From Fibrobacterota bacterium (GTDB taxonomy: Bacteria; Fibrobacterota; Fibrobacteria; UBA11236): a DNA stretch of 60,957 bases. The translations under genes were made by a program, and so were the position numbers. The notes under the pieces are model-generated. The model ran no database searches, had not been told where the DNA came from, and saw only the letters and a program-made list of their open reading frames with translations. Shown here one piece after another: positions 1-60,957 of this stretch; the first letter of the stretch is position 1, and every line of letters starts with the position of its first letter. Location: NCBI GenBank assembly GCA_028287465.1, contig JAQBPO010000011.1:1-60957 (forward strand), read 5' to 3'.

Positions 1-37
1 GGGTTCCCGGCCTCCCGCAAACCTTAAGAGGCCCACT

Positions 38-712
38 TTGTTAACTTCTGGAACTATGCTGGACGACTTGCCGGTCTTATTGCTCAGATTCTTCGTTTTG
101 ACGGTTTCCCTCACCTTCCATGAGGCCGCCCATGCCTGGGTCGCCTTCCGGCTGGGGGATGATACGGCCAAACGCCTGGGACGCCTGTCCTTGAATCCCC
201 TCGTCCATATGGATCCCATCGGCTCCCTGATGATCCTGGGCCGGATGCCCATCGGGTGGGCCAAACCGGTTCCCATCGATCCCGCCAAAATCCGCAACCC
301 ACGTTCCGGCATGCCCCTGGTCGCCTTCGCAGGACCCCTGTCCAACCTGCTCATCGCCTTGGTTTGCTGCATCCTCTACTTCTTCCTCGGGCCGATTCTC
401 GCCGGTTCCGGCTGGTACAGCATGCTCGTCCTGTTCATCATGGTCAACCTCAGCCTTGCCATCTTCAACCTATTGCCGATCGCGCCTTTGGACGGGTCCA
501 AAATCATCACCGCCTTCATGTCCGACCGGACCGCGGACAGGTACGAAGAGTTCATGGCCCGCCTGGGGGTGTTCCCCATGATCGCGATTGTGGGATTTGA
601 GGCCTTGGGTTCCGGGCCGGGTTTGATCAGCTTGTGGTTCCGCTTCTGGCGACCCTTGATCCATCCGATTTTGGGGCTTTTTGATGTTCCCCTGGGTTTT
701 TATCCCGGCTGA
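38..712 (+). CDS. Site-2 protease family (M50) membrane metalloprotease
   Basis: Membrane-embedded zinc metalloprotease of the site-2 protease family, about 224 aa. The HEAAH zinc motif lies in the first membrane segment near residue 28, and the second ligand region is the FNLLPIAPLDG stretch near residue 145, a form of the family's NPxPxxDG motif. Several hydrophobic segments support a multi-pass inner-membrane protein. It is the short form with no PDZ or CBS domain, so its substrate cannot be read from sequence. Start: TTG at 38 sits 6 nt after AAGAGG; an ATG at 56 would give a protein 6 residues shorter and is the alternative. Confidence 0.85.
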   Translation: MLTSGTMLDDLPVLLLRFFVLTVSLTFHEAAHAWVAFRLGDDTAKRLGRLSLNPLVHMDPIGSLMILGRMPIGWAKPVPIDPAKIRNPRSGMPLVAFAGPLSNLLIALVCCILYFFLGPILAGSGWYSMLVLFIMVNLSLAIFNLLPIAPLDGSKIITAFMSDRTADRYEEFMARLGVFPMIAIVGFEALGSGPGLISLWFRFWRPLIHPILGLFDVPLGFYPG

Positions 713-744
713 ACCGCCCCCTTAACCCCATCGCTCTACGGGAG

Positions 745-773
745 TTGGAAAAAACGCCCTTTATTCATAAATT
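745..773 (+). promoter_or_regulatory. Predicted sigma-70 promoter of rpsT
   Basis: TTGGAA (745-750), a 17-nt spacer, then TAAATT (768-773). This would start transcription about 28 nt before the rpsT start codon. It is a sequence match only, with no experimental support. Confidence 0.45.
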
Positions 774-807
774 TGTCAGCCGATAAAAAGAGATCCCGGA
801 GGCTACC

Positions 808-1068
808 TTGCCAAGTCATAAATCTGCCGAAAAAAGAGTCATCACCTCGGAAAAGGCGCGTCAAGCCAATCGCGCGATCCGTTCCGCCATCCGCACCAGC
901 CTGAAGAAAATCCGCCTGGCCGATAAGAAGGAAACCATTCTGGCTGAAATGCCCGTTTTCTTCTCCATGCTGGACAAGGCCGCCCGCCGTAACAAGGCCG
1001 GCATCACCAAGAACACCGCCAGCAACTACAAGCGCAAGATCCACGCGCTCGTCGCCTCCAAGAAATAA
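808..1068 (+). CDS. rpsT: 30S ribosomal protein S20
   Basis: Small basic ribosomal protein of 86 aa, the usual S20 length. It begins PSHKSAEKR and is rich in Lys/Arg/Ala helices, and it binds 16S rRNA in the body of the small subunit. The start codon is TTG, preceded by GGAGG 5 nt upstream; the only internal methionines lie inside the conserved region, so TTG is the start. E. coli rpsT also uses UUG and is autoregulated through translation, so the rare start may matter here too (inference). The gene is monocistronic in this view. The roughly 240 bp that follow hold no gene. Confidence 0.97.
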   Translation: MPSHKSAEKRVITSEKARQANRAIRSAIRTSLKKIRLADKKETILAEMPVFFSMLDKAARRNKAGITKNTASNYKRKIHALVASKK

Positions 1069-1297
1069 TCCGACCGGGTGTGGGTCGGCCTTTACCGGCC
1101 GGACCCTGCCCTCGGAACGGTTTGGACCTCGCTTCCGGCCCATGATGGGGCCAGGAATCGTGGGGTAAAGGTCAGAGAAGGATCAATTCCCGGCTTTCGC
1201 CCCGGCCTGGACTTCCAGCCCCGCTCCCGAACAGCCCTAACCCGTTCTTTTCCCTCGCCTTCCCGAGGCCGCACGCGACTCTGTCGCGTATTAGTGC

Positions 1298-1303
1298 GAT
1301 AAT
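1298..1303 (+). promoter_or_regulatory. Candidate -10 box for a leaderless transcript
   Basis: GATAAT ends 7 nt before the ATG at 1311, so the expected transcription start falls on or next to the start codon. There is no good Shine-Dalgarno sequence, only an AGG 4 nt from the ATG. No clear -35 is seen. Confidence 0.3.
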
Positions 1304-1310
1304 AGGCTCC

Positions 1311-2714
1311 ATGAAACCCCCGGTCCTCATCGTCGACGACGAGGTTTCCCTTTGTGGCCTTTTGGAAGTCTTCTTCGAAAAGAAAGGCTATGCCCCCGTT
1401 TCGGCCCAGAACGTGGCCGGGGCGATGAAGCGCATGGAGGGACCCGAGCCATTGATGGCCATGGTGGACCTGACCCTGGGCCATGAGTCCGGTTTGACCG
1501 TGGTCAAGGCCCTCATCGAGAAATACCCCCGCCTGCCCGTCGTGGTGATGACCGCCTACGGCACGGTCGAGAAGGCCGTGGAAGCGGTGAAGCTCGGGGC
1601 CTTCGATTTCATCTCCAAACCGTTCGAGATGGTATTCCTGGGCAAGGTCGTCGAGAAGGCCGTGGGCACCCGCATCCTCGAGGATGAGAACCGGGAACTC
1701 AAGGATATCATCCGGCGCCAGGGCGTGGAATTGGTGGGCCAATCGCCGGCCGTGCGGCAATTGCGGGACCGCATCGAGGCCATCGCCGCTTCCGAGAGCA
1801 CCGTCCTGATCACGGGGGAAAGCGGCACCGGCAAAGAGCTGGTGGCGAAGCTCATCCATCAGAAATCCCTCCGCTCCCATAAATCCTTCGTGGTGGTCAA
1901 CTGCTCCGCCCTTTCCGAAAGCCTCCTGGAATCCGAATTGTTCGGCCACGTCAAGGGCTCGTTCACCTCCGCGCACGCCGACAAGGAAGGCCTTTTCGCC
2001 GTGGCGGAAGGGGGCACGGTCTTCCTGGACGAGATCGGCGAGATGCCCTTGCGCACCCAGGTGAAATTGCTCCGCGTGATCCAGGAAAGGGAGATTACGC
2101 CCGTGGGCGGCACGGTATCGTCCCGCATCAACGTGCGCCTCCTCGCCGCGACCAACGTGAACCTGGAAGAGGCGGTCGCGAAGGGCCGATTCCGGGAGGA
2201 CCTTTATTACCGCCTGAACGTGCTGCGCATCTACACTCCCGCCCTCTCCGAACGCGGCGACGATTCGGCCTTGCTGGCGAACCATTTCCTGCAGCGTAAG
2301 GCCCATGGGAGGAAATCCTTTTCCCCGTCCGCCCTGGCCAAAATCCAGGAATACGCCTGGCCCGGCAACGTGCGGCAGCTGGAGAACGCGGTGGAGCGCG
2401 CCATCGCCTTCAGCACGGGCGAAACGATCGAGACCTTGGAGCTGGATCTGATGGCCCCGGCCTCACCGGGCCCGGCCACGGACCCGATCGATAACGGAGG
2501 TGGAAGCGCTTGGACAGCCGCCGGCGCGGACTTGGGGGCGATGCCTTTCGAGGGCGCCGCGACGCCCACCCTCAACGACATCGAGAAGGCCTGGATCTTC
2601 TGGGTGCTGTCCCAGAACCACTGGCACAAGCCCACATCGGCCCGGATCCTGGGGTTGGACATCTCCACCCTCTATCGCAAGATCGAGAAATACGGGCTTA
2701 AGGCGGTATCCTGA
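1311..2714 (+). CDS. Sigma-54-dependent response regulator, NtrC family
   Basis: Two-component response regulator of 467 aa. The receiver domain (about 1-120) has the DD acidic pair, a phosphoacceptor Asp in MVDLTLG and the Lys in FISKPFE. The AAA+ domain (about 145-375) has Walker A GESGTGKE and Walker B VFLDEIGE. A Fis-type helix-turn-helix ends the protein (PTSARILGLDISTLYRKIEK). The sigma-54 contact loop, normally GAFTGA, reads GSFTSA, keeping Phe and Thr but changing two other positions. No histidine kinase is adjacent. Its stop overlaps the next start by one base (TGATG), so it may be co-transcribed with, and possibly feed into, the MglA/Roadblock operon downstream (inference). Confidence 0.93.
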   Translation: MKPPVLIVDDEVSLCGLLEVFFEKKGYAPVSAQNVAGAMKRMEGPEPLMAMVDLTLGHESGLTVVKALIEKYPRLPVVVMTAYGTVEKAVEAVKLGAFDFISKPFEMVFLGKVVEKAVGTRILEDENRELKDIIRRQGVELVGQSPAVRQLRDRIEAIAASESTVLITGESGTGKELVAKLIHQKSLRSHKSFVVVNCSALSESLLESELFGHVKGSFTSAHADKEGLFAVAEGGTVFLDEIGEMPLRTQVKLLRVIQEREITPVGGTVSSRINVRLLAATNVNLEEAVAKGRFREDLYYRLNVLRIYTPALSERGDDSALLANHFLQRKAHGRKSFSPSALAKIQEYAWPGNVRQLENAVERAIAFSTGETIETLELDLMAPASPGPATDPIDNGGGSAWTAAGADLGAMPFEGAATPTLNDIEKAWIFWVLSQNHWHKPTSARILGLDISTLYRKIEKYGLKAVS

Positions 2715-4924
2715 TGCGAATGTTGATCCTGGTATTCTGCGCGTTGGCCTTGATGGGGCGTTCCGTCGCGCAACCCGCGGTCCTGGAGTCCCTCCGCGAA
2801 GCCGTGATTTCACGTTGGGAATTCCAGAAGCGCTTTCCCCTGGCCGCCAAGCTCTTCGACAACCAGGCCACGGAAGGCGAGCGCGCGCTCCTCATCGGGA
2901 GCTTGCGGCCCCTGGCCACCGAAGTCACCGCGGCGGAGGCGAAGGCGACGACGCCGGTTCCGGGAAGCCCTTCCCAATCCGCCCTCGCCACCATGTGGGC
3001 GAATTTCGCCTTGGGCGTGGCGGCCGAAAAGACGCGCCCCGGAGCGGGCGAGCGGGACCTGGCCGCGGCCGCGCTACAGTCCAAGGGTAACCTGGGCGTC
3101 AACTACGAGCTGGCCCGCATCATGGGGGACCTGGGCATGTACCAGCGCGCGCACGCCCTGCAACTGGACGTGCACAGGAACATGCTCGAAAAGGGCTACG
3201 CGCGCATCCCCGACCTGGCCAAGATGGAATTGTGGAAGGTGCACGAGGCCATCAAGCAGGGCAAGTTCCAGAAGGCCCGCCAGGGGATCGAGTTCTCCCG
3301 GCGCCTGGACCCGTTCAGCCCCTGGGGACCGTTCCACAACCTGCTGCTCCACTTGCGGGAGCATTCGCCCGTGGGTTGGGATCTGGGATACGTATGGTCC
3401 ACCCTGGGCGAAACCATCAGCCTTTCGCGCCATTACGATGTCCAGTCCCTGTTCCTGATCAATGTCTCGCGCTGCCTTCGCCTGGGGTTGGGCATCTTCG
3501 GCGCGCTCGGCCTTCTCAGCCTTTTCGGGCGCCATTTCCCGCGTATCGCCCATCCCTGGGCGGAGAAGCTGCCCCAGGCGGTGGAAATGCGCGTACGGTA
3601 CCTGGCCATCGCCCTGATCCCCCTGAGCCTGGCGGTGGGCGGAGCGGGTTACGTTGTGTTGGGGCTGCTGCTCTCCATGCTTCTCTGGAAACATTGTTCC
3701 CCGGTCGAGAAATCGCTCCTCAAGGTGATCCTCATGGGCATGGCCCTGGTCCCGTTCCTGGTGATGTGGGAGCGCTCCATGTGCCGCCACCTGGACATCC
3801 GCCAAGGCGTGAATCTGTACCACCAGGCCTGGACGCGCGGTTACGAAAGGCCCGTTACCGAACATGCCCTCGCCTTTCCCGCCCATACCCACGAGGACAG
3901 CATCTTCCGCGCCCTCTCCCTGTCGCTCCAGTACAAGAAGCAGGGCAATTACCTGCGGGCGGCCGAGTACGGCCGCGAAGCCATCCGGATCGAGCCCGGG
4001 AACGCCTTCGCCATCCTGAACGCCGGCAACCTGGACATGTCCACCTTCGAATACGCCAAGGCCGTATCCGTCTACGAAAGGGCGCGCAGCGAGGCCCCCC
4101 ACCTGGTGGAAACCTGGTTCAACTCCAGCCAAGCCGAACTTTACAGCAACAATTCGGACAAGCACAAGCGGTACCTCGACCAGGCCGCGGACCTCGATCC
4201 GCAATGGGTGACGCAGTGGCTCAAGGACAATGACGAGAATTTCCCGGTATACCCGGCCACCCGCAAATCCATGGACCCCATGCTGCGCACGGGCCAGGCC
4301 TGGTGGGCGTCCTGGCGATCCCTGATTGATCTGGATTTCCTGAGGGTCACCGTTCATGCGGGCATCCTGGATCTGCAGGGTTCCTGGGTCCTGATGGGCG
4401 TGATCCTGGTGTCGCTGGCCCTCTTCTTCCGCTTCCGCTCCTATTCCCTGCATACCCATGGCTGGGATCTTTTCGAATGCCGGATATGCGGCCGGATCAT
4501 GTGCCGAACCTGCCGCAAGGGGGTGCACTGCCAGTATTGCTTCAAGACGGTGGCGGGGGTCCAGGAGAACCGGATCAAGGTCGAGCTGGTCTCGCGCCTG
4601 CGCAATCGCGCGGCCCTGTCCGCGGTAAGGACGGCGGCGACCCTGAATTCGCTTTTCCCGGGCAGCGGGAATCTCTACCTGGGCCGTGGAGGCGGACGAT
4701 TCGCCTGGCCCTTGATGATCTCCCTCCTGATCGGGACCCTGTGGGGGGTCAACCATATGCTGATGGAATACCCCACCTTCGTGCTCGGTCCATTGCGGTG
4801 GTTTCCCGTGGTGCCCCTGGCGGCGGCCTATGGCATCTTCAACCTGAAACAATTGCGCACCCGCATCGATCTCAGCGACGTGCTGCCGGCGCATACCGCG
4901 CCGGAACGGGAGGCCGTGCGATGA
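2714..4924 (+). CDS. Large TPR membrane protein with CxxC cluster
   Basis: Protein of 736 aa, not recognised as a named family. It has an N-terminal signal-like segment ending near VAQ, helical TPR-like repeats at about 120-225, two membrane spans around 255-350, a second TPR block at about 395-500, another span near 560-575, then a cluster FECRICGRIMCRTC and HCQYC near 590-612 that looks like a zinc-binding ribbon. The C-terminal part has two or three more hydrophobic segments. It starts within the stop of the response regulator and overlaps the DUF4388 gene by 4 nt (ATGA), so it is the first structural gene of the MglA operon. It may be a membrane scaffold (inference). Confidence 0.75.
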   Translation: MRMLILVFCALALMGRSVAQPAVLESLREAVISRWEFQKRFPLAAKLFDNQATEGERALLIGSLRPLATEVTAAEAKATTPVPGSPSQSALATMWANFALGVAAEKTRPGAGERDLAAAALQSKGNLGVNYELARIMGDLGMYQRAHALQLDVHRNMLEKGYARIPDLAKMELWKVHEAIKQGKFQKARQGIEFSRRLDPFSPWGPFHNLLLHLREHSPVGWDLGYVWSTLGETISLSRHYDVQSLFLINVSRCLRLGLGIFGALGLLSLFGRHFPRIAHPWAEKLPQAVEMRVRYLAIALIPLSLAVGGAGYVVLGLLLSMLLWKHCSPVEKSLLKVILMGMALVPFLVMWERSMCRHLDIRQGVNLYHQAWTRGYERPVTEHALAFPAHTHEDSIFRALSLSLQYKKQGNYLRAAEYGREAIRIEPGNAFAILNAGNLDMSTFEYAKAVSVYERARSEAPHLVETWFNSSQAELYSNNSDKHKRYLDQAADLDPQWVTQWLKDNDENFPVYPATRKSMDPMLRTGQAWWASWRSLIDLDFLRVTVHAGILDLQGSWVLMGVILVSLALFFRFRSYSLHTHGWDLFECRICGRIMCRTCRKGVHCQYCFKTVAGVQENRIKVELVSRLRNRAALSAVRTAATLNSLFPGSGNLYLGRGGGRFAWPLMISLLIGTLWGVNHMLMEYPTFVLGPLRWFPVVPLAAAYGIFNLKQLRTRIDLSDVLPAHTAPEREAVR

Positions 4925-6006
4925 TCCTATCCGGCGATCTCAAGGATTTCTCCCTGGCGGACGTATTGCAACTCCTCTTGCAGCAACGGAAGACCGGCGT
5001 CCTGACCCTGGGCCGGGAAAAGGAGAAAGCGGAGCTTTTCATCGCCCAGGGCAACCTGACGGGCGTTCGGGTCAACGGGGACACCCCCGAGGGCAAGGTC
5101 AGGGAAATGCTGGTCGAGACCGGTCGGGTGCTTAGGCAGGAAATGACCGACCTTGAGGCCATTTCCCGGGATATGGGACGGCCGCTTTTGGCCACCTTGG
5201 CGGCCAAAGGGCACCTTACCGAGGAAGACCGCAAGGAATGGCTGCAAATCATCACCGAGGACATGGTCTGCGAGCTTTTCGGTTGGCTGCAGGGAACCTA
5301 TGAGTTCGGATCCGGCCAAAAATCCACGGTAATGACCCTGCTCAACATTTCCACGGAATTCGCCTGCATGGAAGGCATGCGCCGGATTGACGAATGGCCG
5401 CGTTTACGGGAGGCCCTGCCGGACCTCAAGCAGGTATTCCGCCCCACCGGCAAGCTGTATGACGGGGACCAGTTGGGTTGGGATTACCTGGTTTTGGGAT
5501 TGGTGGACGCCAAGAAGAACGTTTTGCAAATCGCGAAGCAAGTCCCATTTGGCACTTTCCGGCTGTCCGAATGCATCGTAAATTTATGGCACGGCGGATT
5601 TATCGCCCCGAACAAGATGGCGAGCGGGGACCCGGATGCCCCGGCCCTAGCCGACCCGCAATCCGAGAAGGATCGCAAGACCGCCATGGTGCTGGGGATC
5701 GCCGTTCTTTTCCTGGTTTTCGCCACGGCGGTGCGGTTGTTTTCTATCTGGATGGTAGGTGCGGTCGAGCAGACGGGCGCGGATTGGCAGGATCCGGACG
5801 ACTATGAGGCCGGGATCTCCCATGCCATGGCGAGGGACAATATGGAGGCGTTCTTGATCGACCACGCGGCCCGTAAGGACAGTCTCCCCAAGAGCCTGCT
5901 GCCCTTGGCCGGCGAGGGCGTCCTGACCGCCAGGGAAATTTCGGGCTCCGGCAGCGGTAAGCCCTTCTATCGCAAGACCAGCGAGAAAGCCTTCGTCCTG
6001 AAATAG
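4921..6006 (+). CDS. DUF4388 domain protein with one membrane span
   Basis: Protein of 361 aa. The N-terminal about 150 residues start with MILSGDLKDFSLADVLQLLL followed by QQRKTGVL, the typical beginning of DUF4388 (PatA-like N-terminal) domains found in delta-proteobacterial regulators next to Roadblock and MglA genes. A hydrophobic span lies at about residues 257-280 (AMVLGIAVLFLVFATAV), followed by a short extracytoplasmic tail. The ATG at 4921 overlaps the upstream stop by 4 nt and is preferred over longer in-frame extensions into the upstream gene. The role is probably sensory or scaffolding in the GTPase operon; the biochemical function of DUF4388 is not established. Confidence 0.8.
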   Translation: MILSGDLKDFSLADVLQLLLQQRKTGVLTLGREKEKAELFIAQGNLTGVRVNGDTPEGKVREMLVETGRVLRQEMTDLEAISRDMGRPLLATLAAKGHLTEEDRKEWLQIITEDMVCELFGWLQGTYEFGSGQKSTVMTLLNISTEFACMEGMRRIDEWPRLREALPDLKQVFRPTGKLYDGDQLGWDYLVLGLVDAKKNVLQIAKQVPFGTFRLSECIVNLWHGGFIAPNKMASGDPDAPALADPQSEKDRKTAMVLGIAVLFLVFATAVRLFSIWMVGAVEQTGADWQDPDDYEAGISHAMARDNMEAFLIDHAARKDSLPKSLLPLAGEGVLTAREISGSGSGKPFYRKTSEKAFVLK

Positions 6007-6019
6007 ACCGGAACCACCC

Positions 6020-7150
6020 ATGACCACCGCCCCCATGCATGAAGTCAAGTCCGCGGCCGCCGTCCTGGCGGACGATGTGATATGCCAGAGCTTTATCCAG
6101 AGCTCCAGCACCTTGGCTTATGCCTGCCTGCTCATCCGGCAGGGGAAATACGACCTCGCCTTGCATGTCCTCCACAGCCTGGAGGCCAAACAGGCATCGC
6201 GCTTCAAGGACATGGTCTTCTACCTCCAGGCCCAGATAGGGATCGAGACGGGGGAATTCGCCACCGTCAAGAAGCGCCTGGTGCCGCGCGTGCACCAGCA
6301 TCCGAACGACATGGTGGCCCTCTCCCTGTTGGAGTGCGATATCTATCTCGAGTTCGTGGAATGGGAAAAATCCCATCCTCGCCCCGATGCCTCCGGAACC
6401 TTCGAAGTCGCGACCCCTTCCGGCTCCGGGCCCATTCTATCGGATTCCTACTTCGGCAATACCCAGGCCGCTTCCGCTTCGGCCTCGGCGGCCCGGTTCG
6501 AAGCCAGCCACCGGGACACGCCTCCGTCCATGCCTCAGGTGCAGCCGGAATCCCGGCCCCAGCCGCCAAGCGCCGTCGATCCCCGGCAAGCCGACACACC
6601 CTTATCCGGCCTGGCGAAGGTCAAAACCGCGCCGCCACTGGCCGGTCCCATGGCCGTGAAACCGGCCAAGACCGCCCCTCCCTCTTCCGCACCTGCCGCG
6701 CCCGCCGCACCGCGCGTCCCATATCCAGCCTCCCCGGGGGCCTCCCAGGAAGGCGCCTTCGGCATCTTCCAGGCTCTGTCCGAAGACAAGAACACCCAGG
6801 CCCTGGCCATCTGGAATCCCGAAAAGGGAAAGTTCAAATCCGAGTGCCGCGATCCGGTCCTGGAGACCCTGGTGGCCATGCTGCCCCATGAGGTTCCCAT
6901 GCCCATCCAGGCGGCCTGCGCGTCCCTCGAAGGCGGGACCGTGAACAAGATCTGCTTCTCGTTCCAGAACATGACGGTGACGTCCTTCCATTCCGGCGGC
7001 GAGAACATGGGCCTCATCACCGGCAACATCAACCAGTCGCTCCTGACCATCGTGCGCGCCGAGAACACCTTCCGCAAGCATGCGGCCTCTCAGGCCCAAT
7101 CCGCGGCCTCCGCCGCGGGCCGGCCCGCGGAGTACTCCCCGAATGAATAA
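6020..7150 (+). CDS. TPR - Pro/Ala-rich linker - Roadblock/LC7 protein
   Basis: Protein of 376 aa with three parts. An N-terminal helical TPR-like region (about 20-120) is followed by a disordered Pro/Ala/Ser-rich linker (about 120-240), then a C-terminal domain (about 245-360) whose strand-helix pattern, with ICFSFQNMTVTSF and LLTIVRAENTF near the end, fits a Roadblock/LC7 fold. Roadblock domains dimerise and act as GAPs or adaptors for MglA-type GTPases. It follows the DUF4388 gene by 13 nt and overlaps the next Roadblock gene by 8 nt. The Roadblock assignment is moderately sure; it would be settled by a profile search. Confidence 0.65.
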   Translation: MTTAPMHEVKSAAAVLADDVICQSFIQSSSTLAYACLLIRQGKYDLALHVLHSLEAKQASRFKDMVFYLQAQIGIETGEFATVKKRLVPRVHQHPNDMVALSLLECDIYLEFVEWEKSHPRPDASGTFEVATPSGSGPILSDSYFGNTQAASASASAARFEASHRDTPPSMPQVQPESRPQPPSAVDPRQADTPLSGLAKVKTAPPLAGPMAVKPAKTAPPSSAPAAPAAPRVPYPASPGASQEGAFGIFQALSEDKNTQALAIWNPEKGKFKSECRDPVLETLVAMLPHEVPMPIQAACASLEGGTVNKICFSFQNMTVTSFHSGGENMGLITGNINQSLLTIVRAENTFRKHAASQAQSAASAAGRPAEYSPNE

Positions 7151-7571
7151 GATCGAATCGGGGCCGGTGCATATCAACAAGCTGGTGGAGTCCCGGGATC
7201 TGGACGCCTGCCTGGGTTACCTGAGCCTGGTGAACGGCATCCAGGGGGCGATACTATATAATCGTGAGGGCCTGGTGGTCGGTTTCGGGGAGGAAACCCA
7301 CGAAAGCCTGTTCATCGAGGCGCCCTATTTCCAGGCCGGGTTCGTGGAAAGCCTGGAGCGCTGCGCCATGATGGGCCTGGGTCCTTTGGATCACGTCGTC
7401 TCATTCACCGAAAACCGGTTTCATTTGATTATCAACGTAGAGCAATCCAACCTTTTCTTCCTGGTGGTGACGGGAACGAGAGGCAGCTACGAGTTGTTCA
7501 AATTCAGGATTGAACGTGGGGCGCAAGCCATCGCCCGACTGTTGCACGCACGCGGCTATATACGGGGTTGA
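7143..7571 (+). CDS. Roadblock/LC7 domain protein
   Basis: Single-domain protein of 142 aa. GYLSLVNGIQGAILYNREGL and the later VEQSNLFFLVVTG match the two central strands and turn of Roadblock/LC7 proteins. No signal peptide, so cytoplasmic. ATG at 7143 lies 8 nt inside the upstream gene, which suggests translational coupling; a longer reading from 7080 would run inside that gene and is unlikely. Probably one of several dimer partners regulating the GTPase encoded two genes downstream (inference from family and context). Confidence 0.8.
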   Translation: MNKIESGPVHINKLVESRDLDACLGYLSLVNGIQGAILYNREGLVVGFGEETHESLFIEAPYFQAGFVESLERCAMMGLGPLDHVVSFTENRFHLIINVEQSNLFFLVVTGTRGSYELFKFRIERGAQAIARLLHARGYIRG

Positions 7572-7576
7572 ACTGG

Positions 7577-7909
7577 ATGTTAACTATATTGGAGAGGATA
7601 AATCAGATCAAGGGAGTCAAGGGCTCCAGCATCGTCAGTCCGGATGGGATTGAGATCGTTTCCCACTTCCGGACCCCGGTCCCCTCCGACTTCATAAGCG
7701 CCTTGATCGTGTCGGTTCAACAGGTGGCGAACAAGATCGTTTCGAATGCCCAGGCGGGTTACCTCATGCAGACCATGATTGAGGCGAGCGAGGGCAAGTT
7801 TTTCGTGCAAGTAGTAGAACTGGGGTATCTGGTCGTGCTGGCGGACAGCCAGGCCAATACCGGATTAATCAGGGTTGAAATCGCGCAAGTGAGCCCTTTA
7901 ATCAAGTAA
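7577..7909 (+). CDS. Roadblock/LC7 domain protein
   Basis: Protein of 110 aa beginning MLTILERINQIKGVKGSSIV, a standard opening for bacterial Roadblock/LC7 proteins (MglB-like). The whole protein is one domain. ATG at 7577 is chosen because GGGG lies 9 nt upstream and it matches the family start; a TTG at 7568 overlapping the previous stop is the alternative and adds three residues. The stop is 14 nt before the MglA gene, so it is a strong candidate for a GAP or localisation partner of that GTPase. Confidence 0.85.
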   Translation: MLTILERINQIKGVKGSSIVSPDGIEIVSHFRTPVPSDFISALIVSVQQVANKIVSNAQAGYLMQTMIEASEGKFFVQVVELGYLVVLADSQANTGLIRVEIAQVSPLIK

Positions 7910-7923
7910 CCAAGGAAAATCCC

Positions 7924-10035
7924 GTGGCATCCATCAATTACGCAACCAGGGAAATCAGCTGCAAGATCGTGTATTACGGTCCCGGGCTGAGCGGGAAGAC
8001 GACCAACCTGCAGATCATCCACCGCAAGATCCCGGACAAGGACAAGAGCGAGATGGTATCGCTGGCGACGGAAACCGATCGCACCCTGTTCTTCGATTTC
8101 CTTCCTTTGGACCTGGGATCCATCAAGGGATTTTCCACAAAGTTCCAGCTCTATACGGTACCCGGCCAGGTCTATTACAATGCCACCCGCAAACTGGTGT
8201 TGCGCGGAGTGGACGGCGTCGTCTTCGTGGTGGATTCCCAAGTCGACAAGCTCCAGGAGAATCTGGAAAGCTTCGCCAACCTGCAGGAGAATCTGCGCGA
8301 GTACGGCCATTCGATCGAGAACATCCCGTTGGTCCTGCAATACAACAAGCGCGACCTTCCCAACGTGTACCCGATCGAGCAGCTGAACTCGCTCATCAAC
8401 AAATACAACCTGCCGCATTATGAGGCCGTGGCCGCCACCGGCGTAGGCGTATTCACCACCCTCAAGGCCATCGGCAAATCCGTCATCGACAAGTTCAACG
8501 CCAAGTACGCGGGCTTCCAGGGTACGCGCCGGCCTGCCCGTCCGGATGCGCCGGCCGCCGCCGCTCCCGCCCCGGCCGCTCCCAAGCCCGCGGCTCCGGT
8601 TTCCCAGCCCGGGTTCGCCCAGATGCCCCCCAAGCCCGCGGCCCAGCCCTTCGCCGGCGGATTCGGCACGCCCGCCATCCCGCCGCGTCCGGCGGATGGT
8701 TCGCGCGCGCCGCTCAATGTCCCTTCCTCGCCCGGATCCTTCGGCGGTCCCGCCCCTGGCGGACCCGCTTCCGGAGGCTTCGGAAACCCCGCCTCAGGCG
8801 GCTTCGGGGGCGCGCCGGGCAATCCTTTCGCGGGCAACGCCTCGGGACTGCCCAGTTCGGCGGGCTTTCCCGGCGGACCCCAGGCTCCCAATGCTCCCTC
8901 CCAACCCGCACCCATCACGGGACCGGCTCCCAGCGGCGGTTTTGGCGGCCCCGGTTCCGGTTTCGGCAGCCCTGCTCCAGGCGGCTTTGGTGCTCCGGCC
9001 GGCGGTTTCGGCAGCCCGGCTTCCCCTGGCTTCGGCGGTCCTCCCACCCCGCCCGCGGGTTTCGGGCAAGGCGCCCCCAATCCCTTCTCCGCTCCCGGAC
9101 AGGCTTCCGGCGCGCCCGCATTCGGTTCGCAACCCGGAGGCCCGGCCAAACCCGGATTCCCCGGGGCCAATCCCGGGTTTCCGGCAGGCGGCGCGACGCA
9201 AGGGGCCTTTCCTTTCCAGGCCAACAAACCGGGCTTCCCGCCAGCGGGTCCCGGAGCGGCCGCTCCGGGCGTCGGAGGCATTCCCCAGCAAGCCGGCAAT
9301 ATGGGGTTCAGCGCTCCTCCGGGCATACCCGTCTCACCCTTCGTGGATTCTTTCGCGGGCTCCAAGCCCGGTGCCTCACCGGCCGGCTCTTCACCGGCCG
9401 GCGCGCCGAATCCGCCCCAAGGCATTCCGGGCATGAACCCGCCCATGAACAATCCTTTCAGCGGAGGCACTCCTCCCGGCTTCGGCCAGAACAAACCGGG
9501 AATGCCCACAGGCGGCGGTTTCCCCGCGGCCTTTCCGGGCGCTGGCCCTTCCGGAAATCCTCCTGCGAACCCGTTGCAAGGCGGCTTTCCCGGACAAGGC
9601 TCCTCCGGGGGCCCGGCCGGCTTCGGTCAACCCGGCGGCTTCGGCGCCCCGCAGAATCCAATGGGCGGCGGTTTCGGCGGCCCGGCATCCCCGGGTTTCG
9701 GCACCCCTCCCGGCCAAGGTCCCGGTGCTTTCGGCACTCCACCCACCGGTTTCGGCGCGCCCAACAATCCCCCCCTTGGCGGTCAACCCGGCATGGGCCA
9801 GGGTTTCCAACCGCCTCCTGGAAAGGGCGGCCCGCCCTATCCCACCTTGTCTCCGCCCCAGCCCGACGAGCCGCCTCCCCAGGGACGCCAGATCGGCGGA
9901 CTCGTGGACAATAGCGGTATCGTCACCACCTACGAGGACATGGCCAAGGACGATTCGTTCAAGACCAAGAAGCTGCCCCATCCCAACGACAAGAAGAAGG
10001 GATTCTTCGACGGACTCTTCAAAAAAGAGAAATAG
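7924..10035 (+). CDS. mglA: MglA-type small GTPase with long FG/GF-rich tail
   Basis: Protein of 703 aa. Residues 1-200 are a nearly canonical MglA: P-loop YYGPGLSGKT, TETDRTLFFDFLPL switch I, TVPGQ in place of DxxGQ (normal for MglA) and QYNKRDLP as the base-recognition motif. MglA switches cell polarity and recruits motility machines in Myxococcus. Unusually, a disordered tail of about 450 residues follows, built of Gly, Pro, Phe and Ala with at least 18 FG dipeptides in GGFG, PGFG or SGFG contexts. It ends in about 50 conserved-looking residues with a basic amphipathic terminus (KKKGFFDGLFKKEK). Start is GTG at 7924 behind AAGGAA. Normal MglA is about 195 aa. Confidence 0.93.
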   Translation: MASINYATREISCKIVYYGPGLSGKTTNLQIIHRKIPDKDKSEMVSLATETDRTLFFDFLPLDLGSIKGFSTKFQLYTVPGQVYYNATRKLVLRGVDGVVFVVDSQVDKLQENLESFANLQENLREYGHSIENIPLVLQYNKRDLPNVYPIEQLNSLINKYNLPHYEAVAATGVGVFTTLKAIGKSVIDKFNAKYAGFQGTRRPARPDAPAAAAPAPAAPKPAAPVSQPGFAQMPPKPAAQPFAGGFGTPAIPPRPADGSRAPLNVPSSPGSFGGPAPGGPASGGFGNPASGGFGGAPGNPFAGNASGLPSSAGFPGGPQAPNAPSQPAPITGPAPSGGFGGPGSGFGSPAPGGFGAPAGGFGSPASPGFGGPPTPPAGFGQGAPNPFSAPGQASGAPAFGSQPGGPAKPGFPGANPGFPAGGATQGAFPFQANKPGFPPAGPGAAAPGVGGIPQQAGNMGFSAPPGIPVSPFVDSFAGSKPGASPAGSSPAGAPNPPQGIPGMNPPMNNPFSGGTPPGFGQNKPGMPTGGGFPAAFPGAGPSGNPPANPLQGGFPGQGSSGGPAGFGQPGGFGAPQNPMGGGFGGPASPGFGTPPGQGPGAFGTPPTGFGAPNNPPLGGQPGMGQGFQPPPGKGGPPYPTLSPPQPDEPPPQGRQIGGLVDNSGIVTTYEDMAKDDSFKTKKLPHPNDKKKGFFDGLFKKEK

Positions 10036-10036
10036 C

Positions 10037-10522
10037 ATGGGCGACTTCGTTCTGTACAAGGAAGACATCGATCGGATCAACAAGATCCTTTCGCATCTGA
10101 TCACCGAGTCCGCCTCGGCGTACGTATTGCTCATCAACAAGGACGGCAACCTCATCTCCCAGGTGGGGTTCAGCCCCAACATCAATGTCACCAGCCTTGC
10201 GGCCCTGGCGGCCGGCAGCTTCGCCTCCACCAAGGCCATCGCGACCTTGATCGGGGAGACCGAATTCTCGGTCATGTTCCATCAGGGGGACAACCAGAAC
10301 ATCCACATCTCCCTCGTGGATGAGGACGTGATCATGGTTCTGATCTTCGATGACCGCACCAACCTCGGCCTCGTGAAGATGATCGCGAACCAGGCCAAGT
10401 CCAAGCTCGGCACGGTGCTGAACGACGTGAGGAACAACGGCATCCCGGACGTGATGCCGGACGTGGTGGGCGACGCCCAGGTCCAGGATCGCCTGGACAT
10501 GCTGTTCCCCGGCGACAAATAA
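10037..10522 (+). CDS. MglB-like Roadblock/LC7 protein
   Basis: Protein of 161 aa. Residues about 8-125 match MglB: LITESASAYVLLINKDGNLI, then VTSLAALAAGSFASTKAIA, and a final strand and helix with VIMVLIFDDRTNLGLVKM. MglB is the GAP of MglA and marks the opposite pole in Myxococcus. The C-terminal extension DVMPDVVGDAQVQDRLDMLF is short and acidic. The gene begins one base after the stop of the GTPase gene, so the two are translated together, and it is the last gene of the operon. Confidence 0.88.
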   Translation: MGDFVLYKEDIDRINKILSHLITESASAYVLLINKDGNLISQVGFSPNINVTSLAALAAGSFASTKAIATLIGETEFSVMFHQGDNQNIHISLVDEDVIMVLIFDDRTNLGLVKMIANQAKSKLGTVLNDVRNNGIPDVMPDVVGDAQVQDRLDMLFPGDK

Positions 10523-10681
10523 CCGACGCGCCCGGCATACGGGCCCGACCACGAATACTCCCCCGTCGACCCCCCGGTAACCAAAGGGAAATCCACCATC
10601 CATGGGCGTTTTGACGCCTGCCCGGCACCCCATGTCAATTCGGTTGCCAGCATCGCCATACGGGTTTCGGGATCCCGTTTT

Positions 10682-10690
10682 TGTTATAAT
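10682..10690 (+). promoter_or_regulatory. Extended -10 promoter of tldD
   Basis: TG-T-TATAAT (10682-10690) is a perfect extended -10 element. No good -35 sits 17 nt upstream. It would give a leader of about 20 nt for the tldD start at 10718. The 195-bp gap after the MglB-like gene thus holds a new promoter. Confidence 0.5.
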
Positions 10691-10717
10691 TCATCATAAT
10701 ACCCCCGGGAAAAATCC

Positions 10718-12103
10718 ATGGATAAAATCAAGGCTGAACGCATCATCCAAGCCGGCCTGGACCGCAAGGCCGACTTCGTGGAAATCTTCGAGGAGGAGAC
10801 CCGAAACGCATCGGTTTCCTTCCGGGACCGCAAGGTCGAATCGGCCACGGCCGGCACCGATTACGGGATGGGCATCCGTCTCGTCTACGGCACCGAGGTC
10901 CTCTACGCCCATACCAGCAACGACGACGAATCCCATATCATCAAGCTGATCGACAACCTGGCGCGGAGCCGGGGCATCATCCTGAGCCGTTCTTCGGAGC
11001 CCACGGTGAAACTGGTCGGCAAGATCTTCGAGAATCGCCACAAGATCACCAAGGATCCCAGGGAGATCGGGCAGGAAAAGAAGCTCGACCTCATCAAGCT
11101 GGCCGATCACGTGGCCAGGGCCTATTCCGACAAGATCATCCAGGTGAATTCCCGCGCCGGGGATGTCGTTTCCAACGTGGTCATCTGCAATAGCGAAGGG
11201 CTCTGGACCGAGGATACCCGCACGCGCTCGCGCTTCACGGTAAACGTGACGGCGGAATCCGGCGGCGAGATCTTCACCGCCAGCGAGGCGCCCGGGACCC
11301 ATCGCGGTTTCGAATTCTTCGAGAGCCTGGACATCGCCCATTACGCCAAGATGGCTTCGGAACGCGCGGTCCTGATGCTGGGCGCCGGCTACGTCAAGGG
11401 CGGCAAGATGCCCGTGGTGATGGGCAATGGCTTCGGCGGCGTGATCTTCCACGAGGCTTGCGGCCATCTGCTCGAGACCGAGGCGGTAAGGCGCAAGGCC
11501 ACGCCCTTCGCCGGCAAGATCGGCGAACTCATCGCCCATCCGTCCGTCACCGCCATCGACGACGGGACCATCCAGAACGCCTGGGGCTCCCAGAACATCG
11601 ACGATGAGGGCAACCCGGTCCAGAAGACCACGCTCATCAAGGACGGCAAGCTGCAGGCCTACATGTCCGATCGCGTGGGAGGCAAGGAAACCGGGAACGG
11701 CATCACGGGAAGCTCGCGCCGCGAATCCTACCAGTACGCTCCCGTCTCGCGCATGCGCAACACCTACATCGACCGCGGCTCCTCGACCGTGGGGGCCATG
11801 ATCAACAGCATCGATCACGGCATCTACGCCAAGAAGATGGGCGGGGGCTCGGTCAATCCCGCCACCGGCGAATTCAACTTCGCGGTGGAGGAGGCGTACA
11901 TCATCAAGAACGGCCAGATCGGCGAGCCGGTCCGCGGCGCGACCCTCATCGGCAAGGGCCCTGAGATCCTGCCCATGATTTCCATGGTCGGCGACGACCT
12001 GGAGATGGCGGCCGGCATGTGCGGCGCCGCTTCGGGCTCGATACCGGTCATGGTGGGCCAACCGACCATCAAGGTCGACAATATCCTGGTGGGGGGACGA
12101 TGA
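10718..12103 (+). CDS. tldD: TldD metalloprotease subunit
   Basis: Protein of 461 aa, the size of TldD. The HEACGHLLETE motif at about residues 245-255 is the HExxxH zinc site of TldD. With TldE/PmbA it forms a heterodimeric cytosolic metallopeptidase that degrades unfolded peptides and in some species trims microcin or PQQ-type precursors. The partner gene follows with a 4-nt ATGA overlap. No RiPP precursor is visible nearby, so a general peptide-processing role is likely. Start ATG lies after GGGAAAAA. Confidence 0.95.
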   Translation: MDKIKAERIIQAGLDRKADFVEIFEEETRNASVSFRDRKVESATAGTDYGMGIRLVYGTEVLYAHTSNDDESHIIKLIDNLARSRGIILSRSSEPTVKLVGKIFENRHKITKDPREIGQEKKLDLIKLADHVARAYSDKIIQVNSRAGDVVSNVVICNSEGLWTEDTRTRSRFTVNVTAESGGEIFTASEAPGTHRGFEFFESLDIAHYAKMASERAVLMLGAGYVKGGKMPVVMGNGFGGVIFHEACGHLLETEAVRRKATPFAGKIGELIAHPSVTAIDDGTIQNAWGSQNIDDEGNPVQKTTLIKDGKLQAYMSDRVGGKETGNGITGSSRRESYQYAPVSRMRNTYIDRGSSTVGAMINSIDHGIYAKKMGGGSVNPATGEFNFAVEEAYIIKNGQIGEPVRGATLIGKGPEILPMISMVGDDLEMAAGMCGAASGSIPVMVGQPTIKVDNILVGGR

Positions 12104-13446
12104 GCTCCGAATCCCTCAATCCCAATGACGCCATCGATTACATGTGCGCGGAAGCGCGCCGCCTGGGCTCGGACATGTTCGACGCCGTGGCCGGGGAATC
12201 CGAGAGCATGGGCCTGGAGCTTTTCGAAGGCAAGGTCAAGAGCACCGAGATCTCCAACTCCCGCGGCATAGGCATCCGCCTCTTCAAGGACAAGCGCCCC
12301 GGGTTCGCCTTCACCGAGAAGATGTCCCGCGAGGCCATCTCCCAGACGGTCAAGGACGCCATCAGCCATACCCTCCTCACCGATGAAGTGGACATGGAAC
12401 TGCCCTTCGCGGTGGAACTCCCCGCCATCGATCTCAAGTCTTTCAATCCGGAGCTGGAAGATGTGAGCCTCGATCGGATGAAAGCCCTGGGCCTGGAGCT
12501 CGAAGCCATCGCCCGCCAGGCGGACAAGCGCATCGACAATATCCCTTACCTGGGCGCGAGCCGCTCGTCGGGCATGTCCATGGTGCGGAACTCCAACGGC
12601 GTGGCCTACTCGTCCCGTTCCAACGTCATCAGCGCCGGCATCGGCGTGGTGGCCAAGGAAGGCGAGAACAAGAAGATGGGCGTGTATTCCAACGGCGGCC
12701 GCAGCTTCAATTTCGATCCGAAATTCATGTCCGGCAAGGCGGTGGAACGCGCGGTCGAACTCCTCGGCGCGGAGTCCATCCCCAGCGGGAGCTATCCCGT
12801 GGTCTTCTCCAACCGGGTCAGCACCTCCATCATGTCCATGTTCGGCTCGCCCTATTTCGCCGAGGCGGTCCAGAAGGGCCAGTCCCGCCTGGCGGGTAAG
12901 ATCGGCCAGCAGATCGCCGTGCCCTTCCTCAACGTCACCAGCAGCCCCCATACGCCGGGCATGCCGGGCTCCCACCTTTTCGACGGGGAAGGCGTGGTGA
13001 CGGCGAAGCTGGAAGTGATTAAGGACGGCGTGCTCCAATCCTACCTGTACAACCTGGAGTCGGCCAAGAAGGCCGGAGTGAAGCCCACGGGCAACGGGTC
13101 GCGCGGCTATTCGGGCAAGGCCGGCACCGGCTTCTCCAACTTCATCGTGGACAAGGGCGACAAGACCGTGGAGGAACTCCTCGCGGCGTACCCGCAATGC
13201 CTCTACGTGACCAAGCTCGAAGGCGGGTCGGGATGTTCGGCCATCTCCGGCGAGATCTCCATCGGCGCGCAGGGCTTCTGGTATGAACAGGGCAAGCGCA
13301 TCAAGCCGGTCGACAAGATCACCCTCAATTCCAACTACTTCGAGCTGCTGATGGCCATCCGGGGTTTCTCGGGCGAATATTCCGATTCCTTCTCCTCGGT
13401 GAAGGTCCCGGACATGCTCGTGGAATCCATGCACGTGGCCGGCTAG
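12100..13446 (+). CDS. pmbA: TldE/PmbA subunit of TldD protease
   Basis: Protein of 448 aa, homologous to TldD but without the zinc HExxxH motif, as expected for TldE/PmbA. Diagnostic stretches are FEGKVKSTEISNSRGIGIRL near the N-terminus and VYSNGGRSFNFDPKFMSGKA in the middle. It provides the substrate tunnel of the heterodimer. ATG at 12100 overlaps the tldD stop and is preceded by GGGGGG, so the two are coupled. It is followed 8 nt later by an ABC transporter gene. Confidence 0.93.
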   Translation: MSSESLNPNDAIDYMCAEARRLGSDMFDAVAGESESMGLELFEGKVKSTEISNSRGIGIRLFKDKRPGFAFTEKMSREAISQTVKDAISHTLLTDEVDMELPFAVELPAIDLKSFNPELEDVSLDRMKALGLELEAIARQADKRIDNIPYLGASRSSGMSMVRNSNGVAYSSRSNVISAGIGVVAKEGENKKMGVYSNGGRSFNFDPKFMSGKAVERAVELLGAESIPSGSYPVVFSNRVSTSIMSMFGSPYFAEAVQKGQSRLAGKIGQQIAVPFLNVTSSPHTPGMPGSHLFDGEGVVTAKLEVIKDGVLQSYLYNLESAKKAGVKPTGNGSRGYSGKAGTGFSNFIVDKGDKTVEELLAAYPQCLYVTKLEGGSGCSAISGEISIGAQGFWYEQGKRIKPVDKITLNSNYFELLMAIRGFSGEYSDSFSSVKVPDMLVESMHVAG

Positions 13447-13454
13447 GCGCGTCC

Positions 13455-14462
13455 TTGTCCGGCGTGATCTCGGCCCGCGGCCTGCGGGTGGAATTCCGTT
13501 CCAAGGGCTCCCCCGTGGAGGCGCTGCGCGGAGTGGATTTCGAACTCCCCAAAGGTTCCCTCTACGTTCTGCTCGGCCCCAACGGCGCGGGCAAGACCAC
13601 CCTGATGCGTTGCATCACCGGCCTGGTGCGGCCCACCGGCGGGTCCATTTCCGTTTTCGGCGGCGAGGACGGCGGTTCGCGCGCGCGCCTGGCGCGGCTC
13701 GGCGTCCTGATCGAGAATCCCGGGGCCTACGGCCGCATGAATACGCGCGAGTACCTCGCCTTCTTCGGATCCTTCTTCGCCATCCCGGACCTGGACGCCC
13801 GCATCCGCGCGGTGTGCGGGGAAATGGGCTTAGAGCTCTCGCCCAAGCCCGTGGCCAAGCTGTCCCAGGGCAACCGCCAGAAACTGCAGCTCGCGCGCAG
13901 CATCCTGCACCGCCCCGAACTCCTGCTCTGGGATGAACCCACCGACCATCTCGATCCGGCCTCCCAGCAATACGTGCTGGCGTACCTCCGGAGTTACCTG
14001 GCCGAATCCGGCGCCACCGCCCTGGTGGCCACCCATCGCCTGGAGCAGATGGAGGCCGTGGCCAGCCATTTCGGGTTCCTCGCGCGCGGTAAGCTGCTGG
14101 CCTCGGGCGGCCGGAACGAAATCCTGGAAGCGGTCCAGGCCGGCGAAGGCGCCGGAACGGACGGGACCGGGACGGAACGGGCCCGCCTGGGGTTTTCCAG
14201 GCCGATGGAGCCGGACGAGCTTGCCTGGCTGCGCGGGGCGCCTACCGCCGGCAACGGGGCCGGTTCCCCTTTGCCCGGTTCCCCGATCCGGATCGAACCC
14301 GTTACGGGCGAAGAGGCGATGCTGGAGGTCAGCGCCCCGGACCTGCGCCGCCGCATGCCGGAGCTGATCAAGGCCCTGGTGGAACGGGGCCTGCCCCTGG
14401 CCTCCGCGGAGCCGCGCCGCGCCACCCTTGCCGAGGCCTACCAGCGCCTGGTGGGAGCCTGA
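13455..14462 (+). CDS. ABC transporter ATP-binding protein
   Basis: ATPase subunit of 335 aa, of the NatA/CcmA-like exporter type that works with ABC-2 permeases. Walker A is GPNGAGKTT, the signature is LSQGNRQK (a variant of LSGGQ) and Walker B is LLLWDEPTDHLDP. The last 100 residues form the substrate- or regulation-associated tail common in this group. Start is TTG at 13455; GTG at 13464 is possible. It is adjacent to its permease with no gap. Substrate unknown. Confidence 0.92.
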   Translation: MSGVISARGLRVEFRSKGSPVEALRGVDFELPKGSLYVLLGPNGAGKTTLMRCITGLVRPTGGSISVFGGEDGGSRARLARLGVLIENPGAYGRMNTREYLAFFGSFFAIPDLDARIRAVCGEMGLELSPKPVAKLSQGNRQKLQLARSILHRPELLLWDEPTDHLDPASQQYVLAYLRSYLAESGATALVATHRLEQMEAVASHFGFLARGKLLASGGRNEILEAVQAGEGAGTDGTGTERARLGFSRPMEPDELAWLRGAPTAGNGAGSPLPGSPIRIEPVTGEEAMLEVSAPDLRRRMPELIKALVERGLPLASAEPRRATLAEAYQRLVGA

Positions 14463-15158
14463 ATGCAAGGTCCGTTCATGCAAACCCTTAAAATCGCCCG
14501 CCATGAATGGCGCCTCATCTTCAAGGAGCCGCGCTTCCTGCTGCCCTTCCTGATCACGCCCGTCCTCCTGATGGGACTGCAGGCTTTCACGGTCTTTTTC
14601 CAGCCCTTGGGCTCCGTCGCGGAAACCCTCCAGTTGGCGCGCTCCCTGCTGCTGATGCTGTCGGTGCTGGCTCCCAGCGCGGCCGTCCCCTTGGGCGCGG
14701 ACAGCTTCGCCGGGGAAAAGGAACGCAATACCCTGGAGATCCTCATGTGCCTGCCGGTGGAAATGGGCTCCCTCTTCTGGGGAAAGGTTCTGGGGATCTA
14801 TCCCGTGCCGGTCCTGGTCGGGTGGCTGGGGCAAGGCGCGATGACCTCGATGCTTTTGTCGAAGGGATATTGGATGCCGGGTTTCGGCGTCGACGTGGCC
14901 AAGGCCATGCTCTTGACGCCGGTACTGGGCCTGTTCCTGTGCGCGGTCGCCACCCTGTTATCCCTCATCTCGGAATCCGTGCGGAGCGCGGCGCAGCTGA
15001 CCAGCCTGGTCATGCTGGGGATCTTCTTCTCGGTGACGTCCTTCTCCACGTCGTTCTTCCATTCGGATACGGTCTACCTGGCCTTCACCGGGGTCCTTTT
15101 GACGGCGTCCCTGGGATGTTTCCTGGCGGCCCGGAGGCGGTTTCCGCGGCTGGCCTGA
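14463..15158 (+). CDS. ABC-2 type permease
   Basis: Membrane protein of 231 aa with about six hydrophobic helices. It carries the typical ABC-2/NatB feature GADSFAGEKERNTLEILM (a conserved E..R.TLE coupling motif) after the second helix. It forms the membrane part of an exporter with the ATPase directly upstream. Start ATG immediately after the upstream stop; a second ATG at codon 6 is possible. Substrate not predictable. Confidence 0.88.
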   Translation: MQGPFMQTLKIARHEWRLIFKEPRFLLPFLITPVLLMGLQAFTVFFQPLGSVAETLQLARSLLLMLSVLAPSAAVPLGADSFAGEKERNTLEILMCLPVEMGSLFWGKVLGIYPVPVLVGWLGQGAMTSMLLSKGYWMPGFGVDVAKAMLLTPVLGLFLCAVATLLSLISESVRSAAQLTSLVMLGIFFSVTSFSTSFFHSDTVYLAFTGVLLTASLGCFLAARRRFPRLA

Positions 15159-15263
15159 TCCCTTACCGTCCGATATCCCACCGGATATCCCACAGGGTCG
15201 TTGGCCGGAAAGGCGGCAGCGCAACGCCGCCAAGGTTATATTAGGATCCAGAACGGAGAACGC

Positions 15264-15791
15264 ATGGAAAACGGGATGATGGCCGGAAAAAGCGCGCGCG
15301 GGGCCCTAGCCTTCCGCCTGACCCTGGGATTCTGCCTTGGCCTGGCCGTGCTCGCCGAGGCCCAACCCGCGGGCGCTCCGCCCCAGGACCCCGCCCTCCT
15401 GAACAGCCTGGACTCCCTGAAACGCGTGATTACCAGGCGCATCCTGAGCGACGGGGAGAAGAAGGAAATCCGGTCCTGTGATCGGGAAAAGTCCCTGTTC
15501 CTCAAGGAATGCCGGGGCTCCGACTCCGCCTATGCCCAGGTCGACAGGCAGATCAGCGAGGCCAAGCTGCGCGGGGCCGATCCCAACGATCCGGCTGTCG
15601 CCTCCCTGATGGAGCGGAAATTCAGCTATGAGAAGTCCTGCGACGATCGCTATACGGCCACCCCGCGCGGCAAGCAATGCCTGGCGGGGGAGGGCAAGCG
15701 GCGGGTCGCCCTGGAAAAGGCCCTGAAGAAGGACAAGCAATACCAGGCCCTTCTCAAAAAGACCGAGGCCATGGGGCCCAAGCCCATATAG
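15264..15791 (+). CDS. Small secreted Cys-containing protein of unknown function
   Basis: Protein of 175 aa with a signal peptide ending at AEAQPAG. The mature part is helical and charged with four cysteines (RSCDREKS, KECRGSDS, KSCDDRYT, KQCLAGEG) that could form disulfides in the periplasm. I do not recognise the family. ATG at 15264 is supported by GGAG 7 nt upstream; a TATATT box at 15237-15242 may be its -10. It stands between the ABC genes and rnpB. Confidence 0.7.
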   Translation: MENGMMAGKSARGALAFRLTLGFCLGLAVLAEAQPAGAPPQDPALLNSLDSLKRVITRRILSDGEKKEIRSCDREKSLFLKECRGSDSAYAQVDRQISEAKLRGADPNDPAVASLMERKFSYEKSCDDRYTATPRGKQCLAGEGKRRVALEKALKKDKQYQALLKKTEAMGPKPI

Positions 15792-15861
15792 TCGGCCTCC
15801 CCGGCGCTCCCGGGACCATGGGGGAGCGCGACTCTTATTAGATTGAACCCCGCGAACCTGC

Positions 15862-16335
15862 GGGAAGTGGGTTGGATGGTCGCTGGAAGCAATCGGCTCG
15901 CGCCGGTCGCTTCTGGAGGAAAGTCCGGGCACCATAGGACAGGATGCTGGCTAACGGCCAGACCCGGGAACGGGATGGAAAGTGCCACAGAAAATATACC
16001 GCCCTCGAAGGGGAGACTTTTCGGTGGAGTCCGCGTAAGCGGACTCCAAGGAATGGCCGCAAGGCCATTCCCGGGTAAGGGTGAAATGGCGAGGTAAGAG
16101 CTCACCGCATTCCTGGCGACAGGGATGGCAGGGCAAACCCCATCCGGTGCAAGACCAAATAGGATGGCCAGACCGCCGCGCGAAAGCGCGGGCAGGTCCA
16201 GGAGCGGTCCGCTCCTGCGGTCATCGGGTAGGTCGCTCGAGGCGGCGGGTAACCGCCGTCCCAGATGGATGACCATCCCAGGCGTTCGGCTTGCCGAACG
16301 CATGAGACAGAACCCGGCTTACAGACCCACTTCCC
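15862..16335 (+). ncRNA. rnpB: RNase P RNA, bacterial type A
   Basis: Catalytic RNA of RNase P, which trims 5' leaders from tRNA precursors. The conserved GAGGAAAGTCCGGGC is at 15916-15930, GGTGCAAGACCAAATAGG (P15/L15 region) near 16148, the AGATGGATGACCATCC block near 16263, and the conserved 3' part ACAGAACCCGGCTTACAGAC at 16307-16326. The ends are fixed by a perfect 11-bp P1 helix: GGGAAGTGGGT (15862-15872) with ACCCACTTCCC (16325-16335). At about 474 nt it is longer than the usual 350-400, with several extended GC-rich hairpins. A TATTAG box at 15836-15841 may be its -10. Confidence 0.96.
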
Positions 16336-16450
16336 CTTATTACGTCCCTCCGCCTGGTAGGCCATTACTGCGGAAAGAGCGACCGATCGCGAGGCGGGCG
16401 GGTTCCCTGAAAGGCCCTTGGCCTGTTGACTTCCAAGGGAAGGTTGTATC

Positions 16451-18235
16451 TTGGAACCGATGCTTTCCGGGCCGATCCGTTCCTGCTTCCGCGCCGTCCC
16501 CCAGGCATTCCCGATCCTTCTCCTCCTGATCCTCGCCGGCCTTTCCCCTGAAGGCCGGGCGCAAGCGGATCGCTTCTTCCGGCCGACGGAAGGCTTCACT
16601 CGCGCCAAGGATCTGCCCGAGGATTTCACCGGCCAGGTCCGCTCCGTCCAGCTGGACATCAAGGATGCCTTCGAAGGAAGCACCGCCCATAGCGATGGGG
16701 AGCAATGGCTTTTCGACATGGGCAACAAGCTCCATATCGAATCCCTGAATGGGACCATCCGCCGCCGCCTGCTTTTCCGGGAAGGCGATACCATCACCAA
16801 GAACCTTCTGCTGGAGACGGAAAAGACCCTGCGCCAGGAGGAGTTCCTGGCCGACGCCATCATCGAGGTGATGAAATGGCAGGACGGGACCGTGCACGTC
16901 AAGGTGACCACCTACGATCAATGGACCACGGTTCCCGGCTTCAGCCTGCAACGCCTGGGCGGGGAATGGATCTATTGGGTGGGCCCGGTGGAAAGCAATC
17001 TCCTGGGGACGGGCCAGCGCCTGGGGTTCTTCCTGGGCCACGATCAGTTCCGCGATACCCGCTGGCTGGACTACAACAACAATGCCCTGCTGCCCCAACG
17101 CCTTCACCTCGCCTCCCATGCCGCCTGGCTTTCGGACGGGTACTCCGTGCTCTTCTCCCTGTCCAAACCCCTCGAGTCCCGCACCAGCCGCTATGCCTTC
17201 TCTGCCTCCCTTTCCGCCGTTGAGCTGTCCGAGAACATCTACTTCGACGCCAACCGCCTGGATCAGCTTCCGGACAGCCTGGCCGAAGCCAAGAGCGGCA
17301 TCCCGCATATCCTCCGGCAATTCGGCAGCGTCGCCACCCACGATCTGGATTTGAGCGTGACCCGCTCCTTCGGTTACCACACGAAGTTCAACGTCAGCCC
17401 CACCTTCAACCGCCGCGATCGATATAACCACGGCAACGAACTGTTCAACCGCGGCGAGACTTCCATCTTGCGCCTCATTCCCCTGGAGGGCTCCGCCCTG
17501 CATATCGATGAGCGTCTGGACTACCTGGTGGGCGTGAGCCTGAGCATGTACCAGTACGATTACAAGACCGTGGAGAACTTCAACAACCTGAAATGGAGCG
17601 AGACCCTGGAGACGGGATGGCGCCTGTCCACCAAGGTGGCCCGGAACCAGGAATGGATGGGCGCGCGCAACGATGACTTCCTCCTGAGCCATGCGGCCGT
17701 CTACAACAATGCCTGGTGGGACGCGGTCTTCTTCAACACCAACGCCTCCCTGAGGTATTTCGTCGCCCCGGACGGGGATTTCGACGACGGCTACGCTTCC
17801 GCCGGGAGCGAGATCCAATGGAAGCCCGTTTGGATCACCTCCACCTATCTCGCCGCCTCGTGGGCCAACCTGTTCGCCTCCGAGCAGAGCCAGCAATTGC
17901 TCCTGGGCGAGGACAATGGCCTGAACGGGTATCCCAACCTCTACTATGCCGGCCAGGCGCGTTTCCTCCTCGAAGCGGAACAACGCCTTTTCCCGCGCTT
18001 TGAAATCGGCACCGTGGTCCCGGCCTTCGCGCTTTTCCTGAACGCCGGCAACACCTTTCCGGGGTATTCCGATTTCGATCCGGACAAGCTGCATTACGCC
18101 CTCGGTTTCGGCTTGCGCCTGGGAGCCAGCAAGTCCGTCCAGAAGGTGGTCAACCACGTGAACCTGAGCTGGCCCGTAGGCGAAGAGCACCTGTCCGGCC
18201 CCGTCTTCAGCATCCGGGCCAAGAAGAGCCTGTAG
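16451..18235 (+). CDS. Outer-membrane beta-barrel protein, BamA/TamA-like
   Basis: Protein of 594 aa with a signal peptide ending near GRAQA. Residues about 55-155 form a POTRA-like module (KLHIESLNGTIRRRLLFREG, VHVKVTTYDQWTTV). The remainder is a run of alternating amphipathic strands ending in an aromatic-rich repeat and a final strand IRAKKSL, as in outer-membrane barrels of the BamA/TamA/ShlB superfamily. TTG at 16451 has AGGGAAGG 6 nt upstream; ATG at 16460 is the alternative. It lies 7 nt before a paralogue in the same orientation. Which cargo it folds or exports is unknown. Confidence 0.8.
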   Translation: MEPMLSGPIRSCFRAVPQAFPILLLLILAGLSPEGRAQADRFFRPTEGFTRAKDLPEDFTGQVRSVQLDIKDAFEGSTAHSDGEQWLFDMGNKLHIESLNGTIRRRLLFREGDTITKNLLLETEKTLRQEEFLADAIIEVMKWQDGTVHVKVTTYDQWTTVPGFSLQRLGGEWIYWVGPVESNLLGTGQRLGFFLGHDQFRDTRWLDYNNNALLPQRLHLASHAAWLSDGYSVLFSLSKPLESRTSRYAFSASLSAVELSENIYFDANRLDQLPDSLAEAKSGIPHILRQFGSVATHDLDLSVTRSFGYHTKFNVSPTFNRRDRYNHGNELFNRGETSILRLIPLEGSALHIDERLDYLVGVSLSMYQYDYKTVENFNNLKWSETLETGWRLSTKVARNQEWMGARNDDFLLSHAAVYNNAWWDAVFFNTNASLRYFVAPDGDFDDGYASAGSEIQWKPVWITSTYLAASWANLFASEQSQQLLLGEDNGLNGYPNLYYAGQARFLLEAEQRLFPRFEIGTVVPAFALFLNAGNTFPGYSDFDPDKLHYALGFGLRLGASKSVQKVVNHVNLSWPVGEEHLSGPVFSIRAKKSL

Positions 18236-18242
18236 CCTTCCC

Positions 18243-20051
18243 ATGCGGGCCTTTACAGCACTTCACGCGCTCTACGCCGGTCTGGCCCTCACCGTCCTTC
18301 CCCTCATGGTACCCGGGAAGGCCTCCGCGGCCGGGGCCGCCAGCCGTTTCTTCCATGCGCCCGCCGGCCATCTGACCACCGCGGAACTGCCGCCGGATTT
18401 CCGCGCCGTGATCCGGTCCATCCGGTTCGATCGCAAGGACGCGTTCGACGGTTCCGTGGCCCATTCGGATCTCGAGCGCAAGGTGTTCCGCCTCGGCAAC
18501 CGCATCCATATCGAATCGCGCGAAGCCACCGTGCGGCGCCGCCTATTGTTCCGCGAGGGCGATTCCATCGGCAAGGATCTCCTCTCCGAAACCGAGCGGA
18601 CCCTGCGCGCGGAGGAATTCCTTTCCGACGCCATCGTCACGGTGAAGCCCCTGGACGGCGGCGCTTGCGAAGTGCTGGTGACCACCTATGACCAATGGAC
18701 CACGGTGCTGGCCGCCGGGGCCAGGGCGCAGAACCTGGGGGCGGCGGACCTGCTGCTGGCCCGGTGGAGCCGGATCAAGCGGGACGAATGGTATTGGGTG
18801 CTGGGCGCCTTCGAAACCAACCTGATGGGGACGGGCACCAAGGTGGGCGCGTCCATCTCCCGCGATCCCGTGCGGTCCACGCGCGCCCTGACCTTCACGA
18901 ACAACAATCTCACTTCCCAGCAGTTGCAGGTATCCGGCTACGCGGCTTGGCTCTCCGACGGGGACTCGGTGGTCTTCCGGATCAACAAGCCCCTCCTGTC
19001 CCGGACCGATCGCTATGCGTACGGCCTGACCTTGACCTCCCAGGAGAATTCCGAACGGATCTATTTCGACGCGAACGCCTTGGGCCGCCTGCCGGACCCC
19101 GTCGCCAAGGATCTGGCCGGCGCGGCCCAACTGGTGCGCGTTTTCGACCGCGTGGCCACCCAGCAGGTAGAAGCCTCGGCCCTGCGGTCCTTCGGGAAAT
19201 CCCTCAAGTTCAACCTCGGCCCGGACTTCTATTACCGGGATCGCTACCCGAACGGCGGCCTGGGCAAGGCCGATAGCGCGGTCCTGCCTTATGCGGCCCT
19301 TCCCTCCTCGGCCCTGGCCCCGGAAACCCGGACCGATGCCGTGCTAGGCGCCGTCGCGAGCCTGTACCAATACGGGTACCGGACCTCGCGCAACTTCCGC
19401 AACCTCAAATGGAGCGAGTCGGTCGAGACGGGATGGCGCCTGACCACCAAGGCCGGCATCAACCAGGAATGGCTCGGCGCCGGGGACGCTGATTTCCGCC
19501 TGGTGCAGGAAGGCGCCTACGCGGGCTTCTGGGCGGACCGGGCCTACGTGAACACGGCCATCGCCTGGCAATCCTTCCTCTCGCCCTCCGGCGATTTCGC
19601 GGACGGCCAGGTCGATGCCCTGGGGGAGACCGCCCTGCGCGAACATCGCCTCACCGCCACCTGGCTCACGGCCTCCTGGACCCATCTCTTCGCCACGCCG
19701 CGCAGCGGGCAATTGACCCTGGGCGAATTGAACGGCCTCACGGGGTATCCCAGCTGGTACTATGCGGGCCAGGCGCGCTTCGTGGCCTCCGCGGAACAAC
19801 GGCTGTTCCCGGAATGGGAATGGCTGACCATGGTGCCGGCCTTCGCCGCCTTCGTCAATGCGGGCAATGCCTTCCCGTCCGCGCGGGATTTCGATCCCGC
19901 CGATCTGCATTGGTCGGTGGGCCTGGGCCTGCGCCTGGGCCGCAGCAAGTCGACGACCAAGGCGGTCCAGCATATCAGCATCGCCCTCCCGCTGGGGGAT
20001 GACTTCCTGACCGGGCCCACGCTCTCCATCCTCGCCAAGAAGACCCTCTAA
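18243..20051 (+). CDS. Outer-membrane beta-barrel protein, BamA/TamA-like, paralogue
   Basis: Protein of 602 aa, clearly a tandem duplicate of the preceding gene: same signal peptide, same RFF opening of the mature protein, same POTRA block (ATVRRRLLFREGDSIG, VLVTTYDQWTTV), same FRNLKWSESVETGWRLTTKA segment in the barrel and the same end (LSILAKKTL). It starts 7 nt after the stop of its neighbour, so they form a two-gene operon. Divergence is enough to suggest distinct partners. Followed by a strong hairpin at 20092-20114. Confidence 0.8.
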   Translation: MRAFTALHALYAGLALTVLPLMVPGKASAAGAASRFFHAPAGHLTTAELPPDFRAVIRSIRFDRKDAFDGSVAHSDLERKVFRLGNRIHIESREATVRRRLLFREGDSIGKDLLSETERTLRAEEFLSDAIVTVKPLDGGACEVLVTTYDQWTTVLAAGARAQNLGAADLLLARWSRIKRDEWYWVLGAFETNLMGTGTKVGASISRDPVRSTRALTFTNNNLTSQQLQVSGYAAWLSDGDSVVFRINKPLLSRTDRYAYGLTLTSQENSERIYFDANALGRLPDPVAKDLAGAAQLVRVFDRVATQQVEASALRSFGKSLKFNLGPDFYYRDRYPNGGLGKADSAVLPYAALPSSALAPETRTDAVLGAVASLYQYGYRTSRNFRNLKWSESVETGWRLTTKAGINQEWLGAGDADFRLVQEGAYAGFWADRAYVNTAIAWQSFLSPSGDFADGQVDALGETALREHRLTATWLTASWTHLFATPRSGQLTLGELNGLTGYPSWYYAGQARFVASAEQRLFPEWEWLTMVPAFAAFVNAGNAFPSARDFDPADLHWSVGLGLRLGRSKSTTKAVQHISIALPLGDDFLTGPTLSILAKKTL

Positions 20052-20091
20052 AAGCAATGCCCCCGCGGGGCGCCGGGGGGAACGGAAAAGA

Positions 20092-20114
20092 CCCCCGGGG
20101 CATGTTCCCGGGGG
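20092..20114. terminator. Bidirectional hairpin between convergent genes
   Basis: CCCCCGGG (20092-20099) pairs perfectly with CCCGGGGG (20107-20114) around a 7-nt loop. On the minus strand it is followed by TCTTTTCC. It lies between the stop at 20051 (plus) and the stop at 20220 (minus), so it could end both transcripts. Confidence 0.5.
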
Positions 20115-20219
20115 CCTTGATGCCCTGCGCCCGCGCGCAGGTATCTTCCATGGTTCCCTGGATCCGGACCGGTTCAGGGAACGGAAATAATCAGGGCGCG
20201 TAAACGATCAGGGAGCGGA

Positions 20220-20990
20220 TCAAGGGGTCTCTACCGGATCCGACTCATTGTAATCCTTGTCCACCCACAGGATATGGATCTTGTGGTTCACCTTGTTGGT
20301 GATGGTCACCTTCGCCTTGCCGTCGCCCAGGAATTCCACCAGGAAGGAGAGTACGGGCCGGTCGAGCGTGATGGTGCCGGCTTCCGGGAAATGGAAGCGG
20401 CCGTCCTCCCAGACGCGGATCACCTTGGAGATGGAACCGCTCTTGAACTCCTGGCCGTTATACGTCCCGATCATGGTGCCGTTCCACTCGCCCTTGCGCA
20501 CGCCCGCATCCGTCTTGATGTCCACGGTGAAGGCCAGGTGGATGTCCGCCTCCTTGCCGTTCTTGCTCTTCACCACATGGCGCTTGTGGATGATCTTGGA
20601 GACCCGGGCCTTCTGGAAACGGTCCATGGTCGCGCCGGAGGAATCCAGCAGGGTCACCGAATCCACCCGGTCGCGCTCGAAGCCTTCGATATTGCTGTAG
20701 GTGGCGTGGCGGATGAAGCACGTGCAGGCCGAATCGTACTTGAACGGTTCGATCACCTTTTCGCCGGTGATGGTGAGGCCTAGGGACGAGGTCTTGGCGG
20801 CGGGACCGTCCACGGATATCTGATCGTAGACCTGGCCCATCTGGTCCACTTCCGAGGCGACATAGGCGCTCTGGCCGTCGCTGTTGTAGGAGGCGTCCTC
20901 GTTCTTGGTGAGGCATCCGGCGAGGAGCAGGGAGGCGGCTCCGGCGAGGGTCAGGGAGACGAGACTGAGGGATGCTCTGGAGTGTTTCAT
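20220..20990 (-). CDS. Lipoprotein of unknown function
   Basis: Protein of 256 aa with lipobox LAGC after the signal segment (LLLAGC near residue 20). The mature part is beta-rich, with FEFLGDGKAKVTITN-type strands and a CTC pair near residue 82; no family recognised. ATG at 20990 has a strong AGGAAG 6 nt upstream; the longer reading from 21041 is not supported. A promoter fits at 21042-21070. It sits at the end of a run of minus-strand lipoprotein genes but has its own promoter and, unlike the next two large lipoproteins, no adjacent TIGR02147 regulator. Confidence 0.75.
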   Translation of the reverse strand: MKHSRASLSLVSLTLAGAASLLLAGCLTKNEDASYNSDGQSAYVASEVDQMGQVYDQISVDGPAAKTSSLGLTITGEKVIEPFKYDSACTCFIRHATYSNIEGFERDRVDSVTLLDSSGATMDRFQKARVSKIIHKRHVVKSKNGKEADIHLAFTVDIKTDAGVRKGEWNGTMIGTYNGQEFKSGSISKVIRVWEDGRFHFPEAGTITLDRPVLSFLVEFLGDGKAKVTITNKVNHKIHILWVDKDYNESDPVETP

Positions 20991-21352
20991 GATTTCTTCC
21001 TTTCGTGGGCCCGACGGGGCCCGTGTTCTGGTGTCAGTCATAAGATATCCGATAACGGGGGCGTATTCAATGAGTCGTAATGGTATTGATAACGGGAATT
21101 GGGGATAAAATGCAAAAAAATGACCAAAAACGAAATATATAGAGGTAAATATGGCATTGAATGGAGTTAAAAACGATAACTAAGAATGGGCGGATTGGGG
21201 GTGATAATGGATGCTGTTCCATCAACATCCATTTCAATGATAACGAAAAAGGGTTATCCAATATGCCTGCTGCGATCCCGGAAGACCGCGCTTTACCCTA
21301 CCTTTCTCCCATGGCGGCCAGGAAGGGATTGGGTAGGGATGGATTCGAAAGG
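20991..21352. other. AT-rich intergenic region
   Basis: About 360 bp between two minus-strand lipoprotein genes. It is far richer in A/T than the surroundings, especially 21100-21260. It holds the predicted promoter at 21042-21070. The short readings in it have no coding character, and I see no RNA gene. Confidence 0.5.
21042..21070 (-). promoter_or_regulatory. Predicted sigma-70 promoter of the 20990 lipoprotein gene
   Basis: On the minus strand, TTGAAT (21070-21065), 17-nt spacer, TATCTT (21047-21042). The expected start is near 21035, giving a leader of about 45 nt. The -10 is similar to that proposed for the TIGR02147 gene at 27058. Confidence 0.4.
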
Positions 21353-23773
21353 CTACTTGAGGAACCCGGGGAAAAATTGGACCGGCCTTAAGGAACTGTA
21401 AGTCAAGAGGAAGGCCGAAGATCCCGCTTCAATGCACCCATCGATGCCCCATTCGAAATCGGAAGGAAGATTCTGCTTCGATTTCCATGCATTCGAAGCA
21501 AAGTTATACTCCTCGACCCTAAAGGGGTTGGCTGCGTTTTTGCCTCCGAATAGGAAAAGCCGGTCCTTGACTCCGCACAATGCGAAATCATAGGCCTCGG
21601 TCGGAGTGGCCGATAGGCCGGTCCAGGCATCGAGTGCGGGGTCGTAGGCTTTGACAAGGAGGAACCTCTTGGAGTCGGCCCCCTGTCCATCGGAGCTGTC
21701 TCCGATAACGAGGATTTTTCCTCCCACCACCGTGCTGCGGCAGAAGGGGCAGGTCCAAGGCATCGGTTGCTTGCGGTTCCACGTATTGGTGCCCGGTTCA
21801 TAGGCCTCTACGGCTCTGGACAAGGCGCCGGAAGAGTCCTTGCCGCCAAAAACGTATATCTTCCCGCCGAATACCGAACTCGTGATTCGCGCCCGGGCCG
21901 TCGGCATCGGAGCGCGGGCCGCCCACTTTTTGGTCGCGATGGTGAACGCCCAGGAGGAGTTCTGGATGAGAGTCGGGGCGTCGGTGGGGACGGGTGCTTC
22001 CGAACCAAAGGAGTAAAGCACTCCATTGATGACTTGCAGGGTGGACTTATTTAGGTTCTTGGGTGAAGTCGCCGCATTGCCCCAGGTGTTGGTCAAAGTG
22101 TCGAACGCAAACAACTCGGTTTCGCCGTTCCAGTTCCCCATCAGCGAGTACATAACGCCATCCACGAAGACGGAGGCATTATGGATACCCATACCCTGGT
22201 CGGTGGGAAAAAAGTTCTTCGGTATCCACGGCGTCCCCTCCACGACGAGGTCAAACGCAGGCAGTTCGGTGCTCCGCCTGCCGTCGGAAACCCGGATCCG
22301 GATTCCCTCGTATTTCCCGACATCGGAATTTCTGGGAGACCCTGCCAAGGCGCCCGTCGAGACGTCGGCCCACCGGGGGCCATTTACAATGGAAAATACC
22401 AGATTGTCGCCATCGCGATCGAAGACGGTCGGGCGGAAGTTGAAATACTCCATCGCCGTGACCTTGGTTGGAGGGGTGCCGCTGATGAGGGGAGCGGAAT
22501 TGCCTGCTACCCGGAGGCTATCCCACCATGCCTTGCCGGTTTCATCCAGGGCTTTGACATAGAGCGTAAAAGCGCCTTCCTCGGCCCAGGCGAAGTCCCC
22601 CGAATCCCGCACCACGGATTGCGGCGTGAAGCTCCGGGTGGAAACGAGGCGGCCGGTGTCCCCGGCGTACCAATCCAACCGGGTGAGCCTATGGAGGGAA
22701 TTCGACGCGGTCACTGTCATGTTTACCTTATCCGCGGATCGGGCGGCATCCCACCGAAGGATGGGCGTGCTGAATTGGAACCAGGTCCACGCCGAAATCG
22801 GAGACCGGGCCGTGAGGGAAACGGCGCCATAGCTCAATCCAACCTGGTCCGATTTGTTCTTGGCGCGCACCCGGTAATGGATGTCGAGATCATTGTCCCC
22901 CGGATTGAAGACCCCCCTCGGATACGGCAGGAACAGGCTGTCCGTATAGGCCGTGTCGGCGGTACCGGCGATAGGCACGAGGGAAAGGTTGAGTCCGGAA
23001 CCCTCTTCCCGGAAAATGAGATACCCGGATAATGCCCGGAATTTGACCGGGTTCCAGGACAGGCGCACCAGGCCGTTTACGGTGTCATAGGCGGCGGAAA
23101 GCCCGGTCACCACGGGAATGCCGGTAAAGGGAATGACCAGCGGCTGCGGCAAGCTGTCGCTCCTGCCGCTGCCGATCGTGACGGAGGCGAACAGGACCGT
23201 GTACTCCGGCAAGGTGGTCTGCACGCGGAGACGGTAACGTCCCGCCGCCAGGCCGGACAGTTTGAAAGCGCCTTCCTCTTCCACATTGGCGTAGGTATTG
23301 GTGCCCAGGACCTGCACGGTGACGGTGCGGGGGTCATGGTTGGGTTGCAGGGCCACCACGCCGGCCAAAGACCCGGGGTCTTCCAGGGTGTCGGCGGGGA
23401 TGGAGTCCAGGTTGGACGTGAAGTAGACGGAGTCCTGGAAGGAGACCTCGCCGTCGAGTTCGCCCAGGATATTGTATTCGCCCCGGGGGAGGAGGGAGTC
23501 TATGGCATAGCGGCCCTTGGAATCCGTGCGGGTGGAGAAGGCGGGCCCGTCCACGGCGCGCTTGGGCAAGGCCGAGGAGTCGGGGACATGGTTCACGGGG
23601 AAGACCCGCACCCGGGCGTTGGCGGCGGGCTTGCCGTCGGCCAGGAACAGGATGCCGGTGCGGAGCTCGTTGTCCACGACGGAGCCGCGCTTGGCCTCCT
23701 TGTCGTCGAACACGCACGAAGCGAGCGCCAGGCAAAGGGCGAGAACCAGGTTTCTTTTGACGGGAAAATGCAT
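21353..23773 (-). CDS. Large lipoprotein with FN3-like and kelch propeller domains
   Basis: Protein of 806 aa. It has a signal peptide with lipobox LASC (near residue 16), a carboxypeptidase-regulatory-like beta domain (about 30-190), an FN3-like domain (about 205-310), a further beta-sandwich, a cadherin/He_PIG-like segment (about 445-530, VFDRDGDNLVFSIVNG), and a C-terminal kelch beta-propeller (about 545-800) with repeats such as GGKIYVFGGKDSSG and KDRLFLFGGKNAAN. The chain is suited to surface binding. ATG at 23773 follows GGAAGC. It begins 8 nt after the stop of a TIGR02147 gene, so the pair is co-transcribed. No catalytic site is seen. Confidence 0.82.
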   Translation of the reverse strand: MHFPVKRNLVLALCLALASCVFDDKEAKRGSVVDNELRTGILFLADGKPAANARVRVFPVNHVPDSSALPKRAVDGPAFSTRTDSKGRYAIDSLLPRGEYNILGELDGEVSFQDSVYFTSNLDSIPADTLEDPGSLAGVVALQPNHDPRTVTVQVLGTNTYANVEEEGAFKLSGLAAGRYRLRVQTTLPEYTVLFASVTIGSGRSDSLPQPLVIPFTGIPVVTGLSAAYDTVNGLVRLSWNPVKFRALSGYLIFREEGSGLNLSLVPIAGTADTAYTDSLFLPYPRGVFNPGDNDLDIHYRVRAKNKSDQVGLSYGAVSLTARSPISAWTWFQFSTPILRWDAARSADKVNMTVTASNSLHRLTRLDWYAGDTGRLVSTRSFTPQSVVRDSGDFAWAEEGAFTLYVKALDETGKAWWDSLRVAGNSAPLISGTPPTKVTAMEYFNFRPTVFDRDGDNLVFSIVNGPRWADVSTGALAGSPRNSDVGKYEGIRIRVSDGRRSTELPAFDLVVEGTPWIPKNFFPTDQGMGIHNASVFVDGVMYSLMGNWNGETELFAFDTLTNTWGNAATSPKNLNKSTLQVINGVLYSFGSEAPVPTDAPTLIQNSSWAFTIATKKWAARAPMPTARARITSSVFGGKIYVFGGKDSSGALSRAVEAYEPGTNTWNRKQPMPWTCPFCRSTVVGGKILVIGDSSDGQGADSKRFLLVKAYDPALDAWTGLSATPTEAYDFALCGVKDRLFLFGGKNAANPFRVEEYNFASNAWKSKQNLPSDFEWGIDGCIEAGSSAFLLTYSSLRPVQFFPGFLK

Positions 23774-23781
23774 ACGCTTCC

Positions 23782-24615
23782 TCAACGGGTGACGGGAAAG
23801 AACTGGATATTGAATTGGAATACCTTGGCCGGATCGGCATCGTCTTCCATCAGGGCGACCAATTTCCGCCTCAAGGCGTCGATTTCCGCCACGGCCTTTT
23901 CGAAACCCGGCGCCGAATAGGACAGGGTCATCGCGGAAACGTGCCGCTCGTCCTTTTGGAACTTGTCCAGGGCCTGCATACCCAGCTCCATATTGATGCG
24001 CAGCAGGTTGAGGGCGAGTATGGATTTCAGGGACGGATCCTTTTTCAAGGTCATCTCCCGGGGACGGTACAATCCCTGGGCGTCCTTGCGGATGAAGTCG
24101 AGCTTCTCGAGCAGGCGGATGGCCTCCTTGGCCTGGGCGGGCTTGATGGGCGGATCCATCTTCTTGGCGAGGGCGACATAGTCGTCCCGGAAGGGGTGGA
24201 AGAAAAGCAGCTCGCGGACCGCGGCGTAATACCAATGGCTGTAGAACTCGAACTTGCCTTCTCCGACCAGGTCCACCCGCATTTCCTTGAAGGTGAGCAT
24301 CTTCCGGAGATGTCGGTTCTTCTCCTCCAGGGAACCGGCCTGATTGTACTGGACCAGGATCTCGAAATAATCGGTCTCGTTCTCCTTGAGTTTCAGGAGC
24401 TCGGCCAGCCGCACGAGTTGGGTTCCCGCCAGATTGATGCGGCCCTTGATGAGATCCGAAAACCACCCGGTGGACGAGGCCCCCACCTTATCGCTGATGA
24501 ACCGGTGCGAGAATTTGCGATCCTTGGCGCTGGCCGCTTCGTGATAGTCCTTCAGGTACTGCCGGTAGTCGGAATAGGCGAATACAGAGGGAAAGACGGA
24601 GTTCAGGGCGGGCAT
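23782..24615 (-). CDS. TIGR02147 family protein (putative regulator)
   Basis: Protein of 277 aa. The opening VFAYSDYRQYLKDYHEA, the FSHRFISDKVG helix region and the final FQFNIQFFPVT are hallmarks of TIGR02147, a family with many copies in Fibrobacter and some in Bdellovibrio, thought to be transcriptional regulators with an N-terminal HTH-like part and a DUF4423-like C-terminus. No membrane segment. It directly precedes a large lipoprotein gene, the same arrangement as the second copy at 26186. A TG-G-TACTAT extended -10 at 24622-24630 lies 6 nt before the ATG, so the mRNA may be leaderless. Confidence 0.9.
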   Translation of the reverse strand: MPALNSVFPSVFAYSDYRQYLKDYHEAASAKDRKFSHRFISDKVGASSTGWFSDLIKGRINLAGTQLVRLAELLKLKENETDYFEILVQYNQAGSLEEKNRHLRKMLTFKEMRVDLVGEGKFEFYSHWYYAAVRELLFFHPFRDDYVALAKKMDPPIKPAQAKEAIRLLEKLDFIRKDAQGLYRPREMTLKKDPSLKSILALNLLRINMELGMQALDKFQKDERHVSAMTLSYSAPGFEKAVAEIDALRRKLVALMEDDADPAKVFQFNIQFFPVTR

Positions 24616-24621
24616 GACTCA

Positions 24622-24630
24622 ATAGTACCA
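24622..24630 (-). promoter_or_regulatory. Extended -10 for a possibly leaderless TIGR02147 transcript
   Basis: On the minus strand TGG precedes TACTAT (24627-24622), giving an extended -10. The ATG at 24615 begins 7 nt downstream of its last base. No Shine-Dalgarno sequence is visible. Confidence 0.4.
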
Positions 24631-24723
24631 ACCCCATTCGGTAAAGCGCATGGCGGGATGGGAGGAAGCGCTCTATTTTTTCGAGCGGGAGGCGGCGGGT
24701 TTGGGGCGATGGCGTTTGCCGGC

Positions 24724-26181
24724 CTATTCCAGGACGGTCTGCTTCAGCACCTTTCCCAGGGCGTCCCAATCGATGCGGAACCTACGCTTCTTCCCATCGG
24801 GCCGGAAATCGTTCAACACCACGTCGATGACCTTGTTCTCATAACGCCCCATGGCCTCGGCCGTGTGGCCCGACCCGAAGTCCGCCGTGAGCTCCAGGCC
24901 GCCCGTGATCGAGAGCTCCCGGGAAGCCACCGGCGCATCCGGCGTGAATACGAACTTCGTGGTCGCCAAATCCTTGCGCCATACCGCGTCCAGGGAATAT
25001 CGGAGCAACGCGTTGTCGGAGAACTTCTTGGGCGCATCGCCCAGGATGACCCGGTAGCGCGCCGTCTTCTCCACCAGCCTGGCGGCCTCGGGGAATTCCA
25101 CATGATGGGCCACCACCACCGTATCCCCGGGGGCGAAGGTGGAATCGATGCCGTTGCGGAAGCCGCGTACGGACCATGCCACCTTGCGGCCGTCCTTTTC
25201 AATGCGCGTTTCCCGGAAGGAGATGGGATAGGTCTTCCCTTCCTCCTTGAACAGCACGGCCCGCATCCTCTGGGTTACGGACTCGACCGATGGGCGCAAG
25301 GCCGGTGTCGGGGTCTGCTGCCGGAAGTCCACCACGCCGGAATCCCCGGCGCCCCACAGTGTCCCGTCGCCGTCGGCATCGACGATGTCGAAGGACTCCA
25401 AGGTGTCCGGGCTCGCGCCCGCCACGGTGCGGGTGCGAATGAAAGCGTAATGGACGGGAAGGTTGTCGCCTTTGGCCGCGATATCGTCGTCCGGCCCGGC
25501 TAGGCTCACGTAATGGCGGACGCGGAATCCGGCCGGCGCGAATGCGGGGAGGCGTTCATGGAAGGTGCCGCGATCGAACCCGCCCGCGGAATCCGTATTC
25601 TCATAGCGCCAGGCCAGGCGCCGCTCTGAAGCTTTCCAGAGCTCCGCGCCCTTGGCCTCGAGGATCAATTCGTTCCCGATGACGCTGTCCTTGGCCTTGT
25701 CGTCATAGCGGAAGGTGAGGGTATCGCCTTTGATCCTGAGGAGGGTCTCCTGTTCGTGGATGCGGCGCGCCACCTTCAGGGCGGCGGTATCGGAGAGATC
25801 CCAATAGACCGTGTCCGAGAGCGCGGCGGCCGCGGCTCCCGATTTTCCTGCCCCGAAGCCCGAGACAGCACCCCCGACCCCTCCCGCTCCCGCGCCGGTT
25901 TTGGGCTTTGCAGACAGGCTTTCCGGAGCGACGATCAAGGAGTCCGCGCCCGAGAAACCGGGCAGGGCGGACGGGATGGCCGAGAACTGATCCCATTCCA
26001 CGTGATCGGAAATATGGGACGAGGCCGCCATGCCCAAGGCGACGGTGTTCGGGAAATCCTGCGCGCCGCCGGCGACCTTGGTTTCGGTCCCGAAAAGGCA
26101 TCCGGAGAGGAACAGGCCCGCGGCGGATGAAAGTGCCGCGGCCAAGAGCGGGAAGAAGCGATGGGATCCGGGATGGCGCAT
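24724..26181 (-). CDS. Lipoprotein of unknown function paired with TIGR02147 gene
   Basis: Protein of 485 aa with lipobox LSGC at the end of a long signal peptide. The body is beta-rich and charged with several WxLSD- and DTVYWD-type strands and a short Gly/Ala-rich linker near residue 105-120 (GAGAGGVGGAVSGFGAG). No family recognised. It begins 4 nt after the stop of the TIGR02147 gene upstream, so it is co-translated with that regulator. It is unrelated in sequence to the kelch lipoprotein of the other module as far as I can see. Confidence 0.75.
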   Translation of the reverse strand: MRHPGSHRFFPLLAAALSSAAGLFLSGCLFGTETKVAGGAQDFPNTVALGMAASSHISDHVEWDQFSAIPSALPGFSGADSLIVAPESLSAKPKTGAGAGGVGGAVSGFGAGKSGAAAAALSDTVYWDLSDTAALKVARRIHEQETLLRIKGDTLTFRYDDKAKDSVIGNELILEAKGAELWKASERRLAWRYENTDSAGGFDRGTFHERLPAFAPAGFRVRHYVSLAGPDDDIAAKGDNLPVHYAFIRTRTVAGASPDTLESFDIVDADGDGTLWGAGDSGVVDFRQQTPTPALRPSVESVTQRMRAVLFKEEGKTYPISFRETRIEKDGRKVAWSVRGFRNGIDSTFAPGDTVVVAHHVEFPEAARLVEKTARYRVILGDAPKKFSDNALLRYSLDAVWRKDLATTKFVFTPDAPVASRELSITGGLELTADFGSGHTAEAMGRYENKVIDVVLNDFRPDGKKRRFRIDWDALGKVLKQTVLE

Positions 26182-26185
26182 AAGG

Positions 26186-27058
26186 CTATTTCCGCTTTTT
26201 GGTTTTGGGAAAATACTGCAGGCTCAGCTGCATCAGCCCCGTGGGCTTGCCGCCGTCCTTGGCCACGAGGTCCAGCACCTCCCGTCGGAAGCGTTCGATC
26301 TCCTCGCGCAACCTGGCGCGCGTCTCGTCGCTCACGGAGAGCAGCAAGGTGGATACGTGCCTGTCCTCGGGGCCATGGCGGAACAGGGATTCCGCGGCCT
26401 GCAGGATCCATTCCCGATTGAGGCGGCGCACCAGGGCGCCCATGGTTTCCGGCGGTTCCACGAAAGCCTGGGTGACGGCATAGCGGCCGTCCGGACCTTG
26501 CTTCACCAGCTCCCACTCACACAGGTCCCGGATGAATTTCTTCAGCGCGGCCGGGGCGATGGGCGGATCGAAGGCGCCTCCGAAGGCTTCGTAATCGCCG
26601 CGGAAGTCCAGGGCATGCAGGGCGCTGTAGACGAGCGGATAGTGGAAGTCCTGGTAGTATTTCACCAGGGACGGGCTGAGGCGCGCGAAGCGGCTGCGGT
26701 TGCGCCGGTACAGGATCTCCTTGTAAATCCCCTGGCGCTCCGCGTCCTTCTTGGATTGGCCGAAGTCCACCAGCAGCCGGAAGAATTCCGTTTCCGCCTC
26801 GTTGAGATCGAAAGCCGCCGCCGTCTTCTTCACGGCATTGTCGCTCAAGGTGCGCTTGCCCGCGATCACGTCGAGCAGATAGCCGGGATTGGCGATGCCG
26901 GCATCCTTGGCGAACTTGCGATAGGAATACTCGCCGTCCTTATCCTTCCGGTACTGGAAGACCTCCTTCAGGAAGACCCGGAAGTCGTCGTAACGGTAGA
27001 TGTTCGGCGCCGGCGATTCCTCAGGGGCATCGGGACGCGGCTCGGACTTGGCGGCCAT
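26186..27058 (-). CDS. TIGR02147 family protein (putative regulator), second copy
   Basis: Protein of 290 aa, homologous to the 23782 gene product: NIYRYDDFRVFLKEVFQY at the start, the HTH-like YSYRKFAKDAGIANPGYL, the TLSDNAVKKTAAAFDLNEAE helix block and the closing LMQLSLQYFPKTKK. Its N-terminus has a short Pro/Glu-rich extension. It has a good promoter at 27083-27111 and GGAAAT as ribosome site. It likely controls its own operon and the lipoprotein 4 nt downstream (inference). Confidence 0.9.
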   Translation of the reverse strand: MAAKSEPRPDAPEESPAPNIYRYDDFRVFLKEVFQYRKDKDGEYSYRKFAKDAGIANPGYLLDVIAGKRTLSDNAVKKTAAAFDLNEAETEFFRLLVDFGQSKKDAERQGIYKEILYRRNRSRFARLSPSLVKYYQDFHYPLVYSALHALDFRGDYEAFGGAFDPPIAPAALKKFIRDLCEWELVKQGPDGRYAVTQAFVEPPETMGALVRRLNREWILQAAESLFRHGPEDRHVSTLLLSVSDETRARLREEIERFRREVLDLVAKDGGKPTGLMQLSLQYFPKTKKRK

Positions 27059-27082
27059 GGACGGGATTTCCTCTTTCCCTTA

Positions 27083-27111
27083 AAGATGCCCCGGAATGCA
27101 AATAAAGTCAA
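27083..27111 (-). promoter_or_regulatory. Predicted sigma-70 promoter of the TIGR02147 operon
   Basis: On the minus strand TTGACT (27111-27106), 17-nt spacer, CATCTT (27088-27083). Upstream lies an A/T-rich stretch typical of an UP element. The leader would be about 20 nt with a ribosome site. Confidence 0.5.
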
Positions 27112-27334
27112 TCAAAACCTAAAAATGGAATAACAAAAAAAAGAAAAAAGGTTAATAAAAAGGCCAAAATAGCCTTAAATTAGATATTGCAGGCCAAAGA
27201 GGGTTTGGAAAATGATAACGCGAAAAAGCCTACCTTCTTATCCCCACGCGCCAAAAGCATAAAGAAGTACGCCCAAACCGACGCGACCCTCCCGACGCCG
27301 TGGTCATCCGTGGCTTTCACCGAGCCGTCGCTGC

Positions 27335-27542
27335 GTGCCCGGGCGGGGGCGCGGGGGTCCGGCGTATTACAAGCGGATGACATCCTGGAAATGGGGATTT
27401 GAACCTGCGAATCGAACGACTGCGCGCCCGGCGAGAGCCCCTGAAATAAGGTGCGCAGGCATCCCATTTCCAGGATGTCCATCGCCAACACAGCCAAGTC
27501 CAGCGCCGTTCACGCCGGACCCCCGCGCCCCCGCCCGGGCAC
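27335..27542. repeat. Nested inverted repeat, 31-bp perfect outer arms
   Basis: Outer arms 27335-27365 and 27512-27542 are perfect reverse complements over 31 bp and extremely GC-rich. Inside, 27379-27395 and 27463-27479 are perfect reverse complements over 17 bp. Still further in, CCTGCG (27404-27409) pairs with CGCAGG (27454-27459). The whole 208 bp can fold as one rod with internal loops, as RNA or as a cruciform. No target-site duplication flanks it and no open reading frame fits. It lies just downstream of the nine-gene operon that ends at 27602. Confidence 0.9.
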
Positions 27543-27601
27543 CCCACCGCCCCCTGGAAGCGGCACCGGATCGCCCCGCCGCGAGACCGCGCCGCCAAAA
27601 A

Positions 27602-28822
27602 TCAGAAGTACTTCTTAAGCACTTTCTTATTCGCGATGAAGTAGTCCACCCCCGAAAGCAAGGTCACCAAGGTCACGAAGCTCATCAGGGAGTAGGGGAT
27701 ATAGGCCCAGATTTCCGGCCAGTACCGGGTATGCGGCGCGAAGCGCTGCAACAGGGTGTCCACGGTTTCCAGGACCAGGATGGTGATGATGGCCGTGCCC
27801 TGGAGGGCGGTCTTCCATTTGCCGCTCCGGCGCGCGTCGATGGTCACGCCCGAGGCCGCTCCCAAGGTGCGCAAGGTTTCCACCGTGGATTCGCGGAAGA
27901 AGATCACGGCGACCATCCACACCGCCGCGTAGCCCGAAGCGAGGAAGCAGAGGAAGATGGCCATGTTGGAGATCTTGTCGGAGTAGGGATCCAGGAACTT
28001 GCCCAGGGTGCTCACCTCGCCTCGCTTTCGGGCCAGGTAGCCGTCCAGGCCGTCGCTGGCCACGAAGAAGATGGCGAGGAGGGCGGCCAGGATCTTGAAG
28101 GTCAGGTGGTTGTCCTGGTAGACCAGGTTGTTGTCGTAGAAGAAGACCCAGATGAAAACGGGAGCGAGGAGGATGCGGCTGAAGGTGACCTGGGTGGCCA
28201 GGGATACGGGTTTGCGGGATTCCTCGTCCCGGTAGTAGAAGTAGAGGTACCCGATGCTGGTGGCGATGATCATCAGGATGGTGGTCACCATCATGATGCC
28301 GGACCAATGCTCGGAGTTCCACACGTAGAGCATCATGGTGATGTTGAGGGACAGGGTCGTGAACTTGCCCCAGATCGTCTTGAGGGGCAGTTCCCGGTGA
28401 TCCTTGAGCAGGGCGATGGAGAAGATCAGGTAGAAGATGTTCCGCAGGGTCAGGGTGATCAGGCCGGCGCAGAGCATGGTGGGGAAATCCTCGTTGGGAT
28501 CCCAGAGCAGGCGCAGGAACAGCACGAGGAAGATCAGGTTGCCGAGGAGCTTCTCCCCGAGTTCCAGCCAGAACAGGGCGATGGGGCGTTCGATGTCCTC
28601 GTGCTGGAGCTTGAAGGAAGCCCAGAAGCCCATCAGGAGGGACGCGGAAAGGAAGACGGTGGCCCAAAGGGGGCGCTCCAGGAACAGGCAGGCCAGGGCG
28701 GCGATGAAGGTGCCCAGCTTGGTGAGGACCCAGACCCGGCCCGCGATGCGTTTGGGTTCCAGGCTTTCCCCGGCGGGCGTGGTGCTCGCGGCCGCTCCGG
28801 CGGGTAGGTCATCCATGTCCAT
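27602..28822 (-). CDS. CDP-alcohol phosphatidyltransferase with degenerate N-terminal copy
   Basis: Membrane enzyme of 406 aa. The C-terminal half (about 205-400) has the full family motif, DGLDGYLARKRG followed by LGKFLDPYSDK near residues 255-281, so it should transfer a phosphatidyl group from CDP-diacylglycerol to an alcohol, as PgsA does with glycerol-3-phosphate. The N-terminal half (about 25-190) looks like a second copy of the fold with the catalytic aspartates lost: LELGEKLLGN stands where LDPYSDK should be, and IWGKFTTLSLNITMML mirrors SGKWKTALQGTAIITI. Usual PgsA length is about 180-200 aa. Last gene of the trpB-led cluster, 66 nt after the CPBP gene. Confidence 0.82.
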   Translation of the reverse strand: MDMDDLPAGAAASTTPAGESLEPKRIAGRVWVLTKLGTFIAALACLFLERPLWATVFLSASLLMGFWASFKLQHEDIERPIALFWLELGEKLLGNLIFLVLFLRLLWDPNEDFPTMLCAGLITLTLRNIFYLIFSIALLKDHRELPLKTIWGKFTTLSLNITMMLYVWNSEHWSGIMMVTTILMIIATSIGYLYFYYRDEESRKPVSLATQVTFSRILLAPVFIWVFFYDNNLVYQDNHLTFKILAALLAIFFVASDGLDGYLARKRGEVSTLGKFLDPYSDKISNMAIFLCFLASGYAAVWMVAVIFFRESTVETLRTLGAASGVTIDARRSGKWKTALQGTAIITILVLETVDTLLQRFAPHTRYWPEIWAYIPYSLMSFVTLVTLLSGVDYFIANKKVLKKYF

Positions 28823-28888
28823 AAGTATAGGAAAATCCGTTCCTTGGGCCAGGGACGCAACGGAAAGCGGTCCGGAACCGCAGGTCCT

Positions 28889-29872
28889 TTAAAGGGGAAT
28901 GGGGGCGGTAACCCTGAAAGTGGAAGCGGTTCCATCGGATCGGCGCGTCGTCAGGGCCTGGGCCGTGAAGATGACGGCGTCCCACCAGGTATGCACGAAG
29001 ATGGATTCGGACAGGGTCCACCCGTTCTTGCGCGTCAGGTAGCCGAAATAATACCCCAACAGGAACTGGGGCCAGGGGACGCGGTTGTCCCGGCCGTAGT
29101 GGGCCGCGCCGAAAAGCAGGGCCTGGGCGCCATTGGCGAGCCACCACCTTTGGCCCGTGTACTCATAGGCCATGGGAAGCAGCCAACCGCGGAAGACCGC
29201 TTCCTCGGAAAGGCCGGCATTGTAGGACAAGGCCCCGCTGAAGGCGAGGTCATCCGCGGTGAAGGTCCAATCCGCGTCGGAACGCCGGGAACGTTCGTCC
29301 ACGACCAGGTACCCCATGGCCCCGGCCAGCAGGCCGAGGGGGATTGCGGAAGTGAGCTTGGCCAGGTGGCCGAAGCGGGCGGGGGAAACGGCCATGTCAC
29401 CGAGGGATTCATCCTCCGTGAGGAAAAGGTAGCGGCCGTTCTCATCCTGGAACCGGGGCACGGAGGAGCGGAAGGCGGAATACGCGCTCAGGAAACCGCT
29501 GCCCTGATAGGCCATGGATCCCAGCGCCATCTTCCGGTAGGACCAGGATTCGGTGTCGAAGAGGGTGGCCGGATCGTCGCTGAGGCCCTGCTCGGGGATT
29601 TCCGAGGCGCCGCTCTGGTAGAGCAGGACCCCGCCGAGCGCGGCCCCGGTATACAGGGCGCCGGACCATTCGCCCTGGAAATACTGCCCGAAACCGGGAA
29701 TCAGGACGCTGGGGAAGGGGAGGAGCAGATCCGATTTGAAACGGGAATGGGCGCATTCCTCGGCGCCTGCCCGAAGGGGGAGGAGAGCGATCAGGACGAC
29801 CGGCAGAACGATGCCGGGTTTGAGGATGCGATGGAGGACGCCGTTGAAGGCGCGGAAGGGGGCGGATCCCAT
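28889..29872 (-). CDS. CPBP family intramembrane glutamic protease
   Basis: Membrane protein of 327 aa. The C-terminal 150 residues hold the CPBP (Abi/CAAX protease-like) motifs: EEAVFRGW, LFGAAHYG and HTWWDAVIF, which supply the catalytic Glu, Arg, His and Asp positions. The N-terminal half has a signal-like helix and a segment resembling small DUF5683-type membrane proteins (LIPGFGQYFQGEWSGALY). ATG at 29872 is 10 nt after recN. Substrates of bacterial CPBP proteases are mostly unknown. Confidence 0.82.
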   Translation of the reverse strand: MGSAPFRAFNGVLHRILKPGIVLPVVLIALLPLRAGAEECAHSRFKSDLLLPFPSVLIPGFGQYFQGEWSGALYTGAALGGVLLYQSGASEIPEQGLSDDPATLFDTESWSYRKMALGSMAYQGSGFLSAYSAFRSSVPRFQDENGRYLFLTEDESLGDMAVSPARFGHLAKLTSAIPLGLLAGAMGYLVVDERSRRSDADWTFTADDLAFSGALSYNAGLSEEAVFRGWLLPMAYEYTGQRWWLANGAQALLFGAAHYGRDNRVPWPQFLLGYYFGYLTRKNGWTLSESIFVHTWWDAVIFTAQALTTRRSDGTASTFRVTAPIPL

Positions 29873-29882
29873 TCGGTCCCGC

Positions 29883-31568
29883 CTAGTCCTGCGCCAACAG
29901 TTCCCGGGCATGCTTCAGGGTGGCCTGCGAGCTTTCGTCGCCCATCATGCGCGCCAGCTCCTGCACGCGTTCCTTGGGGGACAAGGGAATCACGCGCGTT
30001 ACCGTGCGGCCGCCTTCTAGCTCCTTGACCACCCTTTGCTGATGCGCGGCCTGGGCCGCCACCTGGTGCAGGTGGGTGATGACGATGAGCTGGTGGTGGC
30101 CCGCCAGTTCCTTCAGGGACTCGCCGACCCGGTTGGCCGTCACGCCGCCGATGCCGGTGTCGAGTTCGTCGAAGACCAGCAGGGGCCGGGGATCGCTTTG
30201 CGCCAAGGCGGATTTGATGGAAAGCATGATGCGGGAGATTTCGCCGCCGGAAGCGATTTGCTTCAGGGGTTTGGCCGGCTCCCCGGGATTGGAGGCCAGG
30301 AAGAATTCCAATTGATCGTAGCCCGTTGGGCCCAGCCCGGCGGGGCCCGCGGCCGTGGGGGCTTCCGATTTGATGCGGGTCTGGAAGGACGCGCCTTCCA
30401 TGCCCAGGCCCTTGAGCTTGGCGTTCACCTCCTTGTCGAAGGCGCGGCTGGCGTCATGGCGCTTCTTGCTCAGGGCGTTGGCCAGGGCGATGGCCTTGGC
30501 GAAGCTGGCGCCGAGCCTTTCCTTGAGGTCGCCGATATCGGCTTCCGAATTCTCGAAGCTTTCCAGATCCTTGATGCGCCGCTCACGCAGTTCCACCAGG
30601 CCGGCCATGTCGGTATGGTACTTGGCCTTGAGCTTCTGGATCAGGGCCAGCTTGGCGTTCAGTTCGTCCAGGCGGGCGGCATCGGCGCTGTGCGGCAGGC
30701 GGAAGCCGCGCAGGGCCCCGCGCAGGTCGGAAAGGCCGTCCTTGGCGGACTCCAGCGCCTGCATGTGCGCCTCGAAGGGATTGGGGGATACGAGCTTGCC
30801 CAGGCCCAGCAAGTCCCGCTGCAAGCGGGTGAGGTTGCCGAGCACGTCGCCCTCTTCGCCTTCCAGCACGGACAGGGATGATTGGAGGCAGGATGTGATC
30901 TTCTCCAGGGAGCTCTGGATCTTGAGCTCGGATTCGATGCGCTCCTCCTCGCCCGGGGACAGGGGGGCCTTTTCGAGCTCCTTGGCCTGGAATTTCAGGA
31001 AGTCGTACTGCTCGCGCACGCGCCGGGCCTTCTCTTCGGCCTCGCGCAGGCGATCCCCGATCTCCTTCCACTCGCGGTAACTCTTGTGGTACGTCTCCCC
31101 CTGGGCTTCCAGCTTCGCGAAGCCGTCCAGGAACTCCAGGTGGGTGGACGGATCGATGAGGGATTGCTGATGGTGCTGGCCGTGCAGGTCGACCAGGTGG
31201 GAGCCTATCTCCTCCAGGGCGGCCTGGGTAACGACGGAACCGTTCACGCGGCAGCGGTTCTTGCCCGCCGGAGTCAGCTCGCGCTCCAGGACGATGTCCC
31301 CGCTCTCCGGATCGACCTCCAGGCGTTCGAGCACGGCGCGCAGTCCCTTGGAGGGCGGCACGTCGAAAACGGCCTCCACCTTGAGCTTGTCGGCGCCCTG
31401 GCGGATCAGGTCCGCCTTGACCTTGGCGCCCAGGATGAATTTGAGGGCGTTCAGGAGGATGGATTTTCCCGCCCCGGTCTCGCCGGTCAAGGCCGTGAAC
31501 CCCGGGGCCCATTGCAGGTCGGCGGATTCGATGATGGCCAGATTGCGGATCTTCAGCTCACGCAGCAT
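29883..31568 (-). CDS. recN: DNA repair protein RecN
   Basis: SMC-like ATPase of 561 aa, normal RecN length. Walker A GETGAGKS at about residue 29, a central coiled-coil region (about 160-370), signature SGGEISRIMLSIKSA and Walker B PLLVFDELDTGIGG. RecN acts early in double-strand-break repair, probably holding DNA ends. It lies 48 nt after nadK in the same operon direction, a common bacterial arrangement (nadK-recN). Confidence 0.97.
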   Translation of the reverse strand: MLRELKIRNLAIIESADLQWAPGFTALTGETGAGKSILLNALKFILGAKVKADLIRQGADKLKVEAVFDVPPSKGLRAVLERLEVDPESGDIVLERELTPAGKNRCRVNGSVVTQAALEEIGSHLVDLHGQHHQQSLIDPSTHLEFLDGFAKLEAQGETYHKSYREWKEIGDRLREAEEKARRVREQYDFLKFQAKELEKAPLSPGEEERIESELKIQSSLEKITSCLQSSLSVLEGEEGDVLGNLTRLQRDLLGLGKLVSPNPFEAHMQALESAKDGLSDLRGALRGFRLPHSADAARLDELNAKLALIQKLKAKYHTDMAGLVELRERRIKDLESFENSEADIGDLKERLGASFAKAIALANALSKKRHDASRAFDKEVNAKLKGLGMEGASFQTRIKSEAPTAAGPAGLGPTGYDQLEFFLASNPGEPAKPLKQIASGGEISRIMLSIKSALAQSDPRPLLVFDELDTGIGGVTANRVGESLKELAGHHQLIVITHLHQVAAQAAHQQRVVKELEGGRTVTRVIPLSPKERVQELARMMGDESSQATLKHARELLAQD

Positions 31569-31616
31569 GCTTGCCTCCGGTGGCGGTGGATACCCTTTGC
31601 GGACGGACGGCGGGCC

Positions 31617-32621
31617 TCATGCGGTCCCCACGGTCGCGTCCCGGGAGCGGCGGGAGCCCGTCCAGCCCAGCTTGGAGCGCAAAGATTCAAAATACGAACT
31701 GCCCTTGGGCCGCACCAGCCGCACGCCGTCCTTGTGCTTGCGGATGAGGACGGTATGCTCCGGCTTGAGCTTGAACTGGTTCCGGCCGTCCACGAACATG
31801 TTGACCTCCTGGTCCCGGCCCAGGTTGCTGCGCACGCTCACCAACATGTAGTCCGGCAGGATCAGGGGACGCACGGAAAGCGAGGTCGGGTTCATGGGCG
31901 TCAACAGGAGGGAGTCGGCGGAAGGATGGATGATCGGGCCGCCGGCCGATAGGGCGTAGGCGGTGGAGCCCGTAGGGGTGGAGACCAGCAGGCCGTCCAC
32001 CCAGTAGTCCGTGAGGAACCGTCCCTGGGCCGTTACCTTGAGGTCGACCATCTGATGGCCCATCTGCCCGGTGAAGGCCACGTCGTTCAGGGCGATGTCC
32101 TCCAGCAGGCGGTCGCTTCCCTTGAAGACCTCCACTTGCAGCAGCATGCGCCTGCGATAGCTGTATTCGCGCCGCTGGATCTCGTCCAGGATCCGGCCCA
32201 GATCGTCGAGCGACGCGTCCGCCAGGAATCCCACCCGGCCCAGGTTCACGCCCAGGATGGGCGTGGAAGCGCCCCGCACCATCCGCGCCGCGGACAGGAA
32301 GGTGCCGTCCCCGCCCAGGGAAAGCAGCAGGTCCACCTTAGTGCACAGGAAGGCGTCCGGCTTGGTGGTGATGCCGTTGCGGGCGAAGGATTTCAGGTAA
32401 CCGTTGATGTACACCTTGATCCCGGGATTCGCTTCCGCCCAGTGCTGCAGGATATCCATCGCCGGCCCCATATTGCCCGAGAATGCCACGACGCCGATGG
32501 TGCGCACGTCCTTTTCCGGATACGTGATATGCAGGTCATGGGCCGAAATGGGATCGTGGGCCTCTTTCTCGGAGGCGTCGAGCTTGCGGCCGCGTTTCGC
32601 GAGGATGCTCTTGGGGGTCAT
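31617..32621 (-). CDS. nadK: NAD kinase
   Basis: Enzyme of 334 aa making NADP from NAD and ATP. LLSLGGDGTFL is the family GGDGT motif, followed by GVNLGRVGFLAD and the conserved NDVAF and DGLLVSTPTGSTAYALSAGGP. The N-terminal about 45 residues and the C-terminal about 35 basic residues extend the core. ATG at 32621 overlaps the stop of the EPSP-synthase-like gene (ATGA) and has GGAGA 7 nt upstream. Confidence 0.95.
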   Translation of the reverse strand: MTPKSILAKRGRKLDASEKEAHDPISAHDLHITYPEKDVRTIGVVAFSGNMGPAMDILQHWAEANPGIKVYINGYLKSFARNGITTKPDAFLCTKVDLLLSLGGDGTFLSAARMVRGASTPILGVNLGRVGFLADASLDDLGRILDEIQRREYSYRRRMLLQVEVFKGSDRLLEDIALNDVAFTGQMGHQMVDLKVTAQGRFLTDYWVDGLLVSTPTGSTAYALSAGGPIIHPSADSLLLTPMNPTSLSVRPLILPDYMLVSVRSNLGRDQEVNMFVDGRNQFKLKPEHTVLIRKHKDGVRLVRPKGSSYFESLRSKLGWTGSRRSRDATVGTA

Positions 32622-34363
32622 GTCTTGTCTCCGGCCCCCAACAGGGCCATCTGGTCCAGCAATCCGGGATAGCGTCCGTCCAGGCAGCCCGCCCCGCGCA
32701 GGGTGGAAGCGCCATGGGACTTGAGCCCCATCACCATGCCGGCCAGGGCCAGGCCCGGATGCCCCATGCAATCGTACGCGCTGCCGTCGTAATCGGGGCG
32801 GCCGCGGATCACCACGCCGTCCTCGATCTCGCCGATTTCCACGCCCGCGGACTTGAGCGCGGCGGTGAAGCCCTTGAGCAGATCCACGTCGTGCTTCCGC
32901 AGGTAGGTCACGTCCCGGAGTACGGTCTCGCCTTCCGCGTAAGACGCCGCCACCATCAGGAGGAAGATCTCGTCGCGCATGCCGGAATGGTTGTCCGCGG
33001 CGAAGCGTTTGCCGAACAGTTCCGCCGAGCGCACGCGCAGGAGGCCGAGGCCTTCCCCGTTCCGCTCGCGGCGGCTCACCACTTCGATGTCCGCGCCCAT
33101 GCGGCGCAGGGCGGAGATGAAACCGGCGCGGGAGGGGTTGAGGGGCACGTTCTCCAGGGTCACGTCCGAACCCTTGATGAGGGTGGCGGCCAGGCAATAG
33201 GCCGAGGCCAAGGCGATGTCGGCGGGGATGGTGTAGGTCTGGGGCTTGAGCTTGGCGCCTGCGCCCAGGCGGATGCGCGTCTGCGGCTCCGTCTTTCCGG
33301 CGGCCCGCATCTGGCGGGCGATGCGGCGCGCGAGCTCATCGCCCTCGGGGGCTTCGTTCTTTTCCACGCGGACGGGGCCGCCGAACTGGGCGGCCAGGGT
33401 TTCCAGCCAATCGGGGCCGCTCTTGGAGAGGGACAGATCGAGGGATTGCCCGGAAGCGAGATGGAAGGAGAGGAGGGCGAGCTTGGCCTGGTATTCGTCC
33501 CAGCCGAATTCGGCGGGCTTGCAGACGGCCGCGGCGGCGCCGCCCGGATGCAGTTGGGCCGCCGTCTTGTAAGTGAGCCCGGTAGGCGACTTCATCAGGA
33601 GGAATTCCTGGTCCGGGGCCGGGCCCGAATAGGCCTGGGCTGGAGAGGGCCGCGCCGCGGCGGCTTCCCTTTCAGCGTCCCGGGCCGCCTTGGCGGCCTT
33701 TGCGCGTTTCCTGCGCATGGCGTCTTCGTCGTCGGCGTCCAACAGATCCATGGCCATGGCCGAGGCGCTGACGGATCCCTCGTCCCCGACGATACGGGCG
33801 TTCTCCTCCGCGTACGGATCCGGATCCGATCCGGTCTCTTCGCCTGACGAAGGGGCCTCATCCGACCCATGCGCCGCTCCTGGCGCGGAAGCAGATATAG
33901 GCGCCGCCTCGGCCAGGCCGATATCGGAAGCTTTGACGAGCTCCGGCGCGGATTCCAGTTTCAGGATCCGCCCGAGCAACTCCATGGCCTCGCCGGATAC
34001 GCAGGCCGGATCGATGGCGAGGGAACGGCGGCATTCCTTCGCGGCCAGGAATCCGGCCAAGGTGAGCAGTTCGGCCTCGTGGCGCACGCGCAAAGGCTCG
34101 GGGCCGGATACCGGCGCGTTACCCCCGTGGATGGTCCAGTGCCCGTCCAGGGACTGTTGGGCGTAGCCCATGCGGATGAAGTCCTGCATGATGTCCCGGA
34201 ACCAGGGGGAATCGGGAAGGTTCTCGAGCTTGGTCGGCCCTTCGGCCAACGCGCCCATCAACAGGGCCTGGAAGCCGGTCAGGCCGTCCCCTTGCAGGGT
34301 CGGCTGCCCCTTGAGCCGTTTGCTCCTCTTGATCTCCACCGCATTCTCCAACAAGACCTCCAT
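32618..34363 (-). CDS. EPSP synthase-like protein lacking catalytic residues
   Basis: Protein of 581 aa with the two-domain EPSP synthase fold, recognisable from ALLMGALAEGPTKLENL at the start and RDEIFLLMVAASYAEGETVL near the end. A low-complexity acidic/Ala-rich insert occupies about residues 150-250; normal AroA is about 430 aa. Catalytic positions are lost: the KSxSxR loop reads GDGLTGFQ (residues 25-32), the KESDR loop reads KHDVDLL, the DHR motif reads GHP, and the final Lys is Gly. It sits between tyrA and nadK. Either a pseudoenzyme or a very divergent enzyme; a true aroA should be sought elsewhere in the genome. ATG at 34363 has GAGG 8 nt upstream. Confidence 0.8.
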   Translation of the reverse strand: MEVLLENAVEIKRSKRLKGQPTLQGDGLTGFQALLMGALAEGPTKLENLPDSPWFRDIMQDFIRMGYAQQSLDGHWTIHGGNAPVSGPEPLRVRHEAELLTLAGFLAAKECRRSLAIDPACVSGEAMELLGRILKLESAPELVKASDIGLAEAAPISASAPGAAHGSDEAPSSGEETGSDPDPYAEENARIVGDEGSVSASAMAMDLLDADDEDAMRRKRAKAAKAARDAEREAAAARPSPAQAYSGPAPDQEFLLMKSPTGLTYKTAAQLHPGGAAAAVCKPAEFGWDEYQAKLALLSFHLASGQSLDLSLSKSGPDWLETLAAQFGGPVRVEKNEAPEGDELARRIARQMRAAGKTEPQTRIRLGAGAKLKPQTYTIPADIALASAYCLAATLIKGSDVTLENVPLNPSRAGFISALRRMGADIEVVSRRERNGEGLGLLRVRSAELFGKRFAADNHSGMRDEIFLLMVAASYAEGETVLRDVTYLRKHDVDLLKGFTAALKSAGVEIGEIEDGVVIRGRPDYDGSAYDCMGHPGLALAGMVMGLKSHGASTLRGAGCLDGRYPGLLDQMALLGAGDKT

Positions 34364-35595
34364 CACCTCAACCTCGCCCTGAATCCCGCCACCGCCAGCT
34401 TATCTATGGCCGCGCCCGCCGCTTCGCTATCGTGGAATCCCATCATCAGCACGCCGCCCTCGCCTTCGCGGACCTTGAGGATCTCCACGTCCAATACGTT
34501 GATGCCCGCGTCCGCCAGGGGGCCGAAGACCTTGACCAGGGTGCCCGGCTTGTCTTCCAGATCCACCAGGATTTCCGCCAAGGGCAGGGCGAATCCCTTT
34601 TTGGAATTGGATAGCTGGGACCTGAGGCGGTTGCCCTCGCGGAAGAAATCCTTGCCGAGGTCCCATTCCAGGCCCGCTTCCAGGGCGGCCAGGTGGTCGC
34701 GGAACCCGGAGGTCACTTCGCGCACGGCGGCCAGATTGGAACGCAGGATGGGCTCCCATACCGAAAAAGAGGAAGCGGCCAGGCGCGTCATGTCCCGGAA
34801 GCCGCCGCCCGCGATCTGCAGGCAGTTCTCCACCACCGCGCGGCGCTCGCCGATATAGCTGGCCAGGGCCGTGCTCAAGAGCTGGGGCAGGTGGGAAACG
34901 TGCGCCGCCACCTTGTCGTGCAGTTCCGCCGGCATGCGCGTGGTGCGCGCGCCCAAGGCCTGGGCGAAGCTTTCCAGCCGATCCGCCGCGTCGGAAATCC
35001 GGGCGGCGGCTTTCGCGTCCACGGCGGCCGGGCCGGGCGCGGCCGTTCCGCTCTCGCGCCAGTCCGCATCCGGCGCTTCGCCCGCGCAGATCACCCAGGA
35101 AGCGTTCTGGAACAGGAGCGGATCGCGCGCTTCGAGACCGGTCTTCTCGCTGCCGGCCATGGGATGGGATCCGATGAAGACCGCTCCCGCGCCGGATTGC
35201 GCCGCTGCCTGGGGAAAGGCGGGAAAGGCCTTCCGGCCCAAGGCGCAGATCTCGGCCTTGGTGCTGCCCACATCGGTGATGATGCAATCCGCTTTGAAGG
35301 CCGGAGGGCGCTCGGCCCAATTGCCCAGGATGGCCTTGATATTGTCGATGGGGGTGCAGAGCACGACCAGATCCGCGTCCGCGACGGCCTTGTCTATCTG
35401 GTCGTAGGGGAAGGCCGCGTCCGCGAGGCCGGCGGCGCGCGCCTTTTCCAGGGTGGCCGGGGAGGAAACCGCCGTGATACCCACGGAAGGCCAGCGCCTG
35501 CGCGCCGCTTCGGCCAGGGAGGCGCCCAACAGCCCCATGCCCACCACGGCGATGCGTCCGGGTCGCCAATCCCGGGCGGCGGGCGGCCGGGCCAT
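34363..35595 (-). CDS. tyrA: Prephenate dehydrogenase with C-terminal ACT domain
   Basis: Enzyme of 410 aa in tyrosine synthesis: oxidative decarboxylation of prephenate to 4-hydroxyphenylpyruvate using NAD(P). It has a Rossmann motif VVGMGLLGASLA near residue 20, GSHPMAGSEKTG in the active-site region, and HVSHLPQLLSTALA in the helical dimer domain. Residues about 335-405 form an ACT domain (VDLEDKPGTLVKVFGPLADA), expected to bind tyrosine for feedback control. Start ATG at 35595 overlaps the upstream stop by one base. Confidence 0.95.
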   Translation of the reverse strand: MARPPAARDWRPGRIAVVGMGLLGASLAEAARRRWPSVGITAVSSPATLEKARAAGLADAAFPYDQIDKAVADADLVVLCTPIDNIKAILGNWAERPPAFKADCIITDVGSTKAEICALGRKAFPAFPQAAAQSGAGAVFIGSHPMAGSEKTGLEARDPLLFQNASWVICAGEAPDADWRESGTAAPGPAAVDAKAAARISDAADRLESFAQALGARTTRMPAELHDKVAAHVSHLPQLLSTALASYIGERRAVVENCLQIAGGGFRDMTRLAASSFSVWEPILRSNLAAVREVTSGFRDHLAALEAGLEWDLGKDFFREGNRLRSQLSNSKKGFALPLAEILVDLEDKPGTLVKVFGPLADAGINVLDVEILKVREGEGGVLMMGFHDSEAAGAAIDKLAVAGFRARLR

Positions 35596-35855
35596 CAGGT
35601 GTTCTCCTCCAGGCGCCGGTGCTCGAGGATGATGCATTCGAAGATGCGCCGGATGGCTTCGTCCGGAAGGGGGCCCTTGTTCTGGCCCAGGACGGCTTCG
35701 AAAACCTGCTTCTCGCGCAGGGGATCGTAGATGGGGAGCATCTTCTTCTTCTTGAGCTCGGCGATGGCCTGGGCGCATTTGGCCCGCTCGTTGAGGAGCT
35801 CCAGGAGCTGGAGGTTGAGGGCGTCGATGCGCTTGCGCCAGTCGCCTAGTTCCAT
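35595..35855 (-). CDS. Chorismate mutase, AroQ type
   Basis: Small all-helical enzyme of 86 aa that converts chorismate to prephenate, the substrate of the next gene's product. WRKRIDALNLQLLELLNERA and KCAQAIAELKKKK are the first-helix pattern of the AroQ family, and YDPLREKQVFE the second. Monofunctional. ATG at 35855 follows AAGGAA and lies 10 nt inside trpA. Confidence 0.92.
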   Translation of the reverse strand: MELGDWRKRIDALNLQLLELLNERAKCAQAIAELKKKKMLPIYDPLREKQVFEAVLGQNKGPLPDEAIRRIFECIILEHRRLEENT

Positions 35856-36652
35856 GTTTCCTTGGTGGGAGCGGCCAGGGGCGCGATCAAGGTGCGGATA
35901 TCCGCGAGCATGTCGGCGAACGGTTTCTTTTCCAGGGTGCGGCGCACCAGGGCGCTGCCGACCACGACCCCGTCGGTGAGGCCGCATACGGTGCGGACCT
36001 GATCCGGCTTGGAGATCCCGAAGCCTACGACCACGGGAAGCCGGGATCCCTTCTTGATGGCCGCGACCTTGGATTCGAAATCCTTCTGGAACGCGTCCTG
36101 CTCGCCGGTGATGCCGGTGCGCGAGATGTAGTACAGGAACCCGGTGCCGCCCGCGAGCACCTTGTCCAGGCGCTCCCGCGTGGTGGTGGGCGCGACCAGG
36201 AAGATGAGGGAGAGGTCTTCCCGCTTGCAGATGGCCTGGGTATCTTCGCTTTCCTCGACCGGCATGTCCACCAGCAGCATGCCGTCCATCCCCGCGGCCT
36301 TGGCCCGCCGGGCGAAGGCGTCGATGCCCAGCTTGAAGATGGGGTTGAGGTAGGAGAAGACGATGAGCGGGACCTGGGAACGCTTGCGGATGGCCGCGAC
36401 CATGGCGAAGTACGCGTCCGCGTCCACCCCGAGATCGAGGGCGCGGTTGGCGGCGGTCTGGTTCACCACGCCGTCCGCCATGGGATCGGAAAAGGGATAT
36501 CCCAGTTCGATGATGTCCGCGCCCAGCCGTTCCAGCTCCAGCACGATTTCCACGGTCTCGTCCCGGCCCGGCACGCCCGCGGCGATATAGGGGATGAAGG
36601 CCTTCTTTTTCGATTCCTTCAGGCGCGCGAACGCGGCGTCGATGCGGTTCAT
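35846..36652 (-). CDS. trpA: Tryptophan synthase alpha chain
   Basis: Enzyme of 268 aa that cleaves indole-3-glycerol phosphate to indole and glyceraldehyde phosphate. [17 protein letters not shown] and [15 protein letters not shown] contain the catalytic Glu and Asp of TrpA. It overlaps trpB by 4 nt (ATGA), as usual for the alpha-beta complex. Confidence 0.97.
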
Positions 36653-37920
36653 GCGCAGGCCCCCGGGGATCCGGAAGGGCCTTTGCCGCTGGCCGGCTTC
36701 GCGGCCTCGGCCGCTTTCGCGGCAGCGACTTCCGCCATGGCGGCCTGGACCGTGCTCATATCCTTGTCACCGCGGCCGGAAAGGTTCACCACCAACAAGG
36801 TGTCCTTCGGAAGGGTGGGCGCCAGGCGCATGGCCTCGGAAATGGCATGGGAGCTTTCCAGGGCCGGGATGATGCCTTCCAGGCGGCTGAGCTGGCCGAA
36901 GGCCTCGAGGGCTTCCGCATCCGTGGCGGAAGTGTAGGTGATGCGCCCGGAATCGCGGTACATCGCATGCTCGGGTCCGACATTGGCGTAATCGAGCCCG
37001 GCGGAGATGGAATGGGTCTCGGCGATCTGGCCTTGCGGGGTCTGCAGCACGTAGCTCTTGGCCCCGTGGAGCACGCCCAGGGTGCCGCCCGCGAAGCGCG
37101 CCGCATGCATTCCGGTGAGCACGCCATGGCCGCCCGCCTCGACGCCGATCATCTTCACCGAAGGCTTGTCCAGGAAGTTGTAGAACATGCCGATGGCATT
37201 GCTGCCTCCGCCTACGCAGGCGACGAGATAATCGGGCAGGCGCTTCTCCTTCTCCATCATCTGGCGTTCCGTCTCCTCGCCGATGATCTTCTGGAAGTCC
37301 CGCACGATGCGGGGGTAGGGATGCGGGCCCAAGGCCGATCCGAATACGTAATGGGTCCTGTCGATGTTGGTGACCCAATCGCGGATGGCCTCGTTGATGG
37401 CGTCCTTGAGGGTACGGCTGCCGGATTCCACCGGGACCACGGTGGCGCCGAGCAGGAGCATGCGCTGCACGTTGGGGGCCTGGCGTTCCATGTCCACGCG
37501 TCCCATGTAGATGACGCACTCCATGTCGAACTTGGCGGCCGCGGCGGCGGTGGCCACTCCATGCTGCCCCGCTCCGGTCTCCGCGATGATCCGCTTCTTG
37601 CCCATGTGCCGGGCGATGAGAACCTGGCCCAGGGAATTATTGATCTTATGGGCACCGGTATGATTCAGGTCTTCCCGCTTGAGGTAGATCTTCGCTCCGC
37701 CGAATTTCCGGGTCATGCGTTCGGCGAAGTAGAGAGGCGAGGGCCGTCCCACGAATTCCTTGAGATGGAGATCCAGCTCCGCGAGGAAGGCGGGATTTTC
37801 CCGCAAGGCGAGATAGTGGGTCTCCAGCTCTTCGAGGGCGGGCATCAAGACTTCGGGGGCATACTTACCGCCGAATTGGCCGAAACGGCCCCATTTATCG
37901 GGAAATTGCCGGGGATCCAT
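36649..37920 (-). CDS. trpB: Tryptophan synthase beta chain
   Basis: PLP enzyme of 423 aa joining indole and serine. The PLP lysine lies in [15 protein letters not shown] and the phosphate-binding loop is [15 protein letters not shown]. The C-terminus has an Ala/Lys/Gly-rich extension of about 25 residues. ATG at 37920 has AGGAG 5 nt upstream; the 42 codons further upstream in frame are not supported. First gene of a nine-gene minus-strand cluster. No trp leader peptide or attenuator was recognised upstream. Confidence 0.97.
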
Positions 37921-38282
37921 GGCGCTCCTGAGGGGCGGAACAACCGCTCCCGTAAGGTCCGAAAGGTAGCTTTTCCGGCTTTTCTTGGCTTTTCCAAGGG
38001 GGATTTCCCGGGTCCCGCGGAGGCGGAAAAAATATGCTGAAAACAAAGTGAAATACTAAACTCGTGTCCGATTTTGCTTTATAAAAAGAAGCATAAAAAT
38101 CGCCTAAAAATCGTATAAAAATGGGATTAGGTGAGGAAGTGCCAAAATAAAACGCAGGAATATGTCAAATGAATTTACAGACATGACTAAACAAAAATGG
38201 AGGGTGTGAATGGGATTCCGCGCATACATTTAGAGCCGGATCCGTCCTTGGTGGGAGGGTTCCCGAAAGGATGGATCTCGCA
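37921..38282. other. AT-rich divergent promoter region
   Basis: About 360 bp between trpB (minus) and a secreted-protein gene (plus). 38040-38170 is strongly A/T-rich, unlike the surroundings. It contains four phased A-tracts (38083-38121), a TATAAA at 38080-38085 on the plus strand and a TTGACA on the minus strand (38168-38163) without a clear -10. No gene. Confidence 0.6.
38083..38121. promoter_or_regulatory. Phased A-tracts (likely curved DNA)
   Basis: AAAAA runs begin at 38083, 38095, 38106 and 38117, i.e. 11-12 bp apart, about one helical turn. Three of them lie in near-identical 11-bp units of the form xxTAAAAATCG. Phased A-tracts bend DNA and can act as UP elements or nucleoid-protein sites. 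Confidence 0.6.
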
Positions 38283-39539
38283 ATGAAGCTTTTTTCCGTG
38301 ATAACGGTTTTGGCCTTGGGAATCGGGTCGGCTTGGGCCCAGCAAGAGCGGACCGTGCGCATCCCCCTTCTTGCCGATGCCCGCTCCCCTGGGCAGACGC
38401 AATGGAAGTACACCACAACCGATCCGGGTACGCCCGACTGGTCTTCCGCGGCTTATGATGCGGCCGCCTGGGGCTCGGGCTTCGGCGGCTTCGGCACGGG
38501 AGTCGTCACGGGCTCCAACATGGCCACCGAATGGGCCGGCACCGACATCTGGTTGCGCAAGACCTTCGACCTGCCCGACCTCAATCCGGAATTCCTGATC
38601 CTGAGCCACCATCATGACGAAGAGGCCGAGTTCTTCCTCAATGGCGTAATGGTCTACCAGGAGTCCGGCTGGATCGAGGCTTATGCGGAAGTGTACCTGT
38701 CCGATGAATTCAAATCCGCCCTGAAACCGGAAGGCAACGTCTTCGCCGTCCATTGCAGGAATACCGATGGCGCCGGCTACATCGATGCAGGCCTCGCCTA
38801 TACCGTGACCTTCAAGACCGCTTCCCTGATCGCGGATGCGCGCACCTTCCCGGAGGAATGGCGGTACACGACTTCGGATCCCGGTTTCGACTGGCAATTG
38901 CCCGCTTTTTCCGACGCGGATTGGACCGCCGGCCGCGCGGGTTTCGGGACCCCGGATTTGTACTCGGCGACGTCGGCTACGGAATGGCTCGGAAGCGATC
39001 TTTGGATGCGCAAAACCTTCACCTTGGACAATGCCTTTCCCCACTATCTGGCCAGCTTCATGCATGACGACGACATGGAGGTCTATATCAACGGGACCCT
39101 GGTGCTCCAGGACGCATCGTTCACCCAGGGATACCGGGATCTGGTGCTGGAACCGGTGGCCCAAGCCCTCCGGCAGGGGGTGAATTCCGTGGCCGTGCAT
39201 TGCCATAACAATGACGGTCCCGGATACATCGATTTCGGGCTGCTGGGCCTGGAAAAACCCGCCCCGACCGCGGTGGGAAGGGCCCGGAGGCAGGCCTCCG
39301 GACGGGGGTCGGAGCGCTTGTACGCGTCCCAGGGACGATTGGTCCTTGGAGGCCTGGCCGCCGCGTCCGGAGGCCGCCTGGAGCTCTTCGGTCCGGACGG
39401 GCATTTCCGGGCAAGCCTGTCCGCGGGGAAAGGGCAGGCCTCCCTGGCCCTTCCCGCGGCCCTGGGAACCGGCATGTTCCGGTATCGTTGGGATTCCCCC
39501 TCAGGTATGCGCCAAGGTACCCTGGTCCGCCAGCCCTGA
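38283..39539 (+). CDS. Secreted protein with two jelly-roll binding domains and C-terminal sorting-like domain
   Basis: Protein of 418 aa with a signal peptide ending AWAQ. Two homologous beta-sandwich repeats (about 25-180 and 185-320) resemble galactose-binding-like domains found in sugar-hydrolase accessory regions; parallel segments are TDIWLRKTFDLPDL with SDLWMRKTFTLDN, and GAGYIDAGL with GPGYIDFGL. The last about 75 residues (RLELFGPDGHFRAS and TGMFRYRW) look like a T9SS type A sorting domain or related beta-sandwich. ATG at 38283 is preferred over 38271 because GGATGG then lies upstream at a good distance. Probably a surface carbohydrate-binding protein (inference). Confidence 0.75.
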   Translation: MKLFSVITVLALGIGSAWAQQERTVRIPLLADARSPGQTQWKYTTTDPGTPDWSSAAYDAAAWGSGFGGFGTGVVTGSNMATEWAGTDIWLRKTFDLPDLNPEFLILSHHHDEEAEFFLNGVMVYQESGWIEAYAEVYLSDEFKSALKPEGNVFAVHCRNTDGAGYIDAGLAYTVTFKTASLIADARTFPEEWRYTTSDPGFDWQLPAFSDADWTAGRAGFGTPDLYSATSATEWLGSDLWMRKTFTLDNAFPHYLASFMHDDDMEVYINGTLVLQDASFTQGYRDLVLEPVAQALRQGVNSVAVHCHNNDGPGYIDFGLLGLEKPAPTAVGRARRQASGRGSERLYASQGRLVLGGLAAASGGRLELFGPDGHFRASLSAGKGQASLALPAALGTGMFRYRWDSPSGMRQGTLVRQP

Positions 39540-39564
39540 CCCGGGGGTAACAACCCCGCTCCAA

Positions 39565-39605
39565 CCCCTCATGGCGTGAAAAAACGCCGAGGGGGGACGT
39601 TTCTT
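39565..39605 (+). terminator. Putative terminator after the secreted binding protein
   Basis: CCCCTC (39565-39570) and GGCGT (39573-39577) pair with ACGCC (39584-39588) and GAGGGG (39589-39594), an 11-bp stem with a 2-nt bulge and a GA-rich loop. A short T-rich stretch follows near 39600. Confidence 0.45.
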
Positions 39606-39776
39606 GCATGATACCCGCCCGGAACAGCGAAAGTTTCCCCGTTTCCATATACAGAATCCTGCCTTCTAGATATCTTTTCGGGGTACCGTGAACGGTTCCA
39701 CAAGGGAATGGAAGGACGGGGCCGACCGAAGGGTCGGGGCCGGAACTTCATCACATCTCAAAAGCAGGTCGATTTT

Positions 39777-40880
39777 ATGCTGGCTACCCAGGTCCGACAG
39801 AAAGACGCCATCTTCTATTTCGCCGCCTATCCGGCGAAAGCGCTTCTCGAGAAGGTGCGTTTCAGCAGCCGTTTCTACGACGAGGGTACGCCCATCGCCG
39901 CCGAAGCCGCTCCTGAAGGGGATGAAATCGCCAAATTCATCGGCCGCATCGAAAAATCGGATAAGGCCTTCCAGCGCACCATGGCCCGGGATAAAGTCCG
40001 TTCCATCCGCAATTTCTACGAAACGGCCAGCAACCAGCCCCCCATCCCGGGTACGGTCCTGCTTTTCACCGCCGAAAAGCTGCGTTTCCGCGGCATAGGG
40101 GACAATGAAGGCGTCGGGCACCTCTCGGATCCGGACGGCAAATACCTGATCATCGATGGGCAGCACCGCCTGGCCGCCCTGCATTTCTACTTCCGCGAGC
40201 GTCCGGACGAAGCCGCCAGCATCAACGTGCCATGCATCATCTTCGACGGCCGCAGCGAGGACTTCGCCACGGAAATGTTCGTCATCATCAACTCCACGCC
40301 CACGCGCATCAACAAGAGCCATCTGGTGGACTTGTACGAGCGCGTTTCCTTCGCCTCGCCGGACAAGCGTTGCGCCGCGCGCGTGGTCGAGCACCTGTAC
40401 GGCCGGGACGACAGCCCCCTGCAATACCGCATCAACCGCCTGGGCGGCAAGAGCAAGCAGGAGAAGTGGATCCTGCAGGCGGAACTGTTCAACGAAGTCA
40501 ACCGTTGGGTCAAGTCCGAATGGGATCCCAAGGAGGACCTCAGCCCGACCCATCAGGCGGAACGCTTCTACGAGCAACTGCGCGACTTCCTCAAGGCGTC
40601 CGCCCAGGTCTGGGGCGAAACCTGGGGAAAGAACACGACTCATATGGTCACCAAGCCCGTGACCCTCAAGGCACTCATCCGCGTCTGCGCGGACCTGTCC
40701 GAAAAGGACGGCGAACCCACCGCCGGGCGCGTGAAGCGTTGGGTGGAACGGTTGCAGCCGTGGACGGAGATGAAGAGCGCCTTCAAGTCCGAGGGTTTCT
40801 ATGAACGCTTTCCGGCCAAGGGCCAGGTGGAGCGCGTGGGCCGCATCTACAAGGATCTGTGCAAGGTCATCGACCTTTAG
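39777..40880 (+). CDS. DGQHR domain protein (DndB-like)
   Basis: Protein of 367 aa. IDGQHRLAALHFYF near residue 125 is the name-giving motif of DGQHR proteins, the group that includes DndB, a regulator of DNA phosphorothioation, and ParB/nuclease-like relatives. Opening MLATQVRQKDAIFYFAAYPA matches the family start, so ATG at 39777 (AGG 10 nt upstream) is used rather than 39708. No dndACDE or other phosphorothioation genes are adjacent, so it is a solo member, possibly a DNA-modification or nucleotide-binding regulator (inference). Its last codons lie in a 26-bp tandem repeat. Confidence 0.85.
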   Translation: MLATQVRQKDAIFYFAAYPAKALLEKVRFSSRFYDEGTPIAAEAAPEGDEIAKFIGRIEKSDKAFQRTMARDKVRSIRNFYETASNQPPIPGTVLLFTAEKLRFRGIGDNEGVGHLSDPDGKYLIIDGQHRLAALHFYFRERPDEAASINVPCIIFDGRSEDFATEMFVIINSTPTRINKSHLVDLYERVSFASPDKRCAARVVEHLYGRDDSPLQYRINRLGGKSKQEKWILQAELFNEVNRWVKSEWDPKEDLSPTHQAERFYEQLRDFLKASAQVWGETWGKNTTHMVTKPVTLKALIRVCADLSEKDGEPTAGRVKRWVERLQPWTEMKSAFKSEGFYERFPAKGQVERVGRIYKDLCKVIDL

Positions 40881-40943
40881 GTCAATGACCCGTCATCGAC
40901 CTTTAGGTCAAGGTCCCGTAATCGGCCCTTAGGCCAATAACCC
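40866..40943. repeat. Three 26-bp tandem repeats with conserved palindrome
   Basis: Units are 40866-40891, 40892-40917 and 40918-40943. Each has a palindromic core, GACCTTTAGGTC in units 1 and 2 and GGCCCTTAGGCC in unit 3, where both arms changed together and kept the pairing. Unit 1 contains the TAG stop of the DGQHR gene. Confidence 0.85.
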
Positions 40944-41010
40944 TTCCCCTTGGGTTTGACCTTATTGGGTCTATGCCACCGGGTCGAGGGTTCATCCCCA
41001 ATCGAATCAA

Positions 41011-41033
41011 GGCGCCCCCAAAGGGCGCCTTTT
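41011..41033 (+). terminator. Rho-independent terminator of the DGQHR gene
   Basis: GGCGCCC (41011-41017) pairs with GGGCGCC (41023-41029) around a 5-nt loop, followed by TTTT (41030-41033). A classical intrinsic terminator about 130 nt after the stop codon. Confidence 0.75.
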
Positions 41034-41121
41034 CCAAAAAGCGTTGCCAAAAGCGTTGTCAACCGGACGGTTGACCGCCCCCCTTTCCCGGGCGGATTAT
41101 ATTAGACCCCATGGGGGGACT

Positions 41122-42861
41122 ATGCGATTTGCGTTCGCGATTGTACTGGCGGCGGCCTTGGGCGCACGGGCCGGCGTTGCCGTTACCGACGTGGTGGTCT
41201 ATGGCGGGACCGCCGCGGGCGTGGTGGCTGCGGTCGCGGCGGCGCGTGAAGGCGCGACGGTAACCTTGGTGGAGCCCGGCATGCACCTCGGCGGCATGGC
41301 GTCGGGAGGCCTGGGTTGGACCGACTTCGGCAAGAAGGAATGCATCGGGGGCATGTCCCTGGAGTTCTTCGAGCGCCTGGGGAAGAAATACAATACGACC
41401 ATCGCCTGGACGTTCGAACCGCACGTGGCGGAGTCCGTTTTCAACGAGATGGCGCGGGAGGCCGGGGTGAAGATCCGCCTGGCCACGAGGCTCAAGGAGT
41501 CGGGAGGCGTGGCCAAGAACGGCGCAACCATCACCCAGATCACGGCCGAGAACGGGGACGTTTTCCAGGGGAAGGTATTCCTGGACGCCACCTATGAAGG
41601 CGATCTGATGGCCCAGGCCGGCGTATCGTATGCCATCGGGCGCGAAGCCTCGTCCCAATACGGCGAATCCCTGGCCGGGGTCCGTCCCCGCACCACGGCG
41701 CATCAATTCCCGGCGGGACTCTCGCCGAGGGGCAAGGACGGGAACCCGTTCCCGGAAATCCTCGCCACCGCGCGAGGCGAGACCGGCGCTGGGGACAAGA
41801 AGATCCAGGCCTACAACTACCGTCTGTGCATGACCGACAGCGCCGCGGGCCGCACCGCCTGGGTGAAACCGGCGAATTACGACCCGGCGCGTTATGCCTT
41901 GCTGGCCCATTACGTGGACACCTTGACCGCCATCGGGGGCGGGGTCCCGCCAATCCTCGACAAGCTCGCCAAGCTGAGCAGGGTGCGCGGGAAGAAGACG
42001 GACACGAACAACAACGGCGGGTTCTCCACGGATTTCATCGGGCGCAATTGGGACTATCCCGAGGCGACCTATGCGCGCAGGGCCGAGATCTGGAAGGAGC
42101 ACAAGGAGTATATCCAGGGCTTCTTCTGGTTCCTGGCGAACGATCCTTCCATCCCCCAGGGCGTCCGGGACGAAACCTCGAAGTGGGGGCTCGCCAAGGA
42201 CGAATTCACGGACAACGGGAACTGGCCGCACCAGTTGTACGTGCGCGAGGCCCGGCGCATGGTCGGCGAATACGTGATGGTGCAGAAGGACATCCAGACC
42301 GAAATGACCAAGTCCGAAGGCGTGGGAATGGGCTCGTACAATAGCGACTCCCACCATGTCCAGCGGATCGTCAACGCCGCGGGAGCGGTCGAGAACGAGG
42401 GCGACATGCAGGTTCCGGTGCAGCCGTACGAGATCCCGTACCGGATCCTCACGCCCAAGCGCGCCCAGGCCTCCAACCTGCTGGTGCCGGTCTGCTTCTC
42501 GGCCAGCCACGTGACCTATTCCACCTTGCGCATGGAGCCGCAGTACATGATCCTGGGCCAGGCCGCGGGCCTGGCCGCGGTAAGGGCGATCGCATCGGGA
42601 AAAGCGGTGCAGGAGATCGACGTGCAGGCCCTGCGCTCGCGCCTGAAGGTCCTGAAGGCGGAGCTGGGGGCGTCGCCGGTAGCCCTCGCGGGCTTGTTGC
42701 TCCCGCTCCCGTCGCGGGGTTCCCATCGCCTGCGGATCGCCCTGGACGGCCCCATGACGGGATCGGACGGGCGGTCCGGGACGGCGTGGGTCGGCCCTTA
42801 TTTCGGGATATCCGGGCGGACCATCCCCAACGGGTCGCGCGGCGTTTCCATCGCGCCTTGA
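41122..42861 (+). CDS. Secreted FAD-dependent oxidoreductase
   Basis: Protein of 579 aa with a signal peptide (cleavage near ARAGVA). VVVYGGTAAGVVAAVAAARE is a GxGxxG-type Rossmann site (here GGTAAG), followed by TLVEPGMHLGGMASGGLGWTD, the pattern of the FAD_oxidored (PF12831) family often annotated as xanthan-lyase-like. The C-terminus ends with a small extra beta-rich tail. ATG at 41122 has GGGGGGA upstream. The substrate is unknown; secreted relatives often sit among polysaccharide genes. A 21-bp tandem duplication spans its stop codon. Confidence 0.8.
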   Translation: MRFAFAIVLAAALGARAGVAVTDVVVYGGTAAGVVAAVAAAREGATVTLVEPGMHLGGMASGGLGWTDFGKKECIGGMSLEFFERLGKKYNTTIAWTFEPHVAESVFNEMAREAGVKIRLATRLKESGGVAKNGATITQITAENGDVFQGKVFLDATYEGDLMAQAGVSYAIGREASSQYGESLAGVRPRTTAHQFPAGLSPRGKDGNPFPEILATARGETGAGDKKIQAYNYRLCMTDSAAGRTAWVKPANYDPARYALLAHYVDTLTAIGGGVPPILDKLAKLSRVRGKKTDTNNNGGFSTDFIGRNWDYPEATYARRAEIWKEHKEYIQGFFWFLANDPSIPQGVRDETSKWGLAKDEFTDNGNWPHQLYVREARRMVGEYVMVQKDIQTEMTKSEGVGMGSYNSDSHHVQRIVNAAGAVENEGDMQVPVQPYEIPYRILTPKRAQASNLLVPVCFSASHVTYSTLRMEPQYMILGQAAGLAAVRAIASGKAVQEIDVQALRSRLKVLKAELGASPVALAGLLLPLPSRGSHRLRIALDGPMTGSDGRSGTAWVGPYFGISGRTIPNGSRGVSIAP

Positions 42862-42883
42862 CGCGTTTCCATCGCGCCTTGAC
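42842..42883. repeat. 21-bp exact tandem duplication at a stop codon
   Basis: 42842-42862 and 42863-42883 are identical. The first copy contains the TGA of the oxidoreductase gene, so the second is untranslated. Probably a recent replication slippage. Confidence 0.9.
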
Positions 42884-42912
42884 GGCCGGGTACCGGGCCG
42901 TTAACCCGGGAG

Positions 42913-43710
42913 TTACCCCAGCTTGAGCGAACCGGCGGGCGGGGCGGCCTCCGCCGGGGCGTCCAGGAAACCGCCTTGCAGCCGCCGGCCGAACGTTTCC
43001 AGCGCCATCGCGTAGCAGATGTCCGCCAACTCCGCATCGTAGCGCGGCCCTTCATCCCGGATGAAGGCGTGCTGGGCGTTGAACTCATGCCAGGTGAAAA
43101 CCACGCCGGCCTTGGTCATGGCCCGGTAGACGGCGTCCCGGCCTTCCTGCGGCACATGGGGATCCTGGCGTCCCCAGATCATGAGCATTTCCCCCTTGAG
43201 TTCCCCGATGCGTTCCAGGGAGTCGTCCCGCATGCCTTTGCCCAGGCCGCGCTTGTGGATGTCGGTGGCGTAAAGGCACGCCGCGGCCAGGATTTCCGGG
43301 TTCATGGCGCAACGGAAGCTCAGGTGCCCGCCGAGGCATATGCCGATGGAGCCCAAGCGACCGTTGCATTGGGGCAGGGACAGGAGATGGGCGATGGCGG
43401 CGCGCGCGTCCGCATCATAGGAAGCGAGTTCCTTCTCCACCTTGTAGCGGTTGCCCTTGTCGGTCCCATCCTTGTCATAGGACAGGGCGCAACCCGCGGG
43501 CTCGAATTCGTGATAGACCTCGGGTACGGCCACGATATAGCCGTGGGAGGCCAGTCTCCGCGCGGTGCGTTGGATGGGGCCCGTGACCTGGTAGATTTCC
43601 GAGAACAGGATGAGGCCCGGGTAAGGTCCGCCGGCGGCGGGCCGGAAGCGGTGGATGCGCATGGCGCCGTTCGGCGTCGCGACATCGGTGGATTCCTCTT
43701 TGATGATCAT
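42913..43710 (-). CDS. Dienelactone hydrolase family protein
   Basis: Alpha/beta-hydrolase of 265 aa. GSIGICLGGHLSF holds the nucleophile Cys (GxCxG, typical of dienelactone hydrolases), the acid is Asp in WGRQDPHVP, and the base is His in FNAQHAFIRDEG. No signal peptide, so cytoplasmic. Convergent with the oxidoreductase gene; a palindrome around 42883-42900 lies between the stops. The true substrate is not known; no chlorocatechol pathway genes are nearby. Confidence 0.87.
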   Translation of the reverse strand: MIIKEESTDVATPNGAMRIHRFRPAAGGPYPGLILFSEIYQVTGPIQRTARRLASHGYIVAVPEVYHEFEPAGCALSYDKDGTDKGNRYKVEKELASYDADARAAIAHLLSLPQCNGRLGSIGICLGGHLSFRCAMNPEILAAACLYATDIHKRGLGKGMRDDSLERIGELKGEMLMIWGRQDPHVPQEGRDAVYRAMTKAGVVFTWHEFNAQHAFIRDEGPRYDAELADICYAMALETFGRRLQGGFLDAPAEAAPPAGSLKLG

Positions 43711-43770
43711 GTTCCCTCCGGCCCGCTCGATGGATGGGCAAACACGGGAAACGTAGAAATCGGGGGGATC

Positions 43771-43815
43771 AAAAAAACCCGGACCCGCCGGATGGTTTTC
43801 AGGCGGATCCGGGTT
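43771..43815 (-). terminator. Terminator of the DUF1328 gene
   Basis: A 14-bp stem with one mismatch joins AACCCGGACCCGCC (43776-43789) and GGCGGATCCGGGTT (43802-43815). On the minus strand it runs into a T7 tract (A-run 43771-43777). A clear intrinsic terminator about 60 nt after the small membrane-protein gene. Confidence 0.75.
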
Positions 43816-43873
43816 CCAACGGACCCGGCCTCATCGCATGGATGATGCCGGGCCCAGGGTCAAAGGCGGGACA

Positions 43874-44041
43874 TCAAATCGTCGTGCCTCGTCTTCCGGT
43901 CAGGAACGAGATCAGGGCAAGGACCAGGAACACGAAGAACAGGATTTTGGCGATGCCGGCCGCCGTTCCGGCGATACCGCCGAATCCGAGAACGGCTGCA
44001 ACCAGGGCGATGATGAGAAATAGTACCGCGGCATTCAACAT
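43874..44041 (-). CDS. DUF1328 (UPF0391) small membrane protein
   Basis: Protein of 55 aa, easily missed because of its length. The sequence includes [20 protein letters not shown] and [18 protein letters not shown], nearly identical to the consensus of the DUF1328/YtjA family of two-span membrane proteins, ending GRRGTTI. AGGTGG lies 7 nt before the ATG and a strong terminator follows. The family's function is unknown; members are often stress-related. Confidence 0.92.
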
Positions 44042-44181
44042 GTTCAACCACCTTTCCGTAGTTCGCTTCTAAGTTGAAGATATGTTTTGAACGGGCCGGA
44101 GCAATGGAAAATTTCCCTCGACGGGTAGGGCGTATTAAGGCCGGAAAAACGGCATATCGCCCGGGACCGGCGGAAACCGAA

Positions 44182-44757
44182 TCAGAATCGCAGCAGGTGA
44201 TCGGCGAAGGCGCGGAACTCTTCCGCCTGGATGCGCATCAGGACGCGCGCGGTTTCCCCGGATCCGGCGCGATGCTTCCGCACCAGAGAGAGGAATTCCG
44301 CCGGGGACCATGGATCGTTCCCGAGGATTGCGATGAGGGGCTCCCTTTCGGCGGAAGCCGCGATCCTGCGCTCGAGAAGCCGGTAACTTGGGTGATTCCC
44401 TACGGCGCGGAACCAATATCCGGCATTCGCGAAATCGCCTTCCCGACGGTGGAGTATGGCGTGGAGGAGATCCGGATCCGGTTCGCCTTCCAAATCCTGG
44501 GCGATGGCGTGGGCGGCGCCCCAATGATCGTGCCAGAGGAGCGACAGGCCCTCCAGGACGCGGAGGGTTTCCGTGGATGGCCTTTTCCCCAGGTTTACCA
44601 GATGGGCGGCCACCGCGGAGCGGACCGCATGGGCATCCAATAGGCCCGGACGCGGATCTTCCGAGGACGTCCTTCCCATTCCCCCCGTACCCGAGGGGGA
44701 AGGAAGCACCAGGGAAGGGAGTCCCGCGGTAAAAACCGTGTCCGAAAACGCGCCCAT
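44182..44757 (-). CDS. Conserved hypothetical protein, helical
   Basis: Protein of 191 aa, cytoplasmic. The stretch LLWHDHWGAAHAIAQDLEG then LLHAILHRREGDFANAGYWF looks like a known but uncharacterised bacterial family with an HRxEGDxxNAxYWF pattern that may form TPR-like helices. The N-terminal about 35 residues are Ser/Gly/Pro-rich and less conserved in look. TATATT on the minus strand (44769-44764) ends 6 nt before the ATG, so the transcript may be leaderless. Function unknown. Confidence 0.65.
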   Translation of the reverse strand: MGAFSDTVFTAGLPSLVLPSPSGTGGMGRTSSEDPRPGLLDAHAVRSAVAAHLVNLGKRPSTETLRVLEGLSLLWHDHWGAAHAIAQDLEGEPDPDLLHAILHRREGDFANAGYWFRAVGNHPSYRLLERRIAASAEREPLIAILGNDPWSPAEFLSLVRKHRAGSGETARVLMRIQAEEFRAFADHLLRF

Positions 44758-44763
44758 TCCGGA

Positions 44764-44769
44764 AATATA
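44764..44769 (-). promoter_or_regulatory. Candidate -10 of the 44757 gene
   Basis: TATATT on the minus strand; the ATG starts 7 nt downstream of its last base. No ribosome site at normal distance. Confidence 0.3.
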
Positions 44770-44863
44770 ACCCTGCGTATCCGTAAGGCCTCGGGGTTAG
44801 TCCTGATCGGCGCGGCTTGTTACGTTATGGTCTCCATCCGAAATCAGGAGTTCCCGGAAGATC

Positions 44864-46294
44864 ATGGAAAATCCGCGTTTGCCGTTCTTTGCCGCCTGCC
44901 TATCGCTTCTGTTTGCCGCGTCCTCCATTCCCGCGGCCCCTTTGGAGGAGGATATGGTCCATCCGGGATACGACCTCACGGTAATCCGGCCGAAGGGTTT
45001 CGAACCCGGGGTGACGGGAATGGAATTCCTGCCGGGAGGGCGCATGGCCCTGAGCACCTGGCGCCCCAGCGAGGTTTACATCCTTTCCGGTTACGATGGC
45101 CCGGCCAAGGCGATCAAGGTCCGCAAGGCCGCCGGTGGATTCCAGGAAATCATGGGCCTGGCTTCGTCCGGCGATACCCTTTTCGCCGTCGATCAGGTGG
45201 GGATCCATTCCCTGGTCGACAAGGACGGGGACGGCCTGCCTGAAACCAGGAAAACGATCGGGAAGGTGCCGTATTCCGGCTCCTTCCATGAATGGTCCTT
45301 CGGCCTGGTGCGCAAGGGAGGCCTCTTCTATACCGGTCTTTCCGTCGCCGCCTCGGCCACGGGCAAGACCCTGGTGCCCCAAAAGGAGCCCCATCGCGGA
45401 GCCATGATCTCGATGGACATGGACGGCAAGGTGGAGGTGGTGGCCACGGGCCTGCGGGCCCCCGACGGCCTTTGCCTGGGGCCTGACAGCGGCCTGTTCG
45501 CCACCGACAACCAGGGAAGCTGGCTGCCGGCCAACAAGCTGATAAACGTGAGGGCCGGGCACACCTACGGCCACCGGACCTCTCCTCCCGGCGCGTTCGA
45601 TCAGGAATATCCCGCGCCTCCCGCCGTCTGGATCCCTTACGGCACGGTGATGAAATCGCCGACCCAGCCGATCCTGATGGGTGCGGGCCCCTATGCGGGA
45701 CAATTCCTGATCGGCGACATCGCGTTCGGCGTGGTCCGCCGGGCCTTCGTGGAAAAGGTGAACGGGGAATGGCAGGGTTGCGTGCTGCGCTTTTCCGGAG
45801 GCTTCGAGGCGGCGGTCCATCGGATGCTCGCGGGTCCGGACGGCTCGGTGTACCTTGGAGGATTGGGGAACGGGGATTTGCAGAATTGGGGATGGCGCGA
45901 AAAACGTTTCGGATTGCAACGCATGAAGCCGAACGGAAAACCGGTATTCGAAATCATCGCGGTGCGATCGCGGCGCGGCGGATTCGAGTTGGCGTTCTCC
46001 TCGCCGCCGGGACCGGAGGCGGCGCAACCTTCGAGTTACCAGGCCAGGCAATGGTGGTACGAGCCCACGGACGCATACGGCGGGCCGCAGAAGGACGTCG
46101 CTCCCGTGCCCGTGAAATCGGCCCGGATCTCCAAGGACGGCTTGCGCGTTTACCTGGAAATGGAAGGGTTGCGCCCACAACAAGTGGCGCATGTCCACCT
46201 GGGAGGAATCAAATCCAGGGACGGGCGCGGAATCTGGACTCCCGACTTCTGGTATACCATGAACGCGCTTTCCGCCCGGGAATTCGAACCATGA
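44864..46294 (+). CDS. Secreted beta-propeller protein, sugar-dehydrogenase-like
   Basis: Protein of 476 aa with a signal peptide ending SIPAAP. The fold pattern (VTGMEFLPGGRMALSTW, GATGLRAPDG-like turn, LFATDNQGSWLPANKL, GHTYGHR) fits the PQQ-type glucose/sorbosone dehydrogenase or membrane-bound dehydrogenase beta-propeller family. The C-terminal about 110 residues form an extra beta domain. No haem CxxCH motif. ATG at 44864 follows GGAAG. Periplasmic or surface oxidoreductase is likely; cofactor not proven. Confidence 0.75.
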   Translation: MENPRLPFFAACLSLLFAASSIPAAPLEEDMVHPGYDLTVIRPKGFEPGVTGMEFLPGGRMALSTWRPSEVYILSGYDGPAKAIKVRKAAGGFQEIMGLASSGDTLFAVDQVGIHSLVDKDGDGLPETRKTIGKVPYSGSFHEWSFGLVRKGGLFYTGLSVAASATGKTLVPQKEPHRGAMISMDMDGKVEVVATGLRAPDGLCLGPDSGLFATDNQGSWLPANKLINVRAGHTYGHRTSPPGAFDQEYPAPPAVWIPYGTVMKSPTQPILMGAGPYAGQFLIGDIAFGVVRRAFVEKVNGEWQGCVLRFSGGFEAAVHRMLAGPDGSVYLGGLGNGDLQNWGWREKRFGLQRMKPNGKPVFEIIAVRSRRGGFELAFSSPPGPEAAQPSSYQARQWWYEPTDAYGGPQKDVAPVPVKSARISKDGLRVYLEMEGLRPQQVAHVHLGGIKSRDGRGIWTPDFWYTMNALSAREFEP

Positions 46295-46417
46295 AGTATT
46301 CGATTGCTTTTCCCGACTAATAATTTTGCTAACATCCTTTCGTTTATTTAATTTGAAGTTTTATTAGTTTTGCGGTCTCTCCGGAGAGACGGTACACCCT
46401 CGGAAAAGGATGCGGCA

Positions 46418-46729
46418 TTGGTCAAGACCAGGAAAAAGGGCAATACGGGCAAGCGCTACACGGATGAGCAGAAAGCCAAGATCCTCGAGTTCGTGAACGG
46501 TCAGGGCCGGGGAGGCATTTCCGCCGCGGGGAAGAAATTCGGCGTTTCCTATATCGCCTTGCGCCGTTGGATGAATGGGGAAACCGGAGGCCGCAAGGCG
46601 GGCCGGGCCTCGGTCAAGGGCCTTGACGGACGTAAGCTCAAGAGCGTGCACGCCGCGATGGCCGCCTTGAAATCCTTCAAAAAGCAAATCACCGTTCTGC
46701 AAAAGACCCTGAAGCAGCTGAGCCGCTGA
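46418..46729 (+). CDS. Small HTH protein
   Basis: Basic protein of 103 aa. RYTDEQKAKILEFVNGQGRG followed by GGISAAGKKFGVSYIALRRW is a helix-turn-helix of the transposase-OrfA/homeodomain-like type; the C-terminus is a Lys-rich helix (coiled-coil-like). There is no OrfB, inverted repeat or other transposon part nearby, so I call it a DNA-binding protein rather than an IS. TTG at 46418 has AAAAGGA 7 nt upstream; TTG at 46370 is a poorer alternative. An AT-rich promoter-like stretch precedes it (TTGCTA, 17 nt, TAATTT). Confidence 0.6.
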   Translation: MVKTRKKGNTGKRYTDEQKAKILEFVNGQGRGGISAAGKKFGVSYIALRRWMNGETGGRKAGRASVKGLDGRKLKSVHAAMAALKSFKKQITVLQKTLKQLSR

Positions 46730-46740
46730 AAAGCGGCCGG

Positions 46741-46773
46741 TCGGCCAACGATCGGCTAACGATCGGCTAACGA
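46741..46773. repeat. Three 11-bp tandem repeats
   Basis: TCGGCCAACGA, TCGGCTAACGA, TCGGCTAACGA at 46741, 46752 and 46763. They fill the gap between two convergent genes and include the stop codon of the minus-strand one. Confidence 0.8.
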
Positions 46774-48470
46774 CCGGCGAGGAAGGTCCCTTCCTGCCAC
46801 CGCGGGGGAGTGATGGATGCGTTCGCCGGGTTCACGTACTCACGATAAAGATTGTTCGCCAAAGAGAAGCGGAACCAGCCCTGGTCGCCCGGGCCGAAAG
46901 CTTCCGCGCTCAGCACGGGCAGATCCTGCTGGACGCCTCCCGCGGCCGTAGTCGTCACGGTGAACCGTCCCCAGTCCCTTTTGCGGGTCATGTAATATCC
47001 CGAGGCCCCTTCCGACCTCCGGACGCCGGGCGTCCCCAGTTCCGCGCCCATCTCGATCTCCAGGTTCTCGCAAAGCGGGTAATAATCGCCCGAGGCTTTC
47101 TGGAGCAGCTCCAATCTTATGCCCCACAATTCCCCTTGCCCATTGAAGGAAAGCCTGATCTTCGCCCGGGTTGCGCGCCGATCGGGAAAGGCGATCATGT
47201 CGGCCGCGATTTCCCCGCTGTCCGCGCGGACGTTCGCGGCCTGGTAAAGGCCCAGGTTGGCGCGGCATTCCTTGGCGCCCATTCCCCAATAGAATCCCAT
47301 GAGCCCCACCGGCACGCGCAATTGATCGGCGCCGAGCAGGTCCAATAGCTCTTTGGCCTTTGAGTCGAACGCCACCGCGCCGTCGCGGAACTCCTTCATG
47401 GCCATGGGAATGCCCTCGGCGCTCCAGGTCCGATAGGAGCCGTTCAGGCGTCCGCCATGGTAATAGGCGAGCTCCTGCAAACCGCCCTTCGGGTACCAGA
47501 CTCGGCTGGGCCCTTCCTTTTTCCCGTCCGCGAACCGGCAATGCAGGCGCAGCTTTCCGCCCGGATGCCATTGGAAGAATTCCCCCTCCAACCGTCCCGC
47601 GGCGTAACGCGCCGCATAAAGGCGATCGCCGTCCGGGTACCAGGCCGTCTCTACGCCTTCCCGTTTCCCGGCGCGGAACTGCCCGCGCAACCTCGGCTTC
47701 CCGTTGGGGTACCATTCCTGATACCCCCCGTCGGCCTTCCCCAGGCGGTAGCTCGATCGGGACTTCCGCTGGCCGTCGGGGAACCATTCCTCCCATGCGC
47801 CTTGCTTTTCGCCCTTGACGTAGGCGGCGGACCACATGAGGTTGCCGCTGCGTCCAAAGGTGCGCCATTTGCCGGTGGGAACGTCATTCGAGTAGGCGCC
47901 TTCCAGCCACGGGGTTCCGTCGGGATACCATGCCTTGACCGGACCCGTGAGGCGGCCGGATTGGTAATAGCGGGTGGCCATGGTCCTGCCGTCGTCGTAA
48001 ATCATGGTGCAAAGGCCGTGTTTCGCGGGCTTTCCGCCCGCGGCTTCGGACCAGGCGCAGGTCTCCTTCGCCATCATGGAGTCGCCGGCCGATCCGATGG
48101 CCTTCACGATTTCCGTTTTGACCGAGTAACGTTTTTCGGCCGATGCGGCTTCCGACCCGTCGAACCGGGTCTCGCGCACGAGGAAGTCATCCCGGTATTC
48201 GCCTTGGAAGGAGAGTCTACCCCGCGGGTCCCAGGCGCGCGCTTCCCCGTTCTTCCTTCCTCCGCGGTATTCCACCGAACTTTCCTTGCTGCCGTCGGAA
48301 TAGAAGGATTGGAAGAGGCCTTCGCGCACCGTCGGTTTGCCTTCAGGGCCTTTCTCCTTCCACATTTCGCGGATTTTGCCGGAAGGAAAGCGGACGACGT
48401 GGATCGTGCCGTCATCGCATGCGCATAACGCCAGCGCGAAAAGGAATGCGATACGGAATCTTGAAGGCAT
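46767..48470 (-). CDS. Lipoprotein with MORN-type repeats
   Basis: Protein of 567 aa. The signal peptide ends in LCAC (lipobox-like). Residues about 25-380 are a row of roughly ten or more MORN_2/YwqK-like repeats of about 23 residues with core patterns such as GxxxxWYPDGxxxxxxxYxxG (examples: AWYPDGTPWLEGAYSNDVPT, EWYPNGKPRLRGQFRAGKRE). The C-terminal about 180 residues are a separate beta-rich domain. MORN_2 proteins are extended beta-sheets on the cell surface or periplasm. ATG at 48470 has GAGGGG upstream; the longer reading to 48524 is not supported. Confidence 0.8.
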   Translation of the reverse strand: MPSRFRIAFLFALALCACDDGTIHVVRFPSGKIREMWKEKGPEGKPTVREGLFQSFYSDGSKESSVEYRGGRKNGEARAWDPRGRLSFQGEYRDDFLVRETRFDGSEAASAEKRYSVKTEIVKAIGSAGDSMMAKETCAWSEAAGGKPAKHGLCTMIYDDGRTMATRYYQSGRLTGPVKAWYPDGTPWLEGAYSNDVPTGKWRTFGRSGNLMWSAAYVKGEKQGAWEEWFPDGQRKSRSSYRLGKADGGYQEWYPNGKPRLRGQFRAGKREGVETAWYPDGDRLYAARYAAGRLEGEFFQWHPGGKLRLHCRFADGKKEGPSRVWYPKGGLQELAYYHGGRLNGSYRTWSAEGIPMAMKEFRDGAVAFDSKAKELLDLLGADQLRVPVGLMGFYWGMGAKECRANLGLYQAANVRADSGEIAADMIAFPDRRATRAKIRLSFNGQGELWGIRLELLQKASGDYYPLCENLEIEMGAELGTPGVRRSEGASGYYMTRKRDWGRFTVTTTAAGGVQQDLPVLSAEAFGPGDQGWFRFSLANNLYREYVNPANASITPPRWQEGTFLAGR

Positions 48471-48627
48471 TTGCAATCCCCTCCGCGTGCCCGCGCGGAA
48501 TCCCATGAGGGGCGCCGGGTTCATCCAGAAGTTGTCGGTATATGATGCGCGGAACTTTAAGTTTTTTTCAAGCTTTGTCCTTTCGGGCGCAAACGTAAAA
48601 TTCGTAGTCTCCGCAAATGCCGGGTTG

Positions 48628-48633
48628 TATAAT
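48628..48633 (+). promoter_or_regulatory. Candidate -10 of the FliF/FliG-MotAB operon
   Basis: TATAAT, a perfect -10 hexamer, 10 nt before the chosen start at 48644. No good -35 at 17 nt. The mRNA leader would be only about 3-4 nt. Confidence 0.4.
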
Positions 48634-48643
48634 CACGTTTGCC

Positions 48644-50488
48644 ATGCCCAAGACCCTAAAAATCCCAACTATCGCCCTCGTTCTCGGAGCCGCCATTTGG
48701 GCTTCCGCGCAGCAGCCGCCGGCCGGCGCCAGGGCTCCCCAGGATCAGTCGGCCAAACTGGCCCAATACTACGAAAACATCGCGGCCAGGACCCTGTCCC
48801 GGTATTACGAGGAATCGACCTACCTCGTGAAGGCCAAGATCGAGATGGAACCCCCTCCCGAGATCGAACTCGGCGGCGATGATCCCTCGTCCCTGCCCGG
48901 CGAAGCGCCCCAGCAGCTGCCCGGGCTTCCTTTCCTGCCCGAGAGCATGCAGCCGGCCGCTCCGGCCCCGCCCTCGGCCGAGGCCGGGAAACAGAATCCC
49001 GGGGGTATCCAGTCGGTTACCCTGGACATCCTGGTGGACACGGGGTATTCGGAAAAGGATGTGGATTTCATCCGCAACCTCCTCGTCATGGCCACGCGCA
49101 TCGACGAACTTCGCGGCGATCGGGTCTCCGTCCATGAGGGCGTGTTCCCCAGGGACAATCGCGCCCTCACCAGCTACCGCAAGCCCGTGGAACCCCCGCC
49201 CATGCCCGCCCCCCAGGGACAGGCCAGGAACGACTCGGCCTCGAAGAAGGAAGATCCGAAGGATAAGGACAAGGATGCGTCCGCGAATCCCTTCAGCTCC
49301 TACACCGATCACCTGCCCTCCCTGATCCCGCTCCTGCTGATCTGCCTGCTCATCCTCGCCTGCGTCTGGATGGTATCCAGGGCCATAATCGGATCCTCGG
49401 CCAACCGCAATCAGGACAGGAACCCGCAGCCCCCGGCGCCCGCGCCCGAACCGCCCAAGGCCGTCGCGGCCGCCCCCCGGCAGGAGAACGGCAAAGGCCA
49501 ACCCGGTGAACTGGGCGCCTTCCGCCCCTTCCTCCTGAACTGCTTCGTGGGCAGTCCAAAGCATTGCGGCCAGATCATCAAGAGTTGGATCCAACGCGAA
49601 CCCGACAAGGGCCTGCGCGACTCCGGCGCCATGATCGCCAGCCTGGACGTGCGTCTCATGGCCGTGGTCGCGCCCGAACTGGGCCGGGAACTTTCGCAGA
49701 AGCTGGAAGGCTACGTGAACATCGGCGAGGCCATGCCCCCGGAAGAACTGCTGACGGTCTACAAGGAATTCAAACGCGAATACCAGAACCTGGCCAACGG
49801 CCACATGGACGACGATCAGTACAAGGACCTCTTCGGGTTCCTGTTGCAGATGAACGAACAGCAGATCATGCATATCCTGCGCGACGAGTCCCTGGGAATC
49901 GTTGGCCTCGTGCTAGCGCAGCTGCCCGGCGAGATGTCGAGCGGCATCCTGCAGAAGACGGACCCGGACAACAGGGCCAAACTGCTCATAGGCATGGGGA
50001 ACATCGACCATATCCCGCTCAACGTCTACAAGGAGATAGCCGACAGGCTCTCCCTGAAGGCGCTTGAGGTCGGCAACATGCGCTTCGTGGCCGCGGACGG
50101 CGTGGACAGCATCCTCGAGCTGATCGACAGCCTGCCCCTGAACCTGCAGTTCCAATACATCCATTCCATATCGGAGATGGATCTGGGCCTGGGCGAGAAG
50201 CTCCGTAACAGGTATGTCACCCTGCCGGAACTGGCCGGCCTGCCCGACAAATTCCTGGCCAATGTGCTGCAGGGGCTGGACCAGGAGACCCTGATCCTCG
50301 CTTTGCTCCACGTGGAAGACGCCATACGCGCCAAGATCCTCTCCCTGCTGCCGGAGCGCATGCAGATGATGGTATCGGGCGGCCTGGAAGGTTCCAGGGA
50401 CGCCACACCCAAGGATTCGGAAGTCGCGCAACGGCGCCTCTTGCACCGCATCCGCGACGAGATAAGGCATTCGGGGAGGCCTGCATGA
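48644..50488 (+). CDS. FliF-FliG-like hybrid rotor protein
   Basis: Protein of 614 aa. A signal peptide or anchor (about 1-23, AIWASAQ) is followed by an extracytoplasmic part (about 37-175) resembling the C-terminal ring domain of FliF (YYENIAARTLSRYYEEST; GGIQSVTLDILVDTG; RIDELRGDRVSVHEG). A Pro/Lys linker and a membrane span (about 222-247) follow, then about 330 cytoplasmic residues that read like FliG middle and C-terminal domains (ESLGIVGLVLAQLPGEMSSG; ALLHVEDAIRAKILSLLPER; EVAQRRLLHRIRDEIR). FliF ring domains 1 and 2 are missing. Followed by FlgO-like, TPR, MotA and MotB genes with overlaps. Likely a rotor-like ring for MotAB (inference). ATG at 48617 is the alternative start. Confidence 0.7.
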   Translation: MPKTLKIPTIALVLGAAIWASAQQPPAGARAPQDQSAKLAQYYENIAARTLSRYYEESTYLVKAKIEMEPPPEIELGGDDPSSLPGEAPQQLPGLPFLPESMQPAAPAPPSAEAGKQNPGGIQSVTLDILVDTGYSEKDVDFIRNLLVMATRIDELRGDRVSVHEGVFPRDNRALTSYRKPVEPPPMPAPQGQARNDSASKKEDPKDKDKDASANPFSSYTDHLPSLIPLLLICLLILACVWMVSRAIIGSSANRNQDRNPQPPAPAPEPPKAVAAAPRQENGKGQPGELGAFRPFLLNCFVGSPKHCGQIIKSWIQREPDKGLRDSGAMIASLDVRLMAVVAPELGRELSQKLEGYVNIGEAMPPEELLTVYKEFKREYQNLANGHMDDDQYKDLFGFLLQMNEQQIMHILRDESLGIVGLVLAQLPGEMSSGILQKTDPDNRAKLLIGMGNIDHIPLNVYKEIADRLSLKALEVGNMRFVAADGVDSILELIDSLPLNLQFQYIHSISEMDLGLGEKLRNRYVTLPELAGLPDKFLANVLQGLDQETLILALLHVEDAIRAKILSLLPERMQMMVSGGLEGSRDATPKDSEVAQRRLLHRIRDEIRHSGRPA

Positions 50489-51624
50489 GATTCGCCTCCG
50501 TTTCCGGGGCCGGTCCGCTGCCGGCCCTGCTCCTGGCCGCATCCCTACTCTGCAATCCGCCCGCCTCGGCGGCTCCCGCCCCCGCTGCCGATCCCTTCGC
50601 CCCCAGTTCCACCGGCATCCGGCAGATCGGCGAGATCATGGGCCGCCTCACCAAGACCATGGGAGACTTGCCTCCCAATATCGAGCGCCTCGCCCTCTCC
50701 CAGATCAAGACCGATCCCAGGGAATTCAACCCGGGCATGTCACGTTATATCCAGGCGCAGATCGAAGAGATCTTCCGCAAGGAAGGCCGCCGCACCGTCG
50801 TCACCTCCCCGGAGCTCCGCACCTTCCGCGTCGTGGCGACCGATAGTTCCTTCAAATTCTCGAACACCCTCCCGTCGATGGAAGACCTTTGGAAACTGGG
50901 CGATAAGTTGCGCGTGGACGGGTACATCGAAGGGTCCTGCTCCAAGAGCGCGGACAATGACGTAATCCTGAACCTCAAGGTATTCCGCCACCGCACGGGG
51001 GAAATCGTCTGGTCCGGGAGCTTCGTGGCCGGCCCCAACGAGAAGAAGCCCGATATCTGGAACCTGGACTGGAGCGCTTCCGCCAACGTACGCCTCTTCC
51101 CGATCAAGCAAGGGATCCTGGACCGCCCAGACACCCTGACCTCGGCCAACCTCCCCGTCACCGATACCCTTTCCGATCTGGCCCTGACCATGTACGGCGT
51201 CGAAGGCACGGTCAGCGAAGTGGTCACTCCGGACAAGTTCCTGCTCTTCTCCGTCTCGCTGGGTTACGGACTCGCTTCCGGGGGCGGCGGACCGGACAGC
51301 CTCGCCGTCAATTTCAACATCCAGATGGCCAAGTTCGGCATCGAGATGCTCGGGATCTTCTTCCGCAAGTCCAATCCCGATCTCGGTTATTGGCTGGGCA
51401 CCTACGTGGGCTACCAGGAATTCATCCCGTTCTTGAACCGGGGGCATGTCAGCGCGCTCACCGTCGGATACAAATCCCGCGTCAGCCGCCATTTCACCTT
51501 GGGCGGGGGCATCATGTTCCTCCCCCTCAACCGAAACCTGAAAGGGTTGGGCGCGGATGAAGATCGCTTCCTCACCCTGGAACCCGTAGCCTATGAACTC
51601 ACCTACCTCCATTACACGTTCTAA
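50485..51624 (+). CDS. Outer-membrane protein with FlgO/CsgG-like N-terminal domain
   Basis: Protein of 379 aa with a signal peptide (ASAAPAP). Residues about 60-190 (IERLALSQIKTDPREFNPGM; DGYIEGSCSKSADNDVILNL; RTGEIVWSGSFVAGP) resemble the FlgO / CsgG-type periplasmic domain found in outer-membrane assembly lipoproteins. The C-terminal about 150 residues have alternating strands ending in YLHYTF with terminal Phe, typical of an outer-membrane beta-barrel. Start overlaps the previous stop by 4 nt. In the operon it would be the outer-membrane element (inference). FlgO assignment is tentative. Confidence 0.55.
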   Translation: MRFASVSGAGPLPALLLAASLLCNPPASAAPAPAADPFAPSSTGIRQIGEIMGRLTKTMGDLPPNIERLALSQIKTDPREFNPGMSRYIQAQIEEIFRKEGRRTVVTSPELRTFRVVATDSSFKFSNTLPSMEDLWKLGDKLRVDGYIEGSCSKSADNDVILNLKVFRHRTGEIVWSGSFVAGPNEKKPDIWNLDWSASANVRLFPIKQGILDRPDTLTSANLPVTDTLSDLALTMYGVEGTVSEVVTPDKFLLFSVSLGYGLASGGGGPDSLAVNFNIQMAKFGIEMLGIFFRKSNPDLGYWLGTYVGYQEFIPFLNRGHVSALTVGYKSRVSRHFTLGGGIMFLPLNRNLKGLGADEDRFLTLEPVAYELTYLHYTF

Positions 51625-51628
51625 GCCC

Positions 51629-52777
51629 ATGCTCCGCGCGGGAACCCTGGCAAGCATGGCCGCCGCCCTGTTCATGGGTTGCGGCGGAAGCGCGCCCGAT
51701 CCCCGGGACCGCGGATCCGATCCCGCGCCCGCGGCCCAATCCCAGGAAGGGGAGAACGGCGAAGGCACCATCAGCTTCCACTATTCCAACAAGAGCACGG
51801 ACGCCAACCTGGCCATCGACCTGGGCAATACCGATCTCTACATGGAGATGACGGGCCTGCCCAAGGCCCCGGCCGAGGAAGCCCGCCCCCCCGAGCGCAA
51901 GCCGGACGAAGCGCGCCCGGCCCCCCGCCCGCAACCGCAAGCCCAGGCGGAGAAGGAACCGGACCCGGGCGAGGAGGAACCGGCTCCCTCCAAGGCGGCC
52001 AAGCGCAAGCCCGCGCCGAAAAAGGACAAGGAAGAGGAAAAGGACGCCGGTTCCAAACTGGAATTGCCCAAGGATGAGGAGCAGCCCGATTACGAGGACG
52101 TAACGGCCAAGGTACTGACCGGGATCCGCAAGGCGCAGGAGCTTTTCTACCAGAAGCGGTATCCCGAAGCCATGCTGGCCGTCAAATCCTCCCTGGACGC
52201 GCGCCCCACCGCGGAAGGCTACGCCCTGGCCGGCAGCATCCACTATATGATGGGGCAGAACGGCATGGCCCGCCGCCAATGGAGCGAGGCGCTCCGCCTC
52301 AACCCGGACATGCCTTCCGTGGTCAATATGCTCGAGAAGACGCGCACCCCCGGGGGCCGCGGTTCGCCTTCCCCGCGCCCCATACAGTCCCGACCGGCCG
52401 CGGTCCGTCAGGTGCCTTCCCTGCCGGAAGCGGACAACCCGCCCTTCCCCGAGGAATACTCCGGGCCATCCGTAGGCGTGCCAATGGCCGCTCCCGCCGC
52501 TCCGCAGGCACCCGCCTCGGGTCCCGGAACCCGCCCCTCGCCGGTTCCGGAACCCGAACCGGCCTCCGAAGAGGCCGTGACCGCTCCAGCAGCCGCGCCC
52601 GCCGGTGAAGCCGCCGCAACCCCCGCTCCCGAAGCCGCACCCGCCGAGCCCGCCGTAAGGCCTTCGGCCAAGCACGCCGCCGCCAAACCCCCGGCTCCCG
52701 TCCCGGCCAAGCCTCAGGCTCCCGCGCCCTCCAAGGCCGCGGATAGCGTCAAGACCAAGGAGAAGAAGGCCAAATGA
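51629..52777 (+). CDS. TPR lipoprotein with long Pro/Ala/Lys-rich linkers
   Basis: Protein of 382 aa. A lipoprotein-type signal ends FMGC. An acidic/Pro-rich stretch (about 65-140) comes before a TPR-like helical pair (about 150-225: KAQELFYQKRYPEAMLAVKS; AGSIHYMMGQNGMARRQW), and a second Pro/Ala-rich, disordered region (about 240-382) ends KTKEKKAK. Such linkers can cross the periplasm and peptidoglycan. It begins 4 nt after the upstream stop; ATG at 51593, inside the upstream gene, is an alternative. It overlaps motA by 4 nt. Confidence 0.7.
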   Translation: MLRAGTLASMAAALFMGCGGSAPDPRDRGSDPAPAAQSQEGENGEGTISFHYSNKSTDANLAIDLGNTDLYMEMTGLPKAPAEEARPPERKPDEARPAPRPQPQAQAEKEPDPGEEEPAPSKAAKRKPAPKKDKEEEKDAGSKLELPKDEEQPDYEDVTAKVLTGIRKAQELFYQKRYPEAMLAVKSSLDARPTAEGYALAGSIHYMMGQNGMARRQWSEALRLNPDMPSVVNMLEKTRTPGGRGSPSPRPIQSRPAAVRQVPSLPEADNPPFPEEYSGPSVGVPMAAPAAPQAPASGPGTRPSPVPEPEPASEEAVTAPAAAPAGEAAATPAPEAAPAEPAVRPSAKHAAAKPPAPVPAKPQAPAPSKAADSVKTKEKKAK

Positions 52778-53580
52778 TTTCCCTATCCACGGTCTGCGGC
52801 GTCATTTTCGGATTCCTCGTCATCGCTGCGGGCATCCTGCATGAAACCAAGGATTGGAAAGTCTTCATCAGCCTGGCCAGTTTCCTGATCGTCTTCGGAG
52901 GCACGGTCACGGTCACCTTCATCGGCTTCCGTTTCCAATACGTCTGGAACGCCTTCACCGCAACCCTGCGCATCTTCCTCAAGCAGACCATTTCCGCCAA
53001 AAGCCTGGTGAACGACGTGAAGACCGCCATCGAGTGGCAGAAGAAGGTCCAGGCCGAAGGCCAGACCGCCTACGATTCCATTTCCAAGAACAGCAAGGAC
53101 GAGTTCACCAGGTACATCTTCAACCTGGCCAGCACGGGTTATAAGCCCGACGATATACGCGAGTTCGGCACCACGAATCTGGAAGAGCATTATTTCCGCC
53201 ATCTGCAGGAATCCAGCATCCTCAATACCATGGCCTCCATGACCCCGGCCTTCGGCCTGGTGGGGACCCTGTTGGGCCTCATCGTGATGTTGGGCAAGCT
53301 GGAAGACCCGTCCAAGCTGGGCCCGGGCCTCTCCCTGGCCCTGACCGCCACCCTCTACGGACTGCTCTTCGCCCGCTTCGTCTTCATGCCCGCTTCCACC
53401 AAGGTGAAACAGACCCTGAGCATCGAGCGTTTCCGCAACTTCCTGATCCTGGAAGCCGTAGTGCTCATCATGGAAAAGAAACCCGCCATGTACATCCAGG
53501 ACAAACTCAACTCCTACCTCGACCGCAAGGAACAGTATTCCATGTTCGGCGGCAACGCCGGTTCCGCGAAGGGCAAGTAG
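52774..53580 (+). CDS. motA: MotA-like stator proton-channel protein
   Basis: Membrane protein of 268 aa, the MotA size. Opening SLSTVCGVIFGFLVIAAGI and then the second span; LNTMASMTPAFGLVGTLLGL with IVMLGKLEDPSKLGPGLSLA is the conserved MotA/TolQ/ExbB pore region, and the large cytoplasmic loop (about 60-150) holds charged residues that in MotA touch FliG. The last part is a basic cytoplasmic tail. ATG overlaps the previous stop by 4 nt. It forms an ion-driven stator with MotB downstream. Confidence 0.92.
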   Translation: MISLSTVCGVIFGFLVIAAGILHETKDWKVFISLASFLIVFGGTVTVTFIGFRFQYVWNAFTATLRIFLKQTISAKSLVNDVKTAIEWQKKVQAEGQTAYDSISKNSKDEFTRYIFNLASTGYKPDDIREFGTTNLEEHYFRHLQESSILNTMASMTPAFGLVGTLLGLIVMLGKLEDPSKLGPGLSLALTATLYGLLFARFVFMPASTKVKQTLSIERFRNFLILEAVVLIMEKKPAMYIQDKLNSYLDRKEQYSMFGGNAGSAKGK

Positions 53581-53588
53581 GCGCCAGC

Positions 53589-54263
53589 ATGGCCGTCAGC
53601 AAGCATCATAACCGCTATCGTTCGAACGAGCACGAGGCCGCCGAAGAGGACTGGCTCATGAGCTACGCCGACATGGTGACGCTCCTGATGGCCTTTTTCC
53701 TGTCCATGCTTTCCGTCTCCCATATCGATCCCGTGCTCTTCGAGCAGATGAAGAAGGGGCTGCGCAGCGATATCGGCAAGGACAAGGACGTCAAGACCCC
53801 CCTGGGCGAGATCAAGCATGACCTGGATTCGCTCCTGGAGAAGGAACGCGAGCGCGGGGACGTGACCATCGACATGGGACGCGAGGGAATCATCCTGGAG
53901 TTCTCCAGTTCGGCCGTTTTCGATCCGGGCAAGGCCGAAGTGGGGGCGTCCGCGCGGGCGAACATGGACAAGGTCACGAGCGCCATGAAGGGTATCGAGT
54001 ATTACAAGTTCGCCGTCGACATCGAAGGCCATACCGACAATGTCCCCATCAAGACCCTGCAGTTCCCGTCCAACTGGGAACTGTCGGTGAACCGGGCCAC
54101 CAACATCGTGAAATACATGATCGAGAAGGGCATCCCCTCGGAACGCCTGAAGGCGGCGGGCTACGCCGACACCAAGCCCAAGGCCCCCAACGTGGACGGG
54201 GACGGGAAACCGCTCCCCGAAAACCAGGCCAGGAACCGCCGTATCGTGCTAAAGATCCATTAA
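53589..54263 (+). CDS. motB: MotB-like stator protein with OmpA-type peptidoglycan-binding domain
   Basis: Protein of 224 aa. One membrane span with the critical Asp (LMSYADMVTLLMAFFLSM, near residue 26) that carries protons, then a short linker and an OmpA/MotB domain (about 95-224): IEGHTDNVPIKTLQFPSNWE, LSVNRATNIVKYMIEKGIP, and NRRIVLKIH at the end. It anchors the stator to the cell wall. Starts 8 nt after motA. Its stop lies 8 nt from the stop of the convergent lipoprotein gene. Confidence 0.93.
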   Translation: MAVSKHHNRYRSNEHEAAEEDWLMSYADMVTLLMAFFLSMLSVSHIDPVLFEQMKKGLRSDIGKDKDVKTPLGEIKHDLDSLLEKERERGDVTIDMGREGIILEFSSSAVFDPGKAEVGASARANMDKVTSAMKGIEYYKFAVDIEGHTDNVPIKTLQFPSNWELSVNRATNIVKYMIEKGIPSERLKAAGYADTKPKAPNVDGDGKPLPENQARNRRIVLKIH

Positions 54264-54271
54264 GCGGATCC

Positions 54272-56767
54272 TCACAACCCGCCCGCCTGCTTGATCAATC
54301 CCTGGCTGATTCCCTGCGGGGGAGCCGGGTCGTAGAAGATCGACTTCACCGCCCCCAGTTCCGAACGCACGCCGCCCCGGATTACCGCCAGCCGGTAATG
54401 GTAGAACACCGCCGCGTTCCCGACGGTATTGTCGTTGTAGGAACCCGCGTACCCGGTGCCGTTCACCGCGGCCAGCAAGGCGAAGGATTTAAGGTCGTCG
54501 GGCGCGCCGGCGCTCCGGTAGATTTCCACGGTATCCGATACGCTTTGGCCGGGATAGGCGATTTGTACGCTCCCGGATCCCTTGGTCAGGCCGGTGATCT
54601 CCGGGGATCCGGTGAATTCGATCTTCACCGGTTGGGAACGGTAGATAGGGCCGTCCTGCCCCTGGATTTCCGGTTCCCGTTGCACCCAATAGTAATAGAC
54701 GCCTTTCGCGGGGGTGTCGTTGAGGATTTCGGCGTAAGGGTACCGCAAACTGTCCACCCTGGATCCATCGGCCCAGCCGGGCTTGGCGCTCCGCATCAGG
54801 TAGAGGACGCTGTAATAGACGCTGTTCATCGCGCATTCCACCCGCGTTCCCCGGTTCTCGATGGTGGCGTTCAGGGTGTTCGCGTATTGGGTGCCGAAGG
54901 TGAAAGCGGTCGAAGTGCGCAGGGAGGTTCCCGGTTCGGTCACGGACATGTCCTTCCGCACCGTGCGGGCCCGGTAGTTCCAGAATCCGTCCGTCGGCGG
55001 GCGATCCCGGAGTATGCCGTAGTTGGGGATCGCCGAGGAGACCGTATCCGCCGCGGTCCAATCCTTTCCGTCCGCGCTCCGCTCCAAAATGACGGCCAGT
55101 CCGTCCGGATCAGGGATGATGCCGATATCGATGCGCATGGCATAGACGGTGAGGGAGACCACGGAGGGACCGACCGGCTTGCCGGTGAATTCGATCCGGG
55201 TCGAGACGGAGCGGTAGACGGTGCCGTTGTCATAGGGCGCGGTCAGGTATCGGACCACCCGGTAGTACCAGATTCCAGGCGGGGGGATATCCTCCAGGTC
55301 CGAAGAAGGATTGGAGAATTCCAGGGTATCCACCGCCAGGGTATCCAATCCTCCCGGTGACTTGCTTCTATAGAGGACATGGAAGTAATCGGGGGAGCGG
55401 TTGATATTGGACTGCACGCGATCCCCGCGGTTCACGATGACGGCGTCCAAGGTGATGTACAGGGGATTGAAATGGAAGAAATCGGATCGGCGCCATCTCC
55501 CGGGATCGGTGCGCTCTCCGCTGATGCGAAGGCTGGCGATCCGGTAGTAATAGAACCCATCGGGGATGGGGCGATCGGTGAAATAGGTATTGAAAGGATA
55601 GGCCTGGGCGACGGGGAGGGTATCCACCACCTTCACGTCCTTGGCCGTGTCCTGGGCGCGTTCCAGGATATAGAAGCGCGCTTCGGGGTCGGGAACGGGT
55701 TGGATGGTGATCAAGCTGGTATTGACCTGGATGTTGCCGATATCGGGCCCCATCGGGTGCCCGGAGAAATGCACGGCCTTGGGCGCGGAACGCGCGCTGA
55801 CGCGGCCCCAGGGGTCCCGGGCATCGACCCAATAGAAATAGTCCCCCGAATCGGGCTGATCCCGCAGGGCCGAAAGGGCGTACTGGCCGGCGATGGTCAT
55901 GGAATCGACGCGGATCGCTCCGGCCTTCGCGCTGGTGGAGTTCCGGTACAGGAAATACCGGGAGATGCCGTTGCCGGTATAGGAGAGCGGATTGGCGAGG
56001 GTGGCCTGGACCTCCCGGTCCGCGATCCGCAGGTCGACGGAGGGCAGGTACTTCCAGACCGAATTCTTCAACTGGATGGAATCCCAAGGGCTGGCCGGAA
56101 GCGGGGTTTCCGAAATGGCGTCCACTCCCCTGACCCGGTAAAACACCCAGGAATCCTCGGCAACCAGGCTGGTGTCCAGGAAGGCCGGGAATCCCGAAGA
56201 GGCGAGTTCGACGGTATCCAGGGCGGTTTCCTTCCCTCGCGATCCCACCTTTCTTTCGACCACGAAAAACGAGATGACCTCGTCCCGGGGCGGGTAGATG
56301 CCGACCATGACCAGTTGCTCCTGGGTCAAGGAAAGGCGCACCTGGCCGGAGCGGGAATGCCCCGCATAGGCGTAGGCGTAGTCCGGCGATTTGTCGCTCA
56401 GGGAATCCAGGTTCCTGCCGTATTGCACGTCATAGGTATGGGTCCCGGCCTCGGTCAGGCTGTCCCGGAGGACGTAGACATGGGTACCGGTATCCGTGAC
56501 CCGGTGGTTCGGCGCTTCCAGGAGCTTCCCGTCCCGATGGATCCAATACTGGTTCTCTTCGCCGGGCCCGGATCCCAGGATGGTGATATAGACAAGGGAA
56601 TCGAAGGCGGTATAGGCGACCTTGGGCGTCCGCGGCTTGCGCGCCCCGGTCGCGGTCACCTGGGTCGAGTCGTTCCGGGCGGCATCGCCCGTCTTGGTAT
56701 CCATGACGCAGCCGTCCAGGGTCCAGAACGCGAAAGCGAACAGCAGGGACGTGAGAATCCGTTTCAT
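54272..56767 (-). CDS. Large lipoprotein with repeated FN3-like domains
   Basis: Protein of 831 aa. The signal peptide ends LDGC (unusual Asp before Gly-Cys, but a plausible lipobox). The body is a chain of about eight beta-sandwich repeats of 80-100 residues that look like fibronectin type III domains, with recurring patterns of the type FYILERAQDTAKD..., VVDTLPVAQ, and YYYRIASLRIS or WNYRARTVRKD at the ends. No catalytic site. Typical of Fibrobacterota surface proteins. It converges on motB. Confidence 0.8.
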   Translation of the reverse strand: MKRILTSLLFAFAFWTLDGCVMDTKTGDAARNDSTQVTATGARKPRTPKVAYTAFDSLVYITILGSGPGEENQYWIHRDGKLLEAPNHRVTDTGTHVYVLRDSLTEAGTHTYDVQYGRNLDSLSDKSPDYAYAYAGHSRSGQVRLSLTQEQLVMVGIYPPRDEVISFFVVERKVGSRGKETALDTVELASSGFPAFLDTSLVAEDSWVFYRVRGVDAISETPLPASPWDSIQLKNSVWKYLPSVDLRIADREVQATLANPLSYTGNGISRYFLYRNSTSAKAGAIRVDSMTIAGQYALSALRDQPDSGDYFYWVDARDPWGRVSARSAPKAVHFSGHPMGPDIGNIQVNTSLITIQPVPDPEARFYILERAQDTAKDVKVVDTLPVAQAYPFNTYFTDRPIPDGFYYYRIASLRISGERTDPGRWRRSDFFHFNPLYITLDAVIVNRGDRVQSNINRSPDYFHVLYRSKSPGGLDTLAVDTLEFSNPSSDLEDIPPPGIWYYRVVRYLTAPYDNGTVYRSVSTRIEFTGKPVGPSVVSLTVYAMRIDIGIIPDPDGLAVILERSADGKDWTAADTVSSAIPNYGILRDRPPTDGFWNYRARTVRKDMSVTEPGTSLRTSTAFTFGTQYANTLNATIENRGTRVECAMNSVYYSVLYLMRSAKPGWADGSRVDSLRYPYAEILNDTPAKGVYYYWVQREPEIQGQDGPIYRSQPVKIEFTGSPEITGLTKGSGSVQIAYPGQSVSDTVEIYRSAGAPDDLKSFALLAAVNGTGYAGSYNDNTVGNAAVFYHYRLAVIRGGVRSELGAVKSIFYDPAPPQGISQGLIKQAGGL

Positions 56768-56947
56768 TGAGGGCTCCAGGGGATGTCGGATGAAAACGCG
56801 CCCCAATAAATGCATAAAGCCGCCCATTCGGTCAATCGCGCGACGGGGTTTACAAGTGGATTCCAGGGTATGGAAGACCCCGGCCGGGAGAGGGAGGGGA
56901 AAGCACCACGGACCTTGGTGATCCCATCCGGTTTACGAGCGGCCGCG

Positions 56948-57682
56948 TCAACGGGCGAACGGAATCATTCCCGCCCGGTCCCGAAGCGCGCGCCGGCCCG
57001 AAGCATCCACCCGGGGCCCCTGGAAGGGTCGCGCCCGGATGCGTTTCGTTGGGGTTCCCTCCACAGGGTCGATACCGGTGACCGCCGCCGGCAGGATCTG
57101 GATGGCGGAGATCTTGGCATGATGCGCCACGTTCTCGAAGGAGATCTCGATCTTCCCCCCGACCGCCTTCACCACCTTGGTCTCGGAGGTGGCCCGATCG
57201 GATCCGGCTTTGGCGAAGATATCGTAGTGGTGGAGCATCTCGATCCCGTTGACCCTTACGTTGAACACGCGCATGCCCACCGCCGCTTCTTCAGGGGAGA
57301 TCTCCGCGAAGTACAAGGTGAGAGCGTAGGATCCGGCCGGGACCGGGAAGCTGTACTTGGCGCCTTCGGCGCCGTCCGGGGTCCAGCGTTCGGTCTGGAA
57401 CAAGGGCTGACTGCCCGTATTGGCTATGGAATGGGGTTGCGAGTAAGTGCCGCCCCCCGTGAAAAAGCCGTCCGCCTCCCAGTGGTAACGCGCGGTATCG
57501 GTCGGCTTTCCCGGTTCCGGTACGGTGTCGACCCAGCGCGGACCGTCGAATGCAGGGCCGCCGCAATTGATGCGGTAGGTCGTGCGATCTACGGCATGGA
57601 CCGGGATTGATGCGGTCCAACCGGCCATGGCGCAGAAAACGAGGACGGAAAAGCCGGGGATGTTCAGGACGGGAAAAAGCAT
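56948..57682 (-). CDS. Secreted malectin domain protein
   Basis: Protein of 244 aa with a signal peptide ending PVHAV. Residues about 30-195 are a malectin-like carbohydrate-binding domain: TYRINCGGPAFDGPRWVDTV, YALTLYFAEISPEEAAVGMR, FNVRVNGIEMLHHYDIFAKA, and a closing IEISFENVAHHAKISAIQIL. A short basic tail follows. AGGGG lies 7 nt before the ATG. It probably binds di-glucose or related sugars at the surface. The 180 bp between it and the 56767 gene hold nothing recognisable except a probable promoter area. Confidence 0.85.
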   Translation of the reverse strand: MLFPVLNIPGFSVLVFCAMAGWTASIPVHAVDRTTYRINCGGPAFDGPRWVDTVPEPGKPTDTARYHWEADGFFTGGGTYSQPHSIANTGSQPLFQTERWTPDGAEGAKYSFPVPAGSYALTLYFAEISPEEAAVGMRVFNVRVNGIEMLHHYDIFAKAGSDRATSETKVVKAVGGKIEISFENVAHHAKISAIQILPAAVTGIDPVEGTPTKRIRARPFQGPRVDASGRRALRDRAGMIPFAR

Positions 57683-57769
57683 ATCGGACCCCTTTGTGCA
57701 GCCCTGTAAATCTAGAGCATGCGGAGGAGAGGGTCTTGGCCGTTTAAGGAGGATATGAGGGGGAAGCCG

Positions 57770-58117
57770 TCATTCCGGATCCCATCTGAACGTCTCCATG
57801 CGCAGGGCGCCGGCTTCGCTCACCTTCACTCCCTCCTTCCGGAGCAGGGCCGCCTGCAATCCGCCCGCCCCGTCCATGGGGAGGGAAATATGCCCGTTAC
57901 GGTCGACCACGCGGTGCCAGGGAAGCTTTTCCCGTTCGGAGAGGGAGTGCAGCAGCCGTACCACCTGGCGCGCGCCGCGGGGATGGCCCGCCAGGGCCGC
58001 GACCTGTCCATAGGAGGCCACCTTGCCCTTGGGGATCCTACGGAGGACGGAGAGGAGGACGATGGTGAAGGGCGATAGGCCAGGCTTGGCCCGTGAATCG
58101 CTTTTCAAGCCAGGCAT
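57770..58117 (-). CDS. Alkyltransferase-like protein (MGMT family, ATL)
   Basis: Protein of 115 aa similar to the C-terminal domain of O6-alkylguanine-DNA alkyltransferases (FTIVLLSVLRRIPKGKVASYG; AALAGHPRGARQVVRLLHS). The active-site PCHRV reads PWHRVV, with Trp in place of the catalytic Cys, which defines ATL proteins. ATLs bind alkylated guanine and hand it to nucleotide excision repair without transferring the alkyl group. Start ATG at 58117 has no clear ribosome site. Confidence 0.88.
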   Translation of the reverse strand: MPGLKSDSRAKPGLSPFTIVLLSVLRRIPKGKVASYGQVAALAGHPRGARQVVRLLHSLSEREKLPWHRVVDRNGHISLPMDGAGGLQAALLRKEGVKVSEAGALRMETFRWDPE

Positions 58118-58188
58118 GTCCGCGAAGCGATCTCAGGAGATGTGAGCCGGGATGCCATTTAAAGCGAACTCAGGAGCGATGAGCCATC

Positions 58189-59994
58189 CTAAGCTTTATC
58201 CATGGAAAGCACCGCCAGGAAGGCCTCCTGCGGGATCTCCACGTTGCCCACGGCCTTCATGCGCTTCTTGCCCTCTTTCTGCTTGTCCAGCAGCTTGCGC
58301 TTGCGCGAGATATCGCCGCCGTAGCACTTGGCGGTAACGTTCTTGCGCAGGGCCTTCACCGTCGAGCGCGAGATCACGCGGCTGCCCACGGCCGCCTGGA
58401 TGATCACTTCGAACATCTGCTGCGGGATCAGCTCCTTCAGCTTTTCGCAAAGGGCATTGCCCCAGTTATAGGCCTTGTCCTTGTGGATGATCACGGAGAA
58501 GGCGTCCACGGGATCCCCGTTGAGGAGGATGTCCAGCTTGACCAGGGCGCCGGGCCGGTAGCCGATGAGCTCGTAGTCGAAAGAGGCGTAGCCCTTGGAT
58601 ACGGACTTCAGCTTGTCGAAGAAGTCGAACATGATCTCGCCCATGGGGAACTCGTACTTGAGATCCACCTTGTCCGGGGTGAGGTATTCCATGTTCTGGT
58701 AGATGCCGCGCTTCTCTTCCGCCAGCTTCATCACCGCGCCCACGTATTCCTTGGGCAGGATGAGCTGGGACTTGACGTAAGGCTCGTTGATGCCCTCGTA
58801 CTTGCCGGCGTCCGGCAGCTTGCTGGGATTCTCGACCGTGAACTCGGTGCCGTCGGTCATCTGCACGTGGTATTCCACGTTGGGGACGGTGGAGATGACG
58901 GTCATGTTGAATTCGCGGTCCAGGCGCTCGCGCACCACTTCCATGTGCAACAGGCCCAGGAAACCGACGCGGTACCCGAAGCCCAGGGCCAGGGATGTTT
59001 CCGGCTGCCAGGACAGGGCGGAATCGTTCAAGGCCAGCTTCTCGAGCGCCTCGCGAAGGTCCTCGAAGTCGTCCGTGTCCATGGGGTAGATCCCGGCGAA
59101 CACCATGGGGACGATGTCCTTGTAGCCCTTCAGGGCTTCGGTGGCGGGATTGCGGCGATCGATGACGGTATCGCCGATCTTGGTATCCTTCACGTTCTTG
59201 ATATTGGCCACCATGTAGCCCACCTCGCCCGCGGCCAGGGAATCCTGGGGCTCGCGCGTCATGGTGAGGGTGCCGATCTCGTTGATCTCGAACTCCTTGT
59301 CGTTCGCCATCAGCCGGATGGGGGCCTTGAGGTTGAGCACCCCGTCGAAGACGCGGATGAAGGCGATGGCGCCGCGGTAGGGATCGAACTTCGAATCGAA
59401 GATCAGGGCGCGCGCAGGCAGGTCCCGGTTCGCCTTGGGCGCGGGGATTTCCTCGATGACCCGGTCCAGCAGTTCCTTGATGCCGATGCCTTCCTTGGCG
59501 GACACGCGCAGGATGCGATCGGGTTCGTAACCGAGCAGTTCCCCGACGGATTCGGCGATATCGTCCGGATGGGCGGAGGGCAGGTCGATCTTGTTCAGGA
59601 TCGGGACCAAGGTCAGGTTCGCGTCCATGGCCAGGTACAGATTGCTGAGGGTCTGGGCCTCGACGCCCTGGGTCGCGTCCACGACCAGGATGGCGCCCTC
59701 GCAAGCGGCCAGGGAACGGGAGACCTCATAGGTGAAATCCACGTGCCCGGGGGTATCGATGAGATTCAGGAAGTACTGCTCTCCCTTATAGGTATAGAGC
59801 ATCCGTATAGCATGGGACTTGATCGTGATCCCGCGCTCCCGTTCCAGATCCATATCGTCCAGCACCTGGGCCTGCATGTCCTGTTTGGTGATGGTCTTGG
59901 TTACTTCCAGCATCCGGTCCGCGAGGGTGGACTTCCCATGATCGATATGGGCAATGATGCAGAAATTGCGAATTTTTGAGGGGTCTGGGCGCAT
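58189..59994 (-). CDS. lepA: Elongation factor 4 (LepA)
   Basis: Ribosome-associated GTPase of 601 aa, normal length. [16 protein letters not shown] is the P-loop, [20 protein letters not shown] the G3 region and [12 protein letters not shown] the G4 motif; the LepA-specific C-terminal domain ends with [20 protein letters not shown]. It back-translocates or remodels stalled ribosomes. Divergent from the cyclophilin gene. Confidence 0.98.
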
Positions 59995-60098
59995 GGGTTT
60001 CCGTCAGAAAGAGGGGTGAAAGGTACGAAAATAAGGGGGTTACGTCAGGGCGGAAGGTCCGGGGTTTACCCCCTTCTGACGGGTTTTCGGCCCGAACA

Positions 60099-60126
60099 TT
60101 TACTAAATTCACTTTTCGGTTAGAAT
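60099..60126 (+). promoter_or_regulatory. Predicted promoter of the cyclophilin gene
   Basis: TTTACT (60099-60104), 16-nt spacer, TAGAAT (60121-60126). Start of transcription would be about 20 nt before the ATG. Confidence 0.4.
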
Positions 60127-60153
60127 CATCCCTTTCAATTCGGGTCCAATACC

Positions 60154-60699
60154 ATGATGGCAACGAACTTCTTGAAGCGGTCATTCCTCCCCTTGATCCT
60201 CCTGTCCTTGTCCCTGACGCAGGCTCAGCCCGCCGGTCGCCAGTACAACCGGGATTATTCCAAAACCAAGCAGATTTTCGCTGAAATCAAGACCCATGAG
60301 GGCACCATGAAGGTCGAGCTGTTCTTCAAACAAGCTCCCAATACGGTTTCCAACTTCCTCCATCTGGTCGATTCCGGCTTCTATAAAGGATTGCCCTTCC
60401 ACCGCATCATCGAAGGCTTCATGGCCCAGGGTGGGGATCCCAACGGGGACGGCACGGGCGGTCCAGGCTGGAAAATCGACGATGAACACAATGATTTGAA
60501 GCATGAGGCCGGAACCTTGTCCATGGCCAATGCCGGACCCAATACGGCCGGCTCGCAGTTTTTCCTATGCCATATGCCCCAACCCCATCTGGATGGGCGG
60601 CATACCATTTTCGGGAAATTGGTCTCCGGCTTCGACGTCTTGACCCGTTTGGAGCGGGGAGACCCGATGTTGGATATCAAAATCACCGAGGTGAAGTAG
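60154..60699 (+). CDS. Secreted cyclophilin-type peptidyl-prolyl isomerase
   Basis: Protein of 181 aa with a signal peptide ending AQPAG. The cyclophilin domain (about 42-180) has FHRIIEGFMAQGGDPNGDG, the TLSMANAGPNTAGSQFFLC active-site stretch and HTIFGKLVSGFDVL. It catalyses proline isomerisation, here in the periplasm. ATG at 60154 (or the next codon). A hairpin GCAAACGC / GCGTGTTTGC at 60728-60752 may terminate the gene. Confidence 0.93.
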   Translation: MMATNFLKRSFLPLILLSLSLTQAQPAGRQYNRDYSKTKQIFAEIKTHEGTMKVELFFKQAPNTVSNFLHLVDSGFYKGLPFHRIIEGFMAQGGDPNGDGTGGPGWKIDDEHNDLKHEAGTLSMANAGPNTAGSQFFLCHMPQPHLDGRHTIFGKLVSGFDVLTRLERGDPMLDIKITEVK

Positions 60700-60819
60700 T
60701 TTTTTCCCGTTTCGGGGCCGCTGATTGCGCAAACGCCTGAAAAGCGTGTTTGCATTACTACCTTTTTGACCGTTTCGCGACCTAAAAGCGATGGTGCATG
60801 GTAAAGGGAGTAGGTCCTT

Positions 60820-60957
60820 ATGGCCTCGGCGAATAAAAGTGCAAAATCCGGAAAGCCTGCGCAGAAGCCTGCGAAGGGTAGTGCGCCAAAAGCCGGCAAA
60901 AAGGAAGATGTGAAGCAGGGATCCCCCAAAAACAACTCCAAGCAGAAGACGGCCAAG
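60820..60957 (+). CDS. Lys/Ala-rich protein, 5' part only
   Basis: An open frame of 46 codons that runs off the window. It begins MASANKSAKSGKPAQKPAKG and continues as a disordered, Lys/Ala/Gly/Pro-rich chain (KQGSPKNNSKQKTAK). GGGAG lies 9 nt before the ATG. Such tails precede DksA-, sigma- or histone-like domains in some bacteria; the domain itself is outside the window, so no function is claimed. Confidence 0.6.
   Translation, partial: MASANKSAKSGKPAQKPAKGSAPKAGKKEDVKQGSPKNNSKQKTAK

Follow-up and report, generated by a model that had tools for sequence, protein, structure and literature searches.

The genome of this Fibrobacterota bacterium harbours a five-gene operon encoding a natural fusion of FliF and FliG, two predicted envelope proteins and a MotA/MotB pair. 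The operon lies in the window (the whole stretch of DNA that was analysed, 60,957 nucleotides), is conserved as a unit in other Fibrobacterota and is separate from the flagellar loci. We assign a probability of about one half to the reading that it encodes a second, dedicated and probably non-switching rotor-stator module, present alongside a normal flagellum.

Organisation of the operon

Five co-directional open reading frames on the + strand extend from position 48644 (48617 with the upstream ATG of gene 1) to 54263 (Table 1). Genes 1 and 2 are joined by a 4-bp ATGA overlap (50485-50488), genes 2 and 3 overlap by 32 bp (51593-51624) and genes 3 and 4 by 4 bp (52774-52777), while genes 4 and 5 are separated by an 8-bp gap. 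The product of gene 1 has 614 aa, or 623 aa if translation starts at 48617. The coupled genes are real, and their number, order and overlaps agree on the sequence with a preliminary description of this DNA, as does the absence of rod, hook and export genes from the operon. The five-gene operon contains no FliM or FliN gene, and at every locus read both it and its neighbourhood lack genes for rod, hook, export or filament.

Table 1. Genes of the operon and predicted features of the gene 1 product, with positions in the window.
Feature	Position	Strand	Evidence
Gene 1, fused FliF(RBM3-TM-C-tail)-FliG(N-M-C) rotor protein	48644..50488	+	Pfam, hhalign, PDB profile matches to FliG, AF2/Foldseek
RBM3 first half, helix-strand, residues 35-67	48746..48844	+	hhalign to FliF; AF2 H35-52, E60-67, pLDDT mostly <50
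LPGLPxxP motif, short insert in place of the FliF beta-collar	48917..48940	+	invariant in all 8-9 homologues
RBM3 second half, strand-helix-strand, residues 124-166	49013..49141	+	PF08345, hhalign, AF2
Single transmembrane helix, position of FliF TM2	49313..49393	+	hydrophobicity; AF2 H224-250
FliF C-tail-like FliG-binding helices	49520..49612	+	ungapped profile placement; invariants in A2 and A7
FliG N-like domain, shortened	49601..49819	+	hhalign; weak PF14842
FliG middle domain, DE(S/P)xG-type sequence in place of EHPQ	49859..50077	+	PF14841; alignment; Foldseek 4fq0_C
FliG C-terminal domain	50165..50461	+	PF01706; alignment; Foldseek 8ucs_H
Gene 2, secreted, 379 aa, LpoB/TolB-N-type domain and C-terminal beta-barrel	50485..51624	+	AF2, Foldseek, conservation
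Gene 3, TPR lipoprotein	51593..52777	+	TPR_2, lipobox, PDB TPR matches
Gene 4, MotA-family stator protein	52774..53580	+	PF01618, MotP/PomA/MotA models
Gene 5, MotB-family stator protein	53589..54263	+	PF13677, PF00691

A fusion of FliF and FliG

Gene 1 encodes, in this order, a signal peptide, a split RBM3, one transmembrane helix, a FliF C-tail and the N, M and C domains of FliG. The Pfam families FliG_C (PF01706, 7.1e-14) and FliG_M (PF14841, 1.9e-12) were both detected above their gathering scores. With profiles built from aligned homologues of other genomes (alignments A1 and A2), the part following the membrane helix matched FliG over 285 columns (hhalign 98.5%, E 1.9e-15), and the periplasmic part matched the RBM3 region of FliF (93%, E 2.9e-7). 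Two unrelated operon profiles, used as negative controls, remained <1% against the same FliF profile. The FliF/FliG hybrid of the preliminary description is therefore borne out by both family and profile matches. A profile search of the PDB also returned matches to FliG, and Foldseek superposed the predicted middle domain on 4fq0_C (TM 0.87, 1.3 A) and the C-terminal domain on 8ucs_H (TM 0.85, 1.3 A).

The FliG half is nonetheless distinct from flagellar FliG. Gene 1 missed the cut-off of the flagellar fliG equivalog TIGR00207 (64.8 bits vs 226.7), whereas the other FliG of the same genome scores 399.5. The EHPQ motif of FliG binds FliM; it is present in 12/12 canonical FliGs aligned and in 0/8 hybrids. 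The torque-helix charges of E. coli FliG are K264, R281, D288, D289 and R297. In the alignment only the equivalent of R281 is invariant among hybrids, those of the other four being lost. Conservation is lower in FliG_C, which contacts the stator, than in FliG_M.

In the periplasmic half, the predicted order of helix, strand, insert, strand, helix and strand, followed by one membrane helix, corresponds to a split RBM3 and TM2 of FliF. YscJ_FliF_C (PF08345) matched weakly (E 0.0017) and with the end of the family only, the fliF family model gave no match to gene 1, and the hybrid RBM3 is ~15% identical to that of FliF. The second half of RBM3 carries the motif LVDTxY...RGDxxxVxxxxFP and was modelled by AF2, with low confidence, as strand 124-131, helix 137-155 and strand 160-166. 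AF2 gave a mean pLDDT of 61 and a pTM of 0.28, with most of the N-terminal 225 residues <50; because the model is weak in this half, the split-RBM3 reading rests mainly on the profile comparison. The invariant LPGLPxxP of the insert may be where the product of gene 2 or gene 3 docks. In the C-tail stretch between the membrane helix and FliG_N, P and W are invariant and spaced by ten residues in hybrids and FliF alike. Its ungapped profile placement has a z of 4.4, a score reached by 3/1000 shuffles. Of FliF, only RBM3, TM2 and the C-tail are present in gene 1, and TM1, RBM1 and RBM2 were not found. The fusion thus preserves the natural fliF-fliG order, minus the first FliF membrane helix and RBM1/RBM2.

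Envelope proteins and stator

Gene 2 had been called FlgO-like. Neither FlgO nor any other family matched it at E up to 1, and its sequence gave no meaningful match to solved structures. Its AF2 model (mean pLDDT 73) retains that name's broader sense, as it places the periplasmic domain in the LpoB/TolB-N/FlgT fold class, with LpoB as the best single-domain match in Foldseek (TM 0.71), next to a predicted barrel resembling those of OmpA and OmpW. The C-terminus is an aromatic residue closing the predicted barrel, and the gene is kept in 4 genera. Gene 3 was rightly described as a TPR lipoprotein: it matches TPR_2 (1.5e-5) and TPR proteins in the PDB, most homologues have a lipobox, and the TPR core is conserved. 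Its long Pro/Ala-rich C-terminus is limited to this genus.

The MotA and MotB identities given earlier also hold in Pfam and family models. Gene 4 matches PF01618 (MotA_ExbB, 1.1e-22) and the MotP/PomA/MotA models (1e-41 to 1e-36). In the PDB its profile, which includes one flagellar MotA row, found MotA at 1e-60 and TolQ only at 4e-4. By sequence, gene 4 can be placed in the MotA/PomA/MotP class rather than with TolQ; its identity to the flagellar MotA encoded elsewhere in the genome is only 24%. Gene 5 matches PF13677 (7e-16) and PF00691 (1.4e-16), and has a plug, an invariant ion-binding Asp28 (SYADMVTLL) and an OmpA-type peptidoglycan-binding domain. The features of a MotA/MotB stator, namely a MotA_ExbB channel, a MotB plug with a conserved Asp and an OmpA domain, are all found in the pair. 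YAD (not FAD/FSD) beside Asp28 is taken by us as a hint at protons. The genome possesses several further genes of the MotA_ExbB family.

Flagellar genes and distribution of the operon

The preliminary description presented the operon as one without a flagellum. The same genome possesses a complete flagellar set on other contigs. Contig C17 carries flgB-flgC-fliE-fliF-fliG-fliH-fliI-fliJ. Contig C41 carries genes for a flagellar-type sigma factor, flhF, flhA, flhB, fliR-Q-P-O, fliN, fliM, fliL, flbD, flgE, flgD and fliK, and contig C95 a second motAB; five genes with flagellin domains are present in the genome. FliF, FliG, FlhA, FliM, FliN, FliP, FlgE, a rod protein, the sigma factor, MotB and flagellin were confirmed by models, and some other genes on these contigs were named from order and sequence. 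In substance, this is the finding that the preliminary description had named as refuting it, and the premise of no flagellum is wrong; the operon itself still stands. Its statement that motility in Fibrobacterota is non-flagellar fails for this lineage, as 60/151 sampled genomes have an FlhA-family gene.

The five-gene order was sought in other Fibrobacterota, as had been proposed, and was found. The hybrid occurs in 9/168 genomes, six in one genus and one each in three others of the same class, with identical order and overlaps wherever the contig is long enough. Across the four genera the hybrids are 36-41% identical. The carriers belong to a soil and freshwater group of Fibrobacterota. Beyond the phylum, the search used short peptide patterns only; it matched 7 loci, all in Fibrobacterota. 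Two FliG-like partial matches considered as extra hybrids (G109:C224 and G148:C127) look like MgtE-N-type proteins, and a third candidate (G129:C111) is a C-terminally extended FliG. In comparisons with two genomes of the same genus, four of the genes show dN/dS values of about 0.12-0.16 and gene 3 values of 0.26-0.29, which indicates that the genes are maintained under purifying selection.

All nine carriers possess flagellar FliG, FlhA and at least one other MotB, which shares a contig with flagellar genes in G109, G131 and G093; the MotAB of the operon is therefore an extra stator. No hybrid was found among the 91 FlhA-negative genomes of the 151 sampled (60 FlhA-positive). By genus within the class, carriers are 4 of about 7 flagellated genera and none of the remaining genera. 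As carriers are clustered by ancestry, this co-occurrence is suggestive only. The hybrid is absent from many flagellated relatives. At the loci read, no flagellar genes lie beside the operon, and no obvious conserved propulsive surface protein adjoins it outside the genus. Searches 5' of the operon for a sigma-28-like promoter gave nothing above shuffles, save in the AT-rich G131, where the score was marginal, whereas such a promoter is present at one flagellin gene.

Proposed function and alternative explanations

In flagellar FliF, RBM1 and RBM2 seat the export gate and the rod. As RBM1, RBM2 and TM1 are missing, the hybrid would offer no such seat and probably does not form the base of another flagellum. 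The missing EHPQ suggests a rotor without FliM binding, probably incapable of reversal or switching. The lost torque charges and the 24% identity of MotA are as expected for a separately evolving, matched rotor-stator pair. The gene 1 product may form a ring in which a periplasmic RBM3, a single membrane helix and a cytoplasmic FliG torque ring belong to one polypeptide. The MotA and MotB of the operon, anchored to peptidoglycan via MotB, would turn or push this ring, probably with protons, and the products of genes 2 (outer-membrane barrel) and 3 (TPR lipoprotein) would be envelope partners, as bushing or load. The load is most likely a trans-envelope force for surface movement or attachment, which is a guess. 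The genes, their domain order, their conservation and their separation from the flagellar loci are observed; ring assembly, rotation and coupling are what we infer for this motor.

More tentatively, the operon may encode a new envelope motor of flagellated cells, a rod-less, export-less and non-switching ring with MS-ring and C-ring in one protein, its own MotAB and an outer-membrane complex, which would power surface movement or some other process of the envelope. Of the dedicated envelope or gliding motor proposed earlier, the hybrid rotor and the dedicated stator are supported, and it is still the likeliest explanation; the contrast with a flagellum fails. The low AF2 confidence in the periplasm, the lower conservation of FliG_C than FliG_M, the flagella of all carriers and the lack of an obvious propulsive surface protein conserved beside the operon beyond the genus count against a second, dedicated motor.

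The main rival explanation, which we consider rather unlikely, is a flagellar accessory, in which the products of genes 2 to 5 make up a periplasmic scaffold with extra stators, and the hybrid serves as a supplementary or alternative rotor ring at the flagellar base, for instance when the load is high. TPR-type and FlgT-type scaffold proteins occur in known flagellar motors, gene 2 falls in the FlgT/FlgO domain class, and the restriction of the hybrid to flagellated genomes (9/9 carriers, 0/91 FlhA-negative genomes), with all four carrier genera among the about 7 flagellated genera of the class, would be accounted for. However, the operon is missing from many flagellated relatives, adjoins no flagellar gene at any locus read and, unlike one flagellin gene, has no sigma-28-like promoter that stands out. 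Its torque helix and EHPQ region have diverged from flagellar FliG, and ~15% identity in RBM3 makes co-assembly with FliF unlikely.

Distinctly less probable is an energised envelope system of the Tol-Pal/ExbBD type, in which either the TPR lipoprotein or the outer-membrane barrel receives ion-driven force from MotAB, with the FliG-like protein as a non-rotating scaffold or regulator. The peptidoglycan-binding, TPR lipoprotein and TolB-N/LpoB-type parts, the other MotA_ExbB-family genes of the genome and a stator-contact domain that is not strongly conserved would fit, but MotA belongs to the flagellar MotA/PomA/MotP class and matches TolQ weakly, and it is difficult to see why the entire RBM3-TM-C-tail-FliG architecture should have been kept if no ring is formed. 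A decaying, functionless duplicate of fliFG-motAB might account for the weak similarity to canonical proteins and the loss of several canonical motifs; it is very improbable given that the frames are open throughout, that gene order and overlaps persist in four genera and that dN/dS is about 0.12-0.3. A Zorya-like anti-phage MotAB system is hardly credible, since the weak match of MotB to ZorB models (66.9 bits) is far under that to flagellar MotD/MotB models (170.9 bits); ZorA, ZorC and ZorD were unmatched in the operon.

If the second rotor-stator module turns, it would be the smallest flagellar-type rotor-stator known to us and would reveal what a MotAB-FliG motor is capable of when rod, hook, filament and export gate are all absent. 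The operon is a concrete, conserved and testable candidate.

Comparison with known systems

The open-access literature yielded no natural FliF-FliG fusion and no FliG-based non-flagellar or gliding motor, and FliG goes unmentioned in a 2026 review of gliding. The parts are known individually, and their combination is apparently new, no prior description having been found in that literature. Compared with FlgT, FlgO and FlgP and with the T/H-ring accessory proteins of the flagellum, gene 2 has a periplasmic domain in the broad fold class of FlgT; it differs in its predicted transmembrane barrel, with LpoB as best single-domain match and no FlgO family match. AglRQS of Myxococcus and GldLM/T9SS of Bacteroidota (PMC13104615) similarly use ion-driven stator-type proteins for non-flagellar envelope or surface force, but a rotor built on FliG or FliF is known in neither; a search of this genome for GldM found none, with an uninformative Pfam control.

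With the flagellar MS/C-ring and MotAB the operon shares RBM3-TM2-C-tail, FliG N-M-C, MotA, and the plug, Asp and OmpA domain of MotB. It differs in having one fused polypeptide that lacks TM1, RBM1 and RBM2, a short LPGLPxxP insert in place of the beta-collar of FliF, and a FliG half without EHPQ and most torque charges, as well as in the absence of FliM/FliN, rod, hook and export genes from the locus. A further parallel is the engineered or mutant FliF-FliG fusion of Salmonella (PMC6079021; PDB 8z4d), in which FliF is likewise joined in frame to FliG. That protein is a laboratory construct or mutant with full-length FliF, which assembles rings and works as a rotor, whereas the hybrid is natural, N-terminally trimmed and an extra copy. 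The engineered fusion forms rings in non-motile hosts, and the fusion mutant is motile and chemotactically defective (PMC6079021), so a one-protein rotor is physically feasible.

Start and neighbours of the operon

The hexamer TATAAT lies near the start of the fused FliF-FliG gene in five of the six genus members read, and the sixth has TATACT. Should it be a -10 element, the true start of the gene would be 48644 and the leader would be nearly absent. The MORN_2-repeat gene beside the operon keeps its position within the genus; it is not conserved there in the three other carrier genera. For the 851-aa protein, Pfam gives no match.

Features near the operon and other FliG-like proteins
Feature	Location	Strand	Remark
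MORN_2-repeat protein	window 46767-48524	-	divergent to adjoining operon
TATAAT	window 48627-48646		just inside upstream start (48617) of gene 1
851-aa secreted lipoprotein-like protein	window 54272-56827	-	convergent, directly 3' of motB
FliG with extra C-terminal segment, 573 aa	L066 2432-4153	-	adjoins fliM
Probable MgtE-N-type protein	L064 7447-8988	-	genus g14
Probable MgtE-N-type protein	L065 691-1950	+	genus g14

Other FliG-like proteins

The extra segment of the 573-aa FliG, encoded on a partly masked contig, looks like a second FliG_C. Both g14 proteins are probably of MgtE-N type, with weak FliG_M scores, and are not motor proteins; the L064 gene adjoins a probable NRAMP-type transporter.

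Type III secretion genes

In the Fibrobacterota genome that carries the operon, genes for non-flagellar type III secretion form a cluster (L047, contig G000:C73, about 170000-188000 of the contig), whose SctV, SctN and SctR exceed the NCBIfam cut-offs, with SctU scoring slightly under its own. A FliMN_C/SctQ-like protein is also encoded in this cluster. Additional FlhA-family genes are present in genome G090 too.
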